NCBI RefSeq assembly: GCF_003853705.1 | Contig: NZ_QTQI01000006.1 | Coordinates: 186,001-250,000 of the forward strand | Source: Burkholderia sp. Bp8992 | Lineage (GTDB): Bacteria > Pseudomonadota > Gammaproteobacteria > Burkholderiales > Burkholderiaceae | Length of the DNA stretch: 64,000 nt | Reading direction: 5' to 3' | In this document: piece after piece, positions 1-64,000 of the stretch | Layout of the letters: the number at the start of each line of letters is the position of its first letter | How positions within the stretch are numbered: position 1 is the stretch's first letter | The notes under the pieces: model-generated | The model's database searches: none | Told to the model about the DNA's origin: nothing | Seen by the model: only the letters and a program-made list of their open reading frames with translations | Position numbers and translations under genes: made by a program

Positions 1-1578
1 GGCGACGTCGGCTTCGGCAAGACCGAGGTCGCGCTGCGCGCGGCGTTCATCGCAGTGCTGGGCGGCAAGCAGGTCGCGCTGCTGTCGCCGACCACGCTGC
101 TCGCCGAGCAGCACACGCAGACCTTCGCCGACCGCTTCGCGGACTGGCCGGTGCGGATCGTCGAGCTGTCGCGCTTCAAGACCGCGAAGGAAGTGAACGC
201 GGCGATCGCGCAGATCAACGAAGGCAGCGTCGACATCGTGATCGGCACGCACAAGCTGCTGTCGTCGGACGTGCAGTTCAAGCGGCTCGGCCTCGTGATC
301 ATCGACGAGGAACACCGCTTCGGCGTGCGCCAGAAGGAAGCGCTGAAGGCGCTGCGCGCGGAGGTCGACGTGCTGACGCTCACCGCGACGCCGATCCCGC
401 GCACGCTCGGGATGGCGCTCGAAGGGCTGCGCGACTTCTCGGTGATCGCGACCGCGCCGCAGAAGCGGCTCGCGATCAAGACCTTCGTGCGGCGCGAGGA
501 GGAAAGCGTGATCCGCGAGGCGATGCTGCGCGAGCTGAAGCGCGGCGGCCAGGTGTATTTCCTGCACAACGAGGTCGAGACGATCGAGAACCGCAAGGCG
601 ATGCTCGAGGCGCTCGTGCCCGAGGCCCGCATCGTGATCGCGCACGGCCAGATGCACGAGCGCGAACTCGAACGCGTGATGCGCGATTTCGTCGCGCAGC
701 GCGCGAACGTGCTGCTGTGCACGACCATCATCGAGACCGGCATCGACGTGCCGAGCGCGAACACGATCATCATGCACCGCGCGGACAAGTTCGGCCTCGC
801 GCAGCTGCACCAGCTGCGCGGCCGTGTCGGCCGCTCGCACCACCAGGCCTATGCGTACCTGCTGGTCCACGATCCGCAGTCGCTCACCAAGCAGGCGCAG
901 CGCCGGCTCGAGGCGATCCAGCAGATGGAGGAACTCGGTTCGGGCTTCTATCTCGCGATGCACGACCTCGAGATCCGCGGCACCGGCGAAGTGCTCGGCG
1001 ACAAGCAGTCGGGCGAGATCCACGAGATCGGCTTCCAGCTCTACACGGACATGCTGAACGACGCGGTGAAGGCGCTGAAGAACGGCAAGGAGCCCGACCT
1101 CACCGCCCCGCTCGCCGCGACGACGGAAATCAACCTGCATGCGCCCGCGATCCTGCCGGCCGACTACTGCGCGGACGTGCAGGAGCGGCTGTCGCTGTAC
1201 AAGCGGCTCGCGAACTGCGAGCACGGCGAGGCGATCGACGGCATCCAGGAGGAACTGATCGACCGCTTCGGCAAGCTGCCGCCGCAGGCGCATGCACTCG
1301 TCGAGACACACCGGCTGCGGATCGCCGCGAAGCCGCTCGGCATCGTGAAGATCGATGCGAGCGAAGTCGCGATCGGGCTGCAGTTCGAGCCGAATCCGCC
1401 GATCGATCCGATGCGGATCATCGACATGGTGCAGAAGCATCGCCACATCAAGCTCGCGGGGCAGGACAAGCTGCGCATCGAGACGCGCTCGCCCGATCTC
1501 GCGATCCGCGTGTCGACGATCAAGGAAACGCTGCGCGCGCTCGGCCCGAAACAGGGCGCGGCCGCCGCGGCGCGCTGA
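1..1578 (+). CDS. mfd: Transcription-repair coupling factor Mfd, C-terminal part (5' end outside window)
   Basis: This is the C-terminal ~525 residues of Mfd, the ATP-dependent translocase that removes RNA polymerase stalled at DNA damage and recruits UvrA. The frame is open from base 1. The first residues are a Walker A motif (GDVGFGKTE), so the missing part is the UvrB-like, UvrA-binding and RNAP-interaction region. Further on come DEEHRFG (motif II), a TATPIPRTL motif typical of RecG/Mfd translocases, the helicase lobe with TTIIETGIDVP and QLRGRVGRS, and the TRCF autoinhibitory domain to the end. The family is about 1150 residues long, so roughly half is visible. No downstream partner is obvious; argE follows after about 100 bases. 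Confidence 0.97.
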   Translation, partial: GDVGFGKTEVALRAAFIAVLGGKQVALLSPTTLLAEQHTQTFADRFADWPVRIVELSRFKTAKEVNAAIAQINEGSVDIVIGTHKLLSSDVQFKRLGLVIIDEEHRFGVRQKEALKALRAEVDVLTLTATPIPRTLGMALEGLRDFSVIATAPQKRLAIKTFVRREEESVIREAMLRELKRGGQVYFLHNEVETIENRKAMLEALVPEARIVIAHGQMHERELERVMRDFVAQRANVLLCTTIIETGIDVPSANTIIMHRADKFGLAQLHQLRGRVGRSHHQAYAYLLVHDPQSLTKQAQRRLEAIQQMEELGSGFYLAMHDLEIRGTGEVLGDKQSGEIHEIGFQLYTDMLNDAVKALKNGKEPDLTAPLAATTEINLHAPAILPADYCADVQERLSLYKRLANCEHGEAIDGIQEELIDRFGKLPPQAHALVETHRLRIAAKPLGIVKIDASEVAIGLQFEPNPPIDPMRIIDMVQKHRHIKLAGQDKLRIETRSPDLAIRVSTIKETLRALGPKQGAAAAAR

Positions 1579-1683
1579 CGCGATACCGACGGGCGCGACG
1601 TTGCTGCACCGCATCGCGCCCGACGAAGGCGGGCCGGCGCGTTTTTGAGTATGATTTTCCCATTCATCCGACGGAGTTTTGCC

Positions 1684-2904
1684 ATGTCCACTCTCGACGC
1701 GACGGCGCCGTCCGCCGCAACCCGGGGCGACGAATCGCTCGTCAGCCTGCCGTGGGTCAAGCAACTGGTGTCGATGGACACGACGAGCCGCGTGCCGAAC
1801 CTCGGCCTGATCGAAACGGTGCGCGACGCACTCGCCGCGAAAGGCATCGCGTCGACGATCACGCATGATCCGCGCGAAGGCTGGGCAAACCTGTTCGCGA
1901 CCGTGCCCGCGCACGACGGCTCGACCAACGGCGGCATCGTGCTGTCGGGGCATACCGACGTCGTGCCGGTCGACGGCCAGCAATGGGACAGCAACCCGTT
2001 CGCGCCGGAGATTCGCGACGGCCGCCTGTACGGCCGCGGCACCTGTGACATGAAGGGCTTCATCGGCGCGGCGCTCGCGCTGCTGCCCGAGATGCAGGCG
2101 ACGAAGCTCGCGAAGCCGATCCATTTCGCGCTGTCCTACGACGAGGAAATCGGCTGTGCGGGCGCGCCGCTGATGATCGCCGACCTCGTGAAGCGCGGCG
2201 TGCAGCCGTCCGGCTGCATCGTCGGCGAGCCGACCAGCATGCGGCCGATCATCGCGCACAAGGGCATCAACGCATACCGCTGCTGCGTGCGCGGCCACGC
2301 GGCGCACTCGTCGCTGACGCCGAAGGGGCTCAACGCGATCGAGTATGCGGCGCGCCTCATCTGCCATATCCGCGACATCGCCGAGCGCTTCCGTGCCGAA
2401 GGCCCGTTCGACGAACTGTACGACGTGCCGTTCACGACCGCGCAGACAAGCACGATCCAGGGCGGCAACGCGATCAACACCGTGCCGGCCGAGTGCCGCT
2501 TCGACTTCGAATTCCGCAACCTGCCGACGCTCGATCCCGAGCATATCTTCACGCGCATCGAAGCGTATGCGCAGGAAACGCTGTTGCCGCAGATGCTGCG
2601 CGAACATCCGAATGCCGCGATCGAGTTCTCGAAGATCGCCGCGGCACCCGGCCTCGACGCGACCGAACAGGCCGCGATCACGCAGCTCGTGCGCGCGCTG
2701 ACGGCCGACCAGGACAAGCGCAAGGTCGCGTACGGCACCGAGGCCGGGCTGTTCGCACGCGCGGGCATCCCGAGCGTCGTGTGCGGGCCCGGCAACATCG
2801 AGCAGGCGCACAAGCCGAACGAGTACGTCGAGCTTGCGCAGCTCGCCGCCTGCGAGCAGTTCCTGCGCAAGTTCATCCGCAGCATGTCGGTCGACGCGCA
2901 CTGA
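1684..2904 (+). CDS. argE: Acetylornithine deacetylase (M20 family)
   Basis: A 406-residue zinc metallopeptidase-fold deacetylase that would convert N-acetylornithine to ornithine in arginine biosynthesis. Visible M20 ligands are His90 in SGHTDVVP, Asp122 in GTCDMKG, the catalytic/ligand Glu pair in YDEEIGC (about 154-155) and a late His in AHKPNEY. The ATG at 1684 is chosen because GGAG lies 8-9 bases upstream. An upstream TTG at 1645 would add 13 residues without a ribosome site. Broad M20 substrate ranges mean another N-acyl amino acid is possible. A GC-rich hairpin separates it from the next gene. Confidence 0.9.
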   Translation: MSTLDATAPSAATRGDESLVSLPWVKQLVSMDTTSRVPNLGLIETVRDALAAKGIASTITHDPREGWANLFATVPAHDGSTNGGIVLSGHTDVVPVDGQQWDSNPFAPEIRDGRLYGRGTCDMKGFIGAALALLPEMQATKLAKPIHFALSYDEEIGCAGAPLMIADLVKRGVQPSGCIVGEPTSMRPIIAHKGINAYRCCVRGHAAHSSLTPKGLNAIEYAARLICHIRDIAERFRAEGPFDELYDVPFTTAQTSTIQGGNAINTVPAECRFDFEFRNLPTLDPEHIFTRIEAYAQETLLPQMLREHPNAAIEFSKIAAAPGLDATEQAAITQLVRALTADQDKRKVAYGTEAGLFARAGIPSVVCGPGNIEQAHKPNEYVELAQLAACEQFLRKFIRSMSVDAH

Positions 2905-2918
2905 CTGCCTCCCGCCAC

Positions 2919-2942
2919 GCCGGCCCGCGTGTGCGGGCCGGC
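2919..2942. repeat. Intergenic hairpin, 10-bp perfect stem
   Basis: GCCGGCCCGC and its exact complement flank a GTGT loop between argE and the dehydratase gene. There is no T-run on either side, so it is not a standard intrinsic terminator. It may stabilise the argE 3' end or attenuate read-through into the next gene. Confidence 0.6.
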
Positions 2943-2964
2943 CCACTCCGCCACCCGCCACGTC

Positions 2965-3984
2965 ATGTCGACTGAACAACAGGGCACCGCCCATACGACG
3001 ATCGACGGCGAGCCGATTCCGACGCTCGACGAAATCGCCGCGCAGCATTTCGCGTTGTCGCCGTGGGTCGCGCGCACGCCCGTGTTCGAGCGCGCCGACC
3101 TGCCGTCCCTCGAGGGCACGCACGTCAACTTCAAGTTCGAGCTGTTGCAGGCGAGCGGCAGCTTCAAGGCGCGCGGTGCGTTCACGCACCTGCTCGCACT
3201 CGACGAGGCGCGCAAGAACGCGGGCGTCACCTGCGTGTCGGCCGGCAATCACGCGGCGGCCGTCGCGTATGCGGCGATGCGGCTCGGCAGCAGCGCGAAG
3301 GTCGTGATGTTCCACACCGCGAGCCCGACGCGCATCGCGCAATGCAAGCAGTACCACGCGGAAGTCGTGCTCGCGGGCAGCGCATCGCAGGCCTTCGATC
3401 TCGTGCGACGCATCGAGGCGGAGGAAGGCCGTTTCTTCATCCATCCGTTCAACGGCTATCACACGATCCTCGGCACCGCGACGCTCGGCTACGAATGGGC
3501 GACGCAGACGCCCGACCTCGACGCGGTGATCGTGCCGATCGGCGGCGGCGGGCTCGCGGCCGGCATGGCGACCGCGCTGCGGCTCGCGAATCCGCGCGTG
3601 CACGTGTACGGCGTCGAGCCGGAAGGCGCGGACGCGATGAGCCGCAGCTTCGCGGCGAACCACACGATCAAGATGAGCGCGATGCAGACCATCGCCGATT
3701 CGCTGATGGCGCCGCATACGGAGGAATACAGCTACCAGCTGTGCCGGCGCCATATCGACCGCATCGTCACCGTGTCCGATGACGCGCTGCGCGCCGCGAT
3801 GCTGTTCCTGTTCTCGCACCTGAAGCTGTCGGTCGAACCGGCGTGCGCGGCCGCGCTCGCGGCACTGCTCGGCCCGCTGCGCGAAACGCTGCAGGGCAAG
3901 CGCGTCGGCGTGCTGCTGTCGGGCACGAACACCGATCCCGGCACGCTCGGCATGCATCTCGCCCACGCGAAACTCCAGCACTGA
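2965..3984 (+). CDS. PLP-dependent threonine/serine dehydratase-like enzyme
   Basis: A 339-residue fold-type II PLP enzyme of the threonine dehydratase family, with no C-terminal ACT regulatory domain, so it resembles catabolic or short forms rather than the feedback-inhibited IlvA. The PLP lysine is Lys68 in GSFKARGA. The substrate-binding SAGNHAAAVAYAA loop and the phosphate-cradling GGGGLAAG loop are intact. The ATG at 2965 follows a short leader; an earlier in-frame ATG at 2929 lies inside the hairpin region and is less likely. It probably deaminates L-threonine or L-serine to the 2-oxo acid plus ammonia. The exact substrate cannot be read from the sequence. Confidence 0.8.
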   Translation: MSTEQQGTAHTTIDGEPIPTLDEIAAQHFALSPWVARTPVFERADLPSLEGTHVNFKFELLQASGSFKARGAFTHLLALDEARKNAGVTCVSAGNHAAAVAYAAMRLGSSAKVVMFHTASPTRIAQCKQYHAEVVLAGSASQAFDLVRRIEAEEGRFFIHPFNGYHTILGTATLGYEWATQTPDLDAVIVPIGGGGLAAGMATALRLANPRVHVYGVEPEGADAMSRSFAANHTIKMSAMQTIADSLMAPHTEEYSYQLCRRHIDRIVTVSDDALRAAMLFLFSHLKLSVEPACAAALAALLGPLRETLQGKRVGVLLSGTNTDPGTLGMHLAHAKLQH

Positions 3985-4013
3985 CGCCACATCGGGCACC
4001 CGCACCCAACCTA

Positions 4014-4054
4014 GGGTTATCCCCAGATTATGTTGACAGCCCTGTTGATAACCC
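4014..4054. promoter_or_regulatory. Inverted repeat carrying two DnaA-box-like 9-mers
   Basis: GGGTTATC (4014-4021) is the exact complement of GATAACCC (4047-4054). Within it TTATCCCCA (4017-4025) and, on the other strand, TTATCAACA (4051-4043) each differ by one base from the DnaA consensus TTATCCACA. The sites face each other across an AT-richer spacer. No dnaA, dnaN or gidA gene is in the window, so this is not claimed to be an origin. Confidence 0.4.
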
Positions 4055-4128
4055 GCCGGACAAGCACGCAAGTGGTTGAGCGCGCAGCGTTTTGCGCGCG
4101 CGAAGGTCGATCGTCACGAAATGGGCAG

Positions 4129-4557
4129 ATGCGGCCGCTGGTTGCATGCGCGGCGGCGCTCGCGCTGCTCGCCGGCTGCGCGACGGCGCCCTCGCCCGTC
4201 GCGCAGCCGGCGTCCTGCACGCTACCGGGCGAAAGCCGCATGCTGCAGGCCGACCTGCTGTTCGGGCGCGACATCACGGGGCGCGGCCCCGTCACCGACG
4301 CAGAACGCACGGCGTTCCTCGCCGATACCGTCACGCCGCGCTTCCCCGACGGCCTCACCTACTGGGACACGCATGGCCAGTGGCGCGACCGCACGACCGG
4401 CGGCGTCACGCGCGAAGACAGCTTCGTGATCCGTATCATCGCCGACGATACGCCCGACACGCGCACGCGGCTCGCCGCGATCCGGCAAGCGTACATGCAG
4501 CGCTTCCACCAGCAATCGGTCGGCATGACGGTCGTGCCGGCCTGCGCGTCGTTCTGA
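4129..4557 (+). CDS. DUF3574 family lipoprotein
   Basis: A 142-residue exported protein. The ATG at 4129 gives a classic lipoprotein signal: a short basic start, a hydrophobic run, then the lipobox LLAGC with Cys17. The frame is open back to 4030 but the extra 33 residues are polar and would bury the signal, so the internal start is chosen. The body (about 30-142) matches the DUF3574 pattern, including LFGRDI, a TYWDTHGQW-like stretch, and a hydrophobic C-terminal strand. Function unknown. It ends just before a terminator that serves the opposing mrcA-type gene. Confidence 0.75.
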   Translation: MRPLVACAAALALLAGCATAPSPVAQPASCTLPGESRMLQADLLFGRDITGRGPVTDAERTAFLADTVTPRFPDGLTYWDTHGQWRDRTTGGVTREDSFVIRIIADDTPDTRTRLAAIRQAYMQRFHQQSVGMTVVPACASF

Positions 4558-4586
4558 TTCCCCCTGCTGCCGCCGGCCATTCGCGC

Positions 4587-4615
4587 AAAAAAAACGGGCG
4601 CCCGAAGACGCCCGT
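4587..4615 (-). terminator. Intrinsic terminator of the penicillin-binding protein gene
   Basis: ACGGGCG (4594-4600) pairs with CGCCCGT (4609-4615). Read on the minus strand the stem is followed by eight T residues. It lies 27 bases beyond the stop of the minus-strand gene. Confidence 0.85.
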
Positions 4616-4641
4616 CGCATGTCTGACGAACAAAGTACCGC

Positions 4642-7164
4642 TTACTTGCTCTCGAACATGTCCATGATCTGCTGCTTCTCCTGCGGCGTGACGGGCGGCG
4701 GCGCGAGCCCGGCCGCACCGGCCGAACCGAGCGCGTCGTTCGCGCTGATCGCGTTCTCGGCCGGGTTGATGTCGACGTTCGCGACGAAGCCGTTGCCCGG
4801 CGTGCGATCGGCGTAGTACAGCTCGCCGTCGATCGAGGTCAGGCCGTCCGGCATCGGCATCTGCTGCTCGGGCACGCCGTTCAGCGCGGTGCGCATGTAG
4901 TTCACCCAGATCGGCAACGCGAGCTGCGCGCCGAATTCGCGGCTGCCGAGGCTCTTCGGCTGGTCGAAACCCATCCACGCGACCGCGACGAGCGACTGCT
5001 GGTAGCCGGCGAACCAGCCGTCCTTCGCGTCGTTCGTCGTACCCGTCTTGCCTTGCAGGTCGCTGCGGCCCAGCGCGTTGGTGCCCGCGCCGGTGCCGGC
5101 CGTCGCGACCGAGTGCAGCAGGCTGTTCATCACGTACGCGTTGCGGCCTTCGATCGTGCGCGGCGCCGTGCCGCCCGCGATCACCGGCTGCGCCTTCTGC
5201 AGCGGCTGGCCGCGTGCGTCGTCGACTTCGGCGATCAGGTACGGATCGACCTTGTAGCCGCCGTTCGCGAACACGGCGTAACCGGTCGCGAGCTGCAGCG
5301 GCGTCACGAGGCCCGCGCCGAGCGCCATCGGCAGGTACGGCGGCGTCTTCGCCGGATCGAAGCCGAAGCGCTGCGTCACGTACTCCTGCGCATACTGCGT
5401 GCCGATCGACGCGAGGATCCGGATCGACACGAGGTTCTTCGAGCGTTGCAGGCCGGTGCGCATCGTCATCGGGCCGTCCGGCTGGTCGTCGTCCTTCGGC
5501 TCCCACGCGGTGCCGCCCGGCACGCTCGGCGGGAAGTACAGCGGCGCGTCGTTGATCATCGTCGCCGGCCCGAGCCCCTTGTCGAGCGACGCCGAGTAGA
5601 TGAACGGCTTGAACGACGAGCCCGGCTGCCGCCATGCCTGCGTCACGTGGTTGAACTTGCTCTTGTTGAAATCGAAGCCGCCGACGAGCGAGCGGATCGC
5701 GCCGTCCTGCGGCGCAATCGCGACGAGCGCGCCTTCGACCTGCGGCAGCTGCACGACCTGCCAGCCCGTCTTGCCGTCCTTCAGCACGCGCACGACCGAG
5801 CCCGGCTTGATGCGAAGCGCGTTGTTCGCGCGCGGGCCCAATGCGGCCGCCACGAAGCGCAGCCCGGCCGGCCCGATCGTCGTGGTCGCGCCGCCGACGA
5901 ACTGCACCTCGACCGCGCCCGGCGACGCCGACAGCACGACCGCCGACTGCAGGTCGCCGTTGTCCGGGTGATCGGCGAGTGCGTCGTCGATCGCCTCGTC
6001 GCGCTCGTCACCGGCCGCCGGCAGGTTGATCGACGCTTCCGGCCCACGATAGCCGTGGCGGCGCTCGTAGTCGAGAATGCCGCGGCGCACGGCCTGGTAC
6101 GCCGCTTCCTGGTCGGCCGAGTTGATCGTCGTCGTGACGGTCAGCCCGCGCGTATAGGTTTCGTCCTTGTACTGCTGGTACATCATCTGCCGCACCATCT
6201 CGGCGACGTATTCGCCGTGCACCGCGTACTGGTTGCCCGGCGTGCGCACGTGGATCTCTTCCTTGATCGCTTCGTCGTACTGCGGCTGCGTGATGTAGCC
6301 GACCTCGAGCATGCGCTTCAGGATGTACTCCTGACGCACCTTCGCGCGCTTCGGATTGACGACCGGGTTATACGCGGACGGCGCCTTCGGCAGCCCCGCG
6401 AGCATCGCCGCCTCAGCCAGCGTGATGTCCTTCAGGTCCTTGCCGAAATACACCCGTGCAGCGGCTGCAAAACCGTACGAACGCTGGCCCAGATAGATCT
6501 GGTTCATGTACAGCTCGAGGATCTGGTCCTTCGTCAGGGCCTTCTCGATCTTGTACGCGAGCAGCATTTCGTAGATCTTGCGCGTGTAGGTCTTCTCGCT
6601 CGACAGGAAGAAGTTGCGCGCGACCTGCATCGTGATCGTGCTCGCGCCCTGCCGCGCGCCGCCGTGCATCAGGTCGGCCACGCCCGCCCGCAGGATGCCG
6701 ACGAAGTCGACGCCGCCGTGTTCGTAGAAGCGGTAGTCCTCGATCGCGAGCACGGCCTTCTTCATCACGTCGGGAATGTCCTGGAAGCGCACGAGGCTGC
6801 GGCGCTCCTCGCCGAATTCGCCGATCAGCACGTGATCGGCCGAGAACACTCGCAACGGCACCTTCGGCTGGTAGTTGGTCAGCGCATCGAGCGACGGCAG
6901 TTGCGGCGCCATCACGACCAGCGCATAGCCGACGATCAGCGCGCCGACGATCGCCAGCGTCGCGAACAGGCCGGCGAACCACAGCGCGACGCGCGAGCCG
7001 AACGTGCGGCGGCGTCCGCCGCCGCCCCCGCTGCGCTGCTGCGCGCGACGGTCGTCGTCACGATCGTCGTCATCGGGGTAATAGGCCCCGGACGGCGAGC
7101 GGCGCAGCGAGTAGTGGGGTTCGTTCCTGTCGGAAGAAGAAGGCGGTCGTTTGATAATTGGCAT
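4642..7164 (-). CDS. mrcA: Class A penicillin-binding protein 1A (bifunctional peptidoglycan synthase)
   Basis: An 840-residue inner-membrane enzyme that polymerises and cross-links peptidoglycan. It has a charged cytoplasmic tail (1-57, with Asp-rich and Gly-rich stretches), one membrane anchor (about 58-85), and a GT51 glycosyltransferase domain with catalytic Glu142 in IEDYRFYEHGG plus the GASTITMQ motif. An OB-like insert follows, then a transpeptidase domain with Ser516-x-x-Lys519, Ser575-Lys-Asn577 and Lys706-Thr-Gly708. All three penicillin-binding motifs are present, so it should be active and beta-lactam sensitive. It is transcribed alone, with a strong terminator, and diverges from the pspA-like gene. 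Burkholderia genomes carry several class A paralogues, so the symbol is by family. Confidence 0.93.
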   Translation of the reverse strand: MPIIKRPPSSSDRNEPHYSLRRSPSGAYYPDDDDRDDDRRAQQRSGGGGGRRRTFGSRVALWFAGLFATLAIVGALIVGYALVVMAPQLPSLDALTNYQPKVPLRVFSADHVLIGEFGEERRSLVRFQDIPDVMKKAVLAIEDYRFYEHGGVDFVGILRAGVADLMHGGARQGASTITMQVARNFFLSSEKTYTRKIYEMLLAYKIEKALTKDQILELYMNQIYLGQRSYGFAAAARVYFGKDLKDITLAEAAMLAGLPKAPSAYNPVVNPKRAKVRQEYILKRMLEVGYITQPQYDEAIKEEIHVRTPGNQYAVHGEYVAEMVRQMMYQQYKDETYTRGLTVTTTINSADQEAAYQAVRRGILDYERRHGYRGPEASINLPAAGDERDEAIDDALADHPDNGDLQSAVVLSASPGAVEVQFVGGATTTIGPAGLRFVAAALGPRANNALRIKPGSVVRVLKDGKTGWQVVQLPQVEGALVAIAPQDGAIRSLVGGFDFNKSKFNHVTQAWRQPGSSFKPFIYSASLDKGLGPATMINDAPLYFPPSVPGGTAWEPKDDDQPDGPMTMRTGLQRSKNLVSIRILASIGTQYAQEYVTQRFGFDPAKTPPYLPMALGAGLVTPLQLATGYAVFANGGYKVDPYLIAEVDDARGQPLQKAQPVIAGGTAPRTIEGRNAYVMNSLLHSVATAGTGAGTNALGRSDLQGKTGTTNDAKDGWFAGYQQSLVAVAWMGFDQPKSLGSREFGAQLALPIWVNYMRTALNGVPEQQMPMPDGLTSIDGELYYADRTPGNGFVANVDINPAENAISANDALGSAGAAGLAPPPVTPQEKQQIMDMFESK

Positions 7165-7606
7165 GTCGGAATGGCGGGCGTACGTGGCGCCCTCGGACGC
7201 ATGCGGAAATGCAAGCGGATGAATCAGAGTGGGTGCATCGAGATGCGGCTGTCACGTCGACAGACCCCGCCGCGCGGCGATCCGTTCCCGCGACGTGACA
7301 GCGCATTTTAATGAAATCGACCGGGTGGCTTCGCGATTTTTTGTAAAAATTCCCGCAATGCCGTGATTTGCGGCGCGTATTGTCGGCATCCTCTGCCTAT
7401 GATGGACACGCGATATCGCGTGTAACCGGCTCTTTCTTTCAGTCGCGAAAGGTTCGGCATTCGGATACACGAGCCGCTTGAACTCGCGCGTTTAAGCCGT
7501 ATTTAAGTGAACCGGTGGTGTAATATCCGCCGGCTCACGCGGGTCGCAACCGGCCCGCGGCGGGCACTGCCGCGAATGCGCGGCGCCTTTAACCACGGAG
7601 GATTTC
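7165..7606. other. 442-bp divergent intergenic region between mrcA and pspA-like gene
   Basis: No gene is recognised here. It is notably less GC-rich than its flanks around 7310-7370 and contains an 18-bp perfect palindrome (7406-7423) immediately downstream of a TATGAT hexamer (7398-7403). No well-spaced -35 element was found. A GGAG-type ribosome site precedes the ATG at 7607. Confidence 0.6.
7406..7423. promoter_or_regulatory. 18-bp perfect palindrome, candidate operator
   Basis: ACACGCGATATCGCGTGT is fully self-complementary and lies next to the possible -10 TATGAT (7398-7403) reading toward the pspA-like gene. A dimeric repressor or activator site is a reasonable reading. No cognate regulator gene is adjacent. 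Confidence 0.45.
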
Positions 7607-8287
7607 ATGTCGCTTTTCGACTCTGTTTCGCGCACGATCAAAGGCCTGCTGAACGATGCGGCCGATTCGGTACAGGATCCGTCGCGCGACGCACGGCAGA
7701 TCGTGCGGGAGCTCGACGACAGCATCGGCCGTGCCGAGAATTCGCTGATCGAGATCGAGGCACAGGTCGCGACGCAGCGCAGCAAGCGCGATGCGGCCGA
7801 CGACAAGGTGAAGAAGTACGAGGACGGCGCGAAGCGCGCGCTGCAGTCCGGTGACGAAGCGCTCGCCCGCGAGGCCCTCGCCGCGCAGTCGAACGCGGAA
7901 GCGGAGCGCGATGCGCTCGCGGCCGAGCTGACGACGCTCGAACCGTCGGTCGACAAGCTGAAGGGGCAGATCGCCGACATGCGCCAGCGCCGCAACGACC
8001 TGAATGCGCGCTCGAACATCCTGCAGGCCAAGCAGGAAATTGCGCAGGCGAAGGACGTCGCAGCCAGCGCGCTGGGCGGCATCGGCGGCAAGAACCTGTC
8101 CGAGGATTTCCAGAAGCTCGAGGACAAGGTCGCGCTGCAGAACGCCCGCTCGGACGCCCGCCTGAATTCGGCCGATACGTCGAGCGGCAAGGCGCTCGAC
8201 GACAAGCTCGCCGCGCTGAACAAGGGCCCGTCGGTCGAGGATCGCCTCGCCGCGCTGAAGAAGCAGCTCGATACGCCCGCGCAGTAA
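7607..8287 (+). CDS. PspA/IM30 family membrane-stress protein
   Basis: A 226-residue, almost entirely alpha-helical protein of the PspA/IM30 (ESCRT-III-like) family. The N-terminus is an amphipathic helix (MSLFDSVSRTIKGLLND) of the kind that binds stressed membranes. Long coiled-coil helices rich in Glu, Lys and Ala run from about 25 to 150, with an Ala/Gly break near 155-162. Family members form oligomeric rods that protect the inner membrane. No pspF, pspB or pspC gene is nearby, so it is not under classical Psp control here. The next genes encode a TPR/TM protein and MscL, suggesting an envelope-stress group. GGAGG precedes the ATG. Confidence 0.88.
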   Translation: MSLFDSVSRTIKGLLNDAADSVQDPSRDARQIVRELDDSIGRAENSLIEIEAQVATQRSKRDAADDKVKKYEDGAKRALQSGDEALAREALAAQSNAEAERDALAAELTTLEPSVDKLKGQIADMRQRRNDLNARSNILQAKQEIAQAKDVAASALGGIGGKNLSEDFQKLEDKVALQNARSDARLNSADTSSGKALDDKLAALNKGPSVEDRLAALKKQLDTPAQ

Positions 8288-8378
8288 CGGCCACTGCGGG
8301 CAACCGCGCCGCGGCCCGGCCCCGGGCGCGCGGCGCGAACCGATTGTCAGGAGACGGGCGCCTGCGCCCGGTTCGACC

Positions 8379-9539
8379 ATGAAGAAATCTCTCGCCGCAC
8401 TCGGCCTCTCGCTGATGTTGCTGTCGTCCGCCGCGTTTGCGGTCCCGTCGCTGCAGCAGGTCGAGCAATCGATCGCGCAGCGCAACTGGCAGCAAGCCGA
8501 CACACAGCTGTCGCAAGTCATCGACGCCCATCCGAACAACGCGCATGCGCGCTACCTGTATGCGCAGGTGCTGGACCGCGAAGGCCGCGCGTCCGACGCG
8601 CTCGCGCAACTGGAGCGCGCCAAGTCGCTCGACCCGCAACTGAAGTTCACTGACGCGTCGCGCTTCGCACAGACCGAGTCGCGCATTCGCGCCGACGCCG
8701 CGCGCGTGAGCGGCAATGCGCCGACGGCCACGCAGGCCGGCACGCTGCAGCCGGGGCTCGCGCCCGCCGTACCGGCCGAAAAACACGGCCCGTCGACCGG
8801 CATGTGGATCGGCCTCGGGCTGATCGTCGCGGTCATCGCGCTGGTGCTGCGCTGGACGCTGCGGCGCGCGCGCACGGCCGACGACGGCCGCGCCGACGAC
8901 GAACGCCGCACGCAGCTCAAGCGCGCGACCGACGTACTGAACGACATCCGTCCGCTGAAACTCGATGCGAAGCTGTCGACGGCGCCCGGCGCCGCGGCGC
9001 TCGTCGGTGAAATCGAAGCGATCGAGACCGACGCGCGCACGCTCGTCGCGGCGCTGTCGAACGGCAAGAATCCGGTGCCGCCGTATCGCGTCGACGAACT
9101 CGAACAGCGCCATGCGAGCGTGAAGGCGCGTGTCGAGGGCCGCCCCGACCCGGCCGCACAACCCGCGGCACCGGCGAACGGCAGCGGCTCCGTGTACGCA
9201 CAGGAAGCCGATCGCATGACGGGCGCGCAGGGCCAGCCCTACCCGCCGCAACCGTATCCGCAACAGCAGCCGCCCGTCGTGATCCAGCAAGGCGGCGGCG
9301 GTTTCGGCGGCGGGATGGGCGGGCTGCTGACCGGCGTGCTGCTCGGCGAGGCGATGTCGGGCGGCCGCGAGCGCGTGGTCGAACGCGACGTGATCGTCGA
9401 CGGCGAGCGCCGCCGGCAGGAAACCGACCCGGGCGTCGACCTCGGCCGCGGCGACACGTCGAACTGGAGCGACGGCAACAGCGGCGGCGGCATGGACCTC
9501 GGCAGCAACGACGACGGCTGGACCGACGACAACTCTTGA
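8379..9539 (+). CDS. TPR-containing membrane protein with Gly-rich C-terminus
   Basis: A 386-residue protein not recognised as a named family. It has a signal peptide (1-21, cleavage after SSAAFA), two or so tetratricopeptide-like helices (25-90, with HPNNAHARYLYAQVLDREG), a Pro/Ala linker, a transmembrane helix (about 141-159) and a basic stop-transfer RRAR. A helical domain (about 165-240) follows. The tail is rich in Pro, Gln and Gly with a GGGFGGGMGG segment, then an acidic Ser/Asp/Asn end. The Gly-rich segment with LLTGVLLGEAMSGG resembles C-terminal regions of membrane proteins next to PspA homologues in other beta-proteobacteria, which suggests a partner role. Ninety bases separate it from the pspA-like gene. 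Confidence 0.7.
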   Translation: MKKSLAALGLSLMLLSSAAFAVPSLQQVEQSIAQRNWQQADTQLSQVIDAHPNNAHARYLYAQVLDREGRASDALAQLERAKSLDPQLKFTDASRFAQTESRIRADAARVSGNAPTATQAGTLQPGLAPAVPAEKHGPSTGMWIGLGLIVAVIALVLRWTLRRARTADDGRADDERRTQLKRATDVLNDIRPLKLDAKLSTAPGAAALVGEIEAIETDARTLVAALSNGKNPVPPYRVDELEQRHASVKARVEGRPDPAAQPAAPANGSGSVYAQEADRMTGAQGQPYPPQPYPQQQPPVVIQQGGGGFGGGMGGLLTGVLLGEAMSGGRERVVERDVIVDGERRRQETDPGVDLGRGDTSNWSDGNSGGGMDLGSNDDGWTDDNS

Positions 9540-9762
9540 TGGTGCGCAGCGCGTCTGAACGCGCTGCCGCGCACGCCCCGCTCCCCTGCCTGGCCGGTCG
9601 CGCCGACGCGCGAATTTGTCAATCATTTCAAGATGGACTACCGGCAATGGGGAGCGTTCGCTATCATGCGGCCATCGGCGTGCCACCGACCCTCATTCGA
9701 CGCAATGCAATCCTGCGCGTCGCGGCATGCCTCCCCACGCCCCAACCAGGAGAAAGCCGCTC

Positions 9763-10194
9763 ATGAGCATCATCAAGGAATTCAAGGAGTTCGCCGTCAA
9801 GGGCAACGTGATGGATCTCGCCGTCGGTGTGATCATCGGCGGCGCGTTCTCGAAGATCGTCGATTCGATCGTGAAAGATCTCATCATGCCGGTCATCGGC
9901 GTGGTGACCGGCGGTCTGGATTTCTCGAACAAGTTCGTTCTGCTCGGCACCATCCCCCCGACGTTCAAGGGTAATCCCGATTCGTTCAAGGACCTGCAGG
10001 CCGCCGGCGTCGCCGCATTCGGTTACGGCTCGTTCATCACCGTGGCGATCAATTTCGTCATCCTCGCGTTCATCATCTTCATGATGGTGAAATTCATCAA
10101 CAAGCTGCGCAAGCCGGAAGAAGCCGCCCCGGCCGCGACGCCGGAAGACACCGTGCTGCTGCGCGAGATCCGCGATTCGTTGAAGCAGCGCTGA
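9763..10194 (+). CDS. mscL: Large-conductance mechanosensitive channel MscL
   Basis: A 143-residue inner-membrane channel subunit that opens under high membrane tension and releases solutes during osmotic downshock. The amphipathic N-terminal helix [29 protein letters not shown] is followed directly by the pore-lining TM1 (about 15-45). A periplasmic loop (50-75), TM2 (about 80-103) and a charged cytoplasmic helix (115-143) complete it. Length and layout match the family (E. coli 136 residues). The ATG at 9763 has AGGAG 10 bases upstream; an in-frame start further upstream would break the conserved N-terminal helix. A terminator follows. Confidence 0.96.
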
Positions 10195-10216
10195 GCGTCG
10201 AACGCTCCGCCCGCCA

Positions 10217-10240
10217 GGCCCGCCGCGTGCGGGCCTTTTT
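10217..10240 (+). terminator. Intrinsic terminator of mscL
   Basis: GGCCCGC (10217-10223) pairs with GCGGGCC (10229-10235), loop CGCGT, followed by five T residues. It starts 22 bases after the mscL stop. Confidence 0.85.
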
Positions 10241-10482
10241 ATTGCGCGCGCGGTGCACCGCCGCATGCGGCCCATCTCACTTTTTTGTGACGGGCGAATG
10301 CACGCGCGGGGAAAGCAGGTCTATGATGGAGACTAAACGACAGTACGGGCGCCAAGACGCTGGCTGTGTCGATCATGGCGAGCAGGTCGACGGGAGACAT
10401 TGATCGTCGTACTGCACGAATGCAGCATTTTCGTGTGCTATAAAGGATCGACATGCGGCGTACATAGCCGGGAGTGGGTCGC

Positions 10483-10974
10483 ATGAAAGTGCCGCATTTC
10501 TTGCAATTGTTTTTGAGGCGAGTGTTTATGTCCTTCCCGAAAAAACGTCGGCGTGCGCAACAGGATGGCCAGGAGTCATTCCTCGCGGTCCTGCGCCACT
10601 CGAAACCGTTTGCTCAACTCGACACCAAGATTGCCCGCGCCCGTGCGCAGGACGAACCCGTCCTCTATGCGCATGTGCTGCCCGGTCTCGACGTGCTCCT
10701 GTGCAGCGTGCGCGGTGCCCAACCGCCCTATCCGGCGATCGCCGAACTGCGCAAGCGCTGCATCGAATCGATCGCCAATGCGCTCGAGCAGCCGCTCGAC
10801 GGCCTCGAAAACGGCGGCTACTGGTACGAGGCGAACGGCTTCGGCTTCCTCGTCTTCGCGAGCCGTGCGCGTGCGCGCATCCTGCCCGAGTTTGGTGCAG
10901 GCACGAAAGCGAGCCTGCGCGGCGGGCTCGGCCGCCAGAACGCCGGCGACACGACACCCCGTTCGCTCGGCTGA
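10483..10974 (+). CDS. Conserved hypothetical protein
   Basis: A 163-residue soluble protein that I do not recognise. After a basic leader (MKVPHFLQLFLRRVF, FPKKRRRAQQ) the core carries SFLAVLRHSKPFAQLD, a DEPVLYAHVLPGLDVLLCSV strand pair, a cysteine-containing helix RKRCIESIANALEQPL and a YWYEANGFGFLVFASRAR strand. The ATG at 10483 has GGGAG upstream; an internal ATG at 10528 is the alternative and would remove the hydrophobic/basic leader. It stands alone between two hairpins. A TATAAA hexamer about 40 bases upstream could be its -10. Confidence 0.55.
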   Translation: MKVPHFLQLFLRRVFMSFPKKRRRAQQDGQESFLAVLRHSKPFAQLDTKIARARAQDEPVLYAHVLPGLDVLLCSVRGAQPPYPAIAELRKRCIESIANALEQPLDGLENGGYWYEANGFGFLVFASRARARILPEFGAGTKASLRGGLGRQNAGDTTPRSLG

Positions 10975-10988
10975 TCAATCAGTCCTCC

Positions 10989-11014
10989 GATGGGCCGCCT
11001 CCGGGCGGCCCATC
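10989..11014. terminator. Hairpin between convergent genes
   Basis: GATGGGCCGCC (10989-10999) pairs exactly with GGCGGCCCATC (11004-11014) around a TCCG loop. It lies between two converging genes. The T-run is absent, so it may act as a weak bidirectional terminator or an mRNA 3'-end stabiliser. Confidence 0.55.
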
Positions 11015-11040
11015 TGCCATTCACGCACCCCGCTTGCCCG

Positions 11041-11934
11041 TCACGACGCCTGCCGACGGCCGTTGCCCGGCCGCACGATGTCGATGAATGCGGCGAAATC
11101 AGCGCCGGCGAGCCCTTGCGCGGCACCGAGCCGCAACACCTGCTGGACGGTGGCCGACACGGGCATCACCGCGCCCGTGTCGCGTGCGGCATCGGCGATT
11201 GCATCGACATCCTTCTGGAACGTACTGAGCGCGCCGATCGGCGGATGACCGCCCGACGTCATGCGCGGCACGAACGTCTGCAGCAGCACCGAGTCGGCCC
11301 AGCCGCCGGCCAGCGCCTCGGCCAGGCGCGCGGCGTCGATACCGCTCGCCTGCGCGAGGCCGACGGCCTCGGCGATGGCCGTGACCGTCGCGGTGACGAT
11401 CGCCTGGTTGCACAGCTTCGCCGTCTGGCCCGCACCGGCGTCGCCCATGTGCGTGATGCGCGACGCGTACGTGTCGATCAGCGGGCGCACCGCGTCGAGA
11501 TCGGTTGCACGGCCGCCGGCCATCACCGCGAGCGTGCCGGCCTGCGCGCCCGGCACGCCGCCGGACACCGGCGCATCGACCCAGCCGACGCCGAGTGCAG
11601 CGGCACGCGCCGCATAGTCGCGCGTCGCCGCAGGCGGAATGCTCGAATGATCGGCGATGCGCAGCAGTCGGCGCGCTGCGGCATCGCCCGAGAGCAACCC
11701 GTGCTCGCCGAACACGACGTCGCCGACCGCCCGGCTGTCGAGCACGCACACGAATACCGTATCGACCCGTTCGGCCAGCTCGCGCGGCGTGCCGACCACC
11801 TGCGCGCCGTCCTTGACCAGTGCCTCTGCCTTGTCGCGCGAGCGATTCCACACGCTGACGCGATGCCCTGCCGCCAGCAAATGCCGAATCATCGGCGCGC
11901 CCATCAATCCCGGTCCGCAAAATCCGACTTCCAC
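11041..11934 (-). CDS. 3-hydroxyisobutyrate dehydrogenase family NAD(P)-dependent oxidoreductase
   Basis: A 297-residue beta-hydroxyacid dehydrogenase. The Rossmann motif VGFCGPGLMGAPM opens the protein, the substrate loop DAPVSGGVPGAQAGTL lies near 120, and the catalytic Lys is in AKLCNQ (about 170). The GTG at 11934 is chosen because GAGGAG lies just upstream and it puts the Rossmann strand at residue 2; a longer ATG form (12012) would add 26 polar residues. Candidate substrates are 3-hydroxyisobutyrate, tartronate semialdehyde and other 2- or 3-hydroxyacids. A tartronate semialdehyde reductase role would connect it to glyoxylate from the purine genes downstream, but that is inference. Confidence 0.8.
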   Translation of the reverse strand: MEVGFCGPGLMGAPMIRHLLAAGHRVSVWNRSRDKAEALVKDGAQVVGTPRELAERVDTVFVCVLDSRAVGDVVFGEHGLLSGDAAARRLLRIADHSSIPPAATRDYAARAAALGVGWVDAPVSGGVPGAQAGTLAVMAGGRATDLDAVRPLIDTYASRITHMGDAGAGQTAKLCNQAIVTATVTAIAEAVGLAQASGIDAARLAEALAGGWADSVLLQTFVPRMTSGGHPPIGALSTFQKDVDAIADAARDTGAVMPVSATVQQVLRLGAAQGLAGADFAAFIDIVRPGNGRRQAS

Positions 11935-12080
11935 GATGCTCCTCGTCTCCGATATGGGTTGCACTTGCCGCCCATCATACCTATCACTCAAGAAGCCAGG
12001 CACGCACGGCACCGTAGCGGGACCGCTTCGGGACCGCGCCTTGCACCGGCAATACAGACCGATATCCCAGGGAGCGAATC

Positions 12081-12290
12081 ATGAGCGACCACGTGTACAA
12101 GATGATCGAACTGACCGGTTCGTCGCGGCAATCGAGTGACGACGCGATCCGCAACGCGATCTCGAAAGCCGGCAAGACGCTGCACAACCTGCACTGGTTC
12201 CAGGTGACCGAAACGCGCGGCCACATCGAAGGCGACCAGGTCGTGCACTGGCAGGTCACGCTGAAGGTCGGCATGCGCATCGACGACTGA
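12081..12290 (+). CDS. Dodecin, flavin-binding dodecameric protein
   Basis: A 69-residue protein matching dodecin over its full length. It begins [13 protein letters not shown], has the single helix [20 protein letters not shown], and the flavin-stacking Trp in HWFQV, with the [18 protein letters not shown] strands. Dodecins form hollow 12-mers that store or buffer flavins (or CoA) in the cytoplasm. GGGAG lies upstream of the ATG. It is monocistronic, flanked by a divergent dehydrogenase and the LysR gene. Confidence 0.92.
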
Positions 12291-12424
12291 CGCGCCGCAC
12301 GCGGCGCCCCCTGCCGGACGCCGGATGCGTGCAATGCGCATCCGCGCGGCGCCGCGCCCACCTGCTTTTCGCCCCGTTCAGGCCCCTTGTCGCGGCCCGG
12401 CCGGCATCCGCGGGTATCCATCTC

Positions 12425-12453
12425 TTGACGCTGATTTTCGTTCATATTAAAAA
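12425..12453 (+). promoter_or_regulatory. Candidate sigma-70 promoter of the LysR gene
   Basis: TTGACG (12425-12430), a 17-base spacer and TAAAAA (12448-12453) lie about 55 bases before the ATG at 12507. TCGTT and AACGA arms overlap the spacer and -10, which would suit autoregulation by the LysR protein. The stretch is AT-rich relative to its surroundings. Confidence 0.5.
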
Positions 12454-12506
12454 CGATATACCCACCCCATCCCTCGATCAGCCCAGCCATATAAACCGGA
12501 GATAAC

Positions 12507-13436
12507 ATGAGTCAGCAACGCGAGGCGATCGACACGTACCTCTTGCGCGTCTTGCACACCTTGTTGATGGAGCGCAGCGTCACGCGCGCGGCCGTCAAAC
12601 TGAACCAGTCGCAACCGGCGATCAGCGCCGCGCTGCGGCGCCTGCGCGACATTACCGGCGATCCGCTGCTGGTGCGCGGCAAATCCGGCATGGTGCCGAC
12701 CGAATACGGGCTGCGCCTGCTCGAGCCGGTGCAGAACGCACTGCGTGAAATCGAGCGCATCAAGTTCCAGCAGCACAACTTCGACCCGGCCACGTCGATC
12801 CGCTGCTACCGGATCGGCTGCCCCGACTACCTGAACGTGCTGTTCGTGCCGACCGTCGTCGAGCGCTTCCGCCTGGCCGCGCCGAATGCGACGCTCGAGT
12901 TCCACTCGCTCGGCCCCGCGTTCGACTACGAGCTCGCGCTGGAAGACGGCAAGCTCGACATCGTCGTCGGCAACTGGCCCGAGCCACCCGAGCAGCTGCA
13001 CCTGTCGAACCTGTTCGTCGACGAAATCGTCTGCCTGATGAGCAACACGCACCCGTTCGCGAAGCGCGGCGGGCTCACGCTCGACCAGTACCTGAACGCG
13101 CCGCATCTCGCGCCGACGCCGTACTCGGTCGGCCAGCGCGGCGCGATCGACGTGCATCTCGCGCGCGAACGGCTCAAGCGCCACGTGGTCGTCACGCTGC
13201 CGTACTTCAACCTCGCGCCGTACGTGCTCGTGAAGTCGGACCTGATCTTCACGACGACGCGCCTGTTCGCCGATCACTACGCGAAGTTCCTGCCGCTGTC
13301 GGTCGTGCCGGCGCCGCTCGACTTCCCGCCGATGCAGTACTACCAGCTGTGGCACGAGCGCTGCCATTACTCCGACGAAGTGCGCTGGCTGCGCAGCCTC
13401 GTCGCCGAAGCCACCCGCACGCTGATCGAGGCGTAG
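12507..13436 (+). CDS. LysR family transcriptional regulator
   Basis: A 309-residue LysR-type regulator: an N-terminal winged helix-turn-helix (about 8-68, with SVTRAAVKLNQSQPAISAAL as the recognition region), a linker helix, and a periplasmic-binding-protein-like effector domain (about 95-300). It faces, convergently, the amidohydrolase gene and opens the purine/ureide region. Control of guanine/urate catabolism is therefore plausible but not shown by sequence. GGAGATAAC precedes the ATG and a sigma-70-like promoter lies upstream. Confidence 0.85.
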   Translation: MSQQREAIDTYLLRVLHTLLMERSVTRAAVKLNQSQPAISAALRRLRDITGDPLLVRGKSGMVPTEYGLRLLEPVQNALREIERIKFQQHNFDPATSIRCYRIGCPDYLNVLFVPTVVERFRLAAPNATLEFHSLGPAFDYELALEDGKLDIVVGNWPEPPEQLHLSNLFVDEIVCLMSNTHPFAKRGGLTLDQYLNAPHLAPTPYSVGQRGAIDVHLARERLKRHVVVTLPYFNLAPYVLVKSDLIFTTTRLFADHYAKFLPLSVVPAPLDFPPMQYYQLWHERCHYSDEVRWLRSLVAEATRTLIEA

Positions 13437-13536
13437 CGGCTACGCCGCCCGCGCCGTCGTGGCACGCGACACCTCGCGGCACGACGACGGCCGGCGGCAC
13501 CCCTGCAAGGCGGCCGACTGACGATGTCAGCGTTGC

Positions 13537-14949
13537 CTAGCGCGACGCCTCGACGAGCGCATGTGCAAGCGCGTTGTGACGCTCGATGACAGGCGGCAGA
13601 TCGAGCGTCGTCAACCGCCCTTCCCGCACCACCACCTTCCCGTTCACCACCGTGTATGCCGTCTGCGACGGCGCGCAGAACACGAGCGCCGCCACCGGAT
13701 CGTGCAGTGCGCCCGCGAACAGCGGCTGGCGCAGGTCGAACGCGGCGAAGTCCGCGGCCATGCCGGGCTTCAGCGCGCCGATGTCGTCACGGTTCAGCAC
13801 CTTCGCACCACCGAGCGTCGCGATCTCGAGCGCTTCGCGCGCGGTCATCGCATCGGGCCCGAAGCCGACCCGCTGCAGCAGCAGCGCCTGCCGCACTTCC
13901 GCGACCATCTGCGCGCCGTCGTTCGACGCGGACCCGTCGACGCCGAGGCCGACCGGCACGCCCGCGAGACGCATCTTCTTCACCGGTGCGATGCCCGACG
14001 CGAGCCGCATGTTCGAGCACGGACAGTGCGCGACGCCCGTACCGGTGCGCGCGAACAGGCCGATGCCCGCGTCGTCGAGCTGCACGCAGTGCGCATGCCA
14101 CACGTCGTGGCCGACCCAGCCGAGATCTTCCGCATATTCGGCCGGCGTCATCCCGAACTTCTCGCGGCTGTACGCGATGTCGTTGACGTTCTCCGCGAGG
14201 TGCGTATGCAGCGACACACCGTATTCGCGCGCGAGCACGGCCGCGTCGCGCATCAGCTCGCGGCTCACCGAGAACGGCGAGCACGGCGCGACCACCACGC
14301 GCAGCATCGCGTAACGGCCCTCGTCGTGATAGGTCTCGATCAGGCGCTGCGTGTCGCGCAGGATGTCGGGCTCGCGCTCGACGACCGAATCGGGCGGCAG
14401 CCCGCCGTCGCGCTGGCCGACGCTCATCGAGCCGCGGCTCGCGTGAAAGCGCATGCCGATCCGCTGCGCGGCGCCGATGCTGTCGTCGAGCCGGCTGCCG
14501 TTCGGATAGATGTACAGGTGGTCGCTCGACGTCGTGCAGCCGGACTGCAGCAGCTCGGCCATCGCGGTCAGCGTCGACACCTCGATCATCTCGGGCGTCA
14601 GGTGCGCCCAGATCCGGTACAGGTTCGTGAGCCAGCCGAACAGCTCGGCGTTCTGCGCCGCGGGCACCGCGCGCGTGAGGCTCTGGTACATGTGGTGGTG
14701 CGTGTTCACGAGCCCCGGGATCACGAGGTGGCCGCGCAGGTCGAGCACTTCGTCGGCCGTGTCGGGCAGTTCGGCGCTCGAGCCGACCGCGACGATCCGG
14801 TTGTCTTCGATGTAGAGCCCCGCGTCGCGCAGCTCGCGGCGCGTGTCGTCCATGGTCACGAGCACGTCGGCGTGCTTGACCAGCAGGGTCTTCGGGCGGG
14901 ATGAGGAGGTGTTCGGCGCGCGTGCGCCAGCGTGCTGCTCAAGGTTCAT
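13537..14949 (-). CDS. 8-oxoguanine deaminase-type amidohydrolase
   Basis: A 470-residue amidohydrolase-superfamily deaminase (TRZ/ATZ group) that hydrolyses an exocyclic amino group on a purine- or triazine-like ring. Metal ligands are visible: the H-x-H of NTHHHMYQ (His84/His86), HTHLAEN, AHCVQL and the Asp of VDGSASND. The family includes 8-oxoguanine deaminase and hydroxyatrazine hydrolase AtzB. Position beside urate genes favours 8-oxoguanine to urate. The ATG at 14949 has GGAGAA directly upstream; an open frame continues to 15153 but is Arg-rich and lacks support. Confidence 0.85.
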   Translation of the reverse strand: MNLEQHAGARAPNTSSSRPKTLLVKHADVLVTMDDTRRELRDAGLYIEDNRIVAVGSSAELPDTADEVLDLRGHLVIPGLVNTHHHMYQSLTRAVPAAQNAELFGWLTNLYRIWAHLTPEMIEVSTLTAMAELLQSGCTTSSDHLYIYPNGSRLDDSIGAAQRIGMRFHASRGSMSVGQRDGGLPPDSVVEREPDILRDTQRLIETYHDEGRYAMLRVVVAPCSPFSVSRELMRDAAVLAREYGVSLHTHLAENVNDIAYSREKFGMTPAEYAEDLGWVGHDVWHAHCVQLDDAGIGLFARTGTGVAHCPCSNMRLASGIAPVKKMRLAGVPVGLGVDGSASNDGAQMVAEVRQALLLQRVGFGPDAMTAREALEIATLGGAKVLNRDDIGALKPGMAADFAAFDLRQPLFAGALHDPVAALVFCAPSQTAYTVVNGKVVVREGRLTTLDLPPVIERHNALAHALVEASR

Positions 14950-15000
14950 GCGTTCTCCGCGTCGGTCTGCCCCCAGGGGCTGCCTGGAGGCGGTCACACT

Positions 15001-15051
15001 CGTTCGAACGCTGAATCGCGGCACGCCCCGGTGCCTGCGTCCGTTCGAACG
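15001..15051. promoter_or_regulatory. Two identical CGTTCGAACG palindromes, candidate operator pair
   Basis: The 10-bp palindrome occurs at 15001-15010 and 15042-15051. The centres are 41 bp apart, close to four helical turns, and lie 50-100 bp upstream of the amidohydrolase start. This spacing suits two regulator dimers on the same DNA face. The short motif can also occur by chance in this GC-rich genome. Confidence 0.35.
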
Positions 15052-15387
15052 CCCTGGCCCGGTTACCCGGCGTGCTCGCCGTCTTCGGGGTACGCGCGGG
15101 CCACTGGCCGACGCGCACGGCGGGAGGATCGCCCAAGCGCGCGCCGCACACAATGCGCAATCCGGAATACCGTCCTTCAGGGATTCGGTATGGTACGCCG
15201 CCGGACGCCCCGCCGGGCGCCCGACAACCGCGCCCGAAGCCGTGTCCGGCGTGCCGTCGACAGCCGCTCATGCGCGGCGCATTATCTTTGATATCGCGCC
15301 CGTATTTGCGCAGGGAACCTTTTTACAATGCCTGCACGGCGCTCGCTTCAATCTCGCCGACGGGTATGTAGCCACGTGACGTGGAGC

Positions 15388-15417
15388 CTCGATCCGCCGC
15401 ATAGTCAATGGATCGAG
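15388..15417 (+). repeat. Inverted repeat in the uraH leader
   Basis: CTCGATCC (15388-15395) and GGATCGAG (15410-15417) are exact complements separated by 14 bases, 38 bases before the uraH ATG. A leader hairpin is possible. Confidence 0.35.
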
Positions 15418-15455
15418 TCGCCGCCGAACCTCGCATTCACACAAGGACACAACGA

Positions 15456-15809
15456 ATGGGAAAGCTCACTACCCACGTACTCGATACGGCGCACGGCCGT
15501 CCCGGCGCGGCAATCAAGGTGGACCTCTACGCGCTCGACGGCGAATCGCGCCGCGCGATCAAGACCGTGCTGACCAATAGCGACGGCCGCTGCGACGAAC
15601 CGCTGCTCGAAGGCGCCGCGCTCGCCGCCGGCGAATACGAACTCGTGTTCCATGCCGGCGACTACTTCGCGTCGCTCGGCGTGAAGGTACCCGAACCCCG
15701 CTTCGTCGACCGCGTCGTACTCCGCTTCGGCATCGCCGACACCGGCTCGCACTACCACGTGCCGCTACTCGTGTCGCCGTGGTCGTACAGCACCTATCGC
15801 GGCAGCTGA
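15456..15809 (+). CDS. uraH: 5-hydroxyisourate hydrolase
   Basis: A 117-residue transthyretin-like enzyme that opens the unstable urate oxidation product 5-hydroxyisourate to OHCU. Family signatures are the N-terminal THVLDTAHGRP with its catalytic His, the RF..DRVVLRFGI strand, and the terminal SYSTYRGS motif that completes the active site. The ATG at 15456 gives the canonical GKLTTHVLD start; 16 upstream in-frame residues are not part of the family. puuD follows after 52 bases on the same strand, so urate oxidation and ring opening are probably co-transcribed. Confidence 0.95.
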   Translation: MGKLTTHVLDTAHGRPGAAIKVDLYALDGESRRAIKTVLTNSDGRCDEPLLEGAALAAGEYELVFHAGDYFASLGVKVPEPRFVDRVVLRFGIADTGSHYHVPLLVSPWSYSTYRGS

Positions 15810-15861
15810 CATTCGAATCAGCGCCCGCATCAAACAAACGATTTGAGTCTGGAGGAGTTTC

Positions 15862-17055
15862 ATGGAAGGCTTCATCACCGACTGGCTGAACCTCGCGCTG
15901 CGATGGCTGCACGTCATCGTCGCCATTGCGTGGATCGGCGAGTCCTTCTATTTCGTCGCGCTCGACAACAGCCTGAAACCGCCGACCGACCCGAACCAGC
16001 GCAAGCGCGGTGTGTTCGGCGAGCTGTGGCACGTCCACGGCGGCGGTTTCTACAACATGCAGAAGTACACGGTCGCCCCGCCGGAAATGCCCGATGACCT
16101 GCACTGGTCGAAGTGGCCGTCGTACACGACCTGGCTGTCGGGCTTCTCGCTGTTCTTCGTGCTGTACCTGCTCGCGCCGAACACGTACCTGATCGACAAG
16201 AGCGTGCTCGACATGGGCCCGGTCGTCGCCGTCGCATCCGCACTCGGCTTCCTCGCGGCCGGCTGGATCGTCTACGACTCGCTGTGCCGCATCCTCGGCA
16301 CCAACGACCGCGTGCTCGGCATCTGCGTGGGCCTCTACGTCGTCGTCGCCGCGTACCTCGCATGCCACATCTTCTCGGGCCGTGCCGCCTACCTGATCGT
16401 CGGCGCGATGCTCGCGACGATCATGTCGGCGAACGTGTTCTTCGTGATCATCCCCGGCCAGCGCAAGATGGTCGACAAGATGCTCAAGGGCGAAGAGCCG
16501 AACCCCATCTACGGCAAGCGCGGCAAGCAGCGCTCAGTGCACAACACGTACTTCACGCTGCCGGTCGTGTTTGCGATGCTGTCGAACCACTATGCAATGA
16601 CGTACACGAACAAATTCAACTGGGTCGTACTCGTGCTGATCATGCTGGCCGGCGCGCTGATTCGCCAGTTCTTCGTGATGCGTCACCGCGGCAAGCAGCT
16701 GTGGTACCTGCCGATCGGCGGCGTCGCGCTGCTGTCGGGCGCGCTGGTGTGGACGATGCCGAAGCCGGTCGCACCGGAAGCGCAGGCCGCGAACGCGCCG
16801 AAGATCGTGATCAACGACATCATGCCGATCCTGCAGCAGCGTTGCGTCGAGTGCCACTCGTCGAAGCCGACGCTGATGGGCAGCGCACCCGCGGGCGTGA
16901 TGTTCGACACGCCGGACGAAGTGTCGAAGAACGCGCAGCGTATCTACGAACAGGCCGTGCGCCTGAAGGCGATGCCGATCGGCAACGTCACGCACATGAC
17001 CGACGACGAGCGCGTGAAGCTCGCCGCCTGGTTCGAGGGTGGCGCGGTCAAGTAA
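15862..17055 (+). CDS. puuD: Membrane-bound urate oxidase PuuD with cytochrome c domain
   Basis: A 397-residue integral membrane protein that oxidises urate to 5-hydroxyisourate, replacing soluble uricase. About eight transmembrane helices span residues 10-300, starting with WLHVIVAIAWIGESFYF, with conserved His in WHVHGGGFY, CHIFSGRAAY and SVHNTYFTLP. After a linker near 300-310, a C-terminal cytochrome c domain carries CVECH (328-332) and candidate Met ligands near 371-379. Electrons would thus go to the respiratory chain rather than directly to oxygen with peroxide release. GGAG precedes the ATG. A terminator lies 46 bases downstream. Confidence 0.93.
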   Translation: MEGFITDWLNLALRWLHVIVAIAWIGESFYFVALDNSLKPPTDPNQRKRGVFGELWHVHGGGFYNMQKYTVAPPEMPDDLHWSKWPSYTTWLSGFSLFFVLYLLAPNTYLIDKSVLDMGPVVAVASALGFLAAGWIVYDSLCRILGTNDRVLGICVGLYVVVAAYLACHIFSGRAAYLIVGAMLATIMSANVFFVIIPGQRKMVDKMLKGEEPNPIYGKRGKQRSVHNTYFTLPVVFAMLSNHYAMTYTNKFNWVVLVLIMLAGALIRQFFVMRHRGKQLWYLPIGGVALLSGALVWTMPKPVAPEAQAANAPKIVINDIMPILQQRCVECHSSKPTLMGSAPAGVMFDTPDEVSKNAQRIYEQAVRLKAMPIGNVTHMTDDERVKLAAWFEGGAVK

Positions 17056-17101
17056 GCCGCCGGGCGCCGGACGGCATTCGCCGGCGCAATCCTCTCCGTT
17101 C

Positions 17102-17130
17102 GCGGGCCCGGTGACGGGCCCGCTTTTTTT
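17102..17130 (+). terminator. Intrinsic terminator of uraH-puuD
   Basis: GCGGGCCC (17102-17109) pairs with GGGCCCGC (17116-17123), loop GGTGAC, followed by seven T residues. It lies between puuD and the convergent ACT-domain gene. Confidence 0.9.
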
Positions 17131-17155
17131 GCGGGCCCGGAATGCGCTTCTTGCG

Positions 17156-17566
17156 CTAGCCGTGCAGCGCGTCGCGCTGCAGTGCGACGAGTGCCTCGAG
17201 TGCGCGCGGACCATCGTCGAACGGTACGAAGATGTGATCGTGGTACGCGGCGGCCATCACGTTGCAGCTGATGCCCGCCGCGCCGAGTGCGCGCGCGAAT
17301 GCAGCGGTGAGCCCGACGGCCGCGAGATCGGAATGCACGGTCAGCGTGATCCACGCGGCGCGGAACAGCACGGGCCACGCGTGGCGTGCGGCCGTTTCCT
17401 CGTCGACCACGACCGTCAGCCCTTCCGCTTCGCGGAACGTCGCGATTACTTCGGATAGCGTTACGTTTGCGCCGGACGGCAGCGACACGAACGCGAAGGC
17501 GCCAGGATGCAGTTCAGGTCGCATCGTGCGCAGCAGGACCGCGAGGTCGTTTTCAGGTTGGCTCAT
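17156..17566 (-). CDS. ACT domain-containing protein (DUF2241/COG3602-like)
   Basis: A 136-residue protein with ACT-type topology. The pattern HPGAFAFVSLPSG, then EGLTVVVDEETA, then AAWITLTVHSDLAAVGLTAAFARALGAAGISCNVMAAAYHDHIFVP is typical of the small family often annotated as ACT-domain proteins. ACT domains bind amino acids or related small ligands. No catalytic domain is attached. The ATG at 17566 is used; a TTG nine codons upstream is possible, and neither has a clear ribosome site. It sits between the urate genes and a LysR gene transcribed in the same direction. Confidence 0.75.
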   Translation of the reverse strand: MSQPENDLAVLLRTMRPELHPGAFAFVSLPSGANVTLSEVIATFREAEGLTVVVDEETAARHAWPVLFRAAWITLTVHSDLAAVGLTAAFARALGAAGISCNVMAAAYHDHIFVPFDDGPRALEALVALQRDALHG

Positions 17567-17638
17567 CGGAGGGACGTGCCCGGAAGCGGGCAAACGCGCG
17601 GTGGTGATGCGCGCACGATAGCACGCGCGCTGCCACGG

Positions 17639-18559
17639 CTACGCGTGCGCCATCGCCGCTTCGTCCGCGAGCCAGTCGCGCAATGCGACGATGCGCGCAT
17701 CATCCTGCGTGTACACCGGATACACGACGTGATACGCGAGCCCCGGCGCCACCTCGACATTCACGTCGAACAACCGAACGAGGCGCCCGTCGGCAAGATC
17801 GCGCGCGATCATGTGCGGCTCCGCCAGCCCGACCGTCGACCCGTCCATCACGGCCTGCACGACGTGGCTCGAATCCGGAAACGCGACACACCGGCTGTCG
17901 TCGAAACCGTCGATGCCGGCTGCGGCCATCCATGCCGACCAGCGCGGCCAGGTCACGCCGTCGACTTCGCAGTCGGCGTGGCAAAGCGTGTGACGCAACA
18001 GGTCGCGCGGCTTGCGCAACGGCGGGCCGGCCGACAACCGCGCGGGGCTGCAGATCGCGACGACCGACGTGCCGAACAGGCGCTGCGCGCACGCGTCGCG
18101 ATAACGCCCGGTGCCGAAGCGGATCGCGACATCGACATCGTCGCCGTCGAAGTCGCGCAAGCGGTCGGTGATGTCGAAGGTCAGTTCGAGTGCCGGATGC
18201 GCGGCCTTGAAGCGCGGCAGGCGCGGCAGCAGCCAGTGCGTCGCGAAGCGCGCGCCGACCGACACGCGCAGTTCCGTCTGCTCGCGCGCGATCCGTCGCG
18301 CCCGTGCGGTCGCGTGCCGCAGGCCCGCCAGCGCATCGGCAGCGGCCGCAGCCAGCACCGCGCCGGCCGGCGTCAGCCGGATGTTGCGGCTCGTCCGGAC
18401 GAACAATTCCATGCCGAGCTGCGCCTCGATCTCCTTGATCTGGTGACTGACGGCTGCCGGCGTCAGCCCGACCTCGTCGGCCGCCCGCGAAAAATTCAGG
18501 TGCCGCGCCGCCGCATCGAACGTTCTCAGCGCGCGCGTACCGGGCCACATGCGTTCCAT
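17639..18559 (-). CDS. LysR family regulator, GcvA-like
   Basis: A 306-residue LysR-type regulator. The N-terminal HTH reads GTRALRTFDAAARHLNFSRA followed by ADEVGLTPAAVSHQIKEIE. The RTSRNIRLTPAG wing and the effector domain with RFGTGRYRD are characteristic of the GcvA/AmpR branch. It diverges from the class IV aminotransferase gene with 133 bases between them and is likely to control it. The shared intergenic contains an inverted repeat TCTTC-TT-GAAGA (18636-18647). Confidence 0.87.
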   Translation of the reverse strand: MERMWPGTRALRTFDAAARHLNFSRAADEVGLTPAAVSHQIKEIEAQLGMELFVRTSRNIRLTPAGAVLAAAAADALAGLRHATARARRIAREQTELRVSVGARFATHWLLPRLPRFKAAHPALELTFDITDRLRDFDGDDVDVAIRFGTGRYRDACAQRLFGTSVVAICSPARLSAGPPLRKPRDLLRHTLCHADCEVDGVTWPRWSAWMAAAGIDGFDDSRCVAFPDSSHVVQAVMDGSTVGLAEPHMIARDLADGRLVRLFDVNVEVAPGLAYHVVYPVYTQDDARIVALRDWLADEAAMAHA

Positions 18560-18635
18560 CGACCTTCAAAAAGAATTTGATGACCGCTCCAAAACTACTC
18601 GCTTTTCGCGACACCATCAATCGGCAAACAATAGG

Positions 18636-18647
18636 TCTTCTTGAAGA
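18636..18647. promoter_or_regulatory. Inverted repeat, candidate LysR site
   Basis: TCTTC and GAAGA flank TT in the 133-bp region between the divergent LysR and aminotransferase genes. It lies 45 bases before the aminotransferase ATG. Assignment as the regulator's site is inference from position only. Confidence 0.35.
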
Positions 18648-18692
18648 TGCCGCGCGCCGCCCGGCGCCCGCGGCCAACCTGGAGATTCGCCG

Positions 18693-19508
18693 ATGACCGC
18701 AGCACCGTTCCCGTCCGTCGCCCAGATCAACGGCGTGGCCGCCACGCCCGATGCGCTCGCTGCGCTGGCATTCGCGGGCCACGCGCATTTCACCGCGATG
18801 CAGATACGCGACGGCCGCGTGCGCGGGCTCGACCTGCACCTCGCACGGTTGCGCGGCGCGTCGAACGCGCTGTTCGGTCATGCGCTGCCCGACGAGCGGA
18901 TTCGCGCGTTCCTGCGCGCCGCGCTCGATCGTGCGCCGTCGGCGCTGTCGCTGACCGCGACCGTGCATGCGACGACGGGTGAATTCGTCGCGCCGCGCGA
19001 CGACGAAGCGCTCGACGTGCTGGTGCGCACTGCCGCGCCGTCGTCGGGGCCGGCCGGCCCGCTCGATCTCGCGCTGTTCGAACACGAGCGCGTGCTGCCG
19101 GACATCAAGCACGTCGGCGAAGCCGCGAAGACGCACTTTCTGCGCCGCGCGGTCGCGCAAGGTTTCGACGATGCGGCGTTCGTCGATCGTCATGGGCGCA
19201 TCAGCGAAGGCTCGATCTGGAACGTCGCGTTCCGGACCGGCGACGCGGTCGTATGGCCGGTGGCCGGCATGCTCGGCGGCGTCACAATGGGCATCCTGCG
19301 GCGGCAACTGGCGCGCCTCGGTATCACGCAGCACGATCGCGAAGTTACGCCGGCCGACCTGCCGTCGATGAGCGGCGCTGTCGTGATGAATTCGTGGACG
19401 CCGGGAATCGCCGTGCGCCGGCTCGGCACGGCGACGCTGCCCGATTCGTCGTCGCTCGCGGCACTGCTGCATCGCGCATATGAACAGGAGCCGCCCGTCG
19501 CGCCCTGA
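18693..19508 (+). CDS. Class IV aminotransferase family protein
   Basis: A 271-residue PLP enzyme of the branched-chain/D-amino-acid aminotransferase and aminodeoxychorismate lyase fold. The entry arginine region GLDLHLARLRGASNALF, the lysine-containing PDIKHVGEAAKTHFLRRA stretch, the conserved RISEGSIWNVAF and the cofactor-phosphate loop MLGGVTMGILRR are in the usual order. The substrate cannot be decided between D-amino acid, branched-chain and aminodeoxychorismate types. GGAG lies upstream of the ATG. The divergent LysR gene is the probable regulator. No direct link to ureide breakdown is evident despite the location. Confidence 0.78.
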   Translation: MTAAPFPSVAQINGVAATPDALAALAFAGHAHFTAMQIRDGRVRGLDLHLARLRGASNALFGHALPDERIRAFLRAALDRAPSALSLTATVHATTGEFVAPRDDEALDVLVRTAAPSSGPAGPLDLALFEHERVLPDIKHVGEAAKTHFLRRAVAQGFDDAAFVDRHGRISEGSIWNVAFRTGDAVVWPVAGMLGGVTMGILRRQLARLGITQHDREVTPADLPSMSGAVVMNSWTPGIAVRRLGTATLPDSSSLAALLHRAYEQEPPVAP

Positions 19509-19612
19509 CACGCGCACGCGCAGCTCATGCGCAGGCCGCGCCCCGGCGTCGCGGCGGCGGTTCGCGCAACGCCGTGACGACCTGGGTCGACAGACAGAAA
19601 GCGGCCGCACAT

Positions 19613-19638
19613 AAAAAAACCCGCGCACCTTGCGCGGG
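19613..19638 (-). terminator. Intrinsic terminator at the end of the ureide operon
   Basis: CCCGCGCA (19620-19627) pairs with TGCGCGGG (19631-19638) around CCT. On the minus strand it is followed by seven T residues. It lies 48 bases past the allA stop. Confidence 0.88.
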
Positions 19639-19686
19639 CTTCGGCAGACAGGCAGACAGCCGGTCAGTCGCGCGTACGCCGCCGAC

Positions 19687-20199
19687 TCAGGCCGTCAGCG
19701 CATGCAGCGCTTCGTCGGTGAGCCACAGCGATTCCTGCAGATCCTGTTCGTTCAGGTTCAGGCCGTCACCGCCGCGATCGACGACGATGAAGTCGCTGAC
19801 GCCGCCGAGCGCGATCAGCGGGTGATGCCACACGCCCTTCGCGTAGTTGACGCCCTGCCAGCCGCTCGTCACGAATGCGCGGATCTTCGCCGGATCGAGA
19901 TCGCCCGCGGGCGCGACGACGACGAGATACGGCTGGTCGTTCAGCGGCACGAACGCCTGGCTGCCGAGCGGGTGCCGCTCCAGCATCTTCACTTCGAACG
20001 GCAGCGTGCGCGGCTGGCCGCGGAACAGGTTGACGAGCGTGCGGCCGTCTTCATCCGTCACGTCGACTTTCGCGAGATCGTGAAAGCGGATCGTCGTGCC
20101 GAGGTTGATCGGGATCTGCTTCGCCCCGTCCGTTTCGATCACGTCGCCGAACGGCGCGAAGGCTTCCTTGGTCAACGGTTCGATGGCCAGCGTCTTCAT
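19687..20199 (-). CDS. allA: Ureidoglycolate lyase
   Basis: A 170-residue cupin-like enzyme that splits ureidoglycolate into glyoxylate and urea, the last step of the pathway. The N-terminus [19 protein letters not shown], the central [17 protein letters not shown] with conserved acid/His residues, and GVWHHPL are family signatures. The ATG at 20199 overlaps the allantoicase stop as ATGA, so the two are translationally coupled. The frame remains open far upstream as a shadow of the preceding gene. It is the last gene before the operon terminator. Confidence 0.94.
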
Positions 20200-21209
20200 T
20201 TGTCGAGCGTCCCCCACAGACGCAGGCGCGACACGCCGCCGTCCGGAATGATGTTCAGTCGCACGTGCGTGACAGGGCCGAGCGACGCGATGTCGTGGTC
20301 GAAATAGTGCTGCTTGTCCATCTGCAGCTTCTGTTCGCCGAGCAGCACCGGCCAGAACATCGACTGCGTGATCAGCGAGCTGTCCGTGCCGCCCGACACG
20401 TAGGCGGCCTGGATCGAGCAGCGGTCCGGGTAGTTGCCCTTGAAGAACGCGGTATCGACTTCGATCTTGCGGATCACGCCCGGCTGCGCGAGCGCGATGA
20501 TCGCCCAGTCGTTGCCCGGTTCGCGGCGGCGGCGGGTTTCCCAGCCGTCGCCCATGTTCACGCCGCGGCCCGGCAGCAGCAGGTTCGACGCAACGCCGAA
20601 GTGCTGGTTGTTGGCAGCCACGACGTAACCGCCGTTTTCCATCGCCGCGAGGTCGAACTGCTCGGTCGCGCTCGCGCCGGCCCAGTCGAGCTGCGGCTGG
20701 CCGTACACGCGCAGGCGCGCAATGCCGCCGTCCGGGTAGATGTTCACGCGCAGGTGCGTGAACGCACGCGCATCGCTCGCCTCGACGTAGTGATGGCTGT
20801 TGCCCTGCAGCGTCGTCGACGGGACGATCTCGACCCACTCGGTCGCATGCGTCGGCGCGCCGTCGGCCACGAATGCGGCCTCGATCGACGCGGCCGGCGG
20901 GAAGTTGCCGGTGAAGTGGCTCGTGTCGATGTCGAAGCCCTTGATCACGCCCGGGCGCGCGAGCTTGACGATGCACCAGTCGTAGCCCGTCGTGCGTTTG
21001 CGGCGCGTTTCCCAGCCGTCCATCCACTTGCCGTGGTCGTCGTACTTGCCGGGAATGAAGACGGCCGGCTCGGGGTTCAGCATCCGGTCCTTCGGCGCGA
21101 AGAAATCGTCGCTGGCCTCGAGCGCCTGCGCACCGAGACGCGGGTCGGCAAGATTCACGTAGCGCCGCGTGAAATCGGGTGCGTTGGGATCGAGAAGCGG
21201 AACAGCCAT
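20196..21209 (-). CDS. alc: Allantoicase
   Basis: A 337-residue enzyme that hydrolyses allantoate to ureidoglycolate and urea. It is built of two homologous halves (about 20-170 and 185-335), visible as paired motifs: DGWETRRKR / [28 protein letters not shown] / [19 protein letters not shown] and [16 protein letters not shown] / [16 protein letters not shown]. This duplication is the family hallmark. It follows uraD by 62 bases and overlaps allA by four. The choice of allantoicase rather than allantoate amidohydrolase means nitrogen leaves as urea, so a urease elsewhere would be needed. Confidence 0.95.
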
Positions 21210-21271
21210 GATGTTTCCTTGTTTCAGTGAGGCGATCGGGCCGCCGCGACGCAGCAGGCCATGGTACGGGG

Positions 21272-21793
21272 TCAGGCGTCGATCAGGTCGTCGAGGCGGA
21301 AGCGCGCGATCCGGTAGATCTGGTCGAGGCTCGTACGCAGCTCCTCGGCGCGCGAATGATTCACGCGCGACTCGAAGTTCGCGATGATGCCGTGACGGTC
21401 ATAGCCGCGCACCGCGAGGATGAACGGGAAGCCGAACTTCTCGCGATACGTGCGGTTCAGCGTCAGCAGCTTGTCGAACTCTTCCTGGGTGCACTGGTCG
21501 AGGCCCGCGCCGCTCTGCTCGCGCGTCGACTCGGCCGTCAGCTCGCCGCGCACGGCGGCCTTGCCGGCCAGCTCCGGGTGAGCGTTGATCAGTGCGAGCT
21601 GGCGCGCTTCGCCGCTCGCCTCCACCGCACCCGACATCGTCTCGTGCAGCGCGTCGATGCTCGCGAACGGCCGCTGGCCCGCGGCGACCTCGGCCACCCA
21701 CGGCGAATGTTCGAAGATCCCGGACAGCGCCGCGACAAATGCGCTCGGCGCCATCGTGTTCAGTTGTTCCAACGTGTAGCGCATCGCCTTCAT
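21272..21793 (-). CDS. uraD: OHCU decarboxylase
   Basis: A 173-residue all-helical enzyme that decarboxylates 2-oxo-4-hydroxy-4-carboxy-5-ureidoimidazoline to (S)-allantoin. Recognised by the FEHSPWVAE segment containing the catalytic His, [12 protein letters not shown], and [13 protein letters not shown]. The ATG at 21793 overlaps the allantoinase stop (ATGA). A second ATG three codons in is also usable. uraD lies in the opposite-strand operon to uraH, so the two consecutive steps are split between transcripts. Confidence 0.95.
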
Positions 21794-22743
21794 GCTTTCC
21801 CTTCGTTTTGATGATTGGGCTGATACGGATGATGTTCACGCCAGTGACGCGCGATATCGACACGGCGCGTCACCCATACGCGATCGTGCTTCTCGATGTG
21901 ATCGAGGAAACGCTGCAGCCCGCGGAACCGGCCCGGCCGGCCGAGCAGCCGGCAGTGCATGCCGATCGACAGCATCTTCGGCGCCTCGTCGCCCTCCGCG
22001 TACAGCACGTCGAATGCGTCGCGCAGGTAGTCGAAGAAGTGATCGCCGGTGTTGAAGCCCTGCGGCGTCGCGAAGCGCATGTCGTTCGTGTCGAGCGTGT
22101 ACGGGACGATCAGTTGCGGCGACGTGCCGCCGCCCGACACCTTGACGTCCATCCAGAACGGCAGGTCGTCGCCGTAGTTGTCGGAGTCGTACAGGAAGCC
22201 GCCGTATTCGGCGACCAGGCGGTGCGTATTGGGGCTGTCGCGGCCGGTATACCAGCCGAGCGGACGCTCGCCCGTCACGCGCTCGATCGCTTCCATCCCG
22301 AGGCGCATGTGCTCGGCCTCGAGTTCCGGCGTCATGCCCTGGTAGTGGATCCAGCGCCAGCCGTGGCACGCGATTTCATGGCCGAGCTCGACGAAGGCGC
22401 GTGCGAGCTCCGGATGACGCTCGATCGCCATGCCGACGCCGAATACCGTCAGCGGCATCCCGCGCTTCTCGAATTCGCGCAGGATGCGCCACACGCCGGC
22501 CCGCGACCCGTATTCGTAGATCGACTCCATGCTCATGTGGCGGTCCGGATACGCGGCCGCGCCGACGATTTCGGACAGGAACTGCTCGGAGCCCGGATCG
22601 CCGTGCAGCACGCAGTTCTCGCCGCCCTCCTCGTAGTTCAGCACGAATTGCACGGCGACGCGGGCGCGCCCCGGCCAGTTCGCCTGAACGGGATGGCGGC
22701 CGTAGCCGATCAGGTCGCGAGGATAGTTGGGATCGAGTGACAT
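21790..22743 (-). CDS. puuE: Allantoinase, polysaccharide deacetylase-like
   Basis: A 317-residue hydrolase that converts allantoin to allantoate. It belongs to the polysaccharide-deacetylase (CE4/NodB-like) fold allantoinases, not the metal-dependent AllB amidohydrolases. Conserved stretches are YPRDLIGYGRHPV, NYEEGGENCVLHGD, GHEIACHGWRWIHY, GWYTGRDSPNTHRL and YDSDNYGDDLPFW. The start at 22743 gives the canonical MSLDPNYPRDL. A 148-base gap to the racemase gene could hold a second promoter, though none was recognised. It overlaps uraD by four bases. Confidence 0.95.
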   Translation of the reverse strand: MSLDPNYPRDLIGYGRHPVQANWPGRARVAVQFVLNYEEGGENCVLHGDPGSEQFLSEIVGAAAYPDRHMSMESIYEYGSRAGVWRILREFEKRGMPLTVFGVGMAIERHPELARAFVELGHEIACHGWRWIHYQGMTPELEAEHMRLGMEAIERVTGERPLGWYTGRDSPNTHRLVAEYGGFLYDSDNYGDDLPFWMDVKVSGGGTSPQLIVPYTLDTNDMRFATPQGFNTGDHFFDYLRDAFDVLYAEGDEAPKMLSIGMHCRLLGRPGRFRGLQRFLDHIEKHDRVWVTRRVDIARHWREHHPYQPNHQNEGKA

Positions 22744-22891
22744 GGGTTCGAAGTACGGCGAAGCGGGCTGAAATAATGGGTTCGCATCGACTGCGCGGCA
22801 CCCGGAGGCCGGCCGCACAAGCCGATGCGATGACGGCCCAGTGTAGCGAAAACGTTCATACGCGCCCATACAGCGGCGCAGATAGTGCGTG

Positions 22892-23683
22892 TCAGACGGT
22901 GTGTATGTGCGGTTGCGGCAAATTCGCGACCGGTTCCGCCGCATCCCCGTCCGGCGGGCTGAAGCGGGCGAATGCTCCGTCGTAGCGTTTCGCCAGCGGC
23001 CGCGCGAAATCGCCGCGTTTCGCGGTCGCGAGGCGCAGCGCGACGAGCGCCTCGGCCCATTTGACGGCCGTCGTGACGCCCTCGACCACCGGCGCGCCGA
23101 TCTGCTGCTCGATCTCGTGCGCGAACTCGGCCATCCCCGCGCAGCCGAGCACGATCGCGTCTGCGCCGTCCTCGTCGAGCGCGCGCCGGCATTCGTCGAC
23201 GATGATCCGGCGCGCGGCCGAACCCGGCCGGTCGAGTTCGAGCACCGCAACGTCGGTCGCGCGCACGTTGCGGCAGAAACGCTTCATCCCGTAGCGCTCC
23301 GCGAGGTGCCACGCCATCCCGCAGGTGCGCGCGAGCGTCGTGACGACCGAGAAGCCCGGCGCGAGCACGCTCGCCGCGTGCATCGCGGCCTCGGCGATGC
23401 CGATCACCGGCCCGCGCGCGAGCTCGCGCGCCGCGTACAGGCCCGGATCGCCGAAGCACGCGATCACATACGCATCGCAGCCGTCGCGCTCGCCCTGCGC
23501 GATCTCGGCGAGCAGGCCCGGCGTCGCGAACGCCTCGTCGTAATACCCTTCGATCGACGGCGGCCCCATCGGCGGGCTCACCGCGACGATCTCCGTGCCT
23601 GCGGCCGCGACCTCGCGTGCGCAGCGGCCCATTGCGTCGGTCATCCGCTGCGTCGTGTTCGGATTGATCAGTCGGATCTTCAT
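22892..23683 (-). CDS. Allantoin/hydantoin racemase (Asp/Glu racemase fold)
   Basis: A 263-residue cofactor-independent racemase. It starts KIRLINPNTTQRMTDAMG, and the two catalytic cysteines are in VIACFGDPGL and VLGCAGM, as in hydantoin and allantoin racemases. By context it interconverts (R)- and (S)-allantoin so that both enantiomers enter the pathway. Allantoin racemises spontaneously but slowly. It is 10 bases downstream of the permease gene, so the two form one transcript. HpxA-type annotation would fit, but hydantoin racemase cannot be excluded. Confidence 0.87.
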   Translation of the reverse strand: MKIRLINPNTTQRMTDAMGRCAREVAAAGTEIVAVSPPMGPPSIEGYYDEAFATPGLLAEIAQGERDGCDAYVIACFGDPGLYAARELARGPVIGIAEAAMHAASVLAPGFSVVTTLARTCGMAWHLAERYGMKRFCRNVRATDVAVLELDRPGSAARRIIVDECRRALDEDGADAIVLGCAGMAEFAHEIEQQIGAPVVEGVTTAVKWAEALVALRLATAKRGDFARPLAKRYDGAFARFSPPDGDAAEPVANLPQPHIHTV

Positions 23684-23693
23684 CGCAGGCTCC

Positions 23694-25178
23694 TCATGCC
23701 TTCGTGCTCGCGAGCAGCCGGTAGAACACGAAGCCGAGCCCCGCGCCGATGAACCACGAGAAGTTCGCGACGCCCTGCCAGCCCGGCACCATCACGCACA
23801 CGACCGCGATCACCGCGGCCGGCAGCAGCGCGGCGAGCGCGCGGCGGTTCACGCCGCCCGTGTACCAGTACGTGCCGCTTTCCGACATCGTGTACAGATC
23901 GTCGCGGACGAGCCGGCCGCGCTTGACGAGGTAGAAGTCGGCGATCAGCACGCCGTACAGCGGGCCGATGAACGCGCCGAGCACGTCGAGCGTGTAGTGG
24001 ATCACGGCCGGGTTGTTGAACAGGTTCCAAGGCGTGATGAAGATCGACGCGACGGCCGCGAGCATCCCGCCCGCGCGCCAGCTGATCAGGCGCGGCGCGA
24101 CGTTCGAGAAGTCGAACGCGGGCGACACGAAGTTCGCGACGATGTTGATGCCGATCGTCGCGATCGTAAACGTCAGCGCGCCGAGGATCACCGCGGTCGG
24201 ATGGTCAATGCGGCCGACCGTCGCGACCGGGTCGGTGATGAGTTCGCCGAACACCGGCAGCGTCGCGGCGGTGGTGATCACCGTGACGAGCGAGAACGCG
24301 AGGAAGTTGACGGGCAGTCCCCAGAAATTGCCGCGCTTCACGTCGCCGAACGAGCGGCAGTAGCGCGAGAAGTCGCCGAAGTTCAGCATCGGCCCGGAGA
24401 AGTACGACACGACCAGCGACACGGCCGTGATCATCACCGGGATCACTTCCGCGCCGTGATACTTGACGCCGCCGAGGTTGATGCCGATGTTGCGCCAGCC
24501 CGCGCGCCACACCATGTAGCCGGCGAGGATGAACATCACGACGTAGACGGCAGGCCCCGCGAAGTCGATGAACTTCTTGATCGTCTCCATCCCGTTCCAG
24601 AACACGAACGCCTGCAGCACCCACAGCAGCATGAAGCCGGCCCAGCCGACCGCCGAGAGCCCGAGGAAGCCGTAGCGATGGACGTCCGCGTACGGCAGCC
24701 ATTGCGGGAAGAACTTCAGCACGACGATCACGAGCGCGCTGGACGCGAGATAGGTCTGGATGCCGTACCACGCGATCGCGATCAATCCGCGGATCACGGC
24801 CGGCACGTTCGCGCCGAGCACGCCGAACGTCGCGCGGCAGGCGACCGGATACGGCACGCCGATCTGCTGGCTCGGTCGTGCGATCAGGTTGCACAGCGCG
24901 TTCACGAGGCCGATGCCGACGATCAGCGCGATCAGCACCTGCCAGCTCGTCAACCCGAGCGCGAACAGGCTGCCCGCGAACACGTAGCCGCCGACGCTGT
25001 GCACGTCCGACATCCAGAACGCGAAGATGTTGTACGAACCCCATGTCTGATTCTTCAGGGGTGCCAAATCTTCGTTGTACAGACGTTCGCTGTAACCATT
25101 CGGCAGCGTCGGGTCGCCGCCCTCGCCGCCTTCTTCCGCCGGATAGGCGCTCTCGTGCGCCACACTGAACTGAGCCAT
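23694..25178 (-). CDS. NCS1 family nucleobase/allantoin:cation symporter
   Basis: A 494-residue inner-membrane transporter with about 12 transmembrane helices. NCS1 features are NEDLAPLKNQTWGSYNIFAFWMSDVHSVGG leading into TM1, SQQIGVPYPVACRATFGVLGANVPA, and DFSRYCRSFGDVKRG. It would import allantoin, hydantoin, uracil or a related nucleobase with Na+ or H+. The ATG at 25178 follows AAGGAG; the longer open frame is not supported. It is the first gene of the ureide operon on this strand, with the GntR regulator immediately upstream in the same orientation. Confidence 0.9.
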   Translation of the reverse strand: MAQFSVAHESAYPAEEGGEGGDPTLPNGYSERLYNEDLAPLKNQTWGSYNIFAFWMSDVHSVGGYVFAGSLFALGLTSWQVLIALIVGIGLVNALCNLIARPSQQIGVPYPVACRATFGVLGANVPAVIRGLIAIAWYGIQTYLASSALVIVVLKFFPQWLPYADVHRYGFLGLSAVGWAGFMLLWVLQAFVFWNGMETIKKFIDFAGPAVYVVMFILAGYMVWRAGWRNIGINLGGVKYHGAEVIPVMITAVSLVVSYFSGPMLNFGDFSRYCRSFGDVKRGNFWGLPVNFLAFSLVTVITTAATLPVFGELITDPVATVGRIDHPTAVILGALTFTIATIGINIVANFVSPAFDFSNVAPRLISWRAGGMLAAVASIFITPWNLFNNPAVIHYTLDVLGAFIGPLYGVLIADFYLVKRGRLVRDDLYTMSESGTYWYTGGVNRRALAALLPAAVIAVVCVMVPGWQGVANFSWFIGAGLGFVFYRLLASTKA

Positions 25179-25258
25179 GACTTCTCCTTGACGCGGCCGG
25201 ACGGCCGCTCCACCGTCATCGATATCGCTCCGGATCGTCGCCCGGAGTCGGACCAGCG

Positions 25259-25280
25259 GCCCGCGGCACATGCCGCGGGC
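25259..25280. repeat. GC-rich hairpin between GntR and permease genes
   Basis: GCCCGCGGCA (25259-25268) and TGCCGCGGGC (25271-25280) are exact complements separated by CA. No T-run follows on either strand. It could cause partial transcription stop or mRNA processing between the regulator and the permease. Confidence 0.45.
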
Positions 25281-25327
25281 CTGCATTTCGCTCGTTCTGT
25301 GGCGCGCGGCCGGGTTCGCGTCGCCGC

Positions 25328-26032
25328 TCAGGCGCCGCCGAACACTTCGCGCAAATCGACCTGCCCTTGTGCGGGCCGGTCCAGCATCTTCAGTTCGACA
25401 TGCTGCAGGTGGCGCGCCATCAGCGTCACCGCCTGCTTCGGATCGCCCGCCTCCAGCGCGGCGAGGATCTCGTCGTGGTCGTCGCACGAGCACGGGCTGC
25501 GCCCGTGCGATTCGTACAGCGCCGACATCAGCGTCGAGCGTGCGACGAGCCCTTCGAGGCACTCGCTGAGCGTCGCATTGCCCATCAGCGTCGCGAGCGC
25601 CGTATGGAATTCGCCCGACAGCCGGATCCACGCCGCGAAGTCGTGCCGCTCGAACGCCCTGCGTTCCTTGTCGATCAGCGCCGCGACGCCCTTCAGCCGC
25701 TTCGCGCCGGGCCCGGTTGCAAGCCGCTCGACCACCGCAAGCTCGATGATCCGGCGCATCTCGAACACCTCGTGCACGTCCTGCAGCGTCGGGCTCGCGA
25801 CGAACGCGCCGCGGTTCGGCTCGAGGTCGACCAGCTTGTCGGTAGCGAGCTGCGCGAGCGCCTGGCGAATCGTCCCGCGCTTCACGTCGAACACGTCGCA
25901 GAGTTGCGCCTCCGTCAGCTTCGCGCCGGGCGCGAGCCGATGCTCGAGGATCGCGGTGCGGATCCGCTCGGCGATCGCTTCGGGACCGGCTGCGCCGGAC
26001 GGATGGGAATCGGGCTCGTTCATGATCTGCAT
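25328..26032 (-). CDS. GntR family regulator, FCD (FadR) subfamily
   Basis: A 234-residue regulator. The N-terminal winged helix (about 15-80) includes IAERIRTAILEHRLAPGAKL, LTEAQLCDVFDVKRGTIRQAL and the wing VDLEPNRGAFVASP. The C-terminal FCD effector domain (about 90-220) has metal-ligand-type residues in EMRRIIELAVVERL, SGEFHTAL and DDHDEILAALE. Two starts are possible (26032 and 26023). An operator-like TTGTCAACAA sits in its own promoter, so autorepression is likely. Position upstream of the permease-racemase-puuE operon points to control of ureide uptake and breakdown, perhaps with allantoin or a ureide as ligand. Confidence 0.87.
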   Translation of the reverse strand: MQIMNEPDSHPSGAAGPEAIAERIRTAILEHRLAPGAKLTEAQLCDVFDVKRGTIRQALAQLATDKLVDLEPNRGAFVASPTLQDVHEVFEMRRIIELAVVERLATGPGAKRLKGVAALIDKERRAFERHDFAAWIRLSGEFHTALATLMGNATLSECLEGLVARSTLMSALYESHGRSPCSCDDHDEILAALEAGDPKQAVTLMARHLQHVELKMLDRPAQGQVDLREVFGGA

Positions 26033-26047
26033 CGTGTGATGGTCCTC

Positions 26048-26079
26048 ATCCTAGGTCGGACATAAATATTGTCAACAAT
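26048..26079 (-). promoter_or_regulatory. Promoter of the GntR/FCD gene with overlapping operator
   Basis: On the minus strand TTGACA (26075-26070), a 16-base spacer and TAGGAT (26053-26048) form a good sigma-70 promoter. The inverted repeat ATTGT-CA-ACAAT (26068-26079) overlaps the -35. The TTGTnnACAA core is of the kind bound by FCD-type GntR proteins, suggesting autorepression. Confidence 0.6.
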
Positions 26080-26210
26080 TCTTTTACGGGATTGCGCACA
26101 ACCATCGTGCATCGATATGACCATGCTCGGTGCAGGATGCGCGTCTTCCATGCACGACAAGCGTTACAGGCAGGACAGAGGCCCTTCTCGTCGTATACCC
26201 GCCCGGCTTT

Positions 26211-26222
26211 TTTGTTGACAAA
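26211..26222. promoter_or_regulatory. Second TTGTTGACAA operator-like site
   Basis: TTTGT-TG-ACAAA. Its 10-base core (26212-26221) is the exact reverse complement of the core of the upstream-promoter site at 26069-26078, 143 bp away. A minus-strand promoter-like pair (TTGTCA, 18 bases, TATACG) starts within it. A second operator allowing DNA looping is possible. Confidence 0.45.
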
Positions 26223-26294
26223 AATGGTGCACAGCCTGGCAACGACCGGTCTCATGCCGATGAAAATCTTCGACCGTTAGTTGCGCATTTACCT

Positions 26295-26321
26295 AAAGAA
26301 AAAGGCGGGAAGCCCGCCTTT
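26295..26321 (-). terminator. Intrinsic terminator of the LD-carboxypeptidase gene
   Basis: AAAGGCGGG (26301-26309) pairs with CCCGCCTTT (26313-26321), loop AAG. On the minus strand a T-rich tail follows. It starts 18 bases after the stop of the gene ending at 26340. Confidence 0.85.
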
Positions 26322-26339
26322 CGATCGATCGCGCCGGCA

Positions 26340-27278
26340 TCAGCCGAGATGCGGATAGTCCGACAGTGTCAGCCGGAAGCCGTGTGCATTCGCGACCAGT
26401 TGCGCCTGCGCACCGAACGGCAGCGTCAGCAGGTCGGGCACATGGCCGAACTGGAGCCCCGTGACGACCGGGATCCCGATCGTCGCGCGGACCTGCTCGA
26501 TCATCGCCTGCATGTCGTAGCCGTTGTCGTACTCGAACGGCCGCGCGCCGGTGAACTGGCCGAGCACGAGCGCCTGCTGGCGCGCGAGCAGCCCCGACAG
26601 GTGCAGCTGATAGATCATCCGCTCGATCCGGAACGGCTGCTCGTTGACGTCCTCGATGAACAGGATGCCGCCCTCGATGTCGGGCATGTACGGCGTACCG
26701 ATCAGCGACGTCAGGATCGCGAGGTTGCCGCCCCACAGCGTGCCCGTCACGTTCACGGTCTGCACCTGCGGCGCCTCGGTGACGATCGTCGTGCCCGGCT
26801 GCGTCAGCGTCTGCCAGAAGTGCTGCATCGTGAAATCGCTCGGCGTTTCCGCACCGAAGTCGGCAGACAGCATCGGGCCGCCGAACGTCTTGATGCGCGC
26901 CTTCGCGTACAGCGCGAGCTGGATCGCGGTGAAGTCGCTGTGGCCGACGAGCGCGACCGGCTGGTCGCGCAGCCTGCGTTCGAGCCCGCGATAGTCGAGC
27001 CCGTGCAGGATCCGCGCGGCGCCGTAGCCGCCGCGCACCGCGAGCGCGATGTCCGGCAGCGGCCGCTCGGGATCGGCGAGGCGGTTCAGGTCGCCTGCCC
27101 GCTCGCCGTCGGTGCCGCCGAAGCGCTGGAAGCGTCGCTGCGTCGCCTCGATGTTCTCGATGCGGTGCTGCGCGGTGCTGAGGCGCTCGAGCGCGCGGTT
27201 GATCGCGTCCGGGTCGTGCGGATAGCCGGACGGCGCCAGCAGGCGGATGGTGTAGGACGCGGCGGGCTGGAAGGACAT
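26340..27278 (-). CDS. ldcA: Muramoyltetrapeptide LD-carboxypeptidase (S66 family)
   Basis: A 312-residue serine peptidase that removes the terminal D-Ala from cytoplasmic murein tetrapeptides during peptidoglycan recycling. The nucleophile is Ser114 in LVGHSDFTAIQ, with RGGYGAARIL before it. The catalytic Glu/His are expected in ILFIEDVNEQPFRIERM and in the late LQFGHVPDLLTLPFG. The N-terminal IRLLAPSGYP strand is typical. Length matches the family (about 300-310). It may be co-transcribed with tadA, 81 bases upstream, and ends at a strong terminator. Confidence 0.9.
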   Translation of the reverse strand: MSFQPAASYTIRLLAPSGYPHDPDAINRALERLSTAQHRIENIEATQRRFQRFGGTDGERAGDLNRLADPERPLPDIALAVRGGYGAARILHGLDYRGLERRLRDQPVALVGHSDFTAIQLALYAKARIKTFGGPMLSADFGAETPSDFTMQHFWQTLTQPGTTIVTEAPQVQTVNVTGTLWGGNLAILTSLIGTPYMPDIEGGILFIEDVNEQPFRIERMIYQLHLSGLLARQQALVLGQFTGARPFEYDNGYDMQAMIEQVRATIGIPVVTGLQFGHVPDLLTLPFGAQAQLVANAHGFRLTLSDYPHLG

Positions 27279-27359
27279 GGCGAAAGGTGTCGGGTCGTCA
27301 AACCTGCTTAGAGGGTCTGAACCGTCTCCGGTTCACGGCGTGATGCCGGGCCGGTGTGC

Positions 27360-28354
<995 letters not shown>

Positions 28355-28542
28355 CAGTCAATCGGAACAATGCGGCAGGCCGAATTCTAGCAGGGTGACG
28401 CGGCTATGACAGGCCCTTCGAATATATGCTCGATATTGTGTTTTTAGGGGCCGAATCGCAGCGCATGCACGCCGATCGCCATCGAATGCCGCTCTGCTGC
28501 GCTGCAGCGGGCTGAGCGCCGTCCGGACCGTCGCAAACGCAA

Positions 28543-28601
28543 GCGGTATCGGGCCCTGTTTTTTGTTCGCGACGACGCGCGTCGGGCCGCGCCGATACCG
28601 C
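28543..28601. repeat. Long imperfect inverted repeat
   Basis: GCGGTATCGG (28543-28552) is the exact complement of CCGATACCGC (28592-28601). Further GGCCC/GGGCC pairing lies inside and a six-T run lies in the loop region. It begins 33 bases beyond the MFS gene stop and may end its transcript. It is not a canonical terminator because no T-run follows the stem. Confidence 0.45.
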
Positions 28602-28633
28602 GCAACGGCAGACGCGCGGCTTGCGTTGCCGCG

Positions 28634-29851
28634 TCACGCGGCCGCCGTTTCCGCCCGCGGTTTCGCGAACGGTCGGAACATGGACGCGATCAGGAACGCA
28701 CCGAGGCCGATCGCGAACGAACCGAGGTACAGCCAGCCGTAACTGCCGAACGTATCGATGATCAGGCCGCCGGCGACCGGGCCCGCGGCCATCCCGAGGC
28801 TGCCGGCCATCGCGCAGCCGCCGATCACGGTGCCCATCATCCTCAGCGGGAAGTTCTCGCGTGCCAGCACCGAATACAGCGGCATCACGCCCGCGTAGAT
28901 GAAGCCGAACAGCGTCGCGACCGCGTAGAACCCGTCGAGCGAGCGCACGAAGTAATAGCCGAGCGCGCCGAGCGCCTGCGCGAGCAGCCCGGCCACCAGC
29001 ATGCGCTTCGCGCCGAGGCGGTCGCCGAGAATCCCGAACGCGATCCGGCCGCCCATGCCCGCGAGCCCTTCGACGCTGTAGATCGACACCGCGACGATCA
29101 GCGGGATCCCGCACGTGACCGCGTAGCTGACCGTATGGAAGATCGGGCCCGAGTGCGTCGCGCAGCAGAAGAAATTGGTCAGCAGCAGGATCATGAACTG
29201 CGGCGAGCGCAGCGCGTCCGCGACCGACATCGCCGCGGGCGTGCCGGCGGGCGAAGGCGCGGCGGGCGCCGGTGCCTGGCCGAGCGCGGGCGCCCGCCGC
29301 ACCAGCAGCGACACCGGAATCATCACGACGGCCGCCAGCGCGGCAATCAGCAGCATCGACGTGCGCCAGTCGCGCACCGACACGAGCCACGCGGCGAGCG
29401 GTGCCATCGTCATCGGCGCCATCCCCATGCCGGCCGACACGAGCGACACCGCGAGGCTGCGATGCGTGTCGAACCAGCCCGTCACGCACGCCATCATCGG
29501 CGCGAATATCGCGGCCGTCGCGCCGCCGACGGCGAGGCCGAAGGTCAGCTGGAACACCAGCAGCGACGGCGCGCGGCTCGCCAGCGCGAGACTCGCCGAC
29601 AGCAGCACCGCGCCCGCGACGACGACCGGCCGCGTGCCGATCCGGTCCGACAGGCTGCCCCACGCCATGCTCGCGAAAGCCATTGCGATGAAGCCCAGAG
29701 TCATCGCAGTGGAAATGCCGGTCATCGACCAGCCCGTGTCGCGCGCGATGGCGCGCAGGAACACCGGCAGCGAAAACATCGCGCCGATCGCGACGCAGCC
29801 CATCAGGCCGCCCGCGGCGACGATCACCCAGCGGTATCGGGAATCCGTCAT
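28634..29851 (-). CDS. MFS transporter, oxalate/formate antiporter (OFA)-like
   Basis: A 405-residue inner-membrane permease with 12 predicted helices. The start YRWVIVAAGGLMGCVAIGAMFSLPVFL, the MFS loop motif WGSLSDRIGTRPVV between TM2 and TM3, and the mirrored FGILGDRLGAKRML after the central loop place it in the MFS. The overall pattern resembles OFA/monocarboxylate porters that carry small organic anions. It diverges from the GntR-flavoprotein operon with 290 bases between, so it probably imports or exports that system's substrate or product. Substrate unknown. Confidence 0.82.
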   Translation of the reverse strand: MTDSRYRWVIVAAGGLMGCVAIGAMFSLPVFLRAIARDTGWSMTGISTAMTLGFIAMAFASMAWGSLSDRIGTRPVVVAGAVLLSASLALASRAPSLLVFQLTFGLAVGGATAAIFAPMMACVTGWFDTHRSLAVSLVSAGMGMAPMTMAPLAAWLVSVRDWRTSMLLIAALAAVVMIPVSLLVRRAPALGQAPAPAAPSPAGTPAAMSVADALRSPQFMILLLTNFFCCATHSGPIFHTVSYAVTCGIPLIVAVSIYSVEGLAGMGGRIAFGILGDRLGAKRMLVAGLLAQALGALGYYFVRSLDGFYAVATLFGFIYAGVMPLYSVLARENFPLRMMGTVIGGCAMAGSLGMAAGPVAGGLIIDTFGSYGWLYLGSFAIGLGAFLIASMFRPFAKPRAETAAA

Positions 29852-30083
29852 TTGACGTCTCCTGGTTCGTTTCGCCTCTCCTCGGAAACCGGGCGCAGGC
29901 CGCGTGTGCGGCGCAATGCCCGGTCGACATGGATACGACGGGCGGACCGGCGGGAAATCGACATGCTCGACCGATGGGGCCGGCGATTTTTTATTGTCGA
30001 TCGATTCGCGAGGCCGGCAAGGGGCAGATCACGCGCTCGCCCTGCTTTTCCGGAATCGGAAATTCGATATCGGAAATGGTTGG

Positions 30084-30112
30084 TTGGGCCGCGCGACCGT
30101 GCTGACTACACT
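30084..30112 (+). promoter_or_regulatory. Candidate promoter of the GntR-flavoprotein operon
   Basis: TTGGGC (30084-30089), a 17-base spacer and TACACT (30107-30112). The predicted transcription start falls at or just before the CTTGT-CATA-ACAAG repeat, a layout typical of a self-repressed gene. Confidence 0.45.
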
Positions 30113-30120
30113 CGGATCAT

Positions 30121-30134
30121 CTTGTCATAACAAG
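30121..30134. promoter_or_regulatory. Inverted repeat, candidate GntR operator
   Basis: CTTGT (30121-30125) and ACAAG (30130-30134) are perfect complements around CATA. The site lies 7 bases before the GntR ATG, where binding would block transcription or translation start. HutC-subfamily regulators often bind GT(n)AC-type palindromes. Confidence 0.5.
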
Positions 30135-30141
30135 TTGATCG

Positions 30142-30912
30142 ATGACCTCATCCAACGTCGTGCCGCTGTCGGCGGCCCCGCTCTACGTGCAGATCAAGGA
30201 CACGCTGCGCGCGCGCATTCTCGACGGCACCTACGCGCCGCACAGCCGGATGCCGTCCGAACACGAACTCTGCACGATGTTCGACGTCAGCCGCATCACG
30301 GTGCGCCAGGCGCTCGGCGACCTGCAGAAGGAAGGACTGCTGTTCAAGCTGCACGGCAAGGGCACGTTCGTGTCGAAGCCGAAGGCGTTCCAGAACGTGA
30401 CATCGCTGCAGGGCTTCGCCGAGGCGATGTCGTCGATGGGCTACGAGATCGTCAACCAGCTGCGCAGCTTCCGCACCGTGAGGGCCGACCGCCATCTCGC
30501 GACGAAACTGAACGTGCCGGAGGGCGCGCCGCTCGTCGAGATCCACCGCGTGCGGCTGCTGAACCGCGAACCGGTGTCGCTCGAACAGACCTGGGTGCCC
30601 GAAGCGCTCGGCAAGCGCCTCGCGGGCGCCGATCTCGCGACCCGCGACATCTTCCTCGTGCTGGAAAACGACTGCGGCATCCCGCTCGGCCATGCCGACG
30701 TGTCGATCGACGCGATCCTCGCCGACGACGAGATCGTCGACGCGCTGCACGTCGAGGAAAGCAGCCCCGTGCTGCGCATCGAGCGCCTCACGCACGACGC
30801 GTCAGGTGCCCCGATCGACTACGAATACCTCTACTTCCGCGGCGACGCATTCCAGTACCGGCTGCGCATCGACCGGCAAAAGGCACGCAAATCTGCAAGG
30901 AAACAGCAATGA
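30142..30912 (+). CDS. GntR family regulator, HutC (UTRA) subfamily
   Basis: A 256-residue regulator. The winged helix (about 12-78) has PLYVQIKDTLRARILDGTY, MPSEHELCTMFDVSRITVRQAL and LHGKGTFVSKP. The UTRA ligand-binding domain (about 90-240) shows VPEGAPLVEIHRVRLLNREPVSLEQTWVP and the late YEYLYFRGDAFQYRL. UTRA domains bind small metabolites such as urocanate, amino sugars or phosphonates. Its stop overlaps the flavoprotein start (ATGA), so repressor and enzyme are made from the same message. The divergent MFS gene is probably also a target. Confidence 0.9.
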   Translation: MTSSNVVPLSAAPLYVQIKDTLRARILDGTYAPHSRMPSEHELCTMFDVSRITVRQALGDLQKEGLLFKLHGKGTFVSKPKAFQNVTSLQGFAEAMSSMGYEIVNQLRSFRTVRADRHLATKLNVPEGAPLVEIHRVRLLNREPVSLEQTWVPEALGKRLAGADLATRDIFLVLENDCGIPLGHADVSIDAILADDEIVDALHVEESSPVLRIERLTHDASGAPIDYEYLYFRGDAFQYRLRIDRQKARKSARKQQ

Positions 30913-32648
30913 CGACCCAGGTTCATGAATACGACGTCGTCGTGGTCGGCGGCGGCACGGCCGGCCCGATGGCGGCGATCAAGGCGAAGGAGCGCGACCC
31001 GTCCCTGCGCGTGCTGCTGCTCGAGAAAGCCAACGTGAAGCGCAGCGGCGCGATCTCGATGGGGATGGACGGCCTGAACAACGCGGTGATCCCCGGTCAT
31101 GCGACGCCCGAGCAGTACACGCGCGAGATCACGATCGCCAACGACGGCATCGTCGACCAGGAAGCCGTGTACGCGTATGCGACGCACAGCTTCGCGACGA
31201 TCGAGCAGCTCGACCGCTGGGGCGTGAAGTTCGAGAAGGACGGCACCGGCGACTACGCGGTGAAGAAGGTCCATCACATGGGCTCGTACGTGCTGCCGAT
31301 GCCGGAAGGACACGACATCAAGAAGGTGCTGTATCGGCAACTGAAGCGCGCGCGCATCGCGATCACGAACCGGATCGTCGCGACGCGGGTGCTGACCGAT
31401 ACGCAGGGCCGCGCGAGCGGCGTGCTCGGCTTCGACTGCCGCACCGCCGAGTTTCACGTGATCCGCGCGAAGGCCGTGATCCTCTGTTGCGGCGCCGCCG
31501 GCCGTCTCGGCTTGCCGGCGTCGGGCTACCTGATGGGCACCTACGAGAACCCGACCAACGCGGGAGACGGCTACGCGATGGCCTATCACGCGGGCGCCGC
31601 GCTCGCGAATCTCGAGTGCTTCCAGATCAACCCGCTGATCAAGGACTACAACGGCCCCGCATGCGCGTACGTGACGGGCCCGCTCGGCGGCTTCACCGCG
31701 AACGGCAAGGGCGAGCGCTTCATCGAATGCGACTACTGGAGCGGCCAGATGATGTGGGAGTTCTACCAGGAACTGCAGAGCGGCAACGGCCCCGTATTCC
31801 TGAAGCTCGACCATCTCGCGGAGGAAACGATCCAGACCATCGAGCAGATCCTGCATACGAACGAGCGGCCGAGCCGCGGCCGCTTCCATGCCGGGCGCGG
31901 CACCGACTACCGCAGCCAGATGGTCGAGATGCACATTTCCGAGATCGGCTTCTGCAGCGGCCACAGCGCATCGGGCGTGTACGTGAATGCACGCGCGGAG
32001 ACGACGGTGCCGGGGCTCTACGCCGCCGGCGACATGGCGGCCGTCCCGCACAACTACATGCTCGGTGCGTTCACGTACGGCTGGTTCGCCGGGCAGAACG
32101 CGGCCGATTACGTGGCCGGCCGCGAACACGCCCCGGTGGACGACGCACAGGTCGACGCCGAGCGCACCCGCGTGCTCGCGCCGTTGCTGCGCGAGCGCGG
32201 CCTGGCGCCGGCGCAGGTCGAGTACAAGCTGCGCCGCATGGTGAACGACTACCTGCAACCGCCGAAGGTGACGCGCAAGATGGAAATCGGGCTGCAGCGT
32301 TTTGACGAAATTACTGAGGATATCGAAAAAATAAAGGCCGACAACCCGCACGAACTGATGCGCGCGGCCGAAGTACGCGCGATCCGCGACTGTGCCGAAA
32401 TGGCCGCGCGCGCGTCGCTGTTCCGCACTGAAAGCCGATGGGGGCTGTACCACCATCGCGTCGACTTTCCGCACCGCAACGACGCCGAATGGTTCTGCCA
32501 CACGTGGCTGCGCAAGGATGCCGCGGGCGCGATGCGCAGCGAAAAACGGCCGGTCGAACCGTACGTCGTGCCGCTTGCCGACGACGAACGCGGCGCCTAC
32601 GCGCAGTTGCGCATTCGCGAACCGGCCGCGCTCGCGGCCGCCCTTTGA
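30909..32648 (+). CDS. AprA-like FAD-dependent oxidoreductase (fumarate reductase/APS reductase flavoprotein family)
   Basis: A 579-residue flavoprotein. The FAD dinucleotide motif VVVGGGTAG is at 11-19, followed by LLLEKANVKRSGAISMGMDGL, a stretch very like the alpha subunit of dissimilatory adenylylsulfate reductase. The family's second half is also recognisable: KAVILCCGAAGRL, NAGDGYAMAYHAGAALANLE, YVTGPLGGFT and VPGLYAAGDMA. A C-terminal helical domain (about 420-560) follows. It is about 80 residues shorter than typical AprA. The next gene encodes a di-cluster ferredoxin, as AprB does. No other sulfate-reduction genes are visible, so the substrate is open. The ATG at 30909 overlaps the GntR stop. 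Confidence 0.82.
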   Translation: MTTQVHEYDVVVVGGGTAGPMAAIKAKERDPSLRVLLLEKANVKRSGAISMGMDGLNNAVIPGHATPEQYTREITIANDGIVDQEAVYAYATHSFATIEQLDRWGVKFEKDGTGDYAVKKVHHMGSYVLPMPEGHDIKKVLYRQLKRARIAITNRIVATRVLTDTQGRASGVLGFDCRTAEFHVIRAKAVILCCGAAGRLGLPASGYLMGTYENPTNAGDGYAMAYHAGAALANLECFQINPLIKDYNGPACAYVTGPLGGFTANGKGERFIECDYWSGQMMWEFYQELQSGNGPVFLKLDHLAEETIQTIEQILHTNERPSRGRFHAGRGTDYRSQMVEMHISEIGFCSGHSASGVYVNARAETTVPGLYAAGDMAAVPHNYMLGAFTYGWFAGQNAADYVAGREHAPVDDAQVDAERTRVLAPLLRERGLAPAQVEYKLRRMVNDYLQPPKVTRKMEIGLQRFDEITEDIEKIKADNPHELMRAAEVRAIRDCAEMAARASLFRTESRWGLYHHRVDFPHRNDAEWFCHTWLRKDAAGAMRSEKRPVEPYVVPLADDERGAYAQLRIREPAALAAAL

Positions 32649-32659
32649 GGAACCTTGCC

Positions 32660-32905
32660 ATGCCCCATACCCTGCACGACATCTTCCAGCGCAGCAGCGC
32701 GCCCGTGACGATCGACGAGTCGTTGTGCATCGCCGACAAGGGCTGCACCGTGTGCGTCGACGTGTGTCCGCTCGACCTGCTCGCGATCGACGTCACCAAG
32801 GGCAAGGCCTACATGCAGTTCGACGAATGCTGGTACTGCATGCCGTGCGAACGCGACTGCCCGACCGGCGCGGTCAAGGTCGACATCCCTTACCTGCTGC
32901 GCTGA
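32660..32905 (+). CDS. AprB-like ferredoxin with two [4Fe-4S] sites
   Basis: An 81-residue iron-sulfur protein with exactly eight cysteines. Site one is Cys23-x5-Cys29-x2-Cys32-x3-Cys36-Pro, with a lengthened first gap. Site two is Cys57-x2-Cys60-x2-Cys63-x3-Cys67-Pro. DECWYCMPC at 55-63 places a Trp after the first cysteine of site two, as in the ECWECYSC-type motif of AprB. It lacks the long C-terminal tail with which AprB embraces AprA. It begins 11 bases after the flavoprotein stop and presumably passes electrons to or from its FAD. Preceded by GAGGAAC. Confidence 0.88.
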   Translation: MPHTLHDIFQRSSAPVTIDESLCIADKGCTVCVDVCPLDLLAIDVTKGKAYMQFDECWYCMPCERDCPTGAVKVDIPYLLR

Positions 32906-32936
32906 CTGCGTGCGTCAGCGCCCTTCTCCCTCGCTC

Positions 32937-33932
32937 ATGACCGACTCCTCCTTCGCTTCCCCGCTACCCGGCGCATACGGGCACGACCAGGCCGCGCCCG
33001 TCGCCCGCCTCGCCGCGCCCGACGCGTCCGTGCGCCGCGTCGCGCTGTTCGAACTCGCGGATCTCGAAGATCCCGAACTCGTGCCGTCGTTCGTTGCCGT
33101 GCTGCGCACCGACCCGTCGGCCGACGTGCGCGGCGAAGCCGCCCGTGTACTTGGTGCATGGGAACAGCCCGATGTCGTCGACGCACTGTGCGGCGCGCTG
33201 CTCGATCCCGATGAAGACGTGCGCGCCGCCGCCGCACAGAGCTTGTCCGAACTGAAGGACGCGGCATCGGGTACCGTGCTGGGCCGCTGGGCCGACCGGC
33301 CCGAGCCGTTCGTGCGCCGTGCCGTGCTGCGGGGAATGCGCGAGTTGCGCGACCCCGGCGCGTTCGCACCCGCGCTGCGCGCGCTCGATGCGGAGCTGCC
33401 GGCCGTGCGCGCCGAAGCCGTTGCGGTGCTCGGCTGGCTCAAGGATGCGCGCGCCCTGGCGCCGCTCGCGCGCATCGCGACGGCCGACACCGATGCGGAC
33501 GTGCGACGTTCCGCGGTCGGCTCGATCGGCTTCGCGGCCGCCGACGATGCGACCGTCGTCGACGCGCTGCTCGCCGCGCTGCGCGACCGCGCATGGCAGG
33601 TGCGCGAGGAAGCCGCCACGACGCTCGGCAAGCTGCGCGTGCCGACGGCACGCGAGCCGCTCGTCGCCGCGCTCGACGACGAATATTGGCAGGTGCGCCT
33701 GCGTGCCGCGCGCGCGCTCGGACAGTTGCGCGATGCGGCTGCGGCGCCGGCCGTCGTCGCACTGCTCTCGCATGCGATCAGCAATCTGCGCAAGGAAGCC
33801 GCGCTTGCGCTCGGCGAATTGCGCGACCGTGCAACACTGCCGGCGCTGAACGACGCGCTCGAAGATCGCGACCCCGAAGTCCGCAAGGCCGTGCGGATCG
33901 CGATCGGCCAAATCGGCGACGCTCCGCGATGA
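32937..33932 (+). CDS. HEAT-repeat (PBS lyase-type) protein
   Basis: A 331-residue solenoid protein made almost wholly of about nine helical repeats of roughly 31 residues. Repeated signatures are DVRGEAARVLG, DVRAAAAQSLSEL, AVRAEAVAVLGWL, DVRRSAVGSIG, QVREEAATTLGKL and QVRLRAARALGQL. Such repeats occur in phycobilin lyases and in many scaffold proteins; no catalytic residues can be assigned. The ATG at 32937 is used; a GTG at 32910 is in frame. It lies 31 bases after the ferredoxin and overlaps the DUF971 gene by four, so it belongs to the same operon and may act as an assembly factor. Confidence 0.85.
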   Translation: MTDSSFASPLPGAYGHDQAAPVARLAAPDASVRRVALFELADLEDPELVPSFVAVLRTDPSADVRGEAARVLGAWEQPDVVDALCGALLDPDEDVRAAAAQSLSELKDAASGTVLGRWADRPEPFVRRAVLRGMRELRDPGAFAPALRALDAELPAVRAEAVAVLGWLKDARALAPLARIATADTDADVRRSAVGSIGFAAADDATVVDALLAALRDRAWQVREEAATTLGKLRVPTAREPLVAALDDEYWQVRLRAARALGQLRDAAAAPAVVALLSHAISNLRKEAALALGELRDRATLPALNDALEDRDPEVRKAVRIAIGQIGDAPR

Positions 33933-34207
33933 GCGCGCCGACCGAAATCGCACTCGATCATCCGTCACGCGCGTTGACGCTGCGCTGGCCGGACGGCAAC
34001 ACGCAGCGCATCGGCTACGCGCAATTGCGCGGCGATTGCCCGTGCGCGGAATGCCGACGGATCCGGCGTGACGGCGGTCGCGTCGATGCACGGCCCGACC
34101 TGACGCTGGAAGGCGTGGAACCGGCCGGCTACGGCATCCGCTTCATGTTCGGCGACGGCCACGCGCGCGGCATCTATCCGTGGCCGTATCTGGCGGGCAT
34201 CGCCTAG
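33929..34207 (+). CDS. DUF971 domain protein
   Basis: A 92-residue stand-alone DUF971 domain. The pattern LTLRWPDGNTQRIGYAQLRGDCPCAECRR is diagnostic, followed by VEPAGYGIRFMFGDGHARGIYPWPYL. The CPCAEC motif could hold a metal. DUF971 also occurs as the N-terminal domain of gamma-butyrobetaine hydroxylase and at the C-terminus of the plastid iron-sulfur scaffold HCF101, so a role in iron-sulfur handling for the neighbouring ferredoxin is possible. The start overlaps the HEAT gene stop (ATGA). Confidence 0.88.
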   Translation: MSAPTEIALDHPSRALTLRWPDGNTQRIGYAQLRGDCPCAECRRIRRDGGRVDARPDLTLEGVEPAGYGIRFMFGDGHARGIYPWPYLAGIA

Positions 34208-34312
34208 CGCCCGTCATGCGGCTACCGCGGTCGTACGAGCGGGATGCAGGCATGCGCAAACGCTGCGATACTGGCGCCCACGATCGTCTTCACCCACCGT
34301 GGGAGCCAGGAC

Positions 34313-35197
34313 ATGCAGACGGCAGTCGGATTCATCGGCCTCGGCGTGATGGGCACGCCGATGGCGCTCAATCTTGCGCGGGCCGGCACGCCGCTCGTCG
34401 CATGGAGCCGTTCGCACGGCAGCGACGACGCACTTCGCGCCGCCGGCGCACACGTCGCCGAGGACGTCGACGACGTATTCGCGACCTGCCGCACCGTGAT
34501 CCTGATGCTCGCGAACGACGCGGCAATCGATGCCGTCCTCGCGCGCGGCATGCCCGGTTTTGCCGCTCGCGTCGGCGGCCGCACGATCGTCAACATGGGC
34601 ACGAATGCGCCCGAATACTCGCGCGCGCTCGCCGATGAAATCGCCGCCGCGTCGGGCCGCTACGTCGAGGCGCCCGTGTCGGGCTCGCGCAAGCCGGCCG
34701 AAGCTGGCCAGCTCGTCGTGATGCTGGCCGGTGCACCGGACGACGTCGATGCGGTGCGCGCGCTCGTGAAACCGCTGTGCCGCGACAGCTTCGTATGCGG
34801 CGACGTGCCGTCGGCGCTGACGATGAAGCTCGCCGTCAACCTGTTCCTGATCACGATGGTCACCGGTCTCGCCGAAGCCACGCATTTCGCGCAACGCCAC
34901 GGTATCGACCTCGCGCGCTTCGCCGACGTGCTGAACGCGGGCCCGATGGCCAGCGACGTGTCGCGCGTGAAGCTCGGCAAGCTCGTCGCGGAAGATTTCT
35001 CGGTACAGGCCGCGATCACCGACGTGCTGAAGAACGCGCGCCTCGTCGCCGAATCGGCACGCGGCATCGGCATCGCTTCGCCGCTGCTCGACATCTGCCA
35101 TGCGCTTTACGGCGAAACCGAGCAGGCTGGACATGGCGCGGCCGACATGGTCGCCGTGATCCGTGCGATCGAACAGCGTACCGGGGACGCGCGATGA
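34313..35197 (+). CDS. NAD(P)-dependent beta-hydroxyacid dehydrogenase
   Basis: A 294-residue oxidoreductase of the 3-hydroxyisobutyrate dehydrogenase family, distinct from the one at 11041-11934. The Rossmann motif VGFIGLGVMGTPMALNL is at residues 5-21, the substrate loop YVEAPVSGSRKPAEAGQL near 120, and the catalytic Lys in TMKLAVNL (about 170). AGGAC lies upstream of the chosen ATG; a longer in-frame start at 34244 has no such support. It may reduce succinic semialdehyde, glyoxylate or a related semialdehyde. It is 105 bases after the DUF971 gene, so membership of that operon is uncertain. Confidence 0.82.
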   Translation: MQTAVGFIGLGVMGTPMALNLARAGTPLVAWSRSHGSDDALRAAGAHVAEDVDDVFATCRTVILMLANDAAIDAVLARGMPGFAARVGGRTIVNMGTNAPEYSRALADEIAAASGRYVEAPVSGSRKPAEAGQLVVMLAGAPDDVDAVRALVKPLCRDSFVCGDVPSALTMKLAVNLFLITMVTGLAEATHFAQRHGIDLARFADVLNAGPMASDVSRVKLGKLVAEDFSVQAAITDVLKNARLVAESARGIGIASPLLDICHALYGETEQAGHGAADMVAVIRAIEQRTGDAR

Positions 35198-35246
35198 GCC
35201 GCGTGCCCACCCACGCGCTCGATCGCGCCGACAGGTAGGCGCGACC

Positions 35247-35735
35247 ATGTCCGTAACCGGCACCTCCGCAACAGGCAACGCTGCTTCCTTGCGCCCCGTT
35301 CCCGCCGTGATCGGCATCGTGCTGCGCGAGCGCGACGTGCTGCTCGTGCGCCGCGCGAATCCGCCCGATGCAGGCTGCTGGGGCTTCCCCGGCGGCAAGA
35401 TCGAGCCCGGCGAGCCGCTCGCGGATGCGGTCGTGCGCGAGATCGCGGAAGAGACGACGATCGACGTCGAGGCGCTCGACGCCTTTACCGCGCTGGACGC
35501 GTTCGATTACGATGCACACGGCGCCGTGCGCGAGCATTTCATCATGGTCGCCGTGCTGTGCAGATGGTTGCGCGGCACGCCGGCCGCCGGCGACGACGCG
35601 CTCGACGCGCGCTGGTTCGGCATCGCCGAACTCGACCGCGACGATTTGCCGATGAGCGCCGGCGTGCGCGACGTCGCGCAACGGGCGCTCGAGCGGGCGG
35701 CGATGCTGGGCAACGCGCGTCCACCATCCGCCTGA
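35247..35735 (+). CDS. Nudix hydrolase
   Basis: A 162-residue Nudix protein. After a variable N-terminus, AVIGIVLRERDVLLVRRANPPDAGCWGFPGG leads into a complete Nudix box (GGKIEPGE...VVREIAEETTI, about residues 50-72). The DAHGAVREHFIMVAVLCRW strand and the WFGIAELDRDDLPMS segment are typical of ADP-ribose pyrophosphatase-like or NADH-pyrophosphatase-like members. The substrate is probably a nucleoside diphosphate derivative. It starts 49 bases after the dehydrogenase gene. Confidence 0.85.
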   Translation: MSVTGTSATGNAASLRPVPAVIGIVLRERDVLLVRRANPPDAGCWGFPGGKIEPGEPLADAVVREIAEETTIDVEALDAFTALDAFDYDAHGAVREHFIMVAVLCRWLRGTPAAGDDALDARWFGIAELDRDDLPMSAGVRDVAQRALERAAMLGNARPPSA

Positions 35736-35832
35736 CACACCACTGCCGCTTGCGCGTCACCTTGCGCGCGATGCGTTCGATTCATCACGGCGCCGGCTAC
35801 CCGCCGAGCGCCGCATCATCACCCATCAAACC

Positions 35833-36282
35833 ATGATCAGAATTCGCCGATCCACCGAGGCCGACGGCACACGCGTGCTGGACATCTGGCGCACCGCAGT
35901 CGATGCCACGCATCACTTCCTGAGCGACGACGATCGTCGTTCGATCGAATCCGAAGTCGTCGCGTTTCTGCCGGGCGCACCGCTCGATCTGGCCGTCGAC
36001 GAGACCGATCGTCCGATCGGCTTCATGCTGCTCGACGGCAGCCACATGGAGGCGCTGTTCGTCGATCCCGCCCACCATGGCGCGGGGGTCGGGCGGCGAC
36101 TGGTCGAAGAAGCGCTCAAGCGCCACCCCGGCCTGTCGACCGACGTCAACGAACAGAACGAGGCGGCGGCGCGATTCTATGAACGGCTCGGATTCGAGCG
36201 CTGCGGGCGATCGGCGCTGGATGGACAAGGGCGACCTTATCCGCTGATACACCTTCGTTATCGCGGTGACGATCGGGACTGA
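35833..36282 (+). CDS. GNAT family N-acetyltransferase
   Basis: A 149-residue acetyl-CoA-dependent acetyltransferase. The N-terminal IRIRRSTEADGTRVLDIW, the beta-4 strand MEALFVDPAHHGAGVGRRLVEEAL with the pyrophosphate-binding R/Q-x-x-G-x-G/A-like loop, and NEQNEAAARFYERLGFER are standard GNAT motifs. It resembles the YjaB group. The acceptor is not predictable. It is a single gene with a 97-base leader. Confidence 0.87.
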   Translation: MIRIRRSTEADGTRVLDIWRTAVDATHHFLSDDDRRSIESEVVAFLPGAPLDLAVDETDRPIGFMLLDGSHMEALFVDPAHHGAGVGRRLVEEALKRHPGLSTDVNEQNEAAARFYERLGFERCGRSALDGQGRPYPLIHLRYRGDDRD

Positions 36283-36542
36283 GCCGGCGTCCGGGCAACG
36301 ACGAGACACTGCACGCGCCCGGTCCGGATGCGCTGAAAACGACAGCGCACTTGCGACATGCGCACAGCCGTGGCCGGATCCGGCACCACGGCGAAAAAGA
36401 AGCAGTGCACGGGAACCGGCGGCAGCGCATCGAATCCAGGTAGCTTCGGTTGAGTCGCGGCAGCCCGTTCGAATGGCCTGGTGCGGGATTTTCGCCGCAC
36501 GCCCGAAGATGCTACCCTCTCGGCCAAACTCGACACCCTCTG

Positions 36543-37181
36543 ATGAAGCACCCGAATTCAACCATGCAAACCGTCGCGGTACTGGACTTCGAAACAACCG
36601 GCCTGTCGCCGAACCTGGGCGACCGTGCGACCGAAATTGCCGTCATCCTGCTGCGCGACGGGCAGGTCGTCGACCGTTTCCAGAGCTTGATGAATGCAGG
36701 CAGACGCATCCCGTCCGATGTCGTTGCGCTCACCGGCATCACGAACGACATGATCGCAGCGGCGCCGCCCGCGTCCGAAGTCATGAAGGAAGCGGCGGCG
36801 TTCGTCGGCAAGCATGCGGTCGTGGCCCACAACGCCGGTTTCGACAAGCGCTTCTGGCAGTCGGAACTCGGGCTGCTCGGCATGTCGGCCGACCATGCGT
36901 TTGCGTGCACGATGCTGGTGGCGCGACGGATCTACCCGGACGCGCGAAGTCACCGCCTGTCGAGCCTCGCCGAGATGCTGCGGCTGCCGCAAACGGGCCG
37001 TGCGCACCGCGCGATGGTCGATGCCGAGATGGCCGGCCATCTGTGGTGCCGGTTGCAGCAGGATATTTCGCGGACTTATGGACTGGAGCGGATCGATCAC
37101 GCGTTGATGTCGCGTGTTCAGGTGACGACCAAGGCGAAAGTACCGATGTACCTGCGGTCGCTCGTGCGGACGCATGCGTGA
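36543..37181 (+). CDS. DEDDh 3'-5' exonuclease (DNA polymerase III epsilon-like)
   Basis: A 212-residue exonuclease of the RNase T/DnaQ fold. The acidic residues are in VLDFETTGL (Asp and Glu, about 14-16), VVAHNAGFDKRFW (Asp, about 100) and HRAMVDAEM (His and Asp, about 158-163), giving the DEDDh set. The exonuclease fold ends near residue 175 and a short basic tail follows. It lacks the polymerase-alpha binding region of true DnaQ, so it is more likely a stand-alone nuclease. Starts at 36543 and 36564 are both possible. Confidence 0.85.
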   Translation: MKHPNSTMQTVAVLDFETTGLSPNLGDRATEIAVILLRDGQVVDRFQSLMNAGRRIPSDVVALTGITNDMIAAAPPASEVMKEAAAFVGKHAVVAHNAGFDKRFWQSELGLLGMSADHAFACTMLVARRIYPDARSHRLSSLAEMLRLPQTGRAHRAMVDAEMAGHLWCRLQQDISRTYGLERIDHALMSRVQVTTKAKVPMYLRSLVRTHA

Positions 37182-37449
37182 CGAATCCGGCCCAGGAACG
37201 GCAACGCGGCGTTGCCTGACCGACTTCGCGCGTTAGCGCAAGACAGCCGGGTCGCTTCTTGCCTCCGCCCGAAACGGGGGCAACCAGCCAACCGAATCGC
37301 CAATCCGCTTGCGGACCATCGCGACGCGCCGACCACGGAAGCCCCTGAATCCATGAAGTTGCTTCTGCGAATGGACATTCGCCAAAGATGCGACGCGCTC
37401 CCCAAGGCGACCGATACCCGTTTCATCCGACCGGGAACATTGACCCGGA

Positions 37450-38031
37450 TCACCCGCCGGGAGCAGCCAATCGTTGGGCACTCACCTCCGCCAGCGCCTC
37501 GAATATGGCGGGCGTACGCTCCAGGCGGGCGATCGTCCGCGCGCCTTCGAGGGCCGCGACCAATGCGGCCGCGGTAGACGACGCGCGCGCGGGAGCGAAA
37601 CCGCATCCTGTGAAATGCTGCGCAATGATCTCGGTGGACGCAACGAATCCGCGCGCTACCCGTTGGGTCAGGTCGGCGTCGAGCGCGGGCAACTCATTCG
37701 CCAGATTCTGCATCAGACATCCGTACTGGAAATCAGAGGCAACCATTTCAGCCGCGAATGTGCTGAACAGCCGCTGGACAAAATTCAGCGCATCGCCTGT
37801 CGTCTCCGACGAGATGTTGCGCAGTACCGCCATTCGCGCCTCAATGTAATTGTCGATTGCTTCTTCCGCGAGTTGCGCCTTGCCACGTGGAAAGTGGAAA
37901 TAGAACGATCCTTTGGGCGCACCGCTCTCATTCAGGATCTGGGTCAATCCCGTCGCGGTGTAGCCCTGGATGCGAAACAGCCGTTCGGCCGTGGCAATCG
38001 CGCGGTCGCGCGCGTCAGTCTTGCGTGTCAT
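37450..38031 (-). CDS. TetR family repressor
   Basis: A 193-residue TetR-type repressor. The DNA-binding domain (about 5-55) has RDRAIATAERLFRIQGYTATGLTQILNESGAPKGSFYFHFPRGK. The ligand domain (60-190) contains QYGCLMQNLANELPALD, a pattern of the YcdC/NemR-like group that often senses electrophiles or aromatic compounds. The ATG at 38031 is used; an upstream start would cover the operators. It diverges from the hydrolase gene, and two palindromic sites lie in the 81-bp gap, making repression of both genes very likely. Confidence 0.88.
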   Translation of the reverse strand: MTRKTDARDRAIATAERLFRIQGYTATGLTQILNESGAPKGSFYFHFPRGKAQLAEEAIDNYIEARMAVLRNISSETTGDALNFVQRLFSTFAAEMVASDFQYGCLMQNLANELPALDADLTQRVARGFVASTEIIAQHFTGCGFAPARASSTAAALVAALEGARTIARLERTPAIFEALAEVSAQRLAAPGG

Positions 38032-38054
38032 TCCGAAAACGTACCACGTCTCGC

Positions 38055-38084
38055 TTGACGTCGCTATGGTGACCGCCATACTAT
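38055..38084 (+). promoter_or_regulatory. Promoter of the hydrolase-NIPSNAP unit
   Basis: TTGACG (38055-38060), an 18-base spacer and TACTAT (38079-38084). Both operator palindromes overlap the spacer, the -10 or the start site, as expected for TetR repression. Confidence 0.5.
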
Positions 38085-38097
38085 GGTGATCACCATA
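38065..38097. promoter_or_regulatory. Tandem TetR operators
   Basis: TATGGTGATCACCATA (38082-38097) is a perfect 16-bp palindrome. TATGGTGACCGCCATA (38065-38080) is the same site with 14 of 16 positions symmetric. The centres are 17 bp apart. The sites fill the gap between the divergent tetR and hydrolase genes. Confidence 0.75.
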
Positions 38098-38112
38098 TTT
38101 CGAGCCCCGACG

Positions 38113-39420
38113 ATGCCCCATGACCCCGACAAGCCATCGGCGTCCCGTCGAGCTTTCCTGGCGATGGGCGCGGCCAGCTTGGTTGCGGCTTCAATTCGAC
38201 CTGCTGCCGCCGCAAACCCGATAGGAGGAACTGCTTTGACCACGTCAATGTATGGCGACGGAACCCTTCCGACGGGGGTGCGCTCGCGGATGGTCCATGG
38301 GGTCAACGGCCTCGACGTCCATATTCTCGAGGCCGGTTATGAAAGGCCCGATCGGCCGCTCGCACTGCTTCTGCATGGTTTCCCCGATCTGGCTTACGGC
38401 TGGCGGCACGTGATGCCGTTGCTGGCGGACGCCGGCTACCACGTCGTGGCGCCTGATCAGCGCGGTTGTGGCCGCACCACCGGTTCGGTGAACGACTATG
38501 ACGCCCCGCTTGCGCCCTTCAGCCTGCTGAATATGGCGCGCGACGCCCTCGGCTTGGTTTTCGCGTTGGGTTATCGGCGTACGGCGATGCTCGTCGGGCA
38601 CGATCTCGGCTCGCCCGTGACGGCCTATTGTGCGCTGGCCCGACCTGACGTCTTTCCGTCGGTGGTGCTGATGAGCGCGCCATTCCCCGGTCCGCCGACG
38701 TTTCCGTTCGACGTCGCGAAAAGCGAAGGATCGTCGGTCCAGCCGAACACGGGCATGCAAAAGTTGGCGGCTGCGCTGGCGGCACTCGATCCGCCGAGGC
38801 AGTATTACCAGCAATACCTGAGCTCACGAGCGGCGAACCCTGACATGTGGCACCCGCCTCAAGGCTTGCACGCGTTACTTCGTGCATTTTTCCACGTCAA
38901 GAGCGCCGACTGGCCGGGAAACAAGCCGCATCCGTTGCAGGCGCCAACCGCCGCGGAATTTGCACGGATGCCCACCTATTACGTCATGGATCTCGGCAAG
39001 ACGATGGCCGAGACCGTCGCGCCATTCCACCCTTCCGCCGCCGAGGTCATGGCCTGCACCTGGCTCACCGAGCCGGAACTCGCGGTGTACACGGCGGAGT
39101 ACGGCCGCACGGGGTTTCAAGGCGCGCTGCAGGCTTATCGTGTCTTTTCCGATCCTGCCCTGAACGCCGGGTTGCGCCTGTTCTCGGGCAAGACGATCGA
39201 TGTCCCTTCGCTTTTCATTGGCGGGAAAAGCGATTGGGGCACGTATTCGGCGCCTGGCTCGCTCGATCTCATGAGGACGAAGGCGACGACGAGAATGGCG
39301 GGCATCGAGCTGATCGACGGCGCAGGTCACTGGATCCAGCAGGAGCAGCCGGTTCGCCTCGCCGAACGCCTGCTTGCCTTCGTCAAGGACGTGGACGCGG
39401 TGGATCACACCGTCGGTTAG
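38113..39420 (+). CDS. Tat-exported alpha/beta hydrolase, epoxide hydrolase-like
   Basis: A 435-residue hydrolase. The N-terminus has a twin-arginine signal: SRRAFLAMGAASLVAASIRPAAA, cleaved near residue 34. The fold carries the oxyanion motif LLHGFPDLAYGW (about 90), the nucleophile elbow LVGHDLGSPV with Asp rather than Ser, and a late catalytic His in GAGHWIQQEQP. An Asp nucleophile is characteristic of epoxide hydrolases and haloalkane dehalogenases. The ATG at 38113 begins just before the Tat signal. A TetR repressor controls it, and a NIPSNAP gene follows after 104 bases. Detoxification or catabolism of a xenobiotic is the likely role. Confidence 0.83.
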   Translation: MPHDPDKPSASRRAFLAMGAASLVAASIRPAAAANPIGGTALTTSMYGDGTLPTGVRSRMVHGVNGLDVHILEAGYERPDRPLALLLHGFPDLAYGWRHVMPLLADAGYHVVAPDQRGCGRTTGSVNDYDAPLAPFSLLNMARDALGLVFALGYRRTAMLVGHDLGSPVTAYCALARPDVFPSVVLMSAPFPGPPTFPFDVAKSEGSSVQPNTGMQKLAAALAALDPPRQYYQQYLSSRAANPDMWHPPQGLHALLRAFFHVKSADWPGNKPHPLQAPTAAEFARMPTYYVMDLGKTMAETVAPFHPSAAEVMACTWLTEPELAVYTAEYGRTGFQGALQAYRVFSDPALNAGLRLFSGKTIDVPSLFIGGKSDWGTYSAPGSLDLMRTKATTRMAGIELIDGAGHWIQQEQPVRLAERLLAFVKDVDAVDHTVG

Positions 39421-39524
39421 GTCGGGGGGCCTGTCGTCCGGTCTTGAAAAGATCGCCTGCCCGGCTCACCCTTTCGACGAAGAAACGAACGGATGCGTTT
39501 CGGAACCGGCAAAGGAGCATTGGC

Positions 39525-40139
39525 ATGCCGTATGAACTGACGACCCTTTCGTGCTCGCTTCTGGAGCAGGCGACCGTATCCGACGACGCCCGCCGCTGGG
39601 TGTCGGACGCTGACGCGGCTGGCATGCTCCTGGGTTCATGGCGAACGGAAATCGGCGAGCTCGGGCAAATCATCGTGTTGCGCAAGTTCGAGACCATGCA
39701 CGAACTCCAGCGCGAACGTGAACGCGCTTATATGGCCGAACAGCCGTTTCATATAGCGAACCCGCACATCCGGCTGGACATGGAAAGCTATGCGCTGTTT
39801 CCTTTTTTGCCCGAGGTTCAACCCGCAACATTCGGCAAGTTTTACGAACTTCGCCGCTACTGGTTGAAACCCGGTGGAATCGCGCCGACCATCGCCGCCT
39901 GGGAGCAGGCCGTCGCACCGGCCAAGGCTTACACGTCGCATCTGGTCGCAAACATGTACGCGCTCGATGGCCCGCCTCGCATCGCCCACATCTGGGGATT
40001 CTCGAGCCTGGAAGAACGCATGAACCTGCGGGCGCAGCATTATTCCGCTGGGCTCTGGCCGCCCAAAGGCGGCCCCCAGCAGATCGAAAAGGCGACCTCG
40101 ACCATCTGCCTGCCTGAAGCGTGGTCGCCGATGTGCTGA
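39525..40139 (+). CDS. NIPSNAP family protein
   Basis: A 204-residue protein with two ferredoxin-like alpha/beta barrels (about 1-100 and 105-204), recognised as NIPSNAP by YELRRYWLKPGGIAPTIAAWEQAVAP, then ARIAHIWGFSSLEERMNLRA-like elements in the second half. Bacterial NIPSNAP proteins are often found beside degradative oxygenases or hydrolases, but their biochemical role is unclear. AAGGAG lies 8-9 bases before the ATG. It is presumably co-transcribed with the hydrolase under TetR control. Confidence 0.82.
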   Translation: MPYELTTLSCSLLEQATVSDDARRWVSDADAAGMLLGSWRTEIGELGQIIVLRKFETMHELQRERERAYMAEQPFHIANPHIRLDMESYALFPFLPEVQPATFGKFYELRRYWLKPGGIAPTIAAWEQAVAPAKAYTSHLVANMYALDGPPRIAHIWGFSSLEERMNLRAQHYSAGLWPPKGGPQQIEKATSTICLPEAWSPMC

Positions 40140-40239
40140 AGTCAACGACAGCGATATGGGATTGCGCGCGGCGCCGCGCCGCGCCGGGCAGAAGGCTTGT
40201 CAATCTGGGACTGCGGCGTAACACCCGCCTTCCCGAGAA

Positions 40240-40268
40240 GACTTTTACCGTCACGGACGGTAAAAGTC
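40240..40268. repeat. Perfect 13-bp inverted repeat
   Basis: GACTTTTACCGTC and GACGGTAAAAGTC flank ACG. The stem is AT-containing and lies 100 bases beyond the NIPSNAP gene with no T-run after it. It could be a regulator site, a processed 3' hairpin or an element boundary. Confidence 0.6.
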
Positions 40269-40319
40269 CGAATGGTGATTGAGAGCGTCTCAATCCGCCC
40301 TCGATTCTTGCCGCCAGTT

Positions 40320-40352
40320 TTATCGCCGGCCGGCTTTGCTGGCCGGCGATAA
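40320..40352. repeat. 12-bp inverted repeat downstream of guaA
   Basis: TTATCGCCGGCC (40320-40331) pairs with GGCCGGCGATAA (40341-40352), and the loop can extend the stem by three more pairs. The T-run needed for a canonical terminator is missing on both strands. It may be a weak terminator between the converging NIPSNAP and guaA transcripts. Confidence 0.5.
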
Positions 40353-40437
40353 CCTCCGATACGTGCCGCGATGTATTTTCAAATCAATACGCCACGACGA
40401 TTTTTCGGCGGCTGGCGATAGCCCCCAAGTCGCTGAA

Positions 40438-42057
40438 TCACTCCCACTCGATCGTCGCCGGCGGCTTGCCCGAGATGTCGTACACGACCCGGTTGATGCC
40501 GCGCACTTCGTTGATGATCCGGTTCGACGCACGGCCGAGCAGCGCGTACGGCAGGTGCGCCCAGTGTGCGGTCATGAAGTCGGTCGTCTGCACCGCGCGC
40601 AGCGACGTCACGTAGTCGTAGGTCCGGCCATCGCCCATCACGCCGACCGACTTGACCGGCAGGAACACCGCGAATGCCTGGCTCGTCAGGTCGTACCAGC
40701 TCTTGCCGACATCGGCTTCGCCGCACAGGCCCGCTGCCGCATCCTGCGCGGTCGCGATCGTGCCGCGCAGTTCCTCGATGAAGATCGCGTCCGCGCGGCG
40801 CAGCAGGTCCGCGTACTCGCGCTTCACTTCGCCGAGAATCCGCACGCCGAGGCCCGGGCCCGGGAACGGATGGCGATACACCATCTCCGGCGGCAGGCCG
40901 AGCGCGACGCCCAGCTCGCGCACTTCGTCCTTGAACAGGTCGCGCAGCGGCTCGAGCAGCTTCAGGCCGAGCGTTTCCGGCAGGCCGCCGACGTTGTGGT
41001 GACTCTTGATCGTCGTCGCCTTCTTCGTCTTCGTGCCGCCCGATTCGACCACGTCCGGGTAGATCGTGCCCTGCGCGAGCCACTTCGCCTTCGACAGCTT
41101 CTTCGCTTCGGCCTGGAACACCTCGACGAACTCGCGGCCGATGATCTTGCGCTTTGCTTCCGGATCGGTCACGCCGGCCAGGTGGCCGAGGAACTGATCG
41201 GCGGCATCGACGTGCACGACCTTCGCATGCAGGCGGCCCTCGAACATGTCGAGCACCATCTTGCCTTCGTTCAGGCGCAGCAGGCCGTGGTCGACGAACA
41301 CGCAGGTCAGCTGGTCGCCGATCGCGCGATGGATCAGCGCGGCTGCGACGCTCGAATCGACGCCGCCCGACAGGCCGAGAATCACTTCCTCGTCACCGAC
41401 CTGCTCGCGGATCTTCGCGACAGCTTCCTCGATATGGTTCTTCATGATCCAGTCGGGCTTCGCACCGGCGATCTGCAGCACGAAGCGTTCGATGATCTGG
41501 CGGCCCTTCACCGTGTGCGTGACTTCCGGGTGGAACTGCACCGCGTAGTAGCCGCGCGCCTCGTCGGCCATGCCGGCGATCGGGCAGCTCGGCGTCGACG
41601 CCATCAGCGCGAAGCCCGGCGGAAGCTCGGCAACCTTGTCGCCGTGGCTCATCCACACCTTCAGCATGCCGTGGCCTTCGGCCGTCGTGAAATCCTCGAT
41701 GCCGTCGAGCAGGCGCGTATGGCCGTGCGCGCGCATTTCCGCATAGCCGAATTCGCGATGGTCGCTCCACTCGACCTTGCCGCCGAGCTGCACGGCCATC
41801 GTCTGCATGCCGTAGCAGATGCCGAGCACCGGCACGCCGAGATCCCACACGGCCTGCGGCGCGCGCAGCTGATGGTCCTCGTACGTGCTCGCGTGGCTGC
41901 CCGAGAGGATCACCGCCTTCGGCGCGAACTCGCGGACGAAGTCGTCGGATACATCGTTCGGATGGATTTCGCAGTAGACGTGCGCTTCACGCACACGACG
42001 CGCAATCAGTTGGGTGACTTGCGAACCGAAGTCGAGAATCAGGATTTTGTCGTGCAT
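40438..42057 (-). CDS. guaA: GMP synthase (glutamine-hydrolysing)
   Basis: A 539-residue cytoplasmic enzyme that aminates XMP to GMP. The N-terminal class I glutamine amidotransferase domain (1-200) has the nucleophile in GICYGMQ and the His/Glu in QFHPEVTHT. The ATP pyrophosphatase domain begins near 205 with the PP-loop GLSGGVDSS. The C-terminal dimerisation domain ends IEWE. Length matches the family (about 525-540). guaB lies upstream on the same strand, with a small membrane-protein gene between them. Confidence 0.97.
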
Positions 42058-42164
42058 GGCTGCGGACGGGATGAAGAGAATAAGAAAAGCAGCGCATCAA
42101 GCGCTGCGTCAAAAGCATGGACAGCGGCGTCGGGCGGCAGGCGGCTCGCGCGACGCATCGCCGG

Positions 42165-42770
42165 TCAATCCTGCATCGGCGGGCGTTCGTCGAGTGCGAC
42201 GCCGCCTGACGACTGACGGGAACCGGATGAAGCCGGCGACGATGCAGCAGGCGCCGCGGGACGGCTGACGACGGGCTCGACGCGCTGCGGTGCGGGCGAC
42301 GACGCCGGCGCCATCGCCGGCTCGGCCGGACGCTGCGCCGGTGCGCGCGCCTCGAGCGCCTGCGCCTTCTCGCGCCGGCGCACGGCCGATGCGATTCGCA
42401 CGCCGCCGAGGCCCAGCAGGATCAGCGCGACACCGGCCACGACCGACAGCACCCGGCCGGCGGCCGCCAGCGCGGGACCGCTGCCGGCGCCGAGCGACCA
42501 GACGATCGTCAGCACGCCGGTCAGCCAGTACACATGGCTGACCGACCGCGCCACCGGCGCCGTGAGGTCACCGTTGAACGCCGCATGAAACGCGAGCCAC
42601 GCGAGACCGAGCAACGCGATGCCGAACGCCTGGCCGAGCATCGCCGGCTGGATGTTCTGCAACTGCAGCGCGTTGAACAGCGACTGCCAGGGCGTCAGCA
42701 CGAACAGCACGCCGAACGCCAGCAGCAGCACGGCATCGAGGATCAGCACGGCTCGCAGCAGCGGTTTCAT
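42165..42770 (-). CDS. Small membrane protein of unknown function
   Basis: A 201-residue protein with four hydrophobic segments (about 5-28, 42-65, 76-95 and 103-124), the first starting MKPLLRAVLILDAVLLLAFGVLFVL. A basic RRREK follows, then a long Ala/Pro/Ser-rich cytoplasmic tail (130-201) of low complexity. I do not recognise the family beyond its membrane layout. It sits 6 bases from the guaB stop and 107 bases from guaA, so it is within the guaB-guaA transcript, although nothing in it suggests a purine role. Confidence 0.65.
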   Translation of the reverse strand: MKPLLRAVLILDAVLLLAFGVLFVLTPWQSLFNALQLQNIQPAMLGQAFGIALLGLAWLAFHAAFNGDLTAPVARSVSHVYWLTGVLTIVWSLGAGSGPALAAAGRVLSVVAGVALILLGLGGVRIASAVRRREKAQALEARAPAQRPAEPAMAPASSPAPQRVEPVVSRPAAPAASSPASSGSRQSSGGVALDERPPMQD

Positions 42771-42776
42771 CGGCGA

Positions 42777-44237
42777 TCAGTCCACGTGGTAGTTCGGCGC
42801 TTCCTTCGTGATCTGCACGTCGTGCACGTGCGACTCGCGCATGCCCGCCGCGGTGATCTGGACGAATTCGGCCTTGTCGTGCAGCTCGTCGATCGTCTTG
42901 CAGCCGCAGTAGCCCATGCTCGCGCGCACGCCGCCGACCAGCTGGAACAGGATCGCGTTGACCGAACCCTTGTACGCGACACGGCCTTCGATGCCTTCCG
43001 GCACGAGCTTGTCGATGTTCGCCGAGTTGTCCTGGAAGTAGCGGTCTGCCGCGCCGTCCTTCATCGCGCCGACCGAACCCATGCCGCGGTACGACTTGTA
43101 CTGGCGGCCCTGGTACAGGAACACGTCGCCCGGCGCCTCTTCGGTGCCCGCGAACATGCTGCCCATCATCACCGCGTTCGCGCCGGCCGCGAGGGCCTTC
43201 GACACGTCGCCCGAGAAGCGCACGCCGCCGTCGGCGATGCACGGCACGCCGGTGCCCTTCAGCGCTTCCGCGACGTTCGCGATCGCGCTGATCTGCGGCA
43301 CGCCGACACCGGCGACGATCCGCGTCGTGCAGATCGAGCCCGGGCCGATACCGACCTTGACCGCGTCCGCACCGTATTCGACCAGCGCCTTCGCGGCGGC
43401 AGCCGTCGCGATGTTGCCGCCGATCACCTCGACGTGCGGGAAGTTCTGCTTGACCCAGCGGACGCGCTCGAGCACGCCCTTGCTGTGACCGTGCGCGGTA
43501 TCGACGACGATCACGTCGACGCCGGCCTGCACCAGCAGCTCGACGCGCTCTTCGTTGTCCGGGCCGACGCCGACCGCCGCGCCTGCGCGCAGCTTGCCGT
43601 GCTCGTCCTTGCACGCGTCCGGGTGCTCGGTCTGCTTCGTGATGTCCTTGACGGTCATCAGGCCGCGCAGCTCGAACGCGTCGTTGACGACCAGCACGCG
43701 CTCGAGGCGGTGGCTGTGCATCAGCGCCTTCGCTTCGGCGAGCGGCGTGCCTTCCTTGACCGTGACGAGGCGCTCGCGCGGCGTCATGATCGACTTGACC
43801 GGCTCGTCGAGGCGCGTTTCGAAACGCAGGTCGCGGTTCGTGACGATACCGACGAGCTGCGGGCCTTCGACGACCGGGAAACCCGAGATGCCATGCTGGC
43901 GCGACAGCGCGATCACGTCGCGCACCTTCATCTGCGGCGGCACCGTGATCGGGTCGCGGACGACGCCCGACTCGAAACGCTTGACCTTGGCGACTTCGCG
44001 GGCCTGCTCGGCCGGCGTGAGGTTCTTGTGGACGATACCGACGCCACCCTGCTGGGCCATCGCGATTGCGAGGCGACCTTCGGTGACCGTGTCCATCGCG
44101 GCGGACACGAGCGGCATGTTCAGGGAGATGTTGCGGGTCAGCTTGGTCTTGAGGCTGGTGTCGCGCGGGAGAACGTCGGAGAAGGCGGGAACGAGGAGCA
44201 CGTCATCGAAAGTGAGTGCTTTTTGGATCAGACGCAT
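42777..44237 (-). CDS. guaB: Inosine-5'-monophosphate dehydrogenase
   Basis: A 486-residue enzyme oxidising IMP to XMP with NAD+, the committed step to GMP. The TIM barrel is interrupted by two CBS domains (about 93-205, with [21 protein letters not shown] and [28 protein letters not shown]). The catalytic Cys is in [18 protein letters not shown] (about 305), and the mobile flap carries RGMGS. A perfect TATAAT lies 27-32 bases before the ATG with a short leader. The order guaB - membrane protein - guaA puts both GMP-forming steps together. Confidence 0.97.
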
Positions 44238-44263
44238 GGCAAATCCTATGGGCGCAAAAGCGA

Positions 44264-44269
44264 ATTATA
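44264..44269 (-). promoter_or_regulatory. -10 box of guaB
   Basis: TATAAT on the minus strand, 27 bases before the guaB ATG. The best -35 candidates are GTGAAA at 17 bases or TTGTGA at 19 bases upstream. The leader would be about 20 nucleotides, leaving no room for a riboswitch. Confidence 0.6.
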
Positions 44270-44474
44270 CGCGAAGCGCCGTGAATTTTCACAACACGAA
44301 CAACGGCTTAGCCGGTTCCGGCCGTTCGGGGGCCGAATCGTTCGGATCGCCGTTCGGTTCGTTTTCGATCGCTTTTCGTTTCACTGCCGCATCGAGCCAT
44401 TCGCGCAACCGGCGGCAAAACGGCTCATTCGCCTGTTGCACACGGGCCGCGCGACGGCAGCGGCCATGGTGAAA

Positions 44475-44499
44475 CCGGTCCGGCAACGTGCCGAACCGG
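44475..44499 (-). terminator. Weak hairpin after the DUF2182 gene
   Basis: CCGGT-C-CGGC and GCCG-A-ACCGG form a stem with one mismatch around AACGT, 16 bases past the stop of the minus-strand gene. Only a short TTTC follows, so termination is uncertain. Confidence 0.4.
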
Positions 44500-44514
44500 C
44501 CTGCCTACCTTGTG

Positions 44515-45330
44515 TTATAGCAGCCCTGCCGCACGCACGATCATCGCGACGCCGCCGCCGAGCGCCACGCAACCGGCGGCGGTCCGCGCAACACGTCCAT
44601 CGGACGGTGCGACGCGCTCGGCGGCAATCGCGACCATCACCGCGGCCATCACGCGCAGGTCCATCATGCCGGCCGCCAGCGCAATCGCCATCAGGTTCCC
44701 GCAACAGGCGCTGCAATGCACGGCGGCCCGCACGCCGTGCCGCCACGCCGCGCCGGCGACTGCCCGTGCCCCGCGTACGTCGCCTGCCGCATGCCTGCAG
44801 CACGCCAGCCGCCGCGCCTTCCACGCGGAGAATTGCAGCATGCCCGCGGCCGACACGATCGCGCCGGCCGCGAACGGCAGCGCGCGGGCAAGCGCCGGCA
44901 GCCGGGCGGCAGCGGCCGTCAGCGCGGCGCCGGCGGGAAACACGAGCGCCCCGAGCGCCATCCACACCGCAAAATACCCGGCGCCCGCGACGACGACGAG
45001 CCAGGCGGAACGCGCCGTGGCCATCGGGCCGATGCGCTGCCGGTACCGCCAGAGCGTCGGCGCCAGCACCGGCAGCATCATCGCCGGCGTCATCGCGCCC
45101 CACATTCCCGCGAACGCCGCGAATGCGCGCCCGATGTCCCGGCCGCACGGCCGCAGCCATGCGGCCGACGCGATCCAGCCGCCGGCCATCGGCTCGCCGC
45201 CCATCGCGGCCATCGACGCATGCTGCGCCAGCGTCGCCGTCACGGCGACGGCGAACACGGCCGCGAGCACGGCCCCGAACGCCCGCGGATCAGGGCTTGG
45301 GCTCGCCCCGCCGGTTGCCGGCGGTGTCAT
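44515..45330 (-). CDS. DUF2182 integral membrane protein
   Basis: A 271-residue protein with about seven hydrophobic helices, of the family annotated as predicted metal-binding integral membrane proteins. The signature WGAMTPAMMLPVLAPTLWRY is in the first half. Cysteines cluster in RLACCRHA and HCSACCGNLMA, the latter followed by the terminal helix pair MIDLRVMAA-like. Cys/His/Met richness within membranes suggests copper or another soft metal. It lies 30 bases downstream of the DUF899 gene on the same strand, probably in one transcript. Function not established. Confidence 0.78.
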   Translation of the reverse strand: MTPPATGGASPSPDPRAFGAVLAAVFAVAVTATLAQHASMAAMGGEPMAGGWIASAAWLRPCGRDIGRAFAAFAGMWGAMTPAMMLPVLAPTLWRYRQRIGPMATARSAWLVVVAGAGYFAVWMALGALVFPAGAALTAAAARLPALARALPFAAGAIVSAAGMLQFSAWKARRLACCRHAAGDVRGARAVAGAAWRHGVRAAVHCSACCGNLMAIALAAGMMDLRVMAAVMVAIAAERVAPSDGRVARTAAGCVALGGGVAMIVRAAGLL

Positions 45331-45360
45331 CGCACGCTCCCGTCCGTCGCCGCGTTGCGC

Positions 45361-46125
45361 TCAGCCACGCGCGTACTCGTCGTGGCGGCGCCACCACGGG
45401 CCGGCCTCGTTGCGCCCGCGCGGCGCGCGATCGAGCCACTGGTACATCCCCCACAGCCCGTCGAGCCCGCGCGCGTAGGTCGAGTACGTGTGATAGACGG
45501 CGCCGTCCTCGCGCACGAACGCGCTCATCCCCGGCCGGTCGAGGGCATACGTGGCCGCGTCGGTGCCGCAGGTCGCCGCGAACTGCACGACGGGCGCCGG
45601 CGGCGGGTCCATGTCCATCGCGTGGCCGGCCCGCGCGTAGTTGTATTCGACGTCGCCCGCGCGCTGCTGCGTTTCGGTGAACGACACATTGAAGTCGAAG
45701 TTGAAATCGCTGCCGACCGACGACGCCCACGGGAAAGTCCACCCCATCCGCTCGCGATACGCGAGCAGCTTCGCGAGCGGTGCGCGCGACACGGCCGAGA
45801 GCGTCACGTAGTGGTGCGCCAGGTGCACGGCGAAGCCGTCGAACCCGTCGGCGAGCGCCGAGCACGACGGGCAGCCGGCCTTGTAGTCGGGACCGAACAT
45901 GAAGTGATAGACGAGCAGTTGCGAGCGGCCGAGAAACAGGTCGTCGAGCGTCGCCTCCCCGTTTTCGGTGTCGAACCGGTAGGTCTTGTCGACGCGCACC
46001 CATGGCAGCGCCTGGCGCTGCCGCGCGAGTTCGTCGCTTTGCCGCGTCAGCGCCTTTTCGGCATCGAGCAGTGCGCGGCGCCCGGCCAGCCATTCGTCGC
46101 GCGTTCCGGTGAGATGGGTCGTCAT
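45361..46125 (-). CDS. DUF899 family thioredoxin-like protein
   Basis: A 254-residue cytoplasmic protein of the DUF899 family. Characteristic stretches are EWLAGRRALLDAEKALTRQSDELARQR, LPWVRVDKTYRF, LLVYHFMFGPDYKAGCPSCSALADGFDG and the late DGLWGMYQWLDRAPRGRNE. The CPSC pair sits where thioredoxin-fold active sites lie, so a redox function is plausible. It diverges from an HTH regulator gene with 112 bases between, and GGAGGAAC precedes the ATG. Confidence 0.85.
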   Translation of the reverse strand: MTTHLTGTRDEWLAGRRALLDAEKALTRQSDELARQRQALPWVRVDKTYRFDTENGEATLDDLFLGRSQLLVYHFMFGPDYKAGCPSCSALADGFDGFAVHLAHHYVTLSAVSRAPLAKLLAYRERMGWTFPWASSVGSDFNFDFNVSFTETQQRAGDVEYNYARAGHAMDMDPPPAPVVQFAATCGTDAATYALDRPGMSAFVREDGAVYHTYSTYARGLDGLWGMYQWLDRAPRGRNEAGPWWRRHDEYARG

Positions 46126-46237
46126 TGCGGGTTCCTCCTTCGGTGGGTATCCGGCACGGCGGACGGTGCCGTGTGCGTGGTGCTAGATTAGTGGCGGGCA
46201 TCGGACCGGAGGGAGTGACAAGTGTGTCGGGATTCGG

Positions 46238-47458
46238 ATGGATTCGCTGATCACCGCGGCCGCGCGCGCGCTCGCGGCCGGTGACGCGCTCGGCGCGCTG
46301 AACCGCGTCGCGCTGCGCGACGATGCGCCGGCGCTCGCGCTGCGCGGCATCGCGATGGCGCAACTCGGCGATTTCGAGCGTGCGCGTGCCCTCGTGCGTG
46401 GTGCCGCCCGCGCATTCGGCGCGAAGGAAGCCGTTGCACGGGCGCGCTGCGTCGTCGCGGAAGCCGAGATCGCACTGGCATCGCGCGACCTGCGCTGGCC
46501 GACACGCGCGCTCGATGCGGCCTGCGCGACGCTCGACGCGCACGGCGACCGCGCGAATGCCGCGCATGCACGCTATCTCGGCGTGCGCCGGCTGCTGCTG
46601 ATCGGCCATCTCGACGATGCCGAACGGCTGCTCGCGCATCTCGATCCCGCGCCGCTGCCGGCCGCGTCGCGCGCCGCCCATGAGTTGATCGCGGCCGGCA
46701 TCGCGATGCGCCGCATCCGCACGCACGCGGCCCGCGCGGCGCTCGCCCGTGCACGCGCGGCCGCCCGCGACGCCGGCATCGCCGCGCTGACGGCCGAGGT
46801 CGACACCGCGGCGCGCGTGCTCGACGCACCGGCCGCGCGGCTCCTCGCGCGCGGCACGTCGCGGCTCGTGCAGCTCGACGAAGTCGAGACGCTGTTCGCG
46901 TCGAACGCGCTCGTCGTCGATGCGTGCCGCCACGCGGTGCGCGATGCGCTCACGACCGTGTCGCTCGCGCGGCGTCCCGTGCTGTTCGTGCTGGCCCGCG
47001 CACTCGGCGAGGCCTGGCCGGCCGACGTGTCGCGCAACGCACTCGTGGCCGCCGCGTTCCGCGCGAAACACGCGGACGAATCGCATCGCGCGCGGCTGCG
47101 CGTCGAGATCGGCCGGCTGCGCGCGGTGCTGCGCCCGCTCGCGAACGTCGTCGCGACGCCGCGCGGCTTCGCGCTCGAACCGCTCGGCGTGCGCGAGACT
47201 GTCGTTCTCGCACGCCCGGTCGACGATCGCCACGCGGCCGTGCTTGCCCTCCTCGCCGACGGCGAAGCGTGGTCGAGCTCCGCGCTGGCGCTCGCGCTCG
47301 GCGCGAGCCAGCGCACCGTGCAGCGCGCGCTCGACGCGCTCGCCGAGGCCGACAAGGTGCAGGCGCTCGGCCGCGGCCGCGCGCGCCGCTGGATGACGCC
47401 GCCGCTGCCCGGATTCGCGACGACCTTGTTACTCCCGGCTCCGCTGCCGGGAGATTAG
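46238..47458 (+). CDS. HTH/TPR-like transcriptional regulator
   Basis: A 406-residue, Ala/Arg-rich protein. Residues 1-190 are TPR-like helical repeats, for example ALRGIAMAQLGDFERARALV and RYLGVRRLLLIGHLDDAERLL. Residues 215-320 contain VSRNALVAAAFRAKHADESHRARLRVEIGRLRAVL, which resembles a winged-helix trans-activator domain, and 330-385 hold a second HTH (SSSALALALGASQRTVQRALDAL). I know no characterised member. It sits between DUF899/DUF2182 (divergent) and the beta-propeller gene (2-31 bases downstream), and may regulate both. Confidence 0.68.
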   Translation: MDSLITAAARALAAGDALGALNRVALRDDAPALALRGIAMAQLGDFERARALVRGAARAFGAKEAVARARCVVAEAEIALASRDLRWPTRALDAACATLDAHGDRANAAHARYLGVRRLLLIGHLDDAERLLAHLDPAPLPAASRAAHELIAAGIAMRRIRTHAARAALARARAAARDAGIAALTAEVDTAARVLDAPAARLLARGTSRLVQLDEVETLFASNALVVDACRHAVRDALTTVSLARRPVLFVLARALGEAWPADVSRNALVAAAFRAKHADESHRARLRVEIGRLRAVLRPLANVVATPRGFALEPLGVRETVVLARPVDDRHAAVLALLADGEAWSSSALALALGASQRTVQRALDALAEADKVQALGRGRARRWMTPPLPGFATTLLLPAPLPGD

Positions 47459-47489
47459 GATGACCTCACCGAACGACGAGGTGACGAAC

Positions 47490-48176
47490 ATGAAACGCTC
47501 CAATGCAGAGATCATCCGCGAATACGGCCCGTTTCCGGGCGTCGACGGCGTGCACGGCGTCACGTTCGACGGACAGCACGTGTGGTACGCGTCAGGCGAC
47601 AAGCTGAATGCGCTCGATCCCGAGCGCGGCACGACCGTCCGTTCGCTCGACGTCGCCGCGCATGCGGGCACCGCGTTCGACGGCCGCCACCTGTTCCAGA
47701 TCGTCGAGGACCGCATCGAGAAGCTCGATCCCGAATCGGGCCGCGTGCTCGCGACGATCCCGGCCCCCGGCGGCGGTGCCGACTCGGGGCTCGCGTGGGC
47801 CGAAGGCACGCTGTGGGTCGGCCAGTACCGCGAACGCAAGATTCATCAGATCGATCCGGAGTCGGGCGCCGTGCTGCGCACGATCGAGTCGAACCGCTTC
47901 GTCACCGGCGTGACGTGGGTCGACGGCGAGCTGTGGCACGGCACGTGGGAAGCCGACCAGAGCAACCTGCGGCACATCGACCCGCATACGGGCCAGGTGC
48001 TCGAGCAGGTCGACATGCCGGCCGGCGTCGGCGTATCGGGGCTCGAATCGGACGGCCACGACCGCTTCTACTGCGGCGGCGGCAACAGCGGCAAGCTGCG
48101 CGCCGTGCGGCGCCCGTCGCGCACGCGTGCGGCGGGCGACGACACCGGCGCCACGCTCGATCCGGCAGAAGGTTGA
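47490..48176 (+). CDS. Beta-propeller (Vgb/glutamine cyclotransferase-like) protein
   Basis: A 228-residue propeller with repeated blade motifs: GVTFDGQHVWYASGDKLNALDPERG, GTAFDGRHLFQIVEDRIEKLDPESG, GLAWAEGTLWVGQYRERKIHQIDPESG and GVTWVDGELWHGTWEADQSNLRHIDPHTG. The D-P-x-(S/T/R)-G ends of blades resemble streptogramin lyase (Vgb) and glutaminyl cyclotransferase folds, but it has no signal peptide and is short for either. The ATG at 47490 has GAGGTG 6-7 bases upstream; an ATG at 47460 with GGAG is an alternative adding 10 residues. It is downstream of the HTH gene, probably co-transcribed. Confidence 0.72.
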   Translation: MKRSNAEIIREYGPFPGVDGVHGVTFDGQHVWYASGDKLNALDPERGTTVRSLDVAAHAGTAFDGRHLFQIVEDRIEKLDPESGRVLATIPAPGGGADSGLAWAEGTLWVGQYRERKIHQIDPESGAVLRTIESNRFVTGVTWVDGELWHGTWEADQSNLRHIDPHTGQVLEQVDMPAGVGVSGLESDGHDRFYCGGGNSGKLRAVRRPSRTRAAGDDTGATLDPAEG

Positions 48177-48312
48177 TTCGTCGCCGGTCCACATCGCTCC
48201 ACCACGCAACGCGGCGAAGCGCTGCGATACGCCGAGTGCAGGAATGAACAAGACGCCGCCGCGACGGCGTCGCTAAGATGCGCGCACATCAGTCATTGGT
48301 TCGGAGCGGTCG

Positions 48313-49278
48313 ATGCAGCGCGGCGTGATTTATGGAGTCCTGGCAGGCGCCCTGTGGGGCATGGTGTTTCTCGTTCCGCGGCTGCTGACCGACTTCTCGC
48401 CGCTGCTGCTGAGCGCCGGCCGCTACGCGATGTACGGCCTCGTGTCGCTCGCGGCCGCGCTACCGGCCGCCCGCTCGCTGCTCGCGCGGTTGACCCGCGA
48501 AGATCTCGTCGCGCTGGTTCGGCTCGCCGTCGTCGGCAACGTCGCGTACTACATGCTGCTGTCCGGCGCCGTCCACCTGATCGGCATCGCACCCAGCTCG
48601 CTGATCGTCGGCGTGCTACCCGTGACCGTCACGCTCGCGGGCCTCGGCGATCACGGCGCCGTGCCGCTGCGGCGGCTCGCGGCGCCGCTCGCGCTGGTGA
48701 TCGCAGGCATCGCCTGCATCAACGTCGACCTGTTCACGTCCGAGGCCGCCCATGCGACGACGCTCGGCCAGAAACTCGCGGGCATCGCCTGCGCGGCCGG
48801 CGCGCTCGCGAGCTGGACCTGGTACGCGGTGGCGAACGCGCGCTACCTGCAGCGCCATCATCGTTTCGGCGGCAACGAGTGGTCGGTGCTGTGGGGTGTC
48901 GTGACGGGTCTGATCGGCGGGCTCTGCTGGATTGCGATCCTCGCGCTGCCGGCGGGCATGGTACAGGCGGCCGTCCCGGCGTCGCGCTGGCAGTTGTTCT
49001 GGCTGCTGAACCTGGTGCTCGCGATCGGCGCGTCGTGGCTCGGCAACGGGCTGTGGAATGCCGCGTCGAAGCGCTTGCCGCTCACGCTGTCGGGACAACT
49101 GATCGTGTTCGAAACCGTGTTCGCGATGCTGTACGCGTTCGTGTACGACCAGCGGATGCCGCACACGCTCGAGGTCGCCGCGCTCGTGCTGCTGCTCGCC
49201 GGCGTGTACGGCTCGGTGCGACAGCACGGCGACACGCCGGGCAGCGCGTCGCCCAACGCAAACGCCGCGGCCCGCTGA
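48313..49278 (+). CDS. EamA/DMT family transporter
   Basis: A 321-residue inner-membrane protein with ten predicted helices in two EamA halves (about 5-140 and 150-295). It begins GVIYGVLAGALWGMVFLVPRLL, with SAGRYAMYGLVS in TM2. TM8-10 include FAMLYAFVYDQRMP and LEVAALVLLLAGVYGSVRQ. DMT exporters of this type move amino acids or metabolites. The substrate is unknown. It is a single gene convergent with rnfH. Confidence 0.85.
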   Translation: MQRGVIYGVLAGALWGMVFLVPRLLTDFSPLLLSAGRYAMYGLVSLAAALPAARSLLARLTREDLVALVRLAVVGNVAYYMLLSGAVHLIGIAPSSLIVGVLPVTVTLAGLGDHGAVPLRRLAAPLALVIAGIACINVDLFTSEAAHATTLGQKLAGIACAAGALASWTWYAVANARYLQRHHRFGGNEWSVLWGVVTGLIGGLCWIAILALPAGMVQAAVPASRWQLFWLLNLVLAIGASWLGNGLWNAASKRLPLTLSGQLIVFETVFAMLYAFVYDQRMPHTLEVAALVLLLAGVYGSVRQHGDTPGSASPNANAAAR

Positions 49279-49322
49279 GCGCGCCGCGGCGTTTGATCAG
49301 GCGAATCGGGACGAAACACGCG

Positions 49323-49646
49323 TCAGCGCGCGTCCTTGTGCATCCACTTGCGGCCCTCGATCGAGCCGGCACGGCGGGACTTGTCGACGCGCCGCTGGCG
49401 CGCCAGCTTCGGATCGACGATCAACGGGCGGTAGATCTCGACACGGTCGTGGTCGGCGAGCGGCGCGTCGAGCGGCGCGAGCTTGCCGTACACGCCCGTC
49501 TTCGCATGCGCGAGATCGATCTCCGGATGCAGCGCGAGCACGCCGCTCGCGTCGATCGCCGAGCGAACGGTCGCGCCTTCGGGCAGCAACAGCGGGATCA
49601 GCGTCTGGCGGTCCGGCAGCGCGTAGCAGACTTCGATCGACAGCAT
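49323..49646 (-). CDS. RnfH family ubiquitin-like protein
   Basis: A 107-residue beta-grasp protein. The start IEVCYALPDRQTLIPLLLPEGATVRSAI, then LAHAKTGVYGKLAPLDAPLADHDRVEIYRPLIVDPK, is the RnfH pattern; a basic tail follows. The family is widely found next to ratA, as here (4 bases separate them), and is structurally ubiquitin/ThiS-like. No terminal Gly-Gly is present, so it is not a sulfur carrier. Confidence 0.92.
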   Translation of the reverse strand: MLSIEVCYALPDRQTLIPLLLPEGATVRSAIDASGVLALHPEIDLAHAKTGVYGKLAPLDAPLADHDRVEIYRPLIVDPKLARQRRVDKSRRAGSIEGRKWMHKDAR

Positions 49647-49650
49647 CGCG

Positions 49651-50088
49651 TCACCCCTTCCCGTAGCGCTGGTCCGCGCGCTTCACGAACGAATCGACGA
49701 ACGTGTTCGCGATGTGGCTGAACACGGGCCCGATGATCTTCTCGAGCAGGATGCTCGAAAACTCGTAGTGCAGCGCGAATTCGATCTTGCACGCATCGGC
49801 ACGCAGCGCGGTGAAGCGCCACGCGCCCGTGAACTTCTTGAACGGGCCGTCCGTGAACTCCATGTCGATCCGCGTCGGGCGTTCCTGCGTGTTGCGCGTC
49901 GCGAAATGCTGCTTGATGCCCTTGAAGTTGATATCGATGCGCGCTTCCATCCCGCGCTCGTCCTGACGGCGAATCTCGACGCCGCCGCACCAGGGCAGGA
50001 AATTGGGGTAGTCGGCCACGTCGGTGACGAGGTCGAACATCTGTTCCGCCGAATGGCGGATCAATACGGTTTTCTGGACATCTGCCAT
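49651..50088 (-). CDS. ratA: RatA-type START-domain protein (coenzyme Q-binding)
   Basis: A 145-residue START/polyketide-cyclase fold protein. The N-terminus VQKTVLIRHSAEQMFDLVTDVADYPNFLPWCGGVEI and ENIEFALHYEFSSILLEKIIGPVF-like C-terminal helix are the family signature. E. coli RatA has been described as an inhibitor of ribosome subunit joining, while homologues (Coq10-like) bind ubiquinone; which role applies here is open. It forms a two-gene unit with rnfH and diverges from smpB, an arrangement conserved in beta- and gamma-proteobacteria. Confidence 0.92.
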   Translation of the reverse strand: MADVQKTVLIRHSAEQMFDLVTDVADYPNFLPWCGGVEIRRQDERGMEARIDINFKGIKQHFATRNTQERPTRIDMEFTDGPFKKFTGAWRFTALRADACKIEFALHYEFSSILLEKIIGPVFSHIANTFVDSFVKRADQRYGKG

Positions 50089-50150
50089 AAATCGCGCGGC
50101 ATCGCTGAAGGTGGAAACGCCAAGCCGGGCGATTCTCGCCCCGCTTTGCT

Positions 50151-50164
50151 AAAATCGTGATTTT
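50151..50164. promoter_or_regulatory. AAAATC-GT-GATTTT palindrome in the ratA/smpB gap
   Basis: Six-base arms around GT in the 99-bp divergent gap. TAAAAT (50150-50155) could be a -10 toward smpB. Its symmetric position suits a bidirectional promoter or a dimer site. Confidence 0.4.
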
Positions 50165-50187
50165 AAACGAGTTGGCCCGATCCTTTC

Positions 50188-50634
50188 ATGAGCATCATCG
50201 ACAACAGGAAAGCGCACTTCGATTATCACATCGAGGAACGCTACGAGGCGGGGCTCGTGCTCGAGGGCTGGGAAGTCAAGGCGCTGCGCGCCGGGCGCGG
50301 CCAGATCAAGGAAGGCTACGTCGTGGTGAAGAACGCCGAGATCTTCCTGATCGGTACCCATATCAGCCCGCTGCCCGAAGCCTCGACGCACATCACGCCC
50401 GACCCGGTTCGCACGCGCAAGCTGCTGCTGCACCGTGAGGAAATCAAGAAACTGATCGGCAAGGTCGAGCAGCGTGGCTACACGCTCGTGCCGCTGAACT
50501 TCCACTACAAGGGCGGTCGCGTGAAGTGCGACATCGCGCTCGCGAAGGGCAAGAAGCTGCACGACAAGCGCGAAACCGAGAAAAAGCGCGACTGGGAACG
50601 CGAAAAGGCACGCATTATGCGCGCCGGCACCTGA
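50188..50634 (+). CDS. smpB: SsrA-binding protein SmpB
   Basis: A 148-residue RNA-binding protein that delivers tmRNA to stalled ribosomes. Diagnostic motifs are [59 protein letters not shown], and the basic C-terminal tail [25 protein letters not shown] that mimics mRNA in the decoding centre. The partner ssrA gene was not seen in this window. A perfect-stem hairpin lies 25 bases downstream. Confidence 0.98.
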
Positions 50635-50658
50635 CGCACAGCATGCCCATCGCAAACG

Positions 50659-50685
50659 ACACGGCCCGCTCGAAGCGGGCCGTGT
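50659..50685 (+). terminator. Hairpin terminator between smpB and qmcA
   Basis: ACACGGCCCGCT (50659-50670) pairs over 12 bases with AGCGGGCCGTGT (50674-50685), loop CGA. The following T content is low. It separates two converging genes and can serve either strand. Confidence 0.7.
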
Positions 50686-50787
50686 TGCTGTGGGCTACGT
50701 GATCGGTATCTGCCGGCTGCCCGGCTGCGCGACGATTCGCCGCATGCCGCTCGCGCGGCGGCGATCGACGCACCGGGTCCGCACGGT

Positions 50788-51717
50788 TCAGCCCTTCGCG
50801 GGCGTCGATGCGTTCTTGACGATCGTCAGCGCCGACGAGATCGCGGTGCCGAGATCCGACAGGTTCGACGGCACGATCAGCGTGTTGCCCTGCTTCGCGA
50901 GATTCGAGAACGCTCCCACGTACTGCTCGGCGACCTTCAGATTCACCGCATCCATCCCGCCCTGCGACTGGATCGCCTGAGCGATCTTCTGGATCGCCTG
51001 CGCGTTCGCCTCGGCCACCGCCAGGATCGCCGCGGCCTCGCCCTGCGCCTGGTTGATTGCAGCCTGCCGCTCGCCCTCGGACTTCTGGATCGCCGCTTCG
51101 CGCGCGCCCGACGCAAGGTTGATCTGCTCCTGCTTGCGGCCTTCCGATGCGGCGATCAGCGCGCGCTTCTCGCGCTCCGCGGTGATCTGCGCCTGCATCG
51201 CGTGCAGGATTTCCTTCGGCGGCGTCAGGTCCTTGATCTCGTAGCGCAGCACCTTCACGCCCCAGTTCGCCGCGGCCTGGTCGAGCGCCGACACGATGTT
51301 GTGGTTGATGAAATCGCGCTCCTCGAACGTCTTGTCGAGTTCGAGCTTGCCGACCACCGAGCGCAGCGTGGTTTGTGCCAGCTGCGTGATCGCGAGCACG
51401 AAGTTGCTCGACCCGTACGACGCCTTCATCGGATCGGTCACCTGGAAGTACAGCACGCCGTCGACCTGCAACTGCGTGTTGTCGCGCGTGATACAGACCT
51501 GGCTCGGCACGTCGAGCGGGATTTCCTTCAGGATGTGCCGGTACGCGATGCGATCGACGAACGGCAGCACGATATTCAGGCCGGGCGACAGTGTCGCGTG
51601 GTAGCGCCCGAAACGCTCGAGCACCCATGCATGCTGCTGCGGCACGATCTTCACCGTCTTCGACACGATCACGATCGCGATGACGAGCAGGACAACCCAG
51701 ACGATCAGCGAATCCAT
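50788..51717 (-). CDS. qmcA: SPFH/stomatin family protein QmcA
   Basis: A 309-residue membrane-anchored SPFH protein. One N-terminal helix (4-20) is followed by VKIVPQQHAWVLERFGRYHATLSPGLN and PQEVPLDVPSQVCITRDN-like SPFH elements. A long Glu/Ala/Arg coiled coil (about 190-260) includes AEREKRALIAASEGRKQEQIN. The C-terminal hydrophobic part ends ALTIVKNA. Such proteins form large cages or rafts around membrane proteases. It lies 33 bases downstream of the nfeD gene, the usual partner. Confidence 0.92.
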   Translation of the reverse strand: MDSLIVWVVLLVIAIVIVSKTVKIVPQQHAWVLERFGRYHATLSPGLNIVLPFVDRIAYRHILKEIPLDVPSQVCITRDNTQLQVDGVLYFQVTDPMKASYGSSNFVLAITQLAQTTLRSVVGKLELDKTFEERDFINHNIVSALDQAAANWGVKVLRYEIKDLTPPKEILHAMQAQITAEREKRALIAASEGRKQEQINLASGAREAAIQKSEGERQAAINQAQGEAAAILAVAEANAQAIQKIAQAIQSQGGMDAVNLKVAEQYVGAFSNLAKQGNTLIVPSNLSDLGTAISSALTIVKNASTPAKG

Positions 51718-51750
51718 GAAATATTCCCTCCTTGTTGTATCAGCGGACGA

Positions 51751-52185
51751 TCAGCCCGCGGGTTTCGCCACGACCACGAGACAATTGCCGCGCACGGCGC
51801 TCACCTGATAGACGCGCGCATCGTCGCGCTCGCCGTTCGCGAGCTCGACGTCCCAGTCGGCACCGCGATACTGCACGCGTGCACGGCCGTCGTGCCACGC
51901 GTCGACCGTGACGGTCGAGCCGATATCGAGATTGACGTCGGGATTCATCGACGTGTCGCGCTTCTGCTTGCGGCCGAGCCCTGACCGGCGCAGCACGATC
52001 ATCGCGACGATCGCGACCGCCGCCGCCGCACCGAACTGCACGTGCGGCGCGAAACCGGCCAGTTGCAGCAACCCGCCCGCGAGAAAGCCGAGCGCGATCA
52101 TCAACAGATAGAACGTGCCCGTCAGCAACTCGGCGACGACCAGCACGCCCACCGCGACCCACCAGAACAGATGCCCCGACATCAT
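51751..52185 (-). CDS. NfeD family membrane protein
   Basis: A 144-residue short-form NfeD. Two or three transmembrane helices (5-65) start SGHLFWWVAVGVLVVAELLTGTFYLL. A soluble OB-fold domain (about 80-144) contains IGSTVTVDAWHDGRARVQYRGADWDVEL. It lacks the ClpP-like protease of long NfeD. The start at 52185 or the next codon 52182 follows GGAG; a longer open frame adds unlikely polar residues. It precedes qmcA in the same transcript. NfeD-SPFH pairs are conserved. Confidence 0.9.
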   Translation of the reverse strand: MMSGHLFWWVAVGVLVVAELLTGTFYLLMIALGFLAGGLLQLAGFAPHVQFGAAAAVAIVAMIVLRRSGLGRKQKRDTSMNPDVNLDIGSTVTVDAWHDGRARVQYRGADWDVELANGERDDARVYQVSAVRGNCLVVVAKPAG

Positions 52186-52286
52186 TGTGGTCTCCAGAAA
52201 AACGTCCCCGATGCTCACTATATTCGTTGCGCTCGCCGCCGTGCGAAGCGGTCGGCGCACCCGGGACGACCCGGCGAGTACCGGCG

Positions 52287-52319
52287 AAAAAAAACACCCC
52301 GGTGCTTACCGGGGTGTTT
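52287..52319 (-). terminator. Intrinsic terminator of ppsA
   Basis: AAACACCCCGGT (52292-52303) pairs with ACCGGGGTGTTT (52308-52319), loop GCTT. On the minus strand it ends in eight T residues. It is 78 bases after the ppsA stop. Confidence 0.92.
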
Positions 52320-52396
52320 ATAGCATGAACCTTGCATTTTGCCTTCATTGAAGGAGCGACGGCGCCGCTCCTTCGCCGAAAATGCCTGACCGACCG

Positions 52397-54799
52397 TTAC
52401 TTCCGGTTGGCGGCAAGCGCCTGCCACGTATCGATGATCGTGTCCGGGTTCAGCGAAATCGACACGATGCCTTCGTCGGTCAGCCATTGCGCGAAGTCCG
52501 GGTGATCGGACGGGCCCTGGCCGCAGATACCGACGTACTTGCCCATCTTGCGGCAGGTATCGATCGCGCGCTTCAGCAGGAACTTGACGGCCGGATCGCG
52601 CTCGTCGAAGTCGACGGCCAGCAGCTCCATGCCCGAGTCGCGGTCGAGGCCGAGCGTGAGCTGCGTGAGGTCGTTCGAGCCGATCGAGAACCCGTCGAAG
52701 TGTTCCAGGAACTCTTCGGCGAGGATCGCGTTGGTCGGGACTTCGCACATCATCACGAGGCGCAGGCCGTTTTCGCCGCGCTTCAGGCCGAACTTCTCGA
52801 GCAGGCCGACGACACGCTCCGCCTGCTTCACGGTCCGCACGAACGGCACCATGATCTCGACGTTGGTCAGGCCCATCTCGTCACGCACGCGCTTCAGGGC
52901 ACGGCATTCCATCTCGAACGCCTGCGCGAAGTCTTCAGCGATGTAGCGCGACGCGCCGCGGAAGCCCAGCATCGGGTTTTCCTCGTCCGGCTCGTAACGC
53001 GAACCGCCGATCAGCTTCTTGTACTCGTTCGACTTGAAGTCGGACAGACGCACGATCACGGGCTTCGGATAGAACGCGGCCGCGATCGTCGCGACGCCTT
53101 CCGTCAGCTTGTCGACGTAGAACTGGCGCGGCGACGCGTGGCCGCGCGCCACGCTCTCGACCGCCTTCTTCAGGTCCTGGTCGATGTTCGGGTACTCGAG
53201 GATCGCCTTCGGGTGAACGCCGATGTTGTTGTTGATGATGAACTCGAGACGCGCGAGACCCACACCGCCGTTCGGCAGTTGCGAGAAGTCGAACGCGAGC
53301 TGCGGGTTACCGACGTTCATCATGATCTTGACGGGGATTTCCGGCAGCTCGCCGCGCTGCACTTCCGTGACTTCCGTCTCGAGCAGGCCGTCGTAGATCT
53401 TGCCTTCGTCGCCTTCCGCGCACGATACCGTGACGAGCGCGCCGTCCTTCAGGATGTCGGTCGCATCGCCGCAGCCGACGACTGCCGGCACGCCGAGCTC
53501 ACGCGCGATGATCGCCGCGTGGCAGGTCCGGCCGCCACGGTTCGTGACGATCGCGGCCGCACGCTTCATCACCGGCTCCCAGTTCGGGTCGGTCATGTCG
53601 GCCACCAGCACGTCGCCCGGCTGCACGCGTTCCATTTCCGACGGATCCTGGATCACGCGCACGGGGCCCGCGCCGATCTTCTGGCCGATCGCACGGCCCG
53701 TCGCCAGCACCTGCGACTGGCCCTTCAGCTTGAAGCGCTGCTCGGCCTTGCCGGTTGCCTGGCTCTTCACCGTTTCCGGACGCGCCTGCAGGATGAAGAT
53801 CTTGCCGTCGCGGCCGTCCTTGCCCCACTCGATGTCCATCGGACGCTGGTAGTGCTTCTCGATGATGACCGCGTACTTCGCCAGCTCGATCACGTCTTCA
53901 TCCGTGATCGAGTAGCGGTTGCGCTGCTCGTGCGGCACGTCGACCGTCTTCACGCGGCCCGGCTCGCCCGGCTGCGTGAATTCCATCTTGATCAGCTTCG
54001 AGCCGATCGAGCGGCGGATGATCGGGTACTTGTCCTGTGCGAGCGTCGTCTTGAACACGTAGAACTCGTCCGGGTTCACGGCGCCCTGCACGACGGTTTC
54101 GCCCAGGCCGTAGCTCGACGTGATGAACACGGCGTCCTTGAAGCCCGATTCGGTGTCGATCGTGAACATCACGCCGGCGGCGCCGACGTCCGAGCGGACC
54201 ATGCGCTGCACGCCGGCCGACAGCGCGACTTCGGCGTGCGTGAAGCCCTTGTGCACGCGGTACGAGATCGCGCGGTCGTTGTACAGCGACGCGAACACGT
54301 GCTTCATGCGGTCGAGCACGTCATCGATGCCGACGACGTTGAGGTACGACTCCTGCTGGCCGGCGAACGATGCGTCGGGCAGGTCTTCCGCGGTCGCGGA
54401 CGAACGCACGGCGAACGACAGTTCGGCCGGCGAGCCGTTCTTCAGCACTTCGAACTGCTCGCGGATTTCCTGCTCGAGGCGTGCCTGCAGCGGCGCGTCG
54501 ACGATCCACTTGCGGATTTCGGCACCGGCTTCGGCGAGCGCCTTCACGTCGTCGATGTCGAGGGACTCGAGACGCTTGGCGATACGGTCGGTCAGGTCGT
54601 TGTGCTTGAGGAAATCACGGAACGCGAGCGCGGTCGTGGCGAAACCGGTGGGTACGCGAACGCCTGCTTCGGAAAGCTGGCTGATCATCTCGCCGAGCGA
54701 CGCATTCTTGCCGCCCACGATCTCCACATCGGTCATCCGCAACTGCTCGAACGGAATTACATACGCCTGGTCCTTTGCGACGTTTGCTGCGTTAGTCAT
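52397..54799 (-). CDS. ppsA: Phosphoenolpyruvate synthase
   Basis: An 800-residue enzyme converting pyruvate and ATP to PEP, AMP and phosphate in gluconeogenesis. The N-terminal ATP-grasp domain (about 15-350) includes [15 protein letters not shown] and the [20 protein letters not shown] loop. The swivelling phosphohistidine domain has the catalytic His in [15 protein letters not shown] (about 420). The C-terminal PEP/pyruvate barrel ends with [14 protein letters not shown], which carries the active-site Cys. AGGGG lies upstream of the ATG. It diverges from ppsR, whose product regulates it by phosphorylation. Confidence 0.97.
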
Positions 54800-55175
54800 A
54801 CAAGCCCCTAAGTGTGAAAAAAATGCTCGATTGCGCAAGTGGGCTCGGACGCGGGCGCTTGCAAAAAAGCGCGGCGCGTCTTGCGCAACCTGTTAGATAA
54901 ACACTCGCAGCGGCGAAAAATATTCCGACCCGATTTGCAAAAATCCCGGCAGAAGGGCGATATTTGCAGACGAATCGCCAAACTTGCCGGGAATTCTGGA
55001 ATCGCGCGGCAAGCCACGGGGCGCCGTTCGCGCCCTGCCCCCGCAATTGCTTATCCAACAGGTTGCCGCTATTCTACCGTGCCGGCTGCCGGATGTGGCG
55101 CGACCTTGTCACTGCGCCTGGAGGCGAACCTCCAGCCGCCCGCGCAACCGCCCTTCACGCTCGACGCCCAGATTC
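54800..55175. other. 376-bp divergent region between ppsA and ppsR
   Basis: No gene is recognised. The segment 54890-54975 is clearly AT-richer than its flanks and probably holds both promoters. GCGCTT (54855-54860) and AAGCGC (54867-54872) can form a small hairpin in the ppsA leader. No convincing -35/-10 pair was identified for either gene. Confidence 0.5.
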
Positions 55176-55991
55176 ATGCTGCCTACCGTATTCATCGTCT
55201 CCGACGGCACCGGGATCACTGCCGAAACCTTCGCGCATTCGATCCTCTCCCAGTTCGACCAGAAATTCCGTCTCGTGCGCGTGCCGTTCGTCGACTCGCT
55301 CGACAAGGCCTATGCGACCGTTGAGAAGATCAACGAGGCCGCCGTGCACGACGGCCGCCGCGCGATCGTGTTCACGACGCTCGTCGACAGCGAATCGAAC
55401 GACATCGTCAAGCGCTCGAATGCGCTCGTGCTCGACATGTTCCAGCGCTTCGTCGAACCGCTCGAGCAGGAGCTGGAGCTGAAGTCGAGCCATGCGATGG
55501 GCCGCGGCCACCAGAACGCCGACACCGAGGAATACAAGACGCGGATCGAGGCGATCAACTTCTCGCTCGCGCACGACGACGGCCAGTCGAACCGCAACCT
55601 GTCGGAAGCCGACGTGATCCTCGTCGGCGTGTCGCGCAGCGGCAAGACGCCGACGAGCCTGTACCTCGCGATGCAGTACGGCGTGAAGGCGGCGAACTAT
55701 CCGCTGATTCCGGAAGACTTCGAGCGCGGCAAGCTGCCGTCGGCACTGTCCGCGCACCGCGAGAAGCTGTTCGGGCTGTCGATCGACCCGCAGCGCCTGT
55801 CGGAGATCCGCAACGAGCGCAGGCCGGGCAGCAAGTACGCAGCGCCCGAGAACTGCCGCTACGAGATCAACGAGGCCGAGGCGATGATGCGCCGCGAAGG
55901 GATCAAGTGGCTGTCGTCGACGCACAAGTCGATCGAGGAAATCGCGACGACGATCCTGCAGGAAGTCCGTCTCGACCGGCAGTCGTACTAG
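55176..55991 (+). CDS. ppsR: PEP synthase regulatory protein (kinase/pyrophosphorylase, DUF299)
   Basis: A 271-residue bifunctional enzyme that inactivates PEP synthase by ADP-dependent phosphorylation and reactivates it by phosphate-dependent dephosphorylation. Signatures are TVFIVSDGTGITAETFAHSIL at the start, the P-loop GVSRSGKTPTSLYLAM (about 152-167), KAANYPLIPEDF and the late WLSSTHKSIEEIATTIL. The ATG at 55176 fits the family start exactly. It faces away from ppsA, its target, an arrangement common in proteobacteria. A terminator follows. Confidence 0.96.
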   Translation: MLPTVFIVSDGTGITAETFAHSILSQFDQKFRLVRVPFVDSLDKAYATVEKINEAAVHDGRRAIVFTTLVDSESNDIVKRSNALVLDMFQRFVEPLEQELELKSSHAMGRGHQNADTEEYKTRIEAINFSLAHDDGQSNRNLSEADVILVGVSRSGKTPTSLYLAMQYGVKAANYPLIPEDFERGKLPSALSAHREKLFGLSIDPQRLSEIRNERRPGSKYAAPENCRYEINEAEAMMRREGIKWLSSTHKSIEEIATTILQEVRLDRQSY

Positions 55992-56032
55992 GCATCGGCA
56001 CACGGGCGGCCGCCTGGCCGTCGCCGGAAACG

Positions 56033-56064
56033 AAAAGGCCGCGTCGATGGACGCGGCCTTTTTT
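56033..56064 (+). terminator. Bidirectional intrinsic terminator
   Basis: AAAAGGCCGCGTC (56033-56045) pairs with GACGCGGCCTTTT (56050-56062), loop GATG, with six T residues on the plus side and four on the minus side. It ends ppsR and also the opposing trmH-like gene. Confidence 0.9.
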
Positions 56065-56100
56065 CATCGCGCGGGGTATGCGCGCGTGACGCCTGACGTG

Positions 56101-56883
56101 TCAGGCAGGCCGCTGCTGGCGCACCTGCTCGAACAGGCAGACCGCGGCGGCAGCCGCGACGTTCAGCGACTCCATCCCGCCCGGCTGCGGAATCGTCACG
56201 CGATGCGTGGCCGCGTCGCGCCAGAACGCCGACACGCCGGCGCCCTCGTTGCCGAACACCCAGGCCACCGGCCCCGACAGGTCGCAGTCGTAGACCGCCT
56301 GCACGCCGTGCGAGTCGGTCAGCGCGACCGGTACGTCGAGCCGCTCCGCGAGCGCGGCGGCGTCGACATCTTCGTGGATCGACAGCAGGAAATGCGCACC
56401 CATGCCCGAGCGCAGCACCTTCGACGACCACGCATACGCCGTTCCCGGCGCACAGAACACATGCCGCACGCCGGCCGCCGCCGCGCTGCGCAGGATCGAG
56501 CCGACGTTGCCGGCATCCTGCACGCCGTCGAGCACGACCGACGTGTGCGTCACGCGAGTCGGCAGCGGTTGCTCAGGCCGGTCGACGAGCAGCAGGAAGC
56601 CGACGCCGTTGACGACATTCGACAACTGCCCGAACAGCGCGTCTGGCAGCGTGACGATCCGCTGCGCATCGACGCGCGCGACGATCGCCTGCGCTTCGGC
56701 GTGGCCGAGCGCGCCTTCGGTTGCGACGCACAGCTCGGGCGTCGCGCCCGTATCGAGATACGCGCTCGCGAGATGGAATCCTTCGAGCAGCGCCTGCCCG
56801 CTGCGGCGCTGCTGGGGCGTCGAGCCCGCGAGCGCCTTCAGGCGCTTGTACAGCGGGTTGTCGCGGGAAGTAATGCTTTTCAT
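56101..56883 (-). CDS. TrmH/SpoU family RNA 2'-O-methyltransferase
   Basis: A 260-residue SPOUT methyltransferase. The N-terminal substrate-binding domain (1-95) begins [18 protein letters not shown]. The knotted SAM-binding domain has [35 protein letters not shown] and [22 protein letters not shown], the three SpoU motifs. Candidate targets are a 23S rRNA ribose (RlmB-like) or tRNA; this cannot be resolved. The start overlaps the rnhB stop (ATGA). It is the last gene of the long bamA-lpx operon. Confidence 0.9.
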
Positions 56884-57524
56884 CGAATCAGGTCGAGTGC
56901 CGCACGCACCGGTGCGAACGAGCGCCGATGCGCTTCACAGGGGCCGTGCTCACGCAGTGCGGCAAGGTGTTTCGCGGTGCCGTAGCCCGCATGCACGTTG
57001 AAGCCATACACCGGAAAGCGTGCGTGCAGGTCGACGAGCATGCGGTCGCGCGTGACCTTCGCGAGGATCGACGCGGCCGAGATGCTCGGCACCAGCGCGT
57101 CGCCGCTGACGATCGCCTCGGCACGCACGGTCAGCGTCGGGCAGCGGTTGCCGTCGATCTGCGCGAGCGTCGGCAGGACCGACAGGCCCTCGACGGCCCG
57201 CTTCATCGCGAGCATCGTCGCGTGGAGGATGTTCAGCGTGTCGATCTCGTCGACGCTTGCCGACGCAACGCAATACGCAACCGACCGCGCGACGATCAGG
57301 TCGTACAGCGCGTCGCGCTTCTTCGCGGACAGCGCCTTCGAATCGTCGAGCCCGTCGATCGGCTGCGCCGGATCGAGAATCACCGCGGCGGCCACCACCG
57401 GCCCCGCGAGCGGGCCGCGTCCGGCTTCGTCGACGCCGCAGACGATCTCGTCGGGACGGCTGAAGTCGAAACCGCCCTGCTCGTCGCCCGACGCGCGGCG
57501 GCGTGATGCACGTACAGCGGTCAT
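56880..57524 (-). CDS. rnhB: Ribonuclease HII
   Basis: A 214-residue endonuclease cutting the RNA of RNA-DNA hybrids and single ribonucleotides. Motifs are [20 protein letters not shown] (Asp-Glu pair), [25 protein letters not shown]-like (here [14 protein letters not shown] with catalytic Asp) and [12 protein letters not shown] basic N-terminal leader of about 25 residues precedes the core. The ATG at 57524 overlaps the lpxB stop, and its own stop overlaps the methyltransferase start. The lpxB-rnhB pairing is conserved in proteobacteria. Confidence 0.96.
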
Positions 57525-58690
57525 GCGCGCCCCTTGCGATGTTCGAGCACGCGCACGACGGCTTCGGCCGCCTTCGCGGCCGTATTCTGCCGCAACGAAA
57601 GATGCATTTCGGTAAACACTTCGGTCAGCGTGCGGCGGTTCGCGTCGTCGCGCAGCTGCGTGAGCGTCGCATCGGCGAGCGCCTCGGGCGTCGCGAAATG
57701 CTGCAGCAGCTCGGGCACGACGAAGCGCCCCGCCAGGATGTTCGGCAAGCCGACGTACGGCAGGTAGCCCTGCCGGCGCATGATCTGCCCGGTCAGCCAA
57801 GGCACCTTGTACGAGATCACCATCGGCTTCTTCAGCAGCGCGGCTTCCAGCGTGACGGTGCCGCTCTTCACGAGGATCGCGTCGGCAGCCGTCATCGCCA
57901 CCTGCGACCGGCCGTCGGTGATCGTCAGCGCGAGCTGCGGATGCGCATCGACGAGCGGCTGCAGCAGTTCGCGCAGTGCGGGCGTCGCCGCCGGCATCAC
58001 GAACCGCACGCCGGGCTCGCGCTGCTGCATCAGCGCCATCGCCGCGAAGAACGTCGGGCCGATCAGCGCGATCTCCGAGCGCCGGCTGCCCGGCAGCACC
58101 GCGATCACGGGGCCGTCGGCGGGCAGGCCCAGCGCGATGCGCGCGCCGTGCGTGTCGGGTTCGAGCGGAATCTCGTCGGCCAGCGGATGGCCGACATACG
58201 TCGACGCAACGCCTGCCTTGTCGAGAATCGCCGGTTCGAACGGGAACAGGCACAGCATGTGATCGACGGACTTCGCGATCTTCTTGATCCGGCCGCCGCG
58301 CCACGCCCAGATCGACGGGCACACGAAGTGGATCGACGGGATGCCCGCATCGCGCGCAGCCTGTTCCACGTTGAAGTTGAAGTCGGGCGCGTCGACGCCG
58401 ATGAACGCATCCGGCCGCTCGGCGAGCAGCTGGCGCTTCAGTTCGCCGCGAATCCGCAGGATCTCGGGAATCTGGCCGAGCGCCTCGACGTAGCCGCGCA
58501 CGGTCAGCTTGTCCATCTGCCAGTGCGAGTCGAAGCCCTGCGCGATCATCCGCTGCCCGCCGATCCCGTAATACTGGGCCGATTCGGGCAGCCGCTCGCG
58601 CAGGCCGCCGAGCAGCGACGCCCCGAGCAGGTCGCCCGACGGCTCGCCGGCCACCATCGCGAGCCGGAGCTGATTGGTCGGAAGCGGCAT
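57521..58690 (-). CDS. lpxB: Lipid A disaccharide synthase
   Basis: A 389-residue GT19 glycosyltransferase that joins UDP-diacylglucosamine and lipid X into the lipid A disaccharide at the inner membrane. The N-terminal [19 protein letters not shown] and YYGIGGQRM, the central [28 protein letters not shown] and [18 protein letters not shown] are family hallmarks. It lies 3 bases after lpxA and overlaps rnhB by four. Confidence 0.97.
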
Positions 58691-58693
58691 CGC

Positions 58694-59482
58694 TTAGCGG
58701 ATGATGCCGCGTTGCGACGCGTCGATGAAATCGACGAGCGCCTTCACCGGCGCATCGCCGTCGCCGCCCGCCTCCGCCAGCTCGCGCAGCTGCACCTTCG
58801 CTTCCTCGAACGACAGGCCGTTCTTGTAGAGCACGCGGTACGCGCTGCGCAGCGCCGAGATCGCATCGGCCGAGAAGCCGCGCCGGCGCAGCCCTTCGAC
58901 GTTGATCCCGTGCGGTTCGGCCTTGTTGCCGGCCGCGATCACGAACGGCGGGATGTCCTGCACGAGCGCCGACGCGCCGCCCAGCATCGAGTGCGCGCCG
59001 ATGCGCACGAACTGGTGGACGCCCGACATGCCGCCGACGATCGCCCAGTCGCCGATTTCGACGTGGCCGGCCATCTGCGCGTTGCTCGACAGGATCACGT
59101 GGTTGCCGACGCGGCAGTCATGGCCGATGTGCACGTAGGCCATGATCCAGTTGTCGTCGCCGAGCGTCGTCACGCCGATGTCCTGCACGGTGCCCGTGTG
59201 GATCGTCGTGAATTCGCGGATCGTGTTGCGGTTGCCGATCACGAGCTTCGTCGGCTCGTCCTTGTACTTCATGTCCTGCGGACGGCCGCCGACCGACGCG
59301 TAATGGCCGATGCGGTTGTCTTCGCCGAGCGTCGTATGGCCTTCGATCACGCTGTGCGAGCCGATCGTCGTGCGCGCGCCGATCGTGACGTGCGGGCCGA
59401 CGATCGCGTACGGGCCGATCTCGACCGACTCGTCGATCTGCGCGCCCGGCTCGACAATCGCGGTGGGATGAATCCTGGTCAT
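58694..59482 (-). CDS. lpxA: UDP-N-acetylglucosamine acyltransferase
   Basis: A 262-residue left-handed beta-helix enzyme that starts lipid A synthesis by adding a 3-hydroxyacyl chain from ACP. Hexapeptide repeats run through residues 1-190 ([29 protein letters not shown] and so on). The catalytic His is in [14 protein letters not shown] (about 125). The C-terminal helical bundle starts near 195 with [12 protein letters not shown]. The next gene upstream is fabZ, the supplier of the opposite branch from the same 3-hydroxyacyl-ACP pool. Confidence 0.97.
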
Positions 59483-59540
59483 GCGCCGTTGCCTCTCGAT
59501 GTGATGTGTCGCGTTGCGTTGCCCATGCGTGCCGCGTCGC

Positions 59541-60008
59541 TCAGGGCGCCGCGTCGGCCGTCTTGACCGTGCACATCAGTTCGGCTTCCGCCGCCACCTT
59601 GCCGTCCACTTCCGCCACCGCCTTGAACTTCCAGATGCCGCGGATGTAGCGTTCGAACGTCACGTTCAGAATCAGTTGATCGCCCGGCTCGACCACGCGC
59701 TTGAAGCGCGCGCCGTCGATGCCGACGAAGTAGTACAGCGTGTTCTCCGGATCCTTCGGCTGCTCTTCCGCGAAGGTCAGCAGTGCGGCAGCCTGCGCGA
59801 GCGCCTCGAGGATCAGCACGCCCGGCATCACCGGCCGCTTCGGGAAATGCCCCTGGAAGAACGGCTCGTTGATCGACACGTTCTTCAGCGCTTTGATGCC
59901 TTTGTGCGGTTCGAGTTCGAGCACGCGGTCGACGAGCAGAATCGGGTAGCGATGCGGCAGCAGCGTGAGGATCTTGTGGATGTCGAGATTGATTTTTTCA
60001 GTGCTCAT
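59541..60008 (-). CDS. fabZ: 3-hydroxyacyl-ACP dehydratase FabZ
   Basis: A 155-residue hot-dog fold dehydratase in fatty acid elongation. The catalytic His is in [16 protein letters not shown] and the Glu in [12 protein letters not shown]. The N-terminus [23 protein letters not shown] is canonical. The ATG at 60008 matches the family start; the open frame continues 26 residues upstream without support. Being inside the lpx operon balances fatty acid and lipid A demand. Confidence 0.97.
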
Positions 60009-60137
60009 GATGGTTCGTCTCACGCAGATGCTGCGCGGTGGTGATGCAAAGGCTGAAGCGGGCCGCCGCGCGGCCCTGTCTGGCAAACCGGGCCGGTTGC
60101 GCTGGCCGTGCCCGGTTCGTGGTCTCGCATGATGCGC

Positions 60138-61220
60138 TCAGGCGTCCGTGCCGCCCTGGGCGGCGAGCGCGGCTTCGAGCGCCTTGATGCGCTCGCGCAG
60201 CTTGTCGAGGTTGCGCACGAGCGCAGCGCTCTTGTTCCATTCGCCGTGGTCGACGGCCGGGAACGCGCTGGTATAGATGCCGGCCTTCGGCAGCGACTTC
60301 GATACGCCCGACTTCGCGGTGATGATGACATAGTCGCCGAGCGTCACGTGGCCGGCGATCCCGGCCGCGCCGCCGATCATGCAGTGGCGGCCGATCGTCG
60401 TGCTGCCCGCGATGCCCGCGCTGCCGGCGATCACCGTATAGGCGCCGATCCGGCAGTTGTGGCCGATCTGGACCTGGTTGTCGATCTTCACGCATTCCTC
60501 GATGACGGTATCCGCCATCGCGCCGCGATCGATCGTCGTGTTCGCGCCGATCTCGACGTCCGGGCCGATCGTCACGCCGCCGACTTGCGGGATCTTGACC
60601 CAGCTGCCGGTACGCGCATCGCCGTCCCCGACGAAATCCGGCGCAAAGCCGAAGCCGTCGGAGCCGATCACGGCGCCCGCGTGGACGATCGCGCGCGGGC
60701 CGACCTTGCAGCCGTGGTACACCGATGCGTTCGGATAGAAGTGCGAGCCGGCGCCGATCGTCGTGCCGCGGCCGACGAACACGTTCGCGTCGAGCTGCAC
60801 GCCGTCCTCGATCACCGCGCCGGCCTCGACCGTCACGTGCGGGCCGATCACCGCGCTCGCGGCGACCTTCGCGGCCGGATCGATCGTCGCGCTCGGATGC
60901 ACGCCGGCGGCGCGCTGCGGCGTGGCCAGGTCGATGAACATCTGCGCGACGCGCGCGAAGTACGCGTACGGGTTCGGCGTGACAATGAAATTGCGGGGGC
61001 CGCTAGCGGCCGCGCCCAGCTTTTCGAGATCCTTCGGCGCGATCAGCACCGCGCCGGCGCGGGTCGATTCGACCTGCGACAGGTACTTCGGATTCGCGAG
61101 GAACGCGAGTTGCTGAGGGCCTGCCTGGTCGAGCGGTGCGAGCCCGCCCACCTTGCACTGTGCGTCGCCGGCGATCTCGCCGCCAAACCGCTTTACGAGT
61201 TCCTCAAGCGTCAATGCCAT
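60138..61220 (-). CDS. lpxD: UDP-3-O-acyl-glucosamine N-acyltransferase
   Basis: A 360-residue left-handed beta-helix acyltransferase, the third lipid A step. It has an N-terminal uridine-binding domain (1-100, with [15 protein letters not shown] and the [18 protein letters not shown] segment), a hexapeptide helix (about 105-310), and a C-terminal coiled helix with [15 protein letters not shown]. The catalytic His lies in the [19 protein letters not shown] region. Length (E. coli 341) is normal for beta-proteobacteria. Confidence 0.97.
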
Positions 61221-61236
61221 TCGTCGTCTGCTCCGT

Positions 61237-61764
61237 TCAGTTCGTCGAGCCGGACGCGAGCGCCTTGAGCACCTTGTCGGTGATGTCGATGCGCGGGCTG
61301 ACGTACACGGCTTCCTGCACGATCAGGTCGTAATTCTGCTGCTCGGCGATCTGCTTGATGACCTTGTTCGCCCGCTCCAGCACGGCCGCCAGTTCCTCGT
61401 TGCGACGCTGGTTCAGGTCTTCGCGGAACTCGCGCTGCTTGCGCTGGAAGTCGGTATCGAGCTGGGCGAGATCGCGCTGCTTCTGCGCACGATCGGCTGC
61501 GGACAGCGACGTGCCGTTCTTGTCCAGCGAATCGGACATCGACTTCAGGCGCGCGGCCAGGTCCTGCAGATCCTTGTCACGCTTCGCGAACTCGGCTTCG
61601 AGCTTCGTCTGCGCCGCCTTCGCGGGCGCCGACTCACGCAGGATCCGATCCGAATTGACCGCCGCGATGCGGGCGACGTCCTGTGCGTGTGCCGTCGCCG
61701 CGCCCAGCGCCAGCGCAACGGTCAGCGCGCACATCACTCGTTTCGAAAACTTACCGGTTAGCAA
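61237..61764 (-). CDS. skp: OmpH/Skp family periplasmic chaperone
   Basis: A 175-residue periplasmic chaperone that holds unfolded outer-membrane proteins. The signal peptide covers about 1-27, cleaved after TAHA. The mature part opens with the [14 protein letters not shown] strand, followed by long coiled-coil arms (about 45-140) rich in Lys, Glu and Gln, and the closing [22 protein letters not shown] start at 61764 with GAGGG upstream gives the basic N-terminus [10 protein letters not shown]; an ATG at 61734 is the alternative. It follows bamA by 34 bases, the standard order. Confidence 0.93.
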
Positions 61765-61798
61765 AATTACCCTCTCGTTGCTGTTGTCATGCGTTCGG

Positions 61799-64000
61799 TC
61801 AGAACGCCGTCCCGATCTGGAACTGGAATTTCTGGTACTGGTCGCCTTCGTGCTTCTGCAGCGGGAAGCCGAGGCTCAACTTCAGCGGGCCGATCGGCGA
61901 AATCCACGCGAGACCCACACCGTAGCCGTAACGCAGGCCGTTCGCGCCCGTACTCGTGCCGCCCGGCGCGTTGCCCCACACGTTACCGCCGTCGAGGAAC
62001 GTGAACACGCGCAGCGTGCGGTCGTAGCCCGTGCCCGGCAGCGGGAACGTCAGCTCGATGTTGCCGACCAGCATCTTCGAACCGCCGATCGGATCGTTCG
62101 TCTTCGTGTCGCGCGGGCCCAGCGAGCTCGGCTCGTAGCCACGCACGGAGCCGATACCGCCCGCGTAGTAGTTCTTGAAGATCGGGTACGGGTTGCCGAT
62201 GCCGTTACCGTAGCCGCCTTGCAGGTTCAGACCCAGGATGAAGCCGCGCGAGAACGAATAGTAGTACTGCGCCTGCAGGTCGGCCTTGTAGTACTGGATC
62301 TTGCCGACCGGCACGCCGTACTCCATGTTCGCCTGCGTGAAGTAGCCGCGGCTCGGGATCAGCGCACTGTCACGCGCGTCGCGCGACCATGCGACGGTCA
62401 GCGGCACCGTGTTCGACACGCGGCCGAACTGGTTCACGTAATCCTGGTAGCTCTGCGGCGTGTTCGAATCGACGTCGAGGCGGTTCTGCTCGAAGCCGGC
62501 GCCGAAGTAGACGGTATCGACTTCCGAGAACGGAATGCCGAACTTCAGGTTGCCGCCCGCGCTGATGATCCGGAAGCTCGAGCTCGTCGAATAGTAGAGC
62601 GGCTGGTACGTGCGGTAGAAGACGTCCGTGATCCGCTTGATGCCGTCGACCGTGAAATACGGGTCGACCTGCGTGACGGTCAGCGTACGGTAGCTCTTCG
62701 CGGTGTTGACGTTCACCGACAGGCTGGTACCCGAACCGAACACGTTGTCCTGCGACACGCCGGCCGACAGCACGACCTTGTCCGTCGACGAGAAGCCCGC
62801 GCCCAGCGTGATCGCACCGGTCGGTTTTTCGTCGACCTTCACGTTCACGTCGACCTGGTCGTTCGTGCCTTCCACCGGTATCGTCGTCACGTCGACGTTG
62901 GTGAAGTAGCCGAGACGGTTCACGCGATCCTTCGACAGCGCGAGGCGGTTCGAATCGAACCACGAGCTCTCGAGCTGGCGCATTTCGCGGCGCACCACTT
63001 CGTCGCGCGTGCGCGTGTTGCCGACGACGTTGATGCGGCGCACATACACACGGCGGCTCGGATCGACGACGAGGTTCAGGTTCACCTTGTGGTTCGCCTG
63101 GTCGATGTCCGGCTGCGCGTTGACGGTCGCGAACGCGTAACCGTATTCACCGAGCTTGTCGACGATCGACTTGGTGGTCTGCTGCAGCTTTTCGGCCGAG
63201 AAACGATCGCCCGGCTTGATCTTGATCAGCTTGTTGAGTTCGGCTTCGCGATCGAGCAGGTTGCCCGACAGCTTGATGCCCGACACCGTGTACGGCTCGC
63301 CTTCGTGCAGCGTGACCGTCAGGTACATGTCCTTCTTGTCGGGCGAGATCGACACCTGGGTCGACTCGATGTTGAATTCGAGGTAGCCGCGGTTCAGGTA
63401 GTACGAGCGCACGGCCTCGAGGTCGCCCGTGAGCTTTTCCTTCGAGTACAGGTCGTTCTTCGTGTACCAGGAGAACCAGTTCGGCGTCGACAGCTGCATC
63501 TCGTCGCGCAGCGTGCTGGTGCTGAACGCCTTGTTGCCGATGAAGTTGATCTGGCGGATCTTCGCGCTCGGGCCTTCGGCGACCGCGAACAGGATCGACA
63601 CGCGGTTCGCGTCGACCGGCGTGATCGTCGTCTTGACTTCCGCCGCATAGAAGCCGCGCGTCAGGTACTGGCGCTTGAGCTCCTGCTCCGCCTTGTCGAC
63701 GAGCGCCTTGTCGTAATAGCGGCCATCGGCGAGGCCGACGGCGCGCAGCGCCTTCGTCAGGTTGTCCTTGTCGAATTCCTTCGTGCCGGTGAAGTCGATC
63801 GACGCGATGGCCGGACGCTCCTGCACCTGCACGATGACGACGTTGCCTTGCGTGGCAATGCGCACGTCGTTGAAGAAGCCCGTCGCGTACAGCGCGCGGA
63901 TTGCTTCGGATGCCTTGTCGTCCGTGAAGGTATCGCCCTGCTTGATCGGCAGATAGGCGAACACCGAACCCGCTTCGACGCGCTGCAGCCCCTCGATCTT
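61799..64000 (-). CDS. bamA: Outer-membrane protein assembly factor BamA (5' part outside window)
   Basis: The C-terminal ~733 residues of BamA, the beta-barrel that inserts outer-membrane proteins. The frame stays open to the window edge, where KIEGLQRVEAGSVFAYLPIK belongs to the first POTRA domain; only the signal peptide and first strand are missing. POTRA 1-5 extend to about 350 residues into the visible part, then the 16-stranded barrel runs to the terminal Phe (FQIGTAF), the recognition aromatic of outer-membrane proteins. The lid-loop signature SVRGYEPSSLGPRD is present. It is the first visible gene of the lpx operon. Confidence 0.97.
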   Translation of the reverse strand, partial: KIEGLQRVEAGSVFAYLPIKQGDTFTDDKASEAIRALYATGFFNDVRIATQGNVVIVQVQERPAIASIDFTGTKEFDKDNLTKALRAVGLADGRYYDKALVDKAEQELKRQYLTRGFYAAEVKTTITPVDANRVSILFAVAEGPSAKIRQINFIGNKAFSTSTLRDEMQLSTPNWFSWYTKNDLYSKEKLTGDLEAVRSYYLNRGYLEFNIESTQVSISPDKKDMYLTVTLHEGEPYTVSGIKLSGNLLDREAELNKLIKIKPGDRFSAEKLQQTTKSIVDKLGEYGYAFATVNAQPDIDQANHKVNLNLVVDPSRRVYVRRINVVGNTRTRDEVVRREMRQLESSWFDSNRLALSKDRVNRLGYFTNVDVTTIPVEGTNDQVDVNVKVDEKPTGAITLGAGFSSTDKVVLSAGVSQDNVFGSGTSLSVNVNTAKSYRTLTVTQVDPYFTVDGIKRITDVFYRTYQPLYYSTSSSFRIISAGGNLKFGIPFSEVDTVYFGAGFEQNRLDVDSNTPQSYQDYVNQFGRVSNTVPLTVAWSRDARDSALIPSRGYFTQANMEYGVPVGKIQYYKADLQAQYYYSFSRGFILGLNLQGGYGNGIGNPYPIFKNYYAGGIGSVRGYEPSSLGPRDTKTNDPIGGSKMLVGNIELTFPLPGTGYDRTLRVFTFLDGGNVWGNAPGGTSTGANGLRYGYGVGLAWISPIGPLKLSLGFPLQKHEGDQYQKFQFQIGTAF

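Follow-up and report, generated by a model that had tools for sequence, protein, structure and literature searches.

The locus of Burkholderia sp. Bp8992 examined here raises the question of which reaction is carried out by an enzyme pair that resembles the two subunits of APS reductase (AprAB) and is encoded in a tight operon with partners of quite different kinds. All six open reading frames described in the initial annotation were present in the window, i.e., the whole 64-kb stretch of DNA analysed; coordinates, overlaps and gaps agreed, and the gene labels were backed by Pfam and NCBIfam profile matches. On the plus strand, a cassette regulator of the GntR/HutC type with a UTRA domain (30142..30912; UTRA 1e-38, GntR 2.9e-21) is followed by the AprA-like FAD subunit of 579 aa (30909..32648; FAD_binding_2 4.3e-33), an AprB-like dicluster ferredoxin of 81 aa with 8 Cys (32660..32905; Fer4_7 2.1e-8), a HEAT-repeat protein (32937..33932; HEAT_2 1.9e-69) and a DUF971 (GBBH-like_N) protein, in which the CxCxxC motif reads CPCAEC (33929..34207; PF06155 6.3e-20). 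The GntR and flavoprotein genes share a 4-base ATGA overlap, gaps of 11 and 31 bases separate the ferredoxin gene from the flavoprotein and HEAT genes, respectively, and the HEAT and DUF971 genes overlap by 4 bases. An MFS transporter gene (28634..29851, minus strand; MFS_1 2.1e-58) diverges from the GntR gene across 290 bases.

Family of the flavoprotein

The flavoprotein belongs to an existing NCBI family without assigned function, PRK08275, scoring 1155.7 bits against the curated NF006131/PRK08275 cut-off of 587. Four other names were excluded by cut-offs, tree and active-site columns. Scores stayed below the cut-offs for AprA (TIGR02061, 185.1 against 641.75 bits, a threshold passed by seven of nine genomes searched, namely those with AprA), for PRK06854, the AprA-like protein of assimilatory type (NF005331, 289.3 against 557 bits), for succinate dehydrogenase/fumarate reductase (TIGR01812, 167.6 against 567.3 bits) and for L-aspartate oxidase, NadB (TIGR00551, 116.6 against 452.75 bits). 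The best NCBIfam match of the ferredoxin was aprB (TIGR02060) with 38.3 bits, under the cut-off of 135.65. In the final tree, which was built without two NadB rows in a wrong reading frame (L217 and L218) and held no FrdA row, PRK08275-type flavoproteins formed a clade sister to the APS/PAPS reductases, and the SdhA/NadB clade was split from it at 100/100. Cut-offs and tree thus bear out the view of the initial annotation that this is an AprAB-like two-subunit flavin/iron-sulfur enzyme distinct from APS reductase, succinate dehydrogenase/fumarate reductase and aspartate oxidase.

The Bp8992 pair lies far under the aprA and aprB cut-offs, and it differs from AprAB (1jnr/2fja) in its active site as well. 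Among the AprA active-site residues, the catalytic Arg265 and Trp234 were invariant in eight AprA rows and an Ilyobacter row, but correspond to Leu243 and Tyr212 in 46/46 PRK08275-type members; Asn74 (here Asn57) and His398 (His352) were kept in all 46. APS-type chemistry is therefore not to be assumed. Unlike AprAB, the cassette has its own HEAT, DUF971 and GntR genes and usually an ABC importer, and Ilyobacter queries found no homologues of CysC, CysD and CysN within the 64 kb. The PAPS reductase of Methanothermococcus thermolithotrophicus (8a8o) keeps both Arg and Trp, unlike the PRK08275-type family, and an Ilyobacter relative, whose gene shares its operon with cysC, cysD and the gene for a GTP-binding protein, grouped with AprA and not with the PRK08275-type clade.

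Partners, transporters and regulator of the cassette

The Bp8992 locus is one copy of a widespread bacterial cassette for which no earlier study was found. Carriers were 42 of the 61 Burkholderia genomes, from which 40 loci were extracted (the fragmented assemblies G331 and G344 were left out), and 15 of 299 Pseudomonadota genomes were above the cut-off. A scan of one genome per species gave at least 587 confirmed stretches. The cassette is carried by rhizobial plasmids and by Acinetobacter, Pseudomonas, Burkholderiales, actinobacteria and cyanobacteria, Prochlorococcus among them. Among open-licence PMC papers no description of the PRK08275-type family or its function was found, in keeping with the initial proposal of an undescribed system; in passages of PMC8401276 PRK13800 is a label on a fungal phosphatase HEAT subunit, and in passages of PMC8557817 and PMC5218467 the enzymes named are of the CysH type, or aprA is stated to have given no hit. 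The annotated records of the flavoprotein that were examined, as well as the names of NF006131/PRK08275 and NF010374/PRK13800, read only "fumarate reductase/succinate dehydrogenase flavoprotein subunit", and the protein is therefore probably mis-read in metabolic models.

In Burkholderia the gene set recurs far beyond chance. Flavoprotein, ferredoxin, HEAT and GntR genes occurred together in 41/41 loci, Bp8992 included, and DUF971 in 40 of them. Across cassettes in general, the 8-Cys ferredoxin, the HEAT protein and DUF971 travel with the flavoprotein, with a DUF59-Mrp ATPase in place of DUF971 in cyanobacteria; in two actinobacteria HEAT is fused behind in the same gene or lies directly 3'. 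The ferredoxin encoded beside the alpha subunit is predicted to be of the dicluster type, the 8-Cys pattern being present in 56/56 ORFs of the clustered family. The model NF010374/PRK13800 joins flavoprotein and HEAT parts which are both found in the Bp8992 cassette: its first part matches the flavoprotein, and its positions 595-894 the HEAT protein. Of 36 DUF971 stretches from cassettes, 34 had the CxCxxC motif and two lacked it; the Mrp CxxC motif was found in only 11 of 22 cassette ATPases. According to parts of PMC7980591, HCF101 is a [4Fe-4S] carrier with the order DUF59-NTPase-DUF971. The cassettes resemble it in having either a DUF971 protein that contains CxCxxC or an ATPase of the DUF59-Mrp kind, but as separate genes, one per lineage, alongside the HEAT protein.

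There were two findings on transport. Firstly, the usual importer of the cassette, missing from the initial annotation, belongs to the taurine/sulfonate group of ABC transporters and in many relatives sits between the ferredoxin and HEAT genes. Its binding protein was present in 13 of the 14 cassettes of an even sample (eight genera, of 15 carriers; G001, already in the Burkholderia set, was left out). Binding protein and ATPase are related to those of Ssu/Tau and mostly stay under the Ssu/Tau cut-offs; the binding protein itself, of 475 aa, scored 114.8 against the SsuA cut-off of 163.5. Within Burkholderia the importer occupied this place in 13/41 loci, and ten of the 28 importer-less gaps matched importer-bearing ones, nine of these within importer coding sequence. 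The short gap of Bp8992 (32906..32936) gave no match to importer-bearing gaps. The importer (SBP-permease-ATPase) has been lost repeatedly within Burkholderia while the enzyme was kept, and Bp8992 is one such case; the substrate may therefore come from elsewhere or arise inside the cell. Secondly, the MFS gene, which had been proposed as the importer and as part of a conserved neighbourhood, is a genus-specific neighbour. It was found in 37/41 Burkholderia loci and in 0/92 loci outside the genus, which rules it out as cassette core, and 12 of the 13 Burkholderia loci that keep the ABC importer have it too; its proposed part as importer of the system thus finds no support. The claim of conserved neighbours is otherwise borne out.

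The GntR gene lies upstream of the flavoprotein gene, in the same place, in 41/41 Burkholderia loci, and the palindrome CTTGT-N4-ACAAG was present in all 41. In Bp8992 this candidate operator, CTTGTCATAACAAG, is located at 30121..30134, just upstream of the GntR start. The sequence CTTGTYATRACAAG occurred as one site per genome in 12/12 carriers searched and was absent from 4/4 non-carriers; a search of these 16 genomes for further operator targets returned only the cassette's own site in each of the 12 carriers. In 24 of 42 other loci the core TGTYATRACA lay upstream of the GntR gene at a distance of no more than 160 bases, against a mean of 0.05 in block shuffles. GntR would accordingly have one dedicated palindromic candidate site per genome, to which it presumably binds.

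Sulfur-gene neighbours and proposed role

Elsewhere, the cassettes often adjoin genes for SsuD, TauD, sulfite/sulfate exporters, MetX/MetY or sulfur-storage encapsulins, and in other genomes also NADPH-linked ferredoxin reductases. An SsuD-like gene lay within about 10 kb of the cassette in 4/29 genomes, where 0.2 were expected; in part of the neighbour survey the SsuD label also takes in NtaA/DmoA-type monooxygenases. For this control 30 of 80 loci were picked, mostly one per genus, and L059, with SsuD nearby, was left out. The 80 loci were those closest to a Nostoc query among the matches listed, and their taxon mix is therefore biased. No listed sulfur gene stood beside 49 of the 92 loci, in 9 of the 14 even-sample cassettes (six of eight genera), or in the 64-kb window of Bp8992. 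The five even-sample positives came from two genera, and three of them were weak YeiH matches of 102-110 bits. As a control, 26 random segments were taken at even steps from seven of the 14 even-sample genomes; an SsuA-like binding protein, a gene not on the sulfur-gene list, occurred in one. The neighbours in other bacteria suggest that sulfur is freed from organic sulfonates. The initial annotation had guessed at a small organic or sulfonated acid, and this context favours the sulfonated half and gives no support to a sulfur-free acid.

Our preferred reading, held tentatively and at a little less than even confidence, is an organosulfur-scavenging module, in which a ferredoxin-fed flavoenzyme with its own Fe-S helpers frees sulfite from a sulfonate-like compound; the genomic context backs this role. 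A sulfonate-like anion (R-SO3-) would enter by the cognate TauA/SsuA-type ABC importer, and in importer-less relatives such as Bp8992 through different importers of sulfonates or, possibly, through the MFS protein. NADPH would supply electrons that travel by way of ferredoxin and the AprB-like subunit, with its two [4Fe-4S] clusters, to the FAD held in the AprA-like one. The reduced FAD would break the bond to sulfur and yield sulfite, probably via an N5-sulfite adduct of the kind put forward for APS reductase, and the sulfite would be assimilated or, in some cyanobacteria, exported. HEAT and DUF971 (or the DUF59-Mrp ATPase) may serve the enzyme pair as helpers of its own, inserting its Fe-S clusters or keeping them in place, and GntR may repress the operon at its one operator until the substrate or a product releases it. 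SsuD and TauD release sulfite oxidatively with O2. The cassettes share with SsuEADCB/TauABCD a related binding protein and ATPase, and Ssu/Tau genes are sometimes adjacent, but in place of an O2-using enzyme they have a ferredoxin-linked flavoprotein. A bolder version, which we regard as possible though on balance unlikely, is a new desulfonating class: a ferredoxin-dependent sister of APS reductase in aerobic bacteria and cyanobacteria, removing sulfite reductively from organic sulfonates, with invariant Cys residues at the remodelled site and an Fe-S loading set of HEAT and HCF101-like halves.

Active-site cysteines and competing readings

Four Cys were invariant in 46/46 PRK08275-type members, and three of them, Cys237, Cys252 and Cys349, fall in the alignment close to active-site positions of AprA, with Asn, Gly and Met/Leu there in the eight AprA rows. 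They would suit an enzyme of the same organosulfur role that reduces an S-S, S-N or S-O bond with active-site Cys residues and not through a flavin-sulfite adduct, with thiosulfonate, S-sulfocysteine, sulfamate or aryl sulfate as candidates. SsuA/TauA-family importers also accept sulfate esters, which fits such substrates. However, SsuD and TauD, both enzymes of C-sulfonates, are among the sulfur neighbours. The fold was confirmed by an AlphaFold2 model (46 sequences; mean pLDDT 72.7), which is nevertheless unreliable at the Cys sites: in the active-site region, including residues 196-218, 239-260 and 337-344, pLDDT fell below 50, and the arrangement of the conserved Cys can therefore not be placed from it. 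We consider this chemistry unlikely.

The fold and FAD domain are those of the fumarate reductase superfamily, which would agree with an enzyme that reduces a C=C or keto bond, its substrate being a small organic acid that may be sulfonated; this is the reading of the initial annotation taken broadly. Arg286 is the proton-shuttle residue of SdhA. No Arg stands at its position in either alignment, the column holding Gly279 (HMMER) or the variable residue 283 (MAFFT), and this, together with the 100/100 split from SdhA/NadB in a tree without a FrdA row, makes such a reductase decidedly improbable. About as little credit is due to the possibility that the pair serves Fe-S or sulfur-storage metabolism, e.g., by passing reduced sulfur to a desulfurase encapsulin, with no imported substrate. 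In 8/92 loci, from four genera, the cassette adjoins EpsC genes and genes for the cargo of Family 2A encapsulins, the encapsulin-sulfur link being described in parts of PMC8346489 and PMC8049743, and the repeated loss of the ABC importer points the same way; against this, 84 of the 92 loci have no encapsulin cargo gene and nearly all even-sample cassettes have the binding protein. Least probable is an oxidative role, in which the pair would act as a dehydrogenase and reduce ferredoxin at the expense of an imported compound. Aerobic hosts and the reversibility of dissimilatory APS reductases, as given in parts of PMC10322725, could be cited for it, but adjoining NADPH-linked ferredoxin reductases and sulfur-starvation genes fit reductive scavenging better.

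If the preferred reading, sulfite release from sulfonates, is true, the cassette would let its carriers tap a widespread pool of organic sulfur without an oxygenase. It is also a compact system in which to ask whether HEAT and DUF971/Mrp proteins insert Fe-S clusters into particular clients only.

Gene content of the cassette and its conservation

All six genes noticed at 28634-34207 of the window were confirmed: GntR/UTRA regulator, flavoprotein, ferredoxin, HEAT and DUF971 genes, with the divergent MFS gene alongside. The GntR/flavoprotein and HEAT/DUF971 junctions are 4-base overlaps, and the other two junctions of the GntR-to-DUF971 run are gaps of 11 and 31 bases. The flavoprotein scored 1155.7 bits (cut-off 587) against NF006131/PRK08275 in NCBIfam, already an NCBI family, whose sole name is "fumarate reductase/succinate dehydrogenase flavoprotein subunit". 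The enzyme type proposed in the initial annotation, an AprAB-like two-subunit flavin/iron-sulfur enzyme, was borne out, and the system may still be called undescribed as far as searches of open-licence literature show. The second NCBIfam match of the flavoprotein was PRK13800 (870 bits), a model of 898 positions, and the separate HEAT protein of the window matches positions 595-894 of the same model. Since both match one model, the two proteins are likely to act together, as gene fusions indicate. An annotated gene of 893 aa in Tsukamurella contains both parts, and in Nonomuraea a stretch with HEAT similarity lies immediately behind the flavoprotein. A beta-hydroxyacid dehydrogenase gene follows DUF971 at 34244-35197 of the window, as it does in many loci of the genus; its product is tartronate semialdehyde reductase-like, under every NCBIfam cut-off among the matches listed.

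The nearest genome compared, G001, has 34% of the window's sampled words in common, and sequence identities suggest that its genus is Burkholderia. The flavoprotein is encoded in 42 of 61 species genomes of this genus. Forty loci extracted from the 42 carriers were compared together with the window (n=41). GntR, flavoprotein, ferredoxin and HEAT genes were present in 41/41, DUF971 in 40 and MFS in 37. Plasmid tblastn recovered the family at approximately 59-90% identity in Burkholderiales, Acinetobacter, rhizobia, Methylobacterium, Methylocystis, Acidithiobacillus, cyanobacteria and actinobacteria, and scanning a single genome for each species yielded at least 587 confirmed flavoprotein stretches. 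The best 80 of these, biased towards the Nostoc query, were combined with 12 plasmid loci into a set of 92 (51 Pseudomonadota, 40 Cyanobacteria, 1 Actinobacteria), some cut by contig ends. In this set, ferredoxin was found in 88 loci, separate HEAT in 86, a 475-aa binding protein in 56 and an SsuA-like one in 26, GntR in 42/51 Pseudomonadota and the single actinobacterium, DUF971 in 36/51 Pseudomonadota and 0/40 Cyanobacteria, and a DUF59-Mrp ATPase in 34/40 Cyanobacteria and 0/51 Pseudomonadota. In an even draw of Pseudomonadota, 15 of 299 genomes passed the flavoprotein family cut-off; 20-kb stretches from 14 of these carriers all contained ferredoxin, HEAT and DUF971, and 13 contained the binding protein.

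Importer, possible ligand and candidate operator

In 13 of the 41 genus loci, genes for a binding protein, a permease and an ATPase separate the ferredoxin gene from the HEAT gene. Ten of the 28 importer-less gaps matched importer-bearing ones (blastn, best E 5e-7 or lower). Nine of the ten overlap importer coding sequence, at either the end of the ATPase gene or the beginning of that for the binding protein, and the tenth overlaps spacer only. Importer presence on the flavoprotein tree (quick method) required 8 state changes, of which 6 or more fall on branches with good support. These relics and repeated changes indicate that the importer was lost repeatedly in the genus; the window is one case of this loss, without a relic of its own. 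The MFS protein, initially proposed as the importer, is not supported in that part, since the window's MFS was found in none of the 92 loci outside the genus, and 12 of the 13 importer-bearing genus loci have the MFS gene as well.

The closest solved relatives of the 475-aa binding protein are taurine- and alkanesulfonate-binding proteins; its own score is under the SsuA cut-off (114.8 vs 163.5). Cyanobacterial cassettes have a fusion of a LysR regulator with a domain that shares 33-36% identity with this binding protein and is thus related to the importer of the cassette (L032 6676-8676, L264 6403-8439 and L078 7773-9749, coordinates internal to each extracted locus). LysR of this type was detected in 15/40 cyanobacterial loci (query of the first 300 residues). 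The fusion suggests that the imported ligand doubles as the regulatory signal.

The candidate operator in the window, CTTGTCATAACAAG, ends 7 bases ahead of the GntR start, and CTTGT-N4-ACAAG occupies this position in 41/41 genus loci. One copy of CTTGTYATRACAAG per genome was found in 12/12 carriers searched, and none in the 4/4 non-carrier genomes searched. Of 42 other loci, 24 (13/23 genera) have the core of this candidate ahead of GntR, against 0.05 in block shuffles. A single local candidate per genome fits GntR as a putative substrate-specific repressor.

Sulfur genes adjoining the cassette

In the Methylococcales locus L087, the flavoprotein comes after SsuE, binding proteins, SsuD, permease/ATPase, an SfnC-like protein and an amidohydrolase, all encoded on the same strand. 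Cyanobacterial plasmids carry TauE/SafE and a sulfate exporter after HEAT and Mrp, Dolichospermum has MetY and MetX between flavoprotein and HEAT, and matches to SsuD, MetY and MetX adjoin the cassette of Nonomuraea. Neighbours in Paraburkholderia include an SsuA that exceeds both cut-offs, monooxygenases of the NtaA/DmoA type, and the cysteine desulfurase cargo of a family 2A encapsulin, together with rhodanese and an EpsC-type serine acetyltransferase. The cargo, acetyltransferase and rhodanese genes stand beside the cassette in L113 (13337-18157), L090 and L095; PMC8049743 describes induction of the encapsulin by sulfur starvation in Synechococcus. Two Prochlorococcus cassettes (L078, L079) have a TauA-like binding protein, an allophanate-hydrolase-like amidase and a YeiH-type exporter, despite the sulfate-rich sea. 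Nostoc, Dolichospermum and Andreprevotia (L046 7009-9022, L066 319-1965, L103 16591-18204) have a second FAD protein (538-553 aa) adjoining the cassette, with its own ferredoxin in two of the three; none of the three FAD proteins reached the cut-off of any of the 25 top-ranked NCBIfam matches.

The genomes of 29 out of 30 chosen cassette loci, mostly one per genus and 182 Mb in total, contained 67 SsuD-like matches (E up to 1e-25), so that 0.21 loci with one in the fetched stretch were expected. Four were observed, in Brasilonema, Nostoc, Pseudanabaena and a betaproteobacterium (Poisson p 7e-5). A gene from a fixed sulfur list lay within 20 kb in 5/14 even-sample cassettes (TauD twice, YeiH three times) and in 0/26 control segments at chosen positions in seven of the 14 genomes, the Fisher p of 0.003 being too small because only 2 of 8 genera supply the five positives and YeiH matched weakly. 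One control segment contained an SsuA-like protein, which is off the list. Of the 92 loci, 43 had a listed sulfur gene and 49 had none; the count was 28/64 for loci of at least 19 kb, and 25/55 by genera. The 64-kb window has no listed sulfur gene.

Possible electron supply, proposed Fe-S loading and probable role

FdxA ferredoxins accompany the cassette in 10 loci of 10 genera. In 8 loci of 8 genera it is accompanied by a 1190-aa protein that combines a GltD-like with a ferredoxin-reductase-like part. Many cassettes with these partners are in sulfur oxidisers. The 1190-aa protein is related to PRK06567 (glutamate synthase beta/ferredoxin-reductase-like), under cut-off (L107 16742-20329, L092 17070-20642). 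A ferredoxin-NADP reductase is present at the Methylobacterium cassette. Such partners point to a reductive direction of the reaction.

MMS19 is a HEAT protein. Passages of PMC7980591 place MMS19 in the eukaryotic targeting complex and note CxCxxC in the DUF971 part of HCF101, a [4Fe-4S] carrier also with DUF59 and a Mrp-type NTPase. The cassette DUF971 has this motif in common with HCF101 (34/36 cassettes), and the one cyanobacterial cassette ATPase scanned combines DUF59 with an NTPase part and gave no DUF971 match. From these parallels we infer that HEAT with DUF971, or with the DUF59-Mrp ATPase, forms a dedicated Fe-S loading set.

The reaction that fits this context best would release sulfite reductively from a sulfonate, a reading that with all its steps we put forward tentatively. 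That the cassette serves organosulfur scavenging we consider quite probable.
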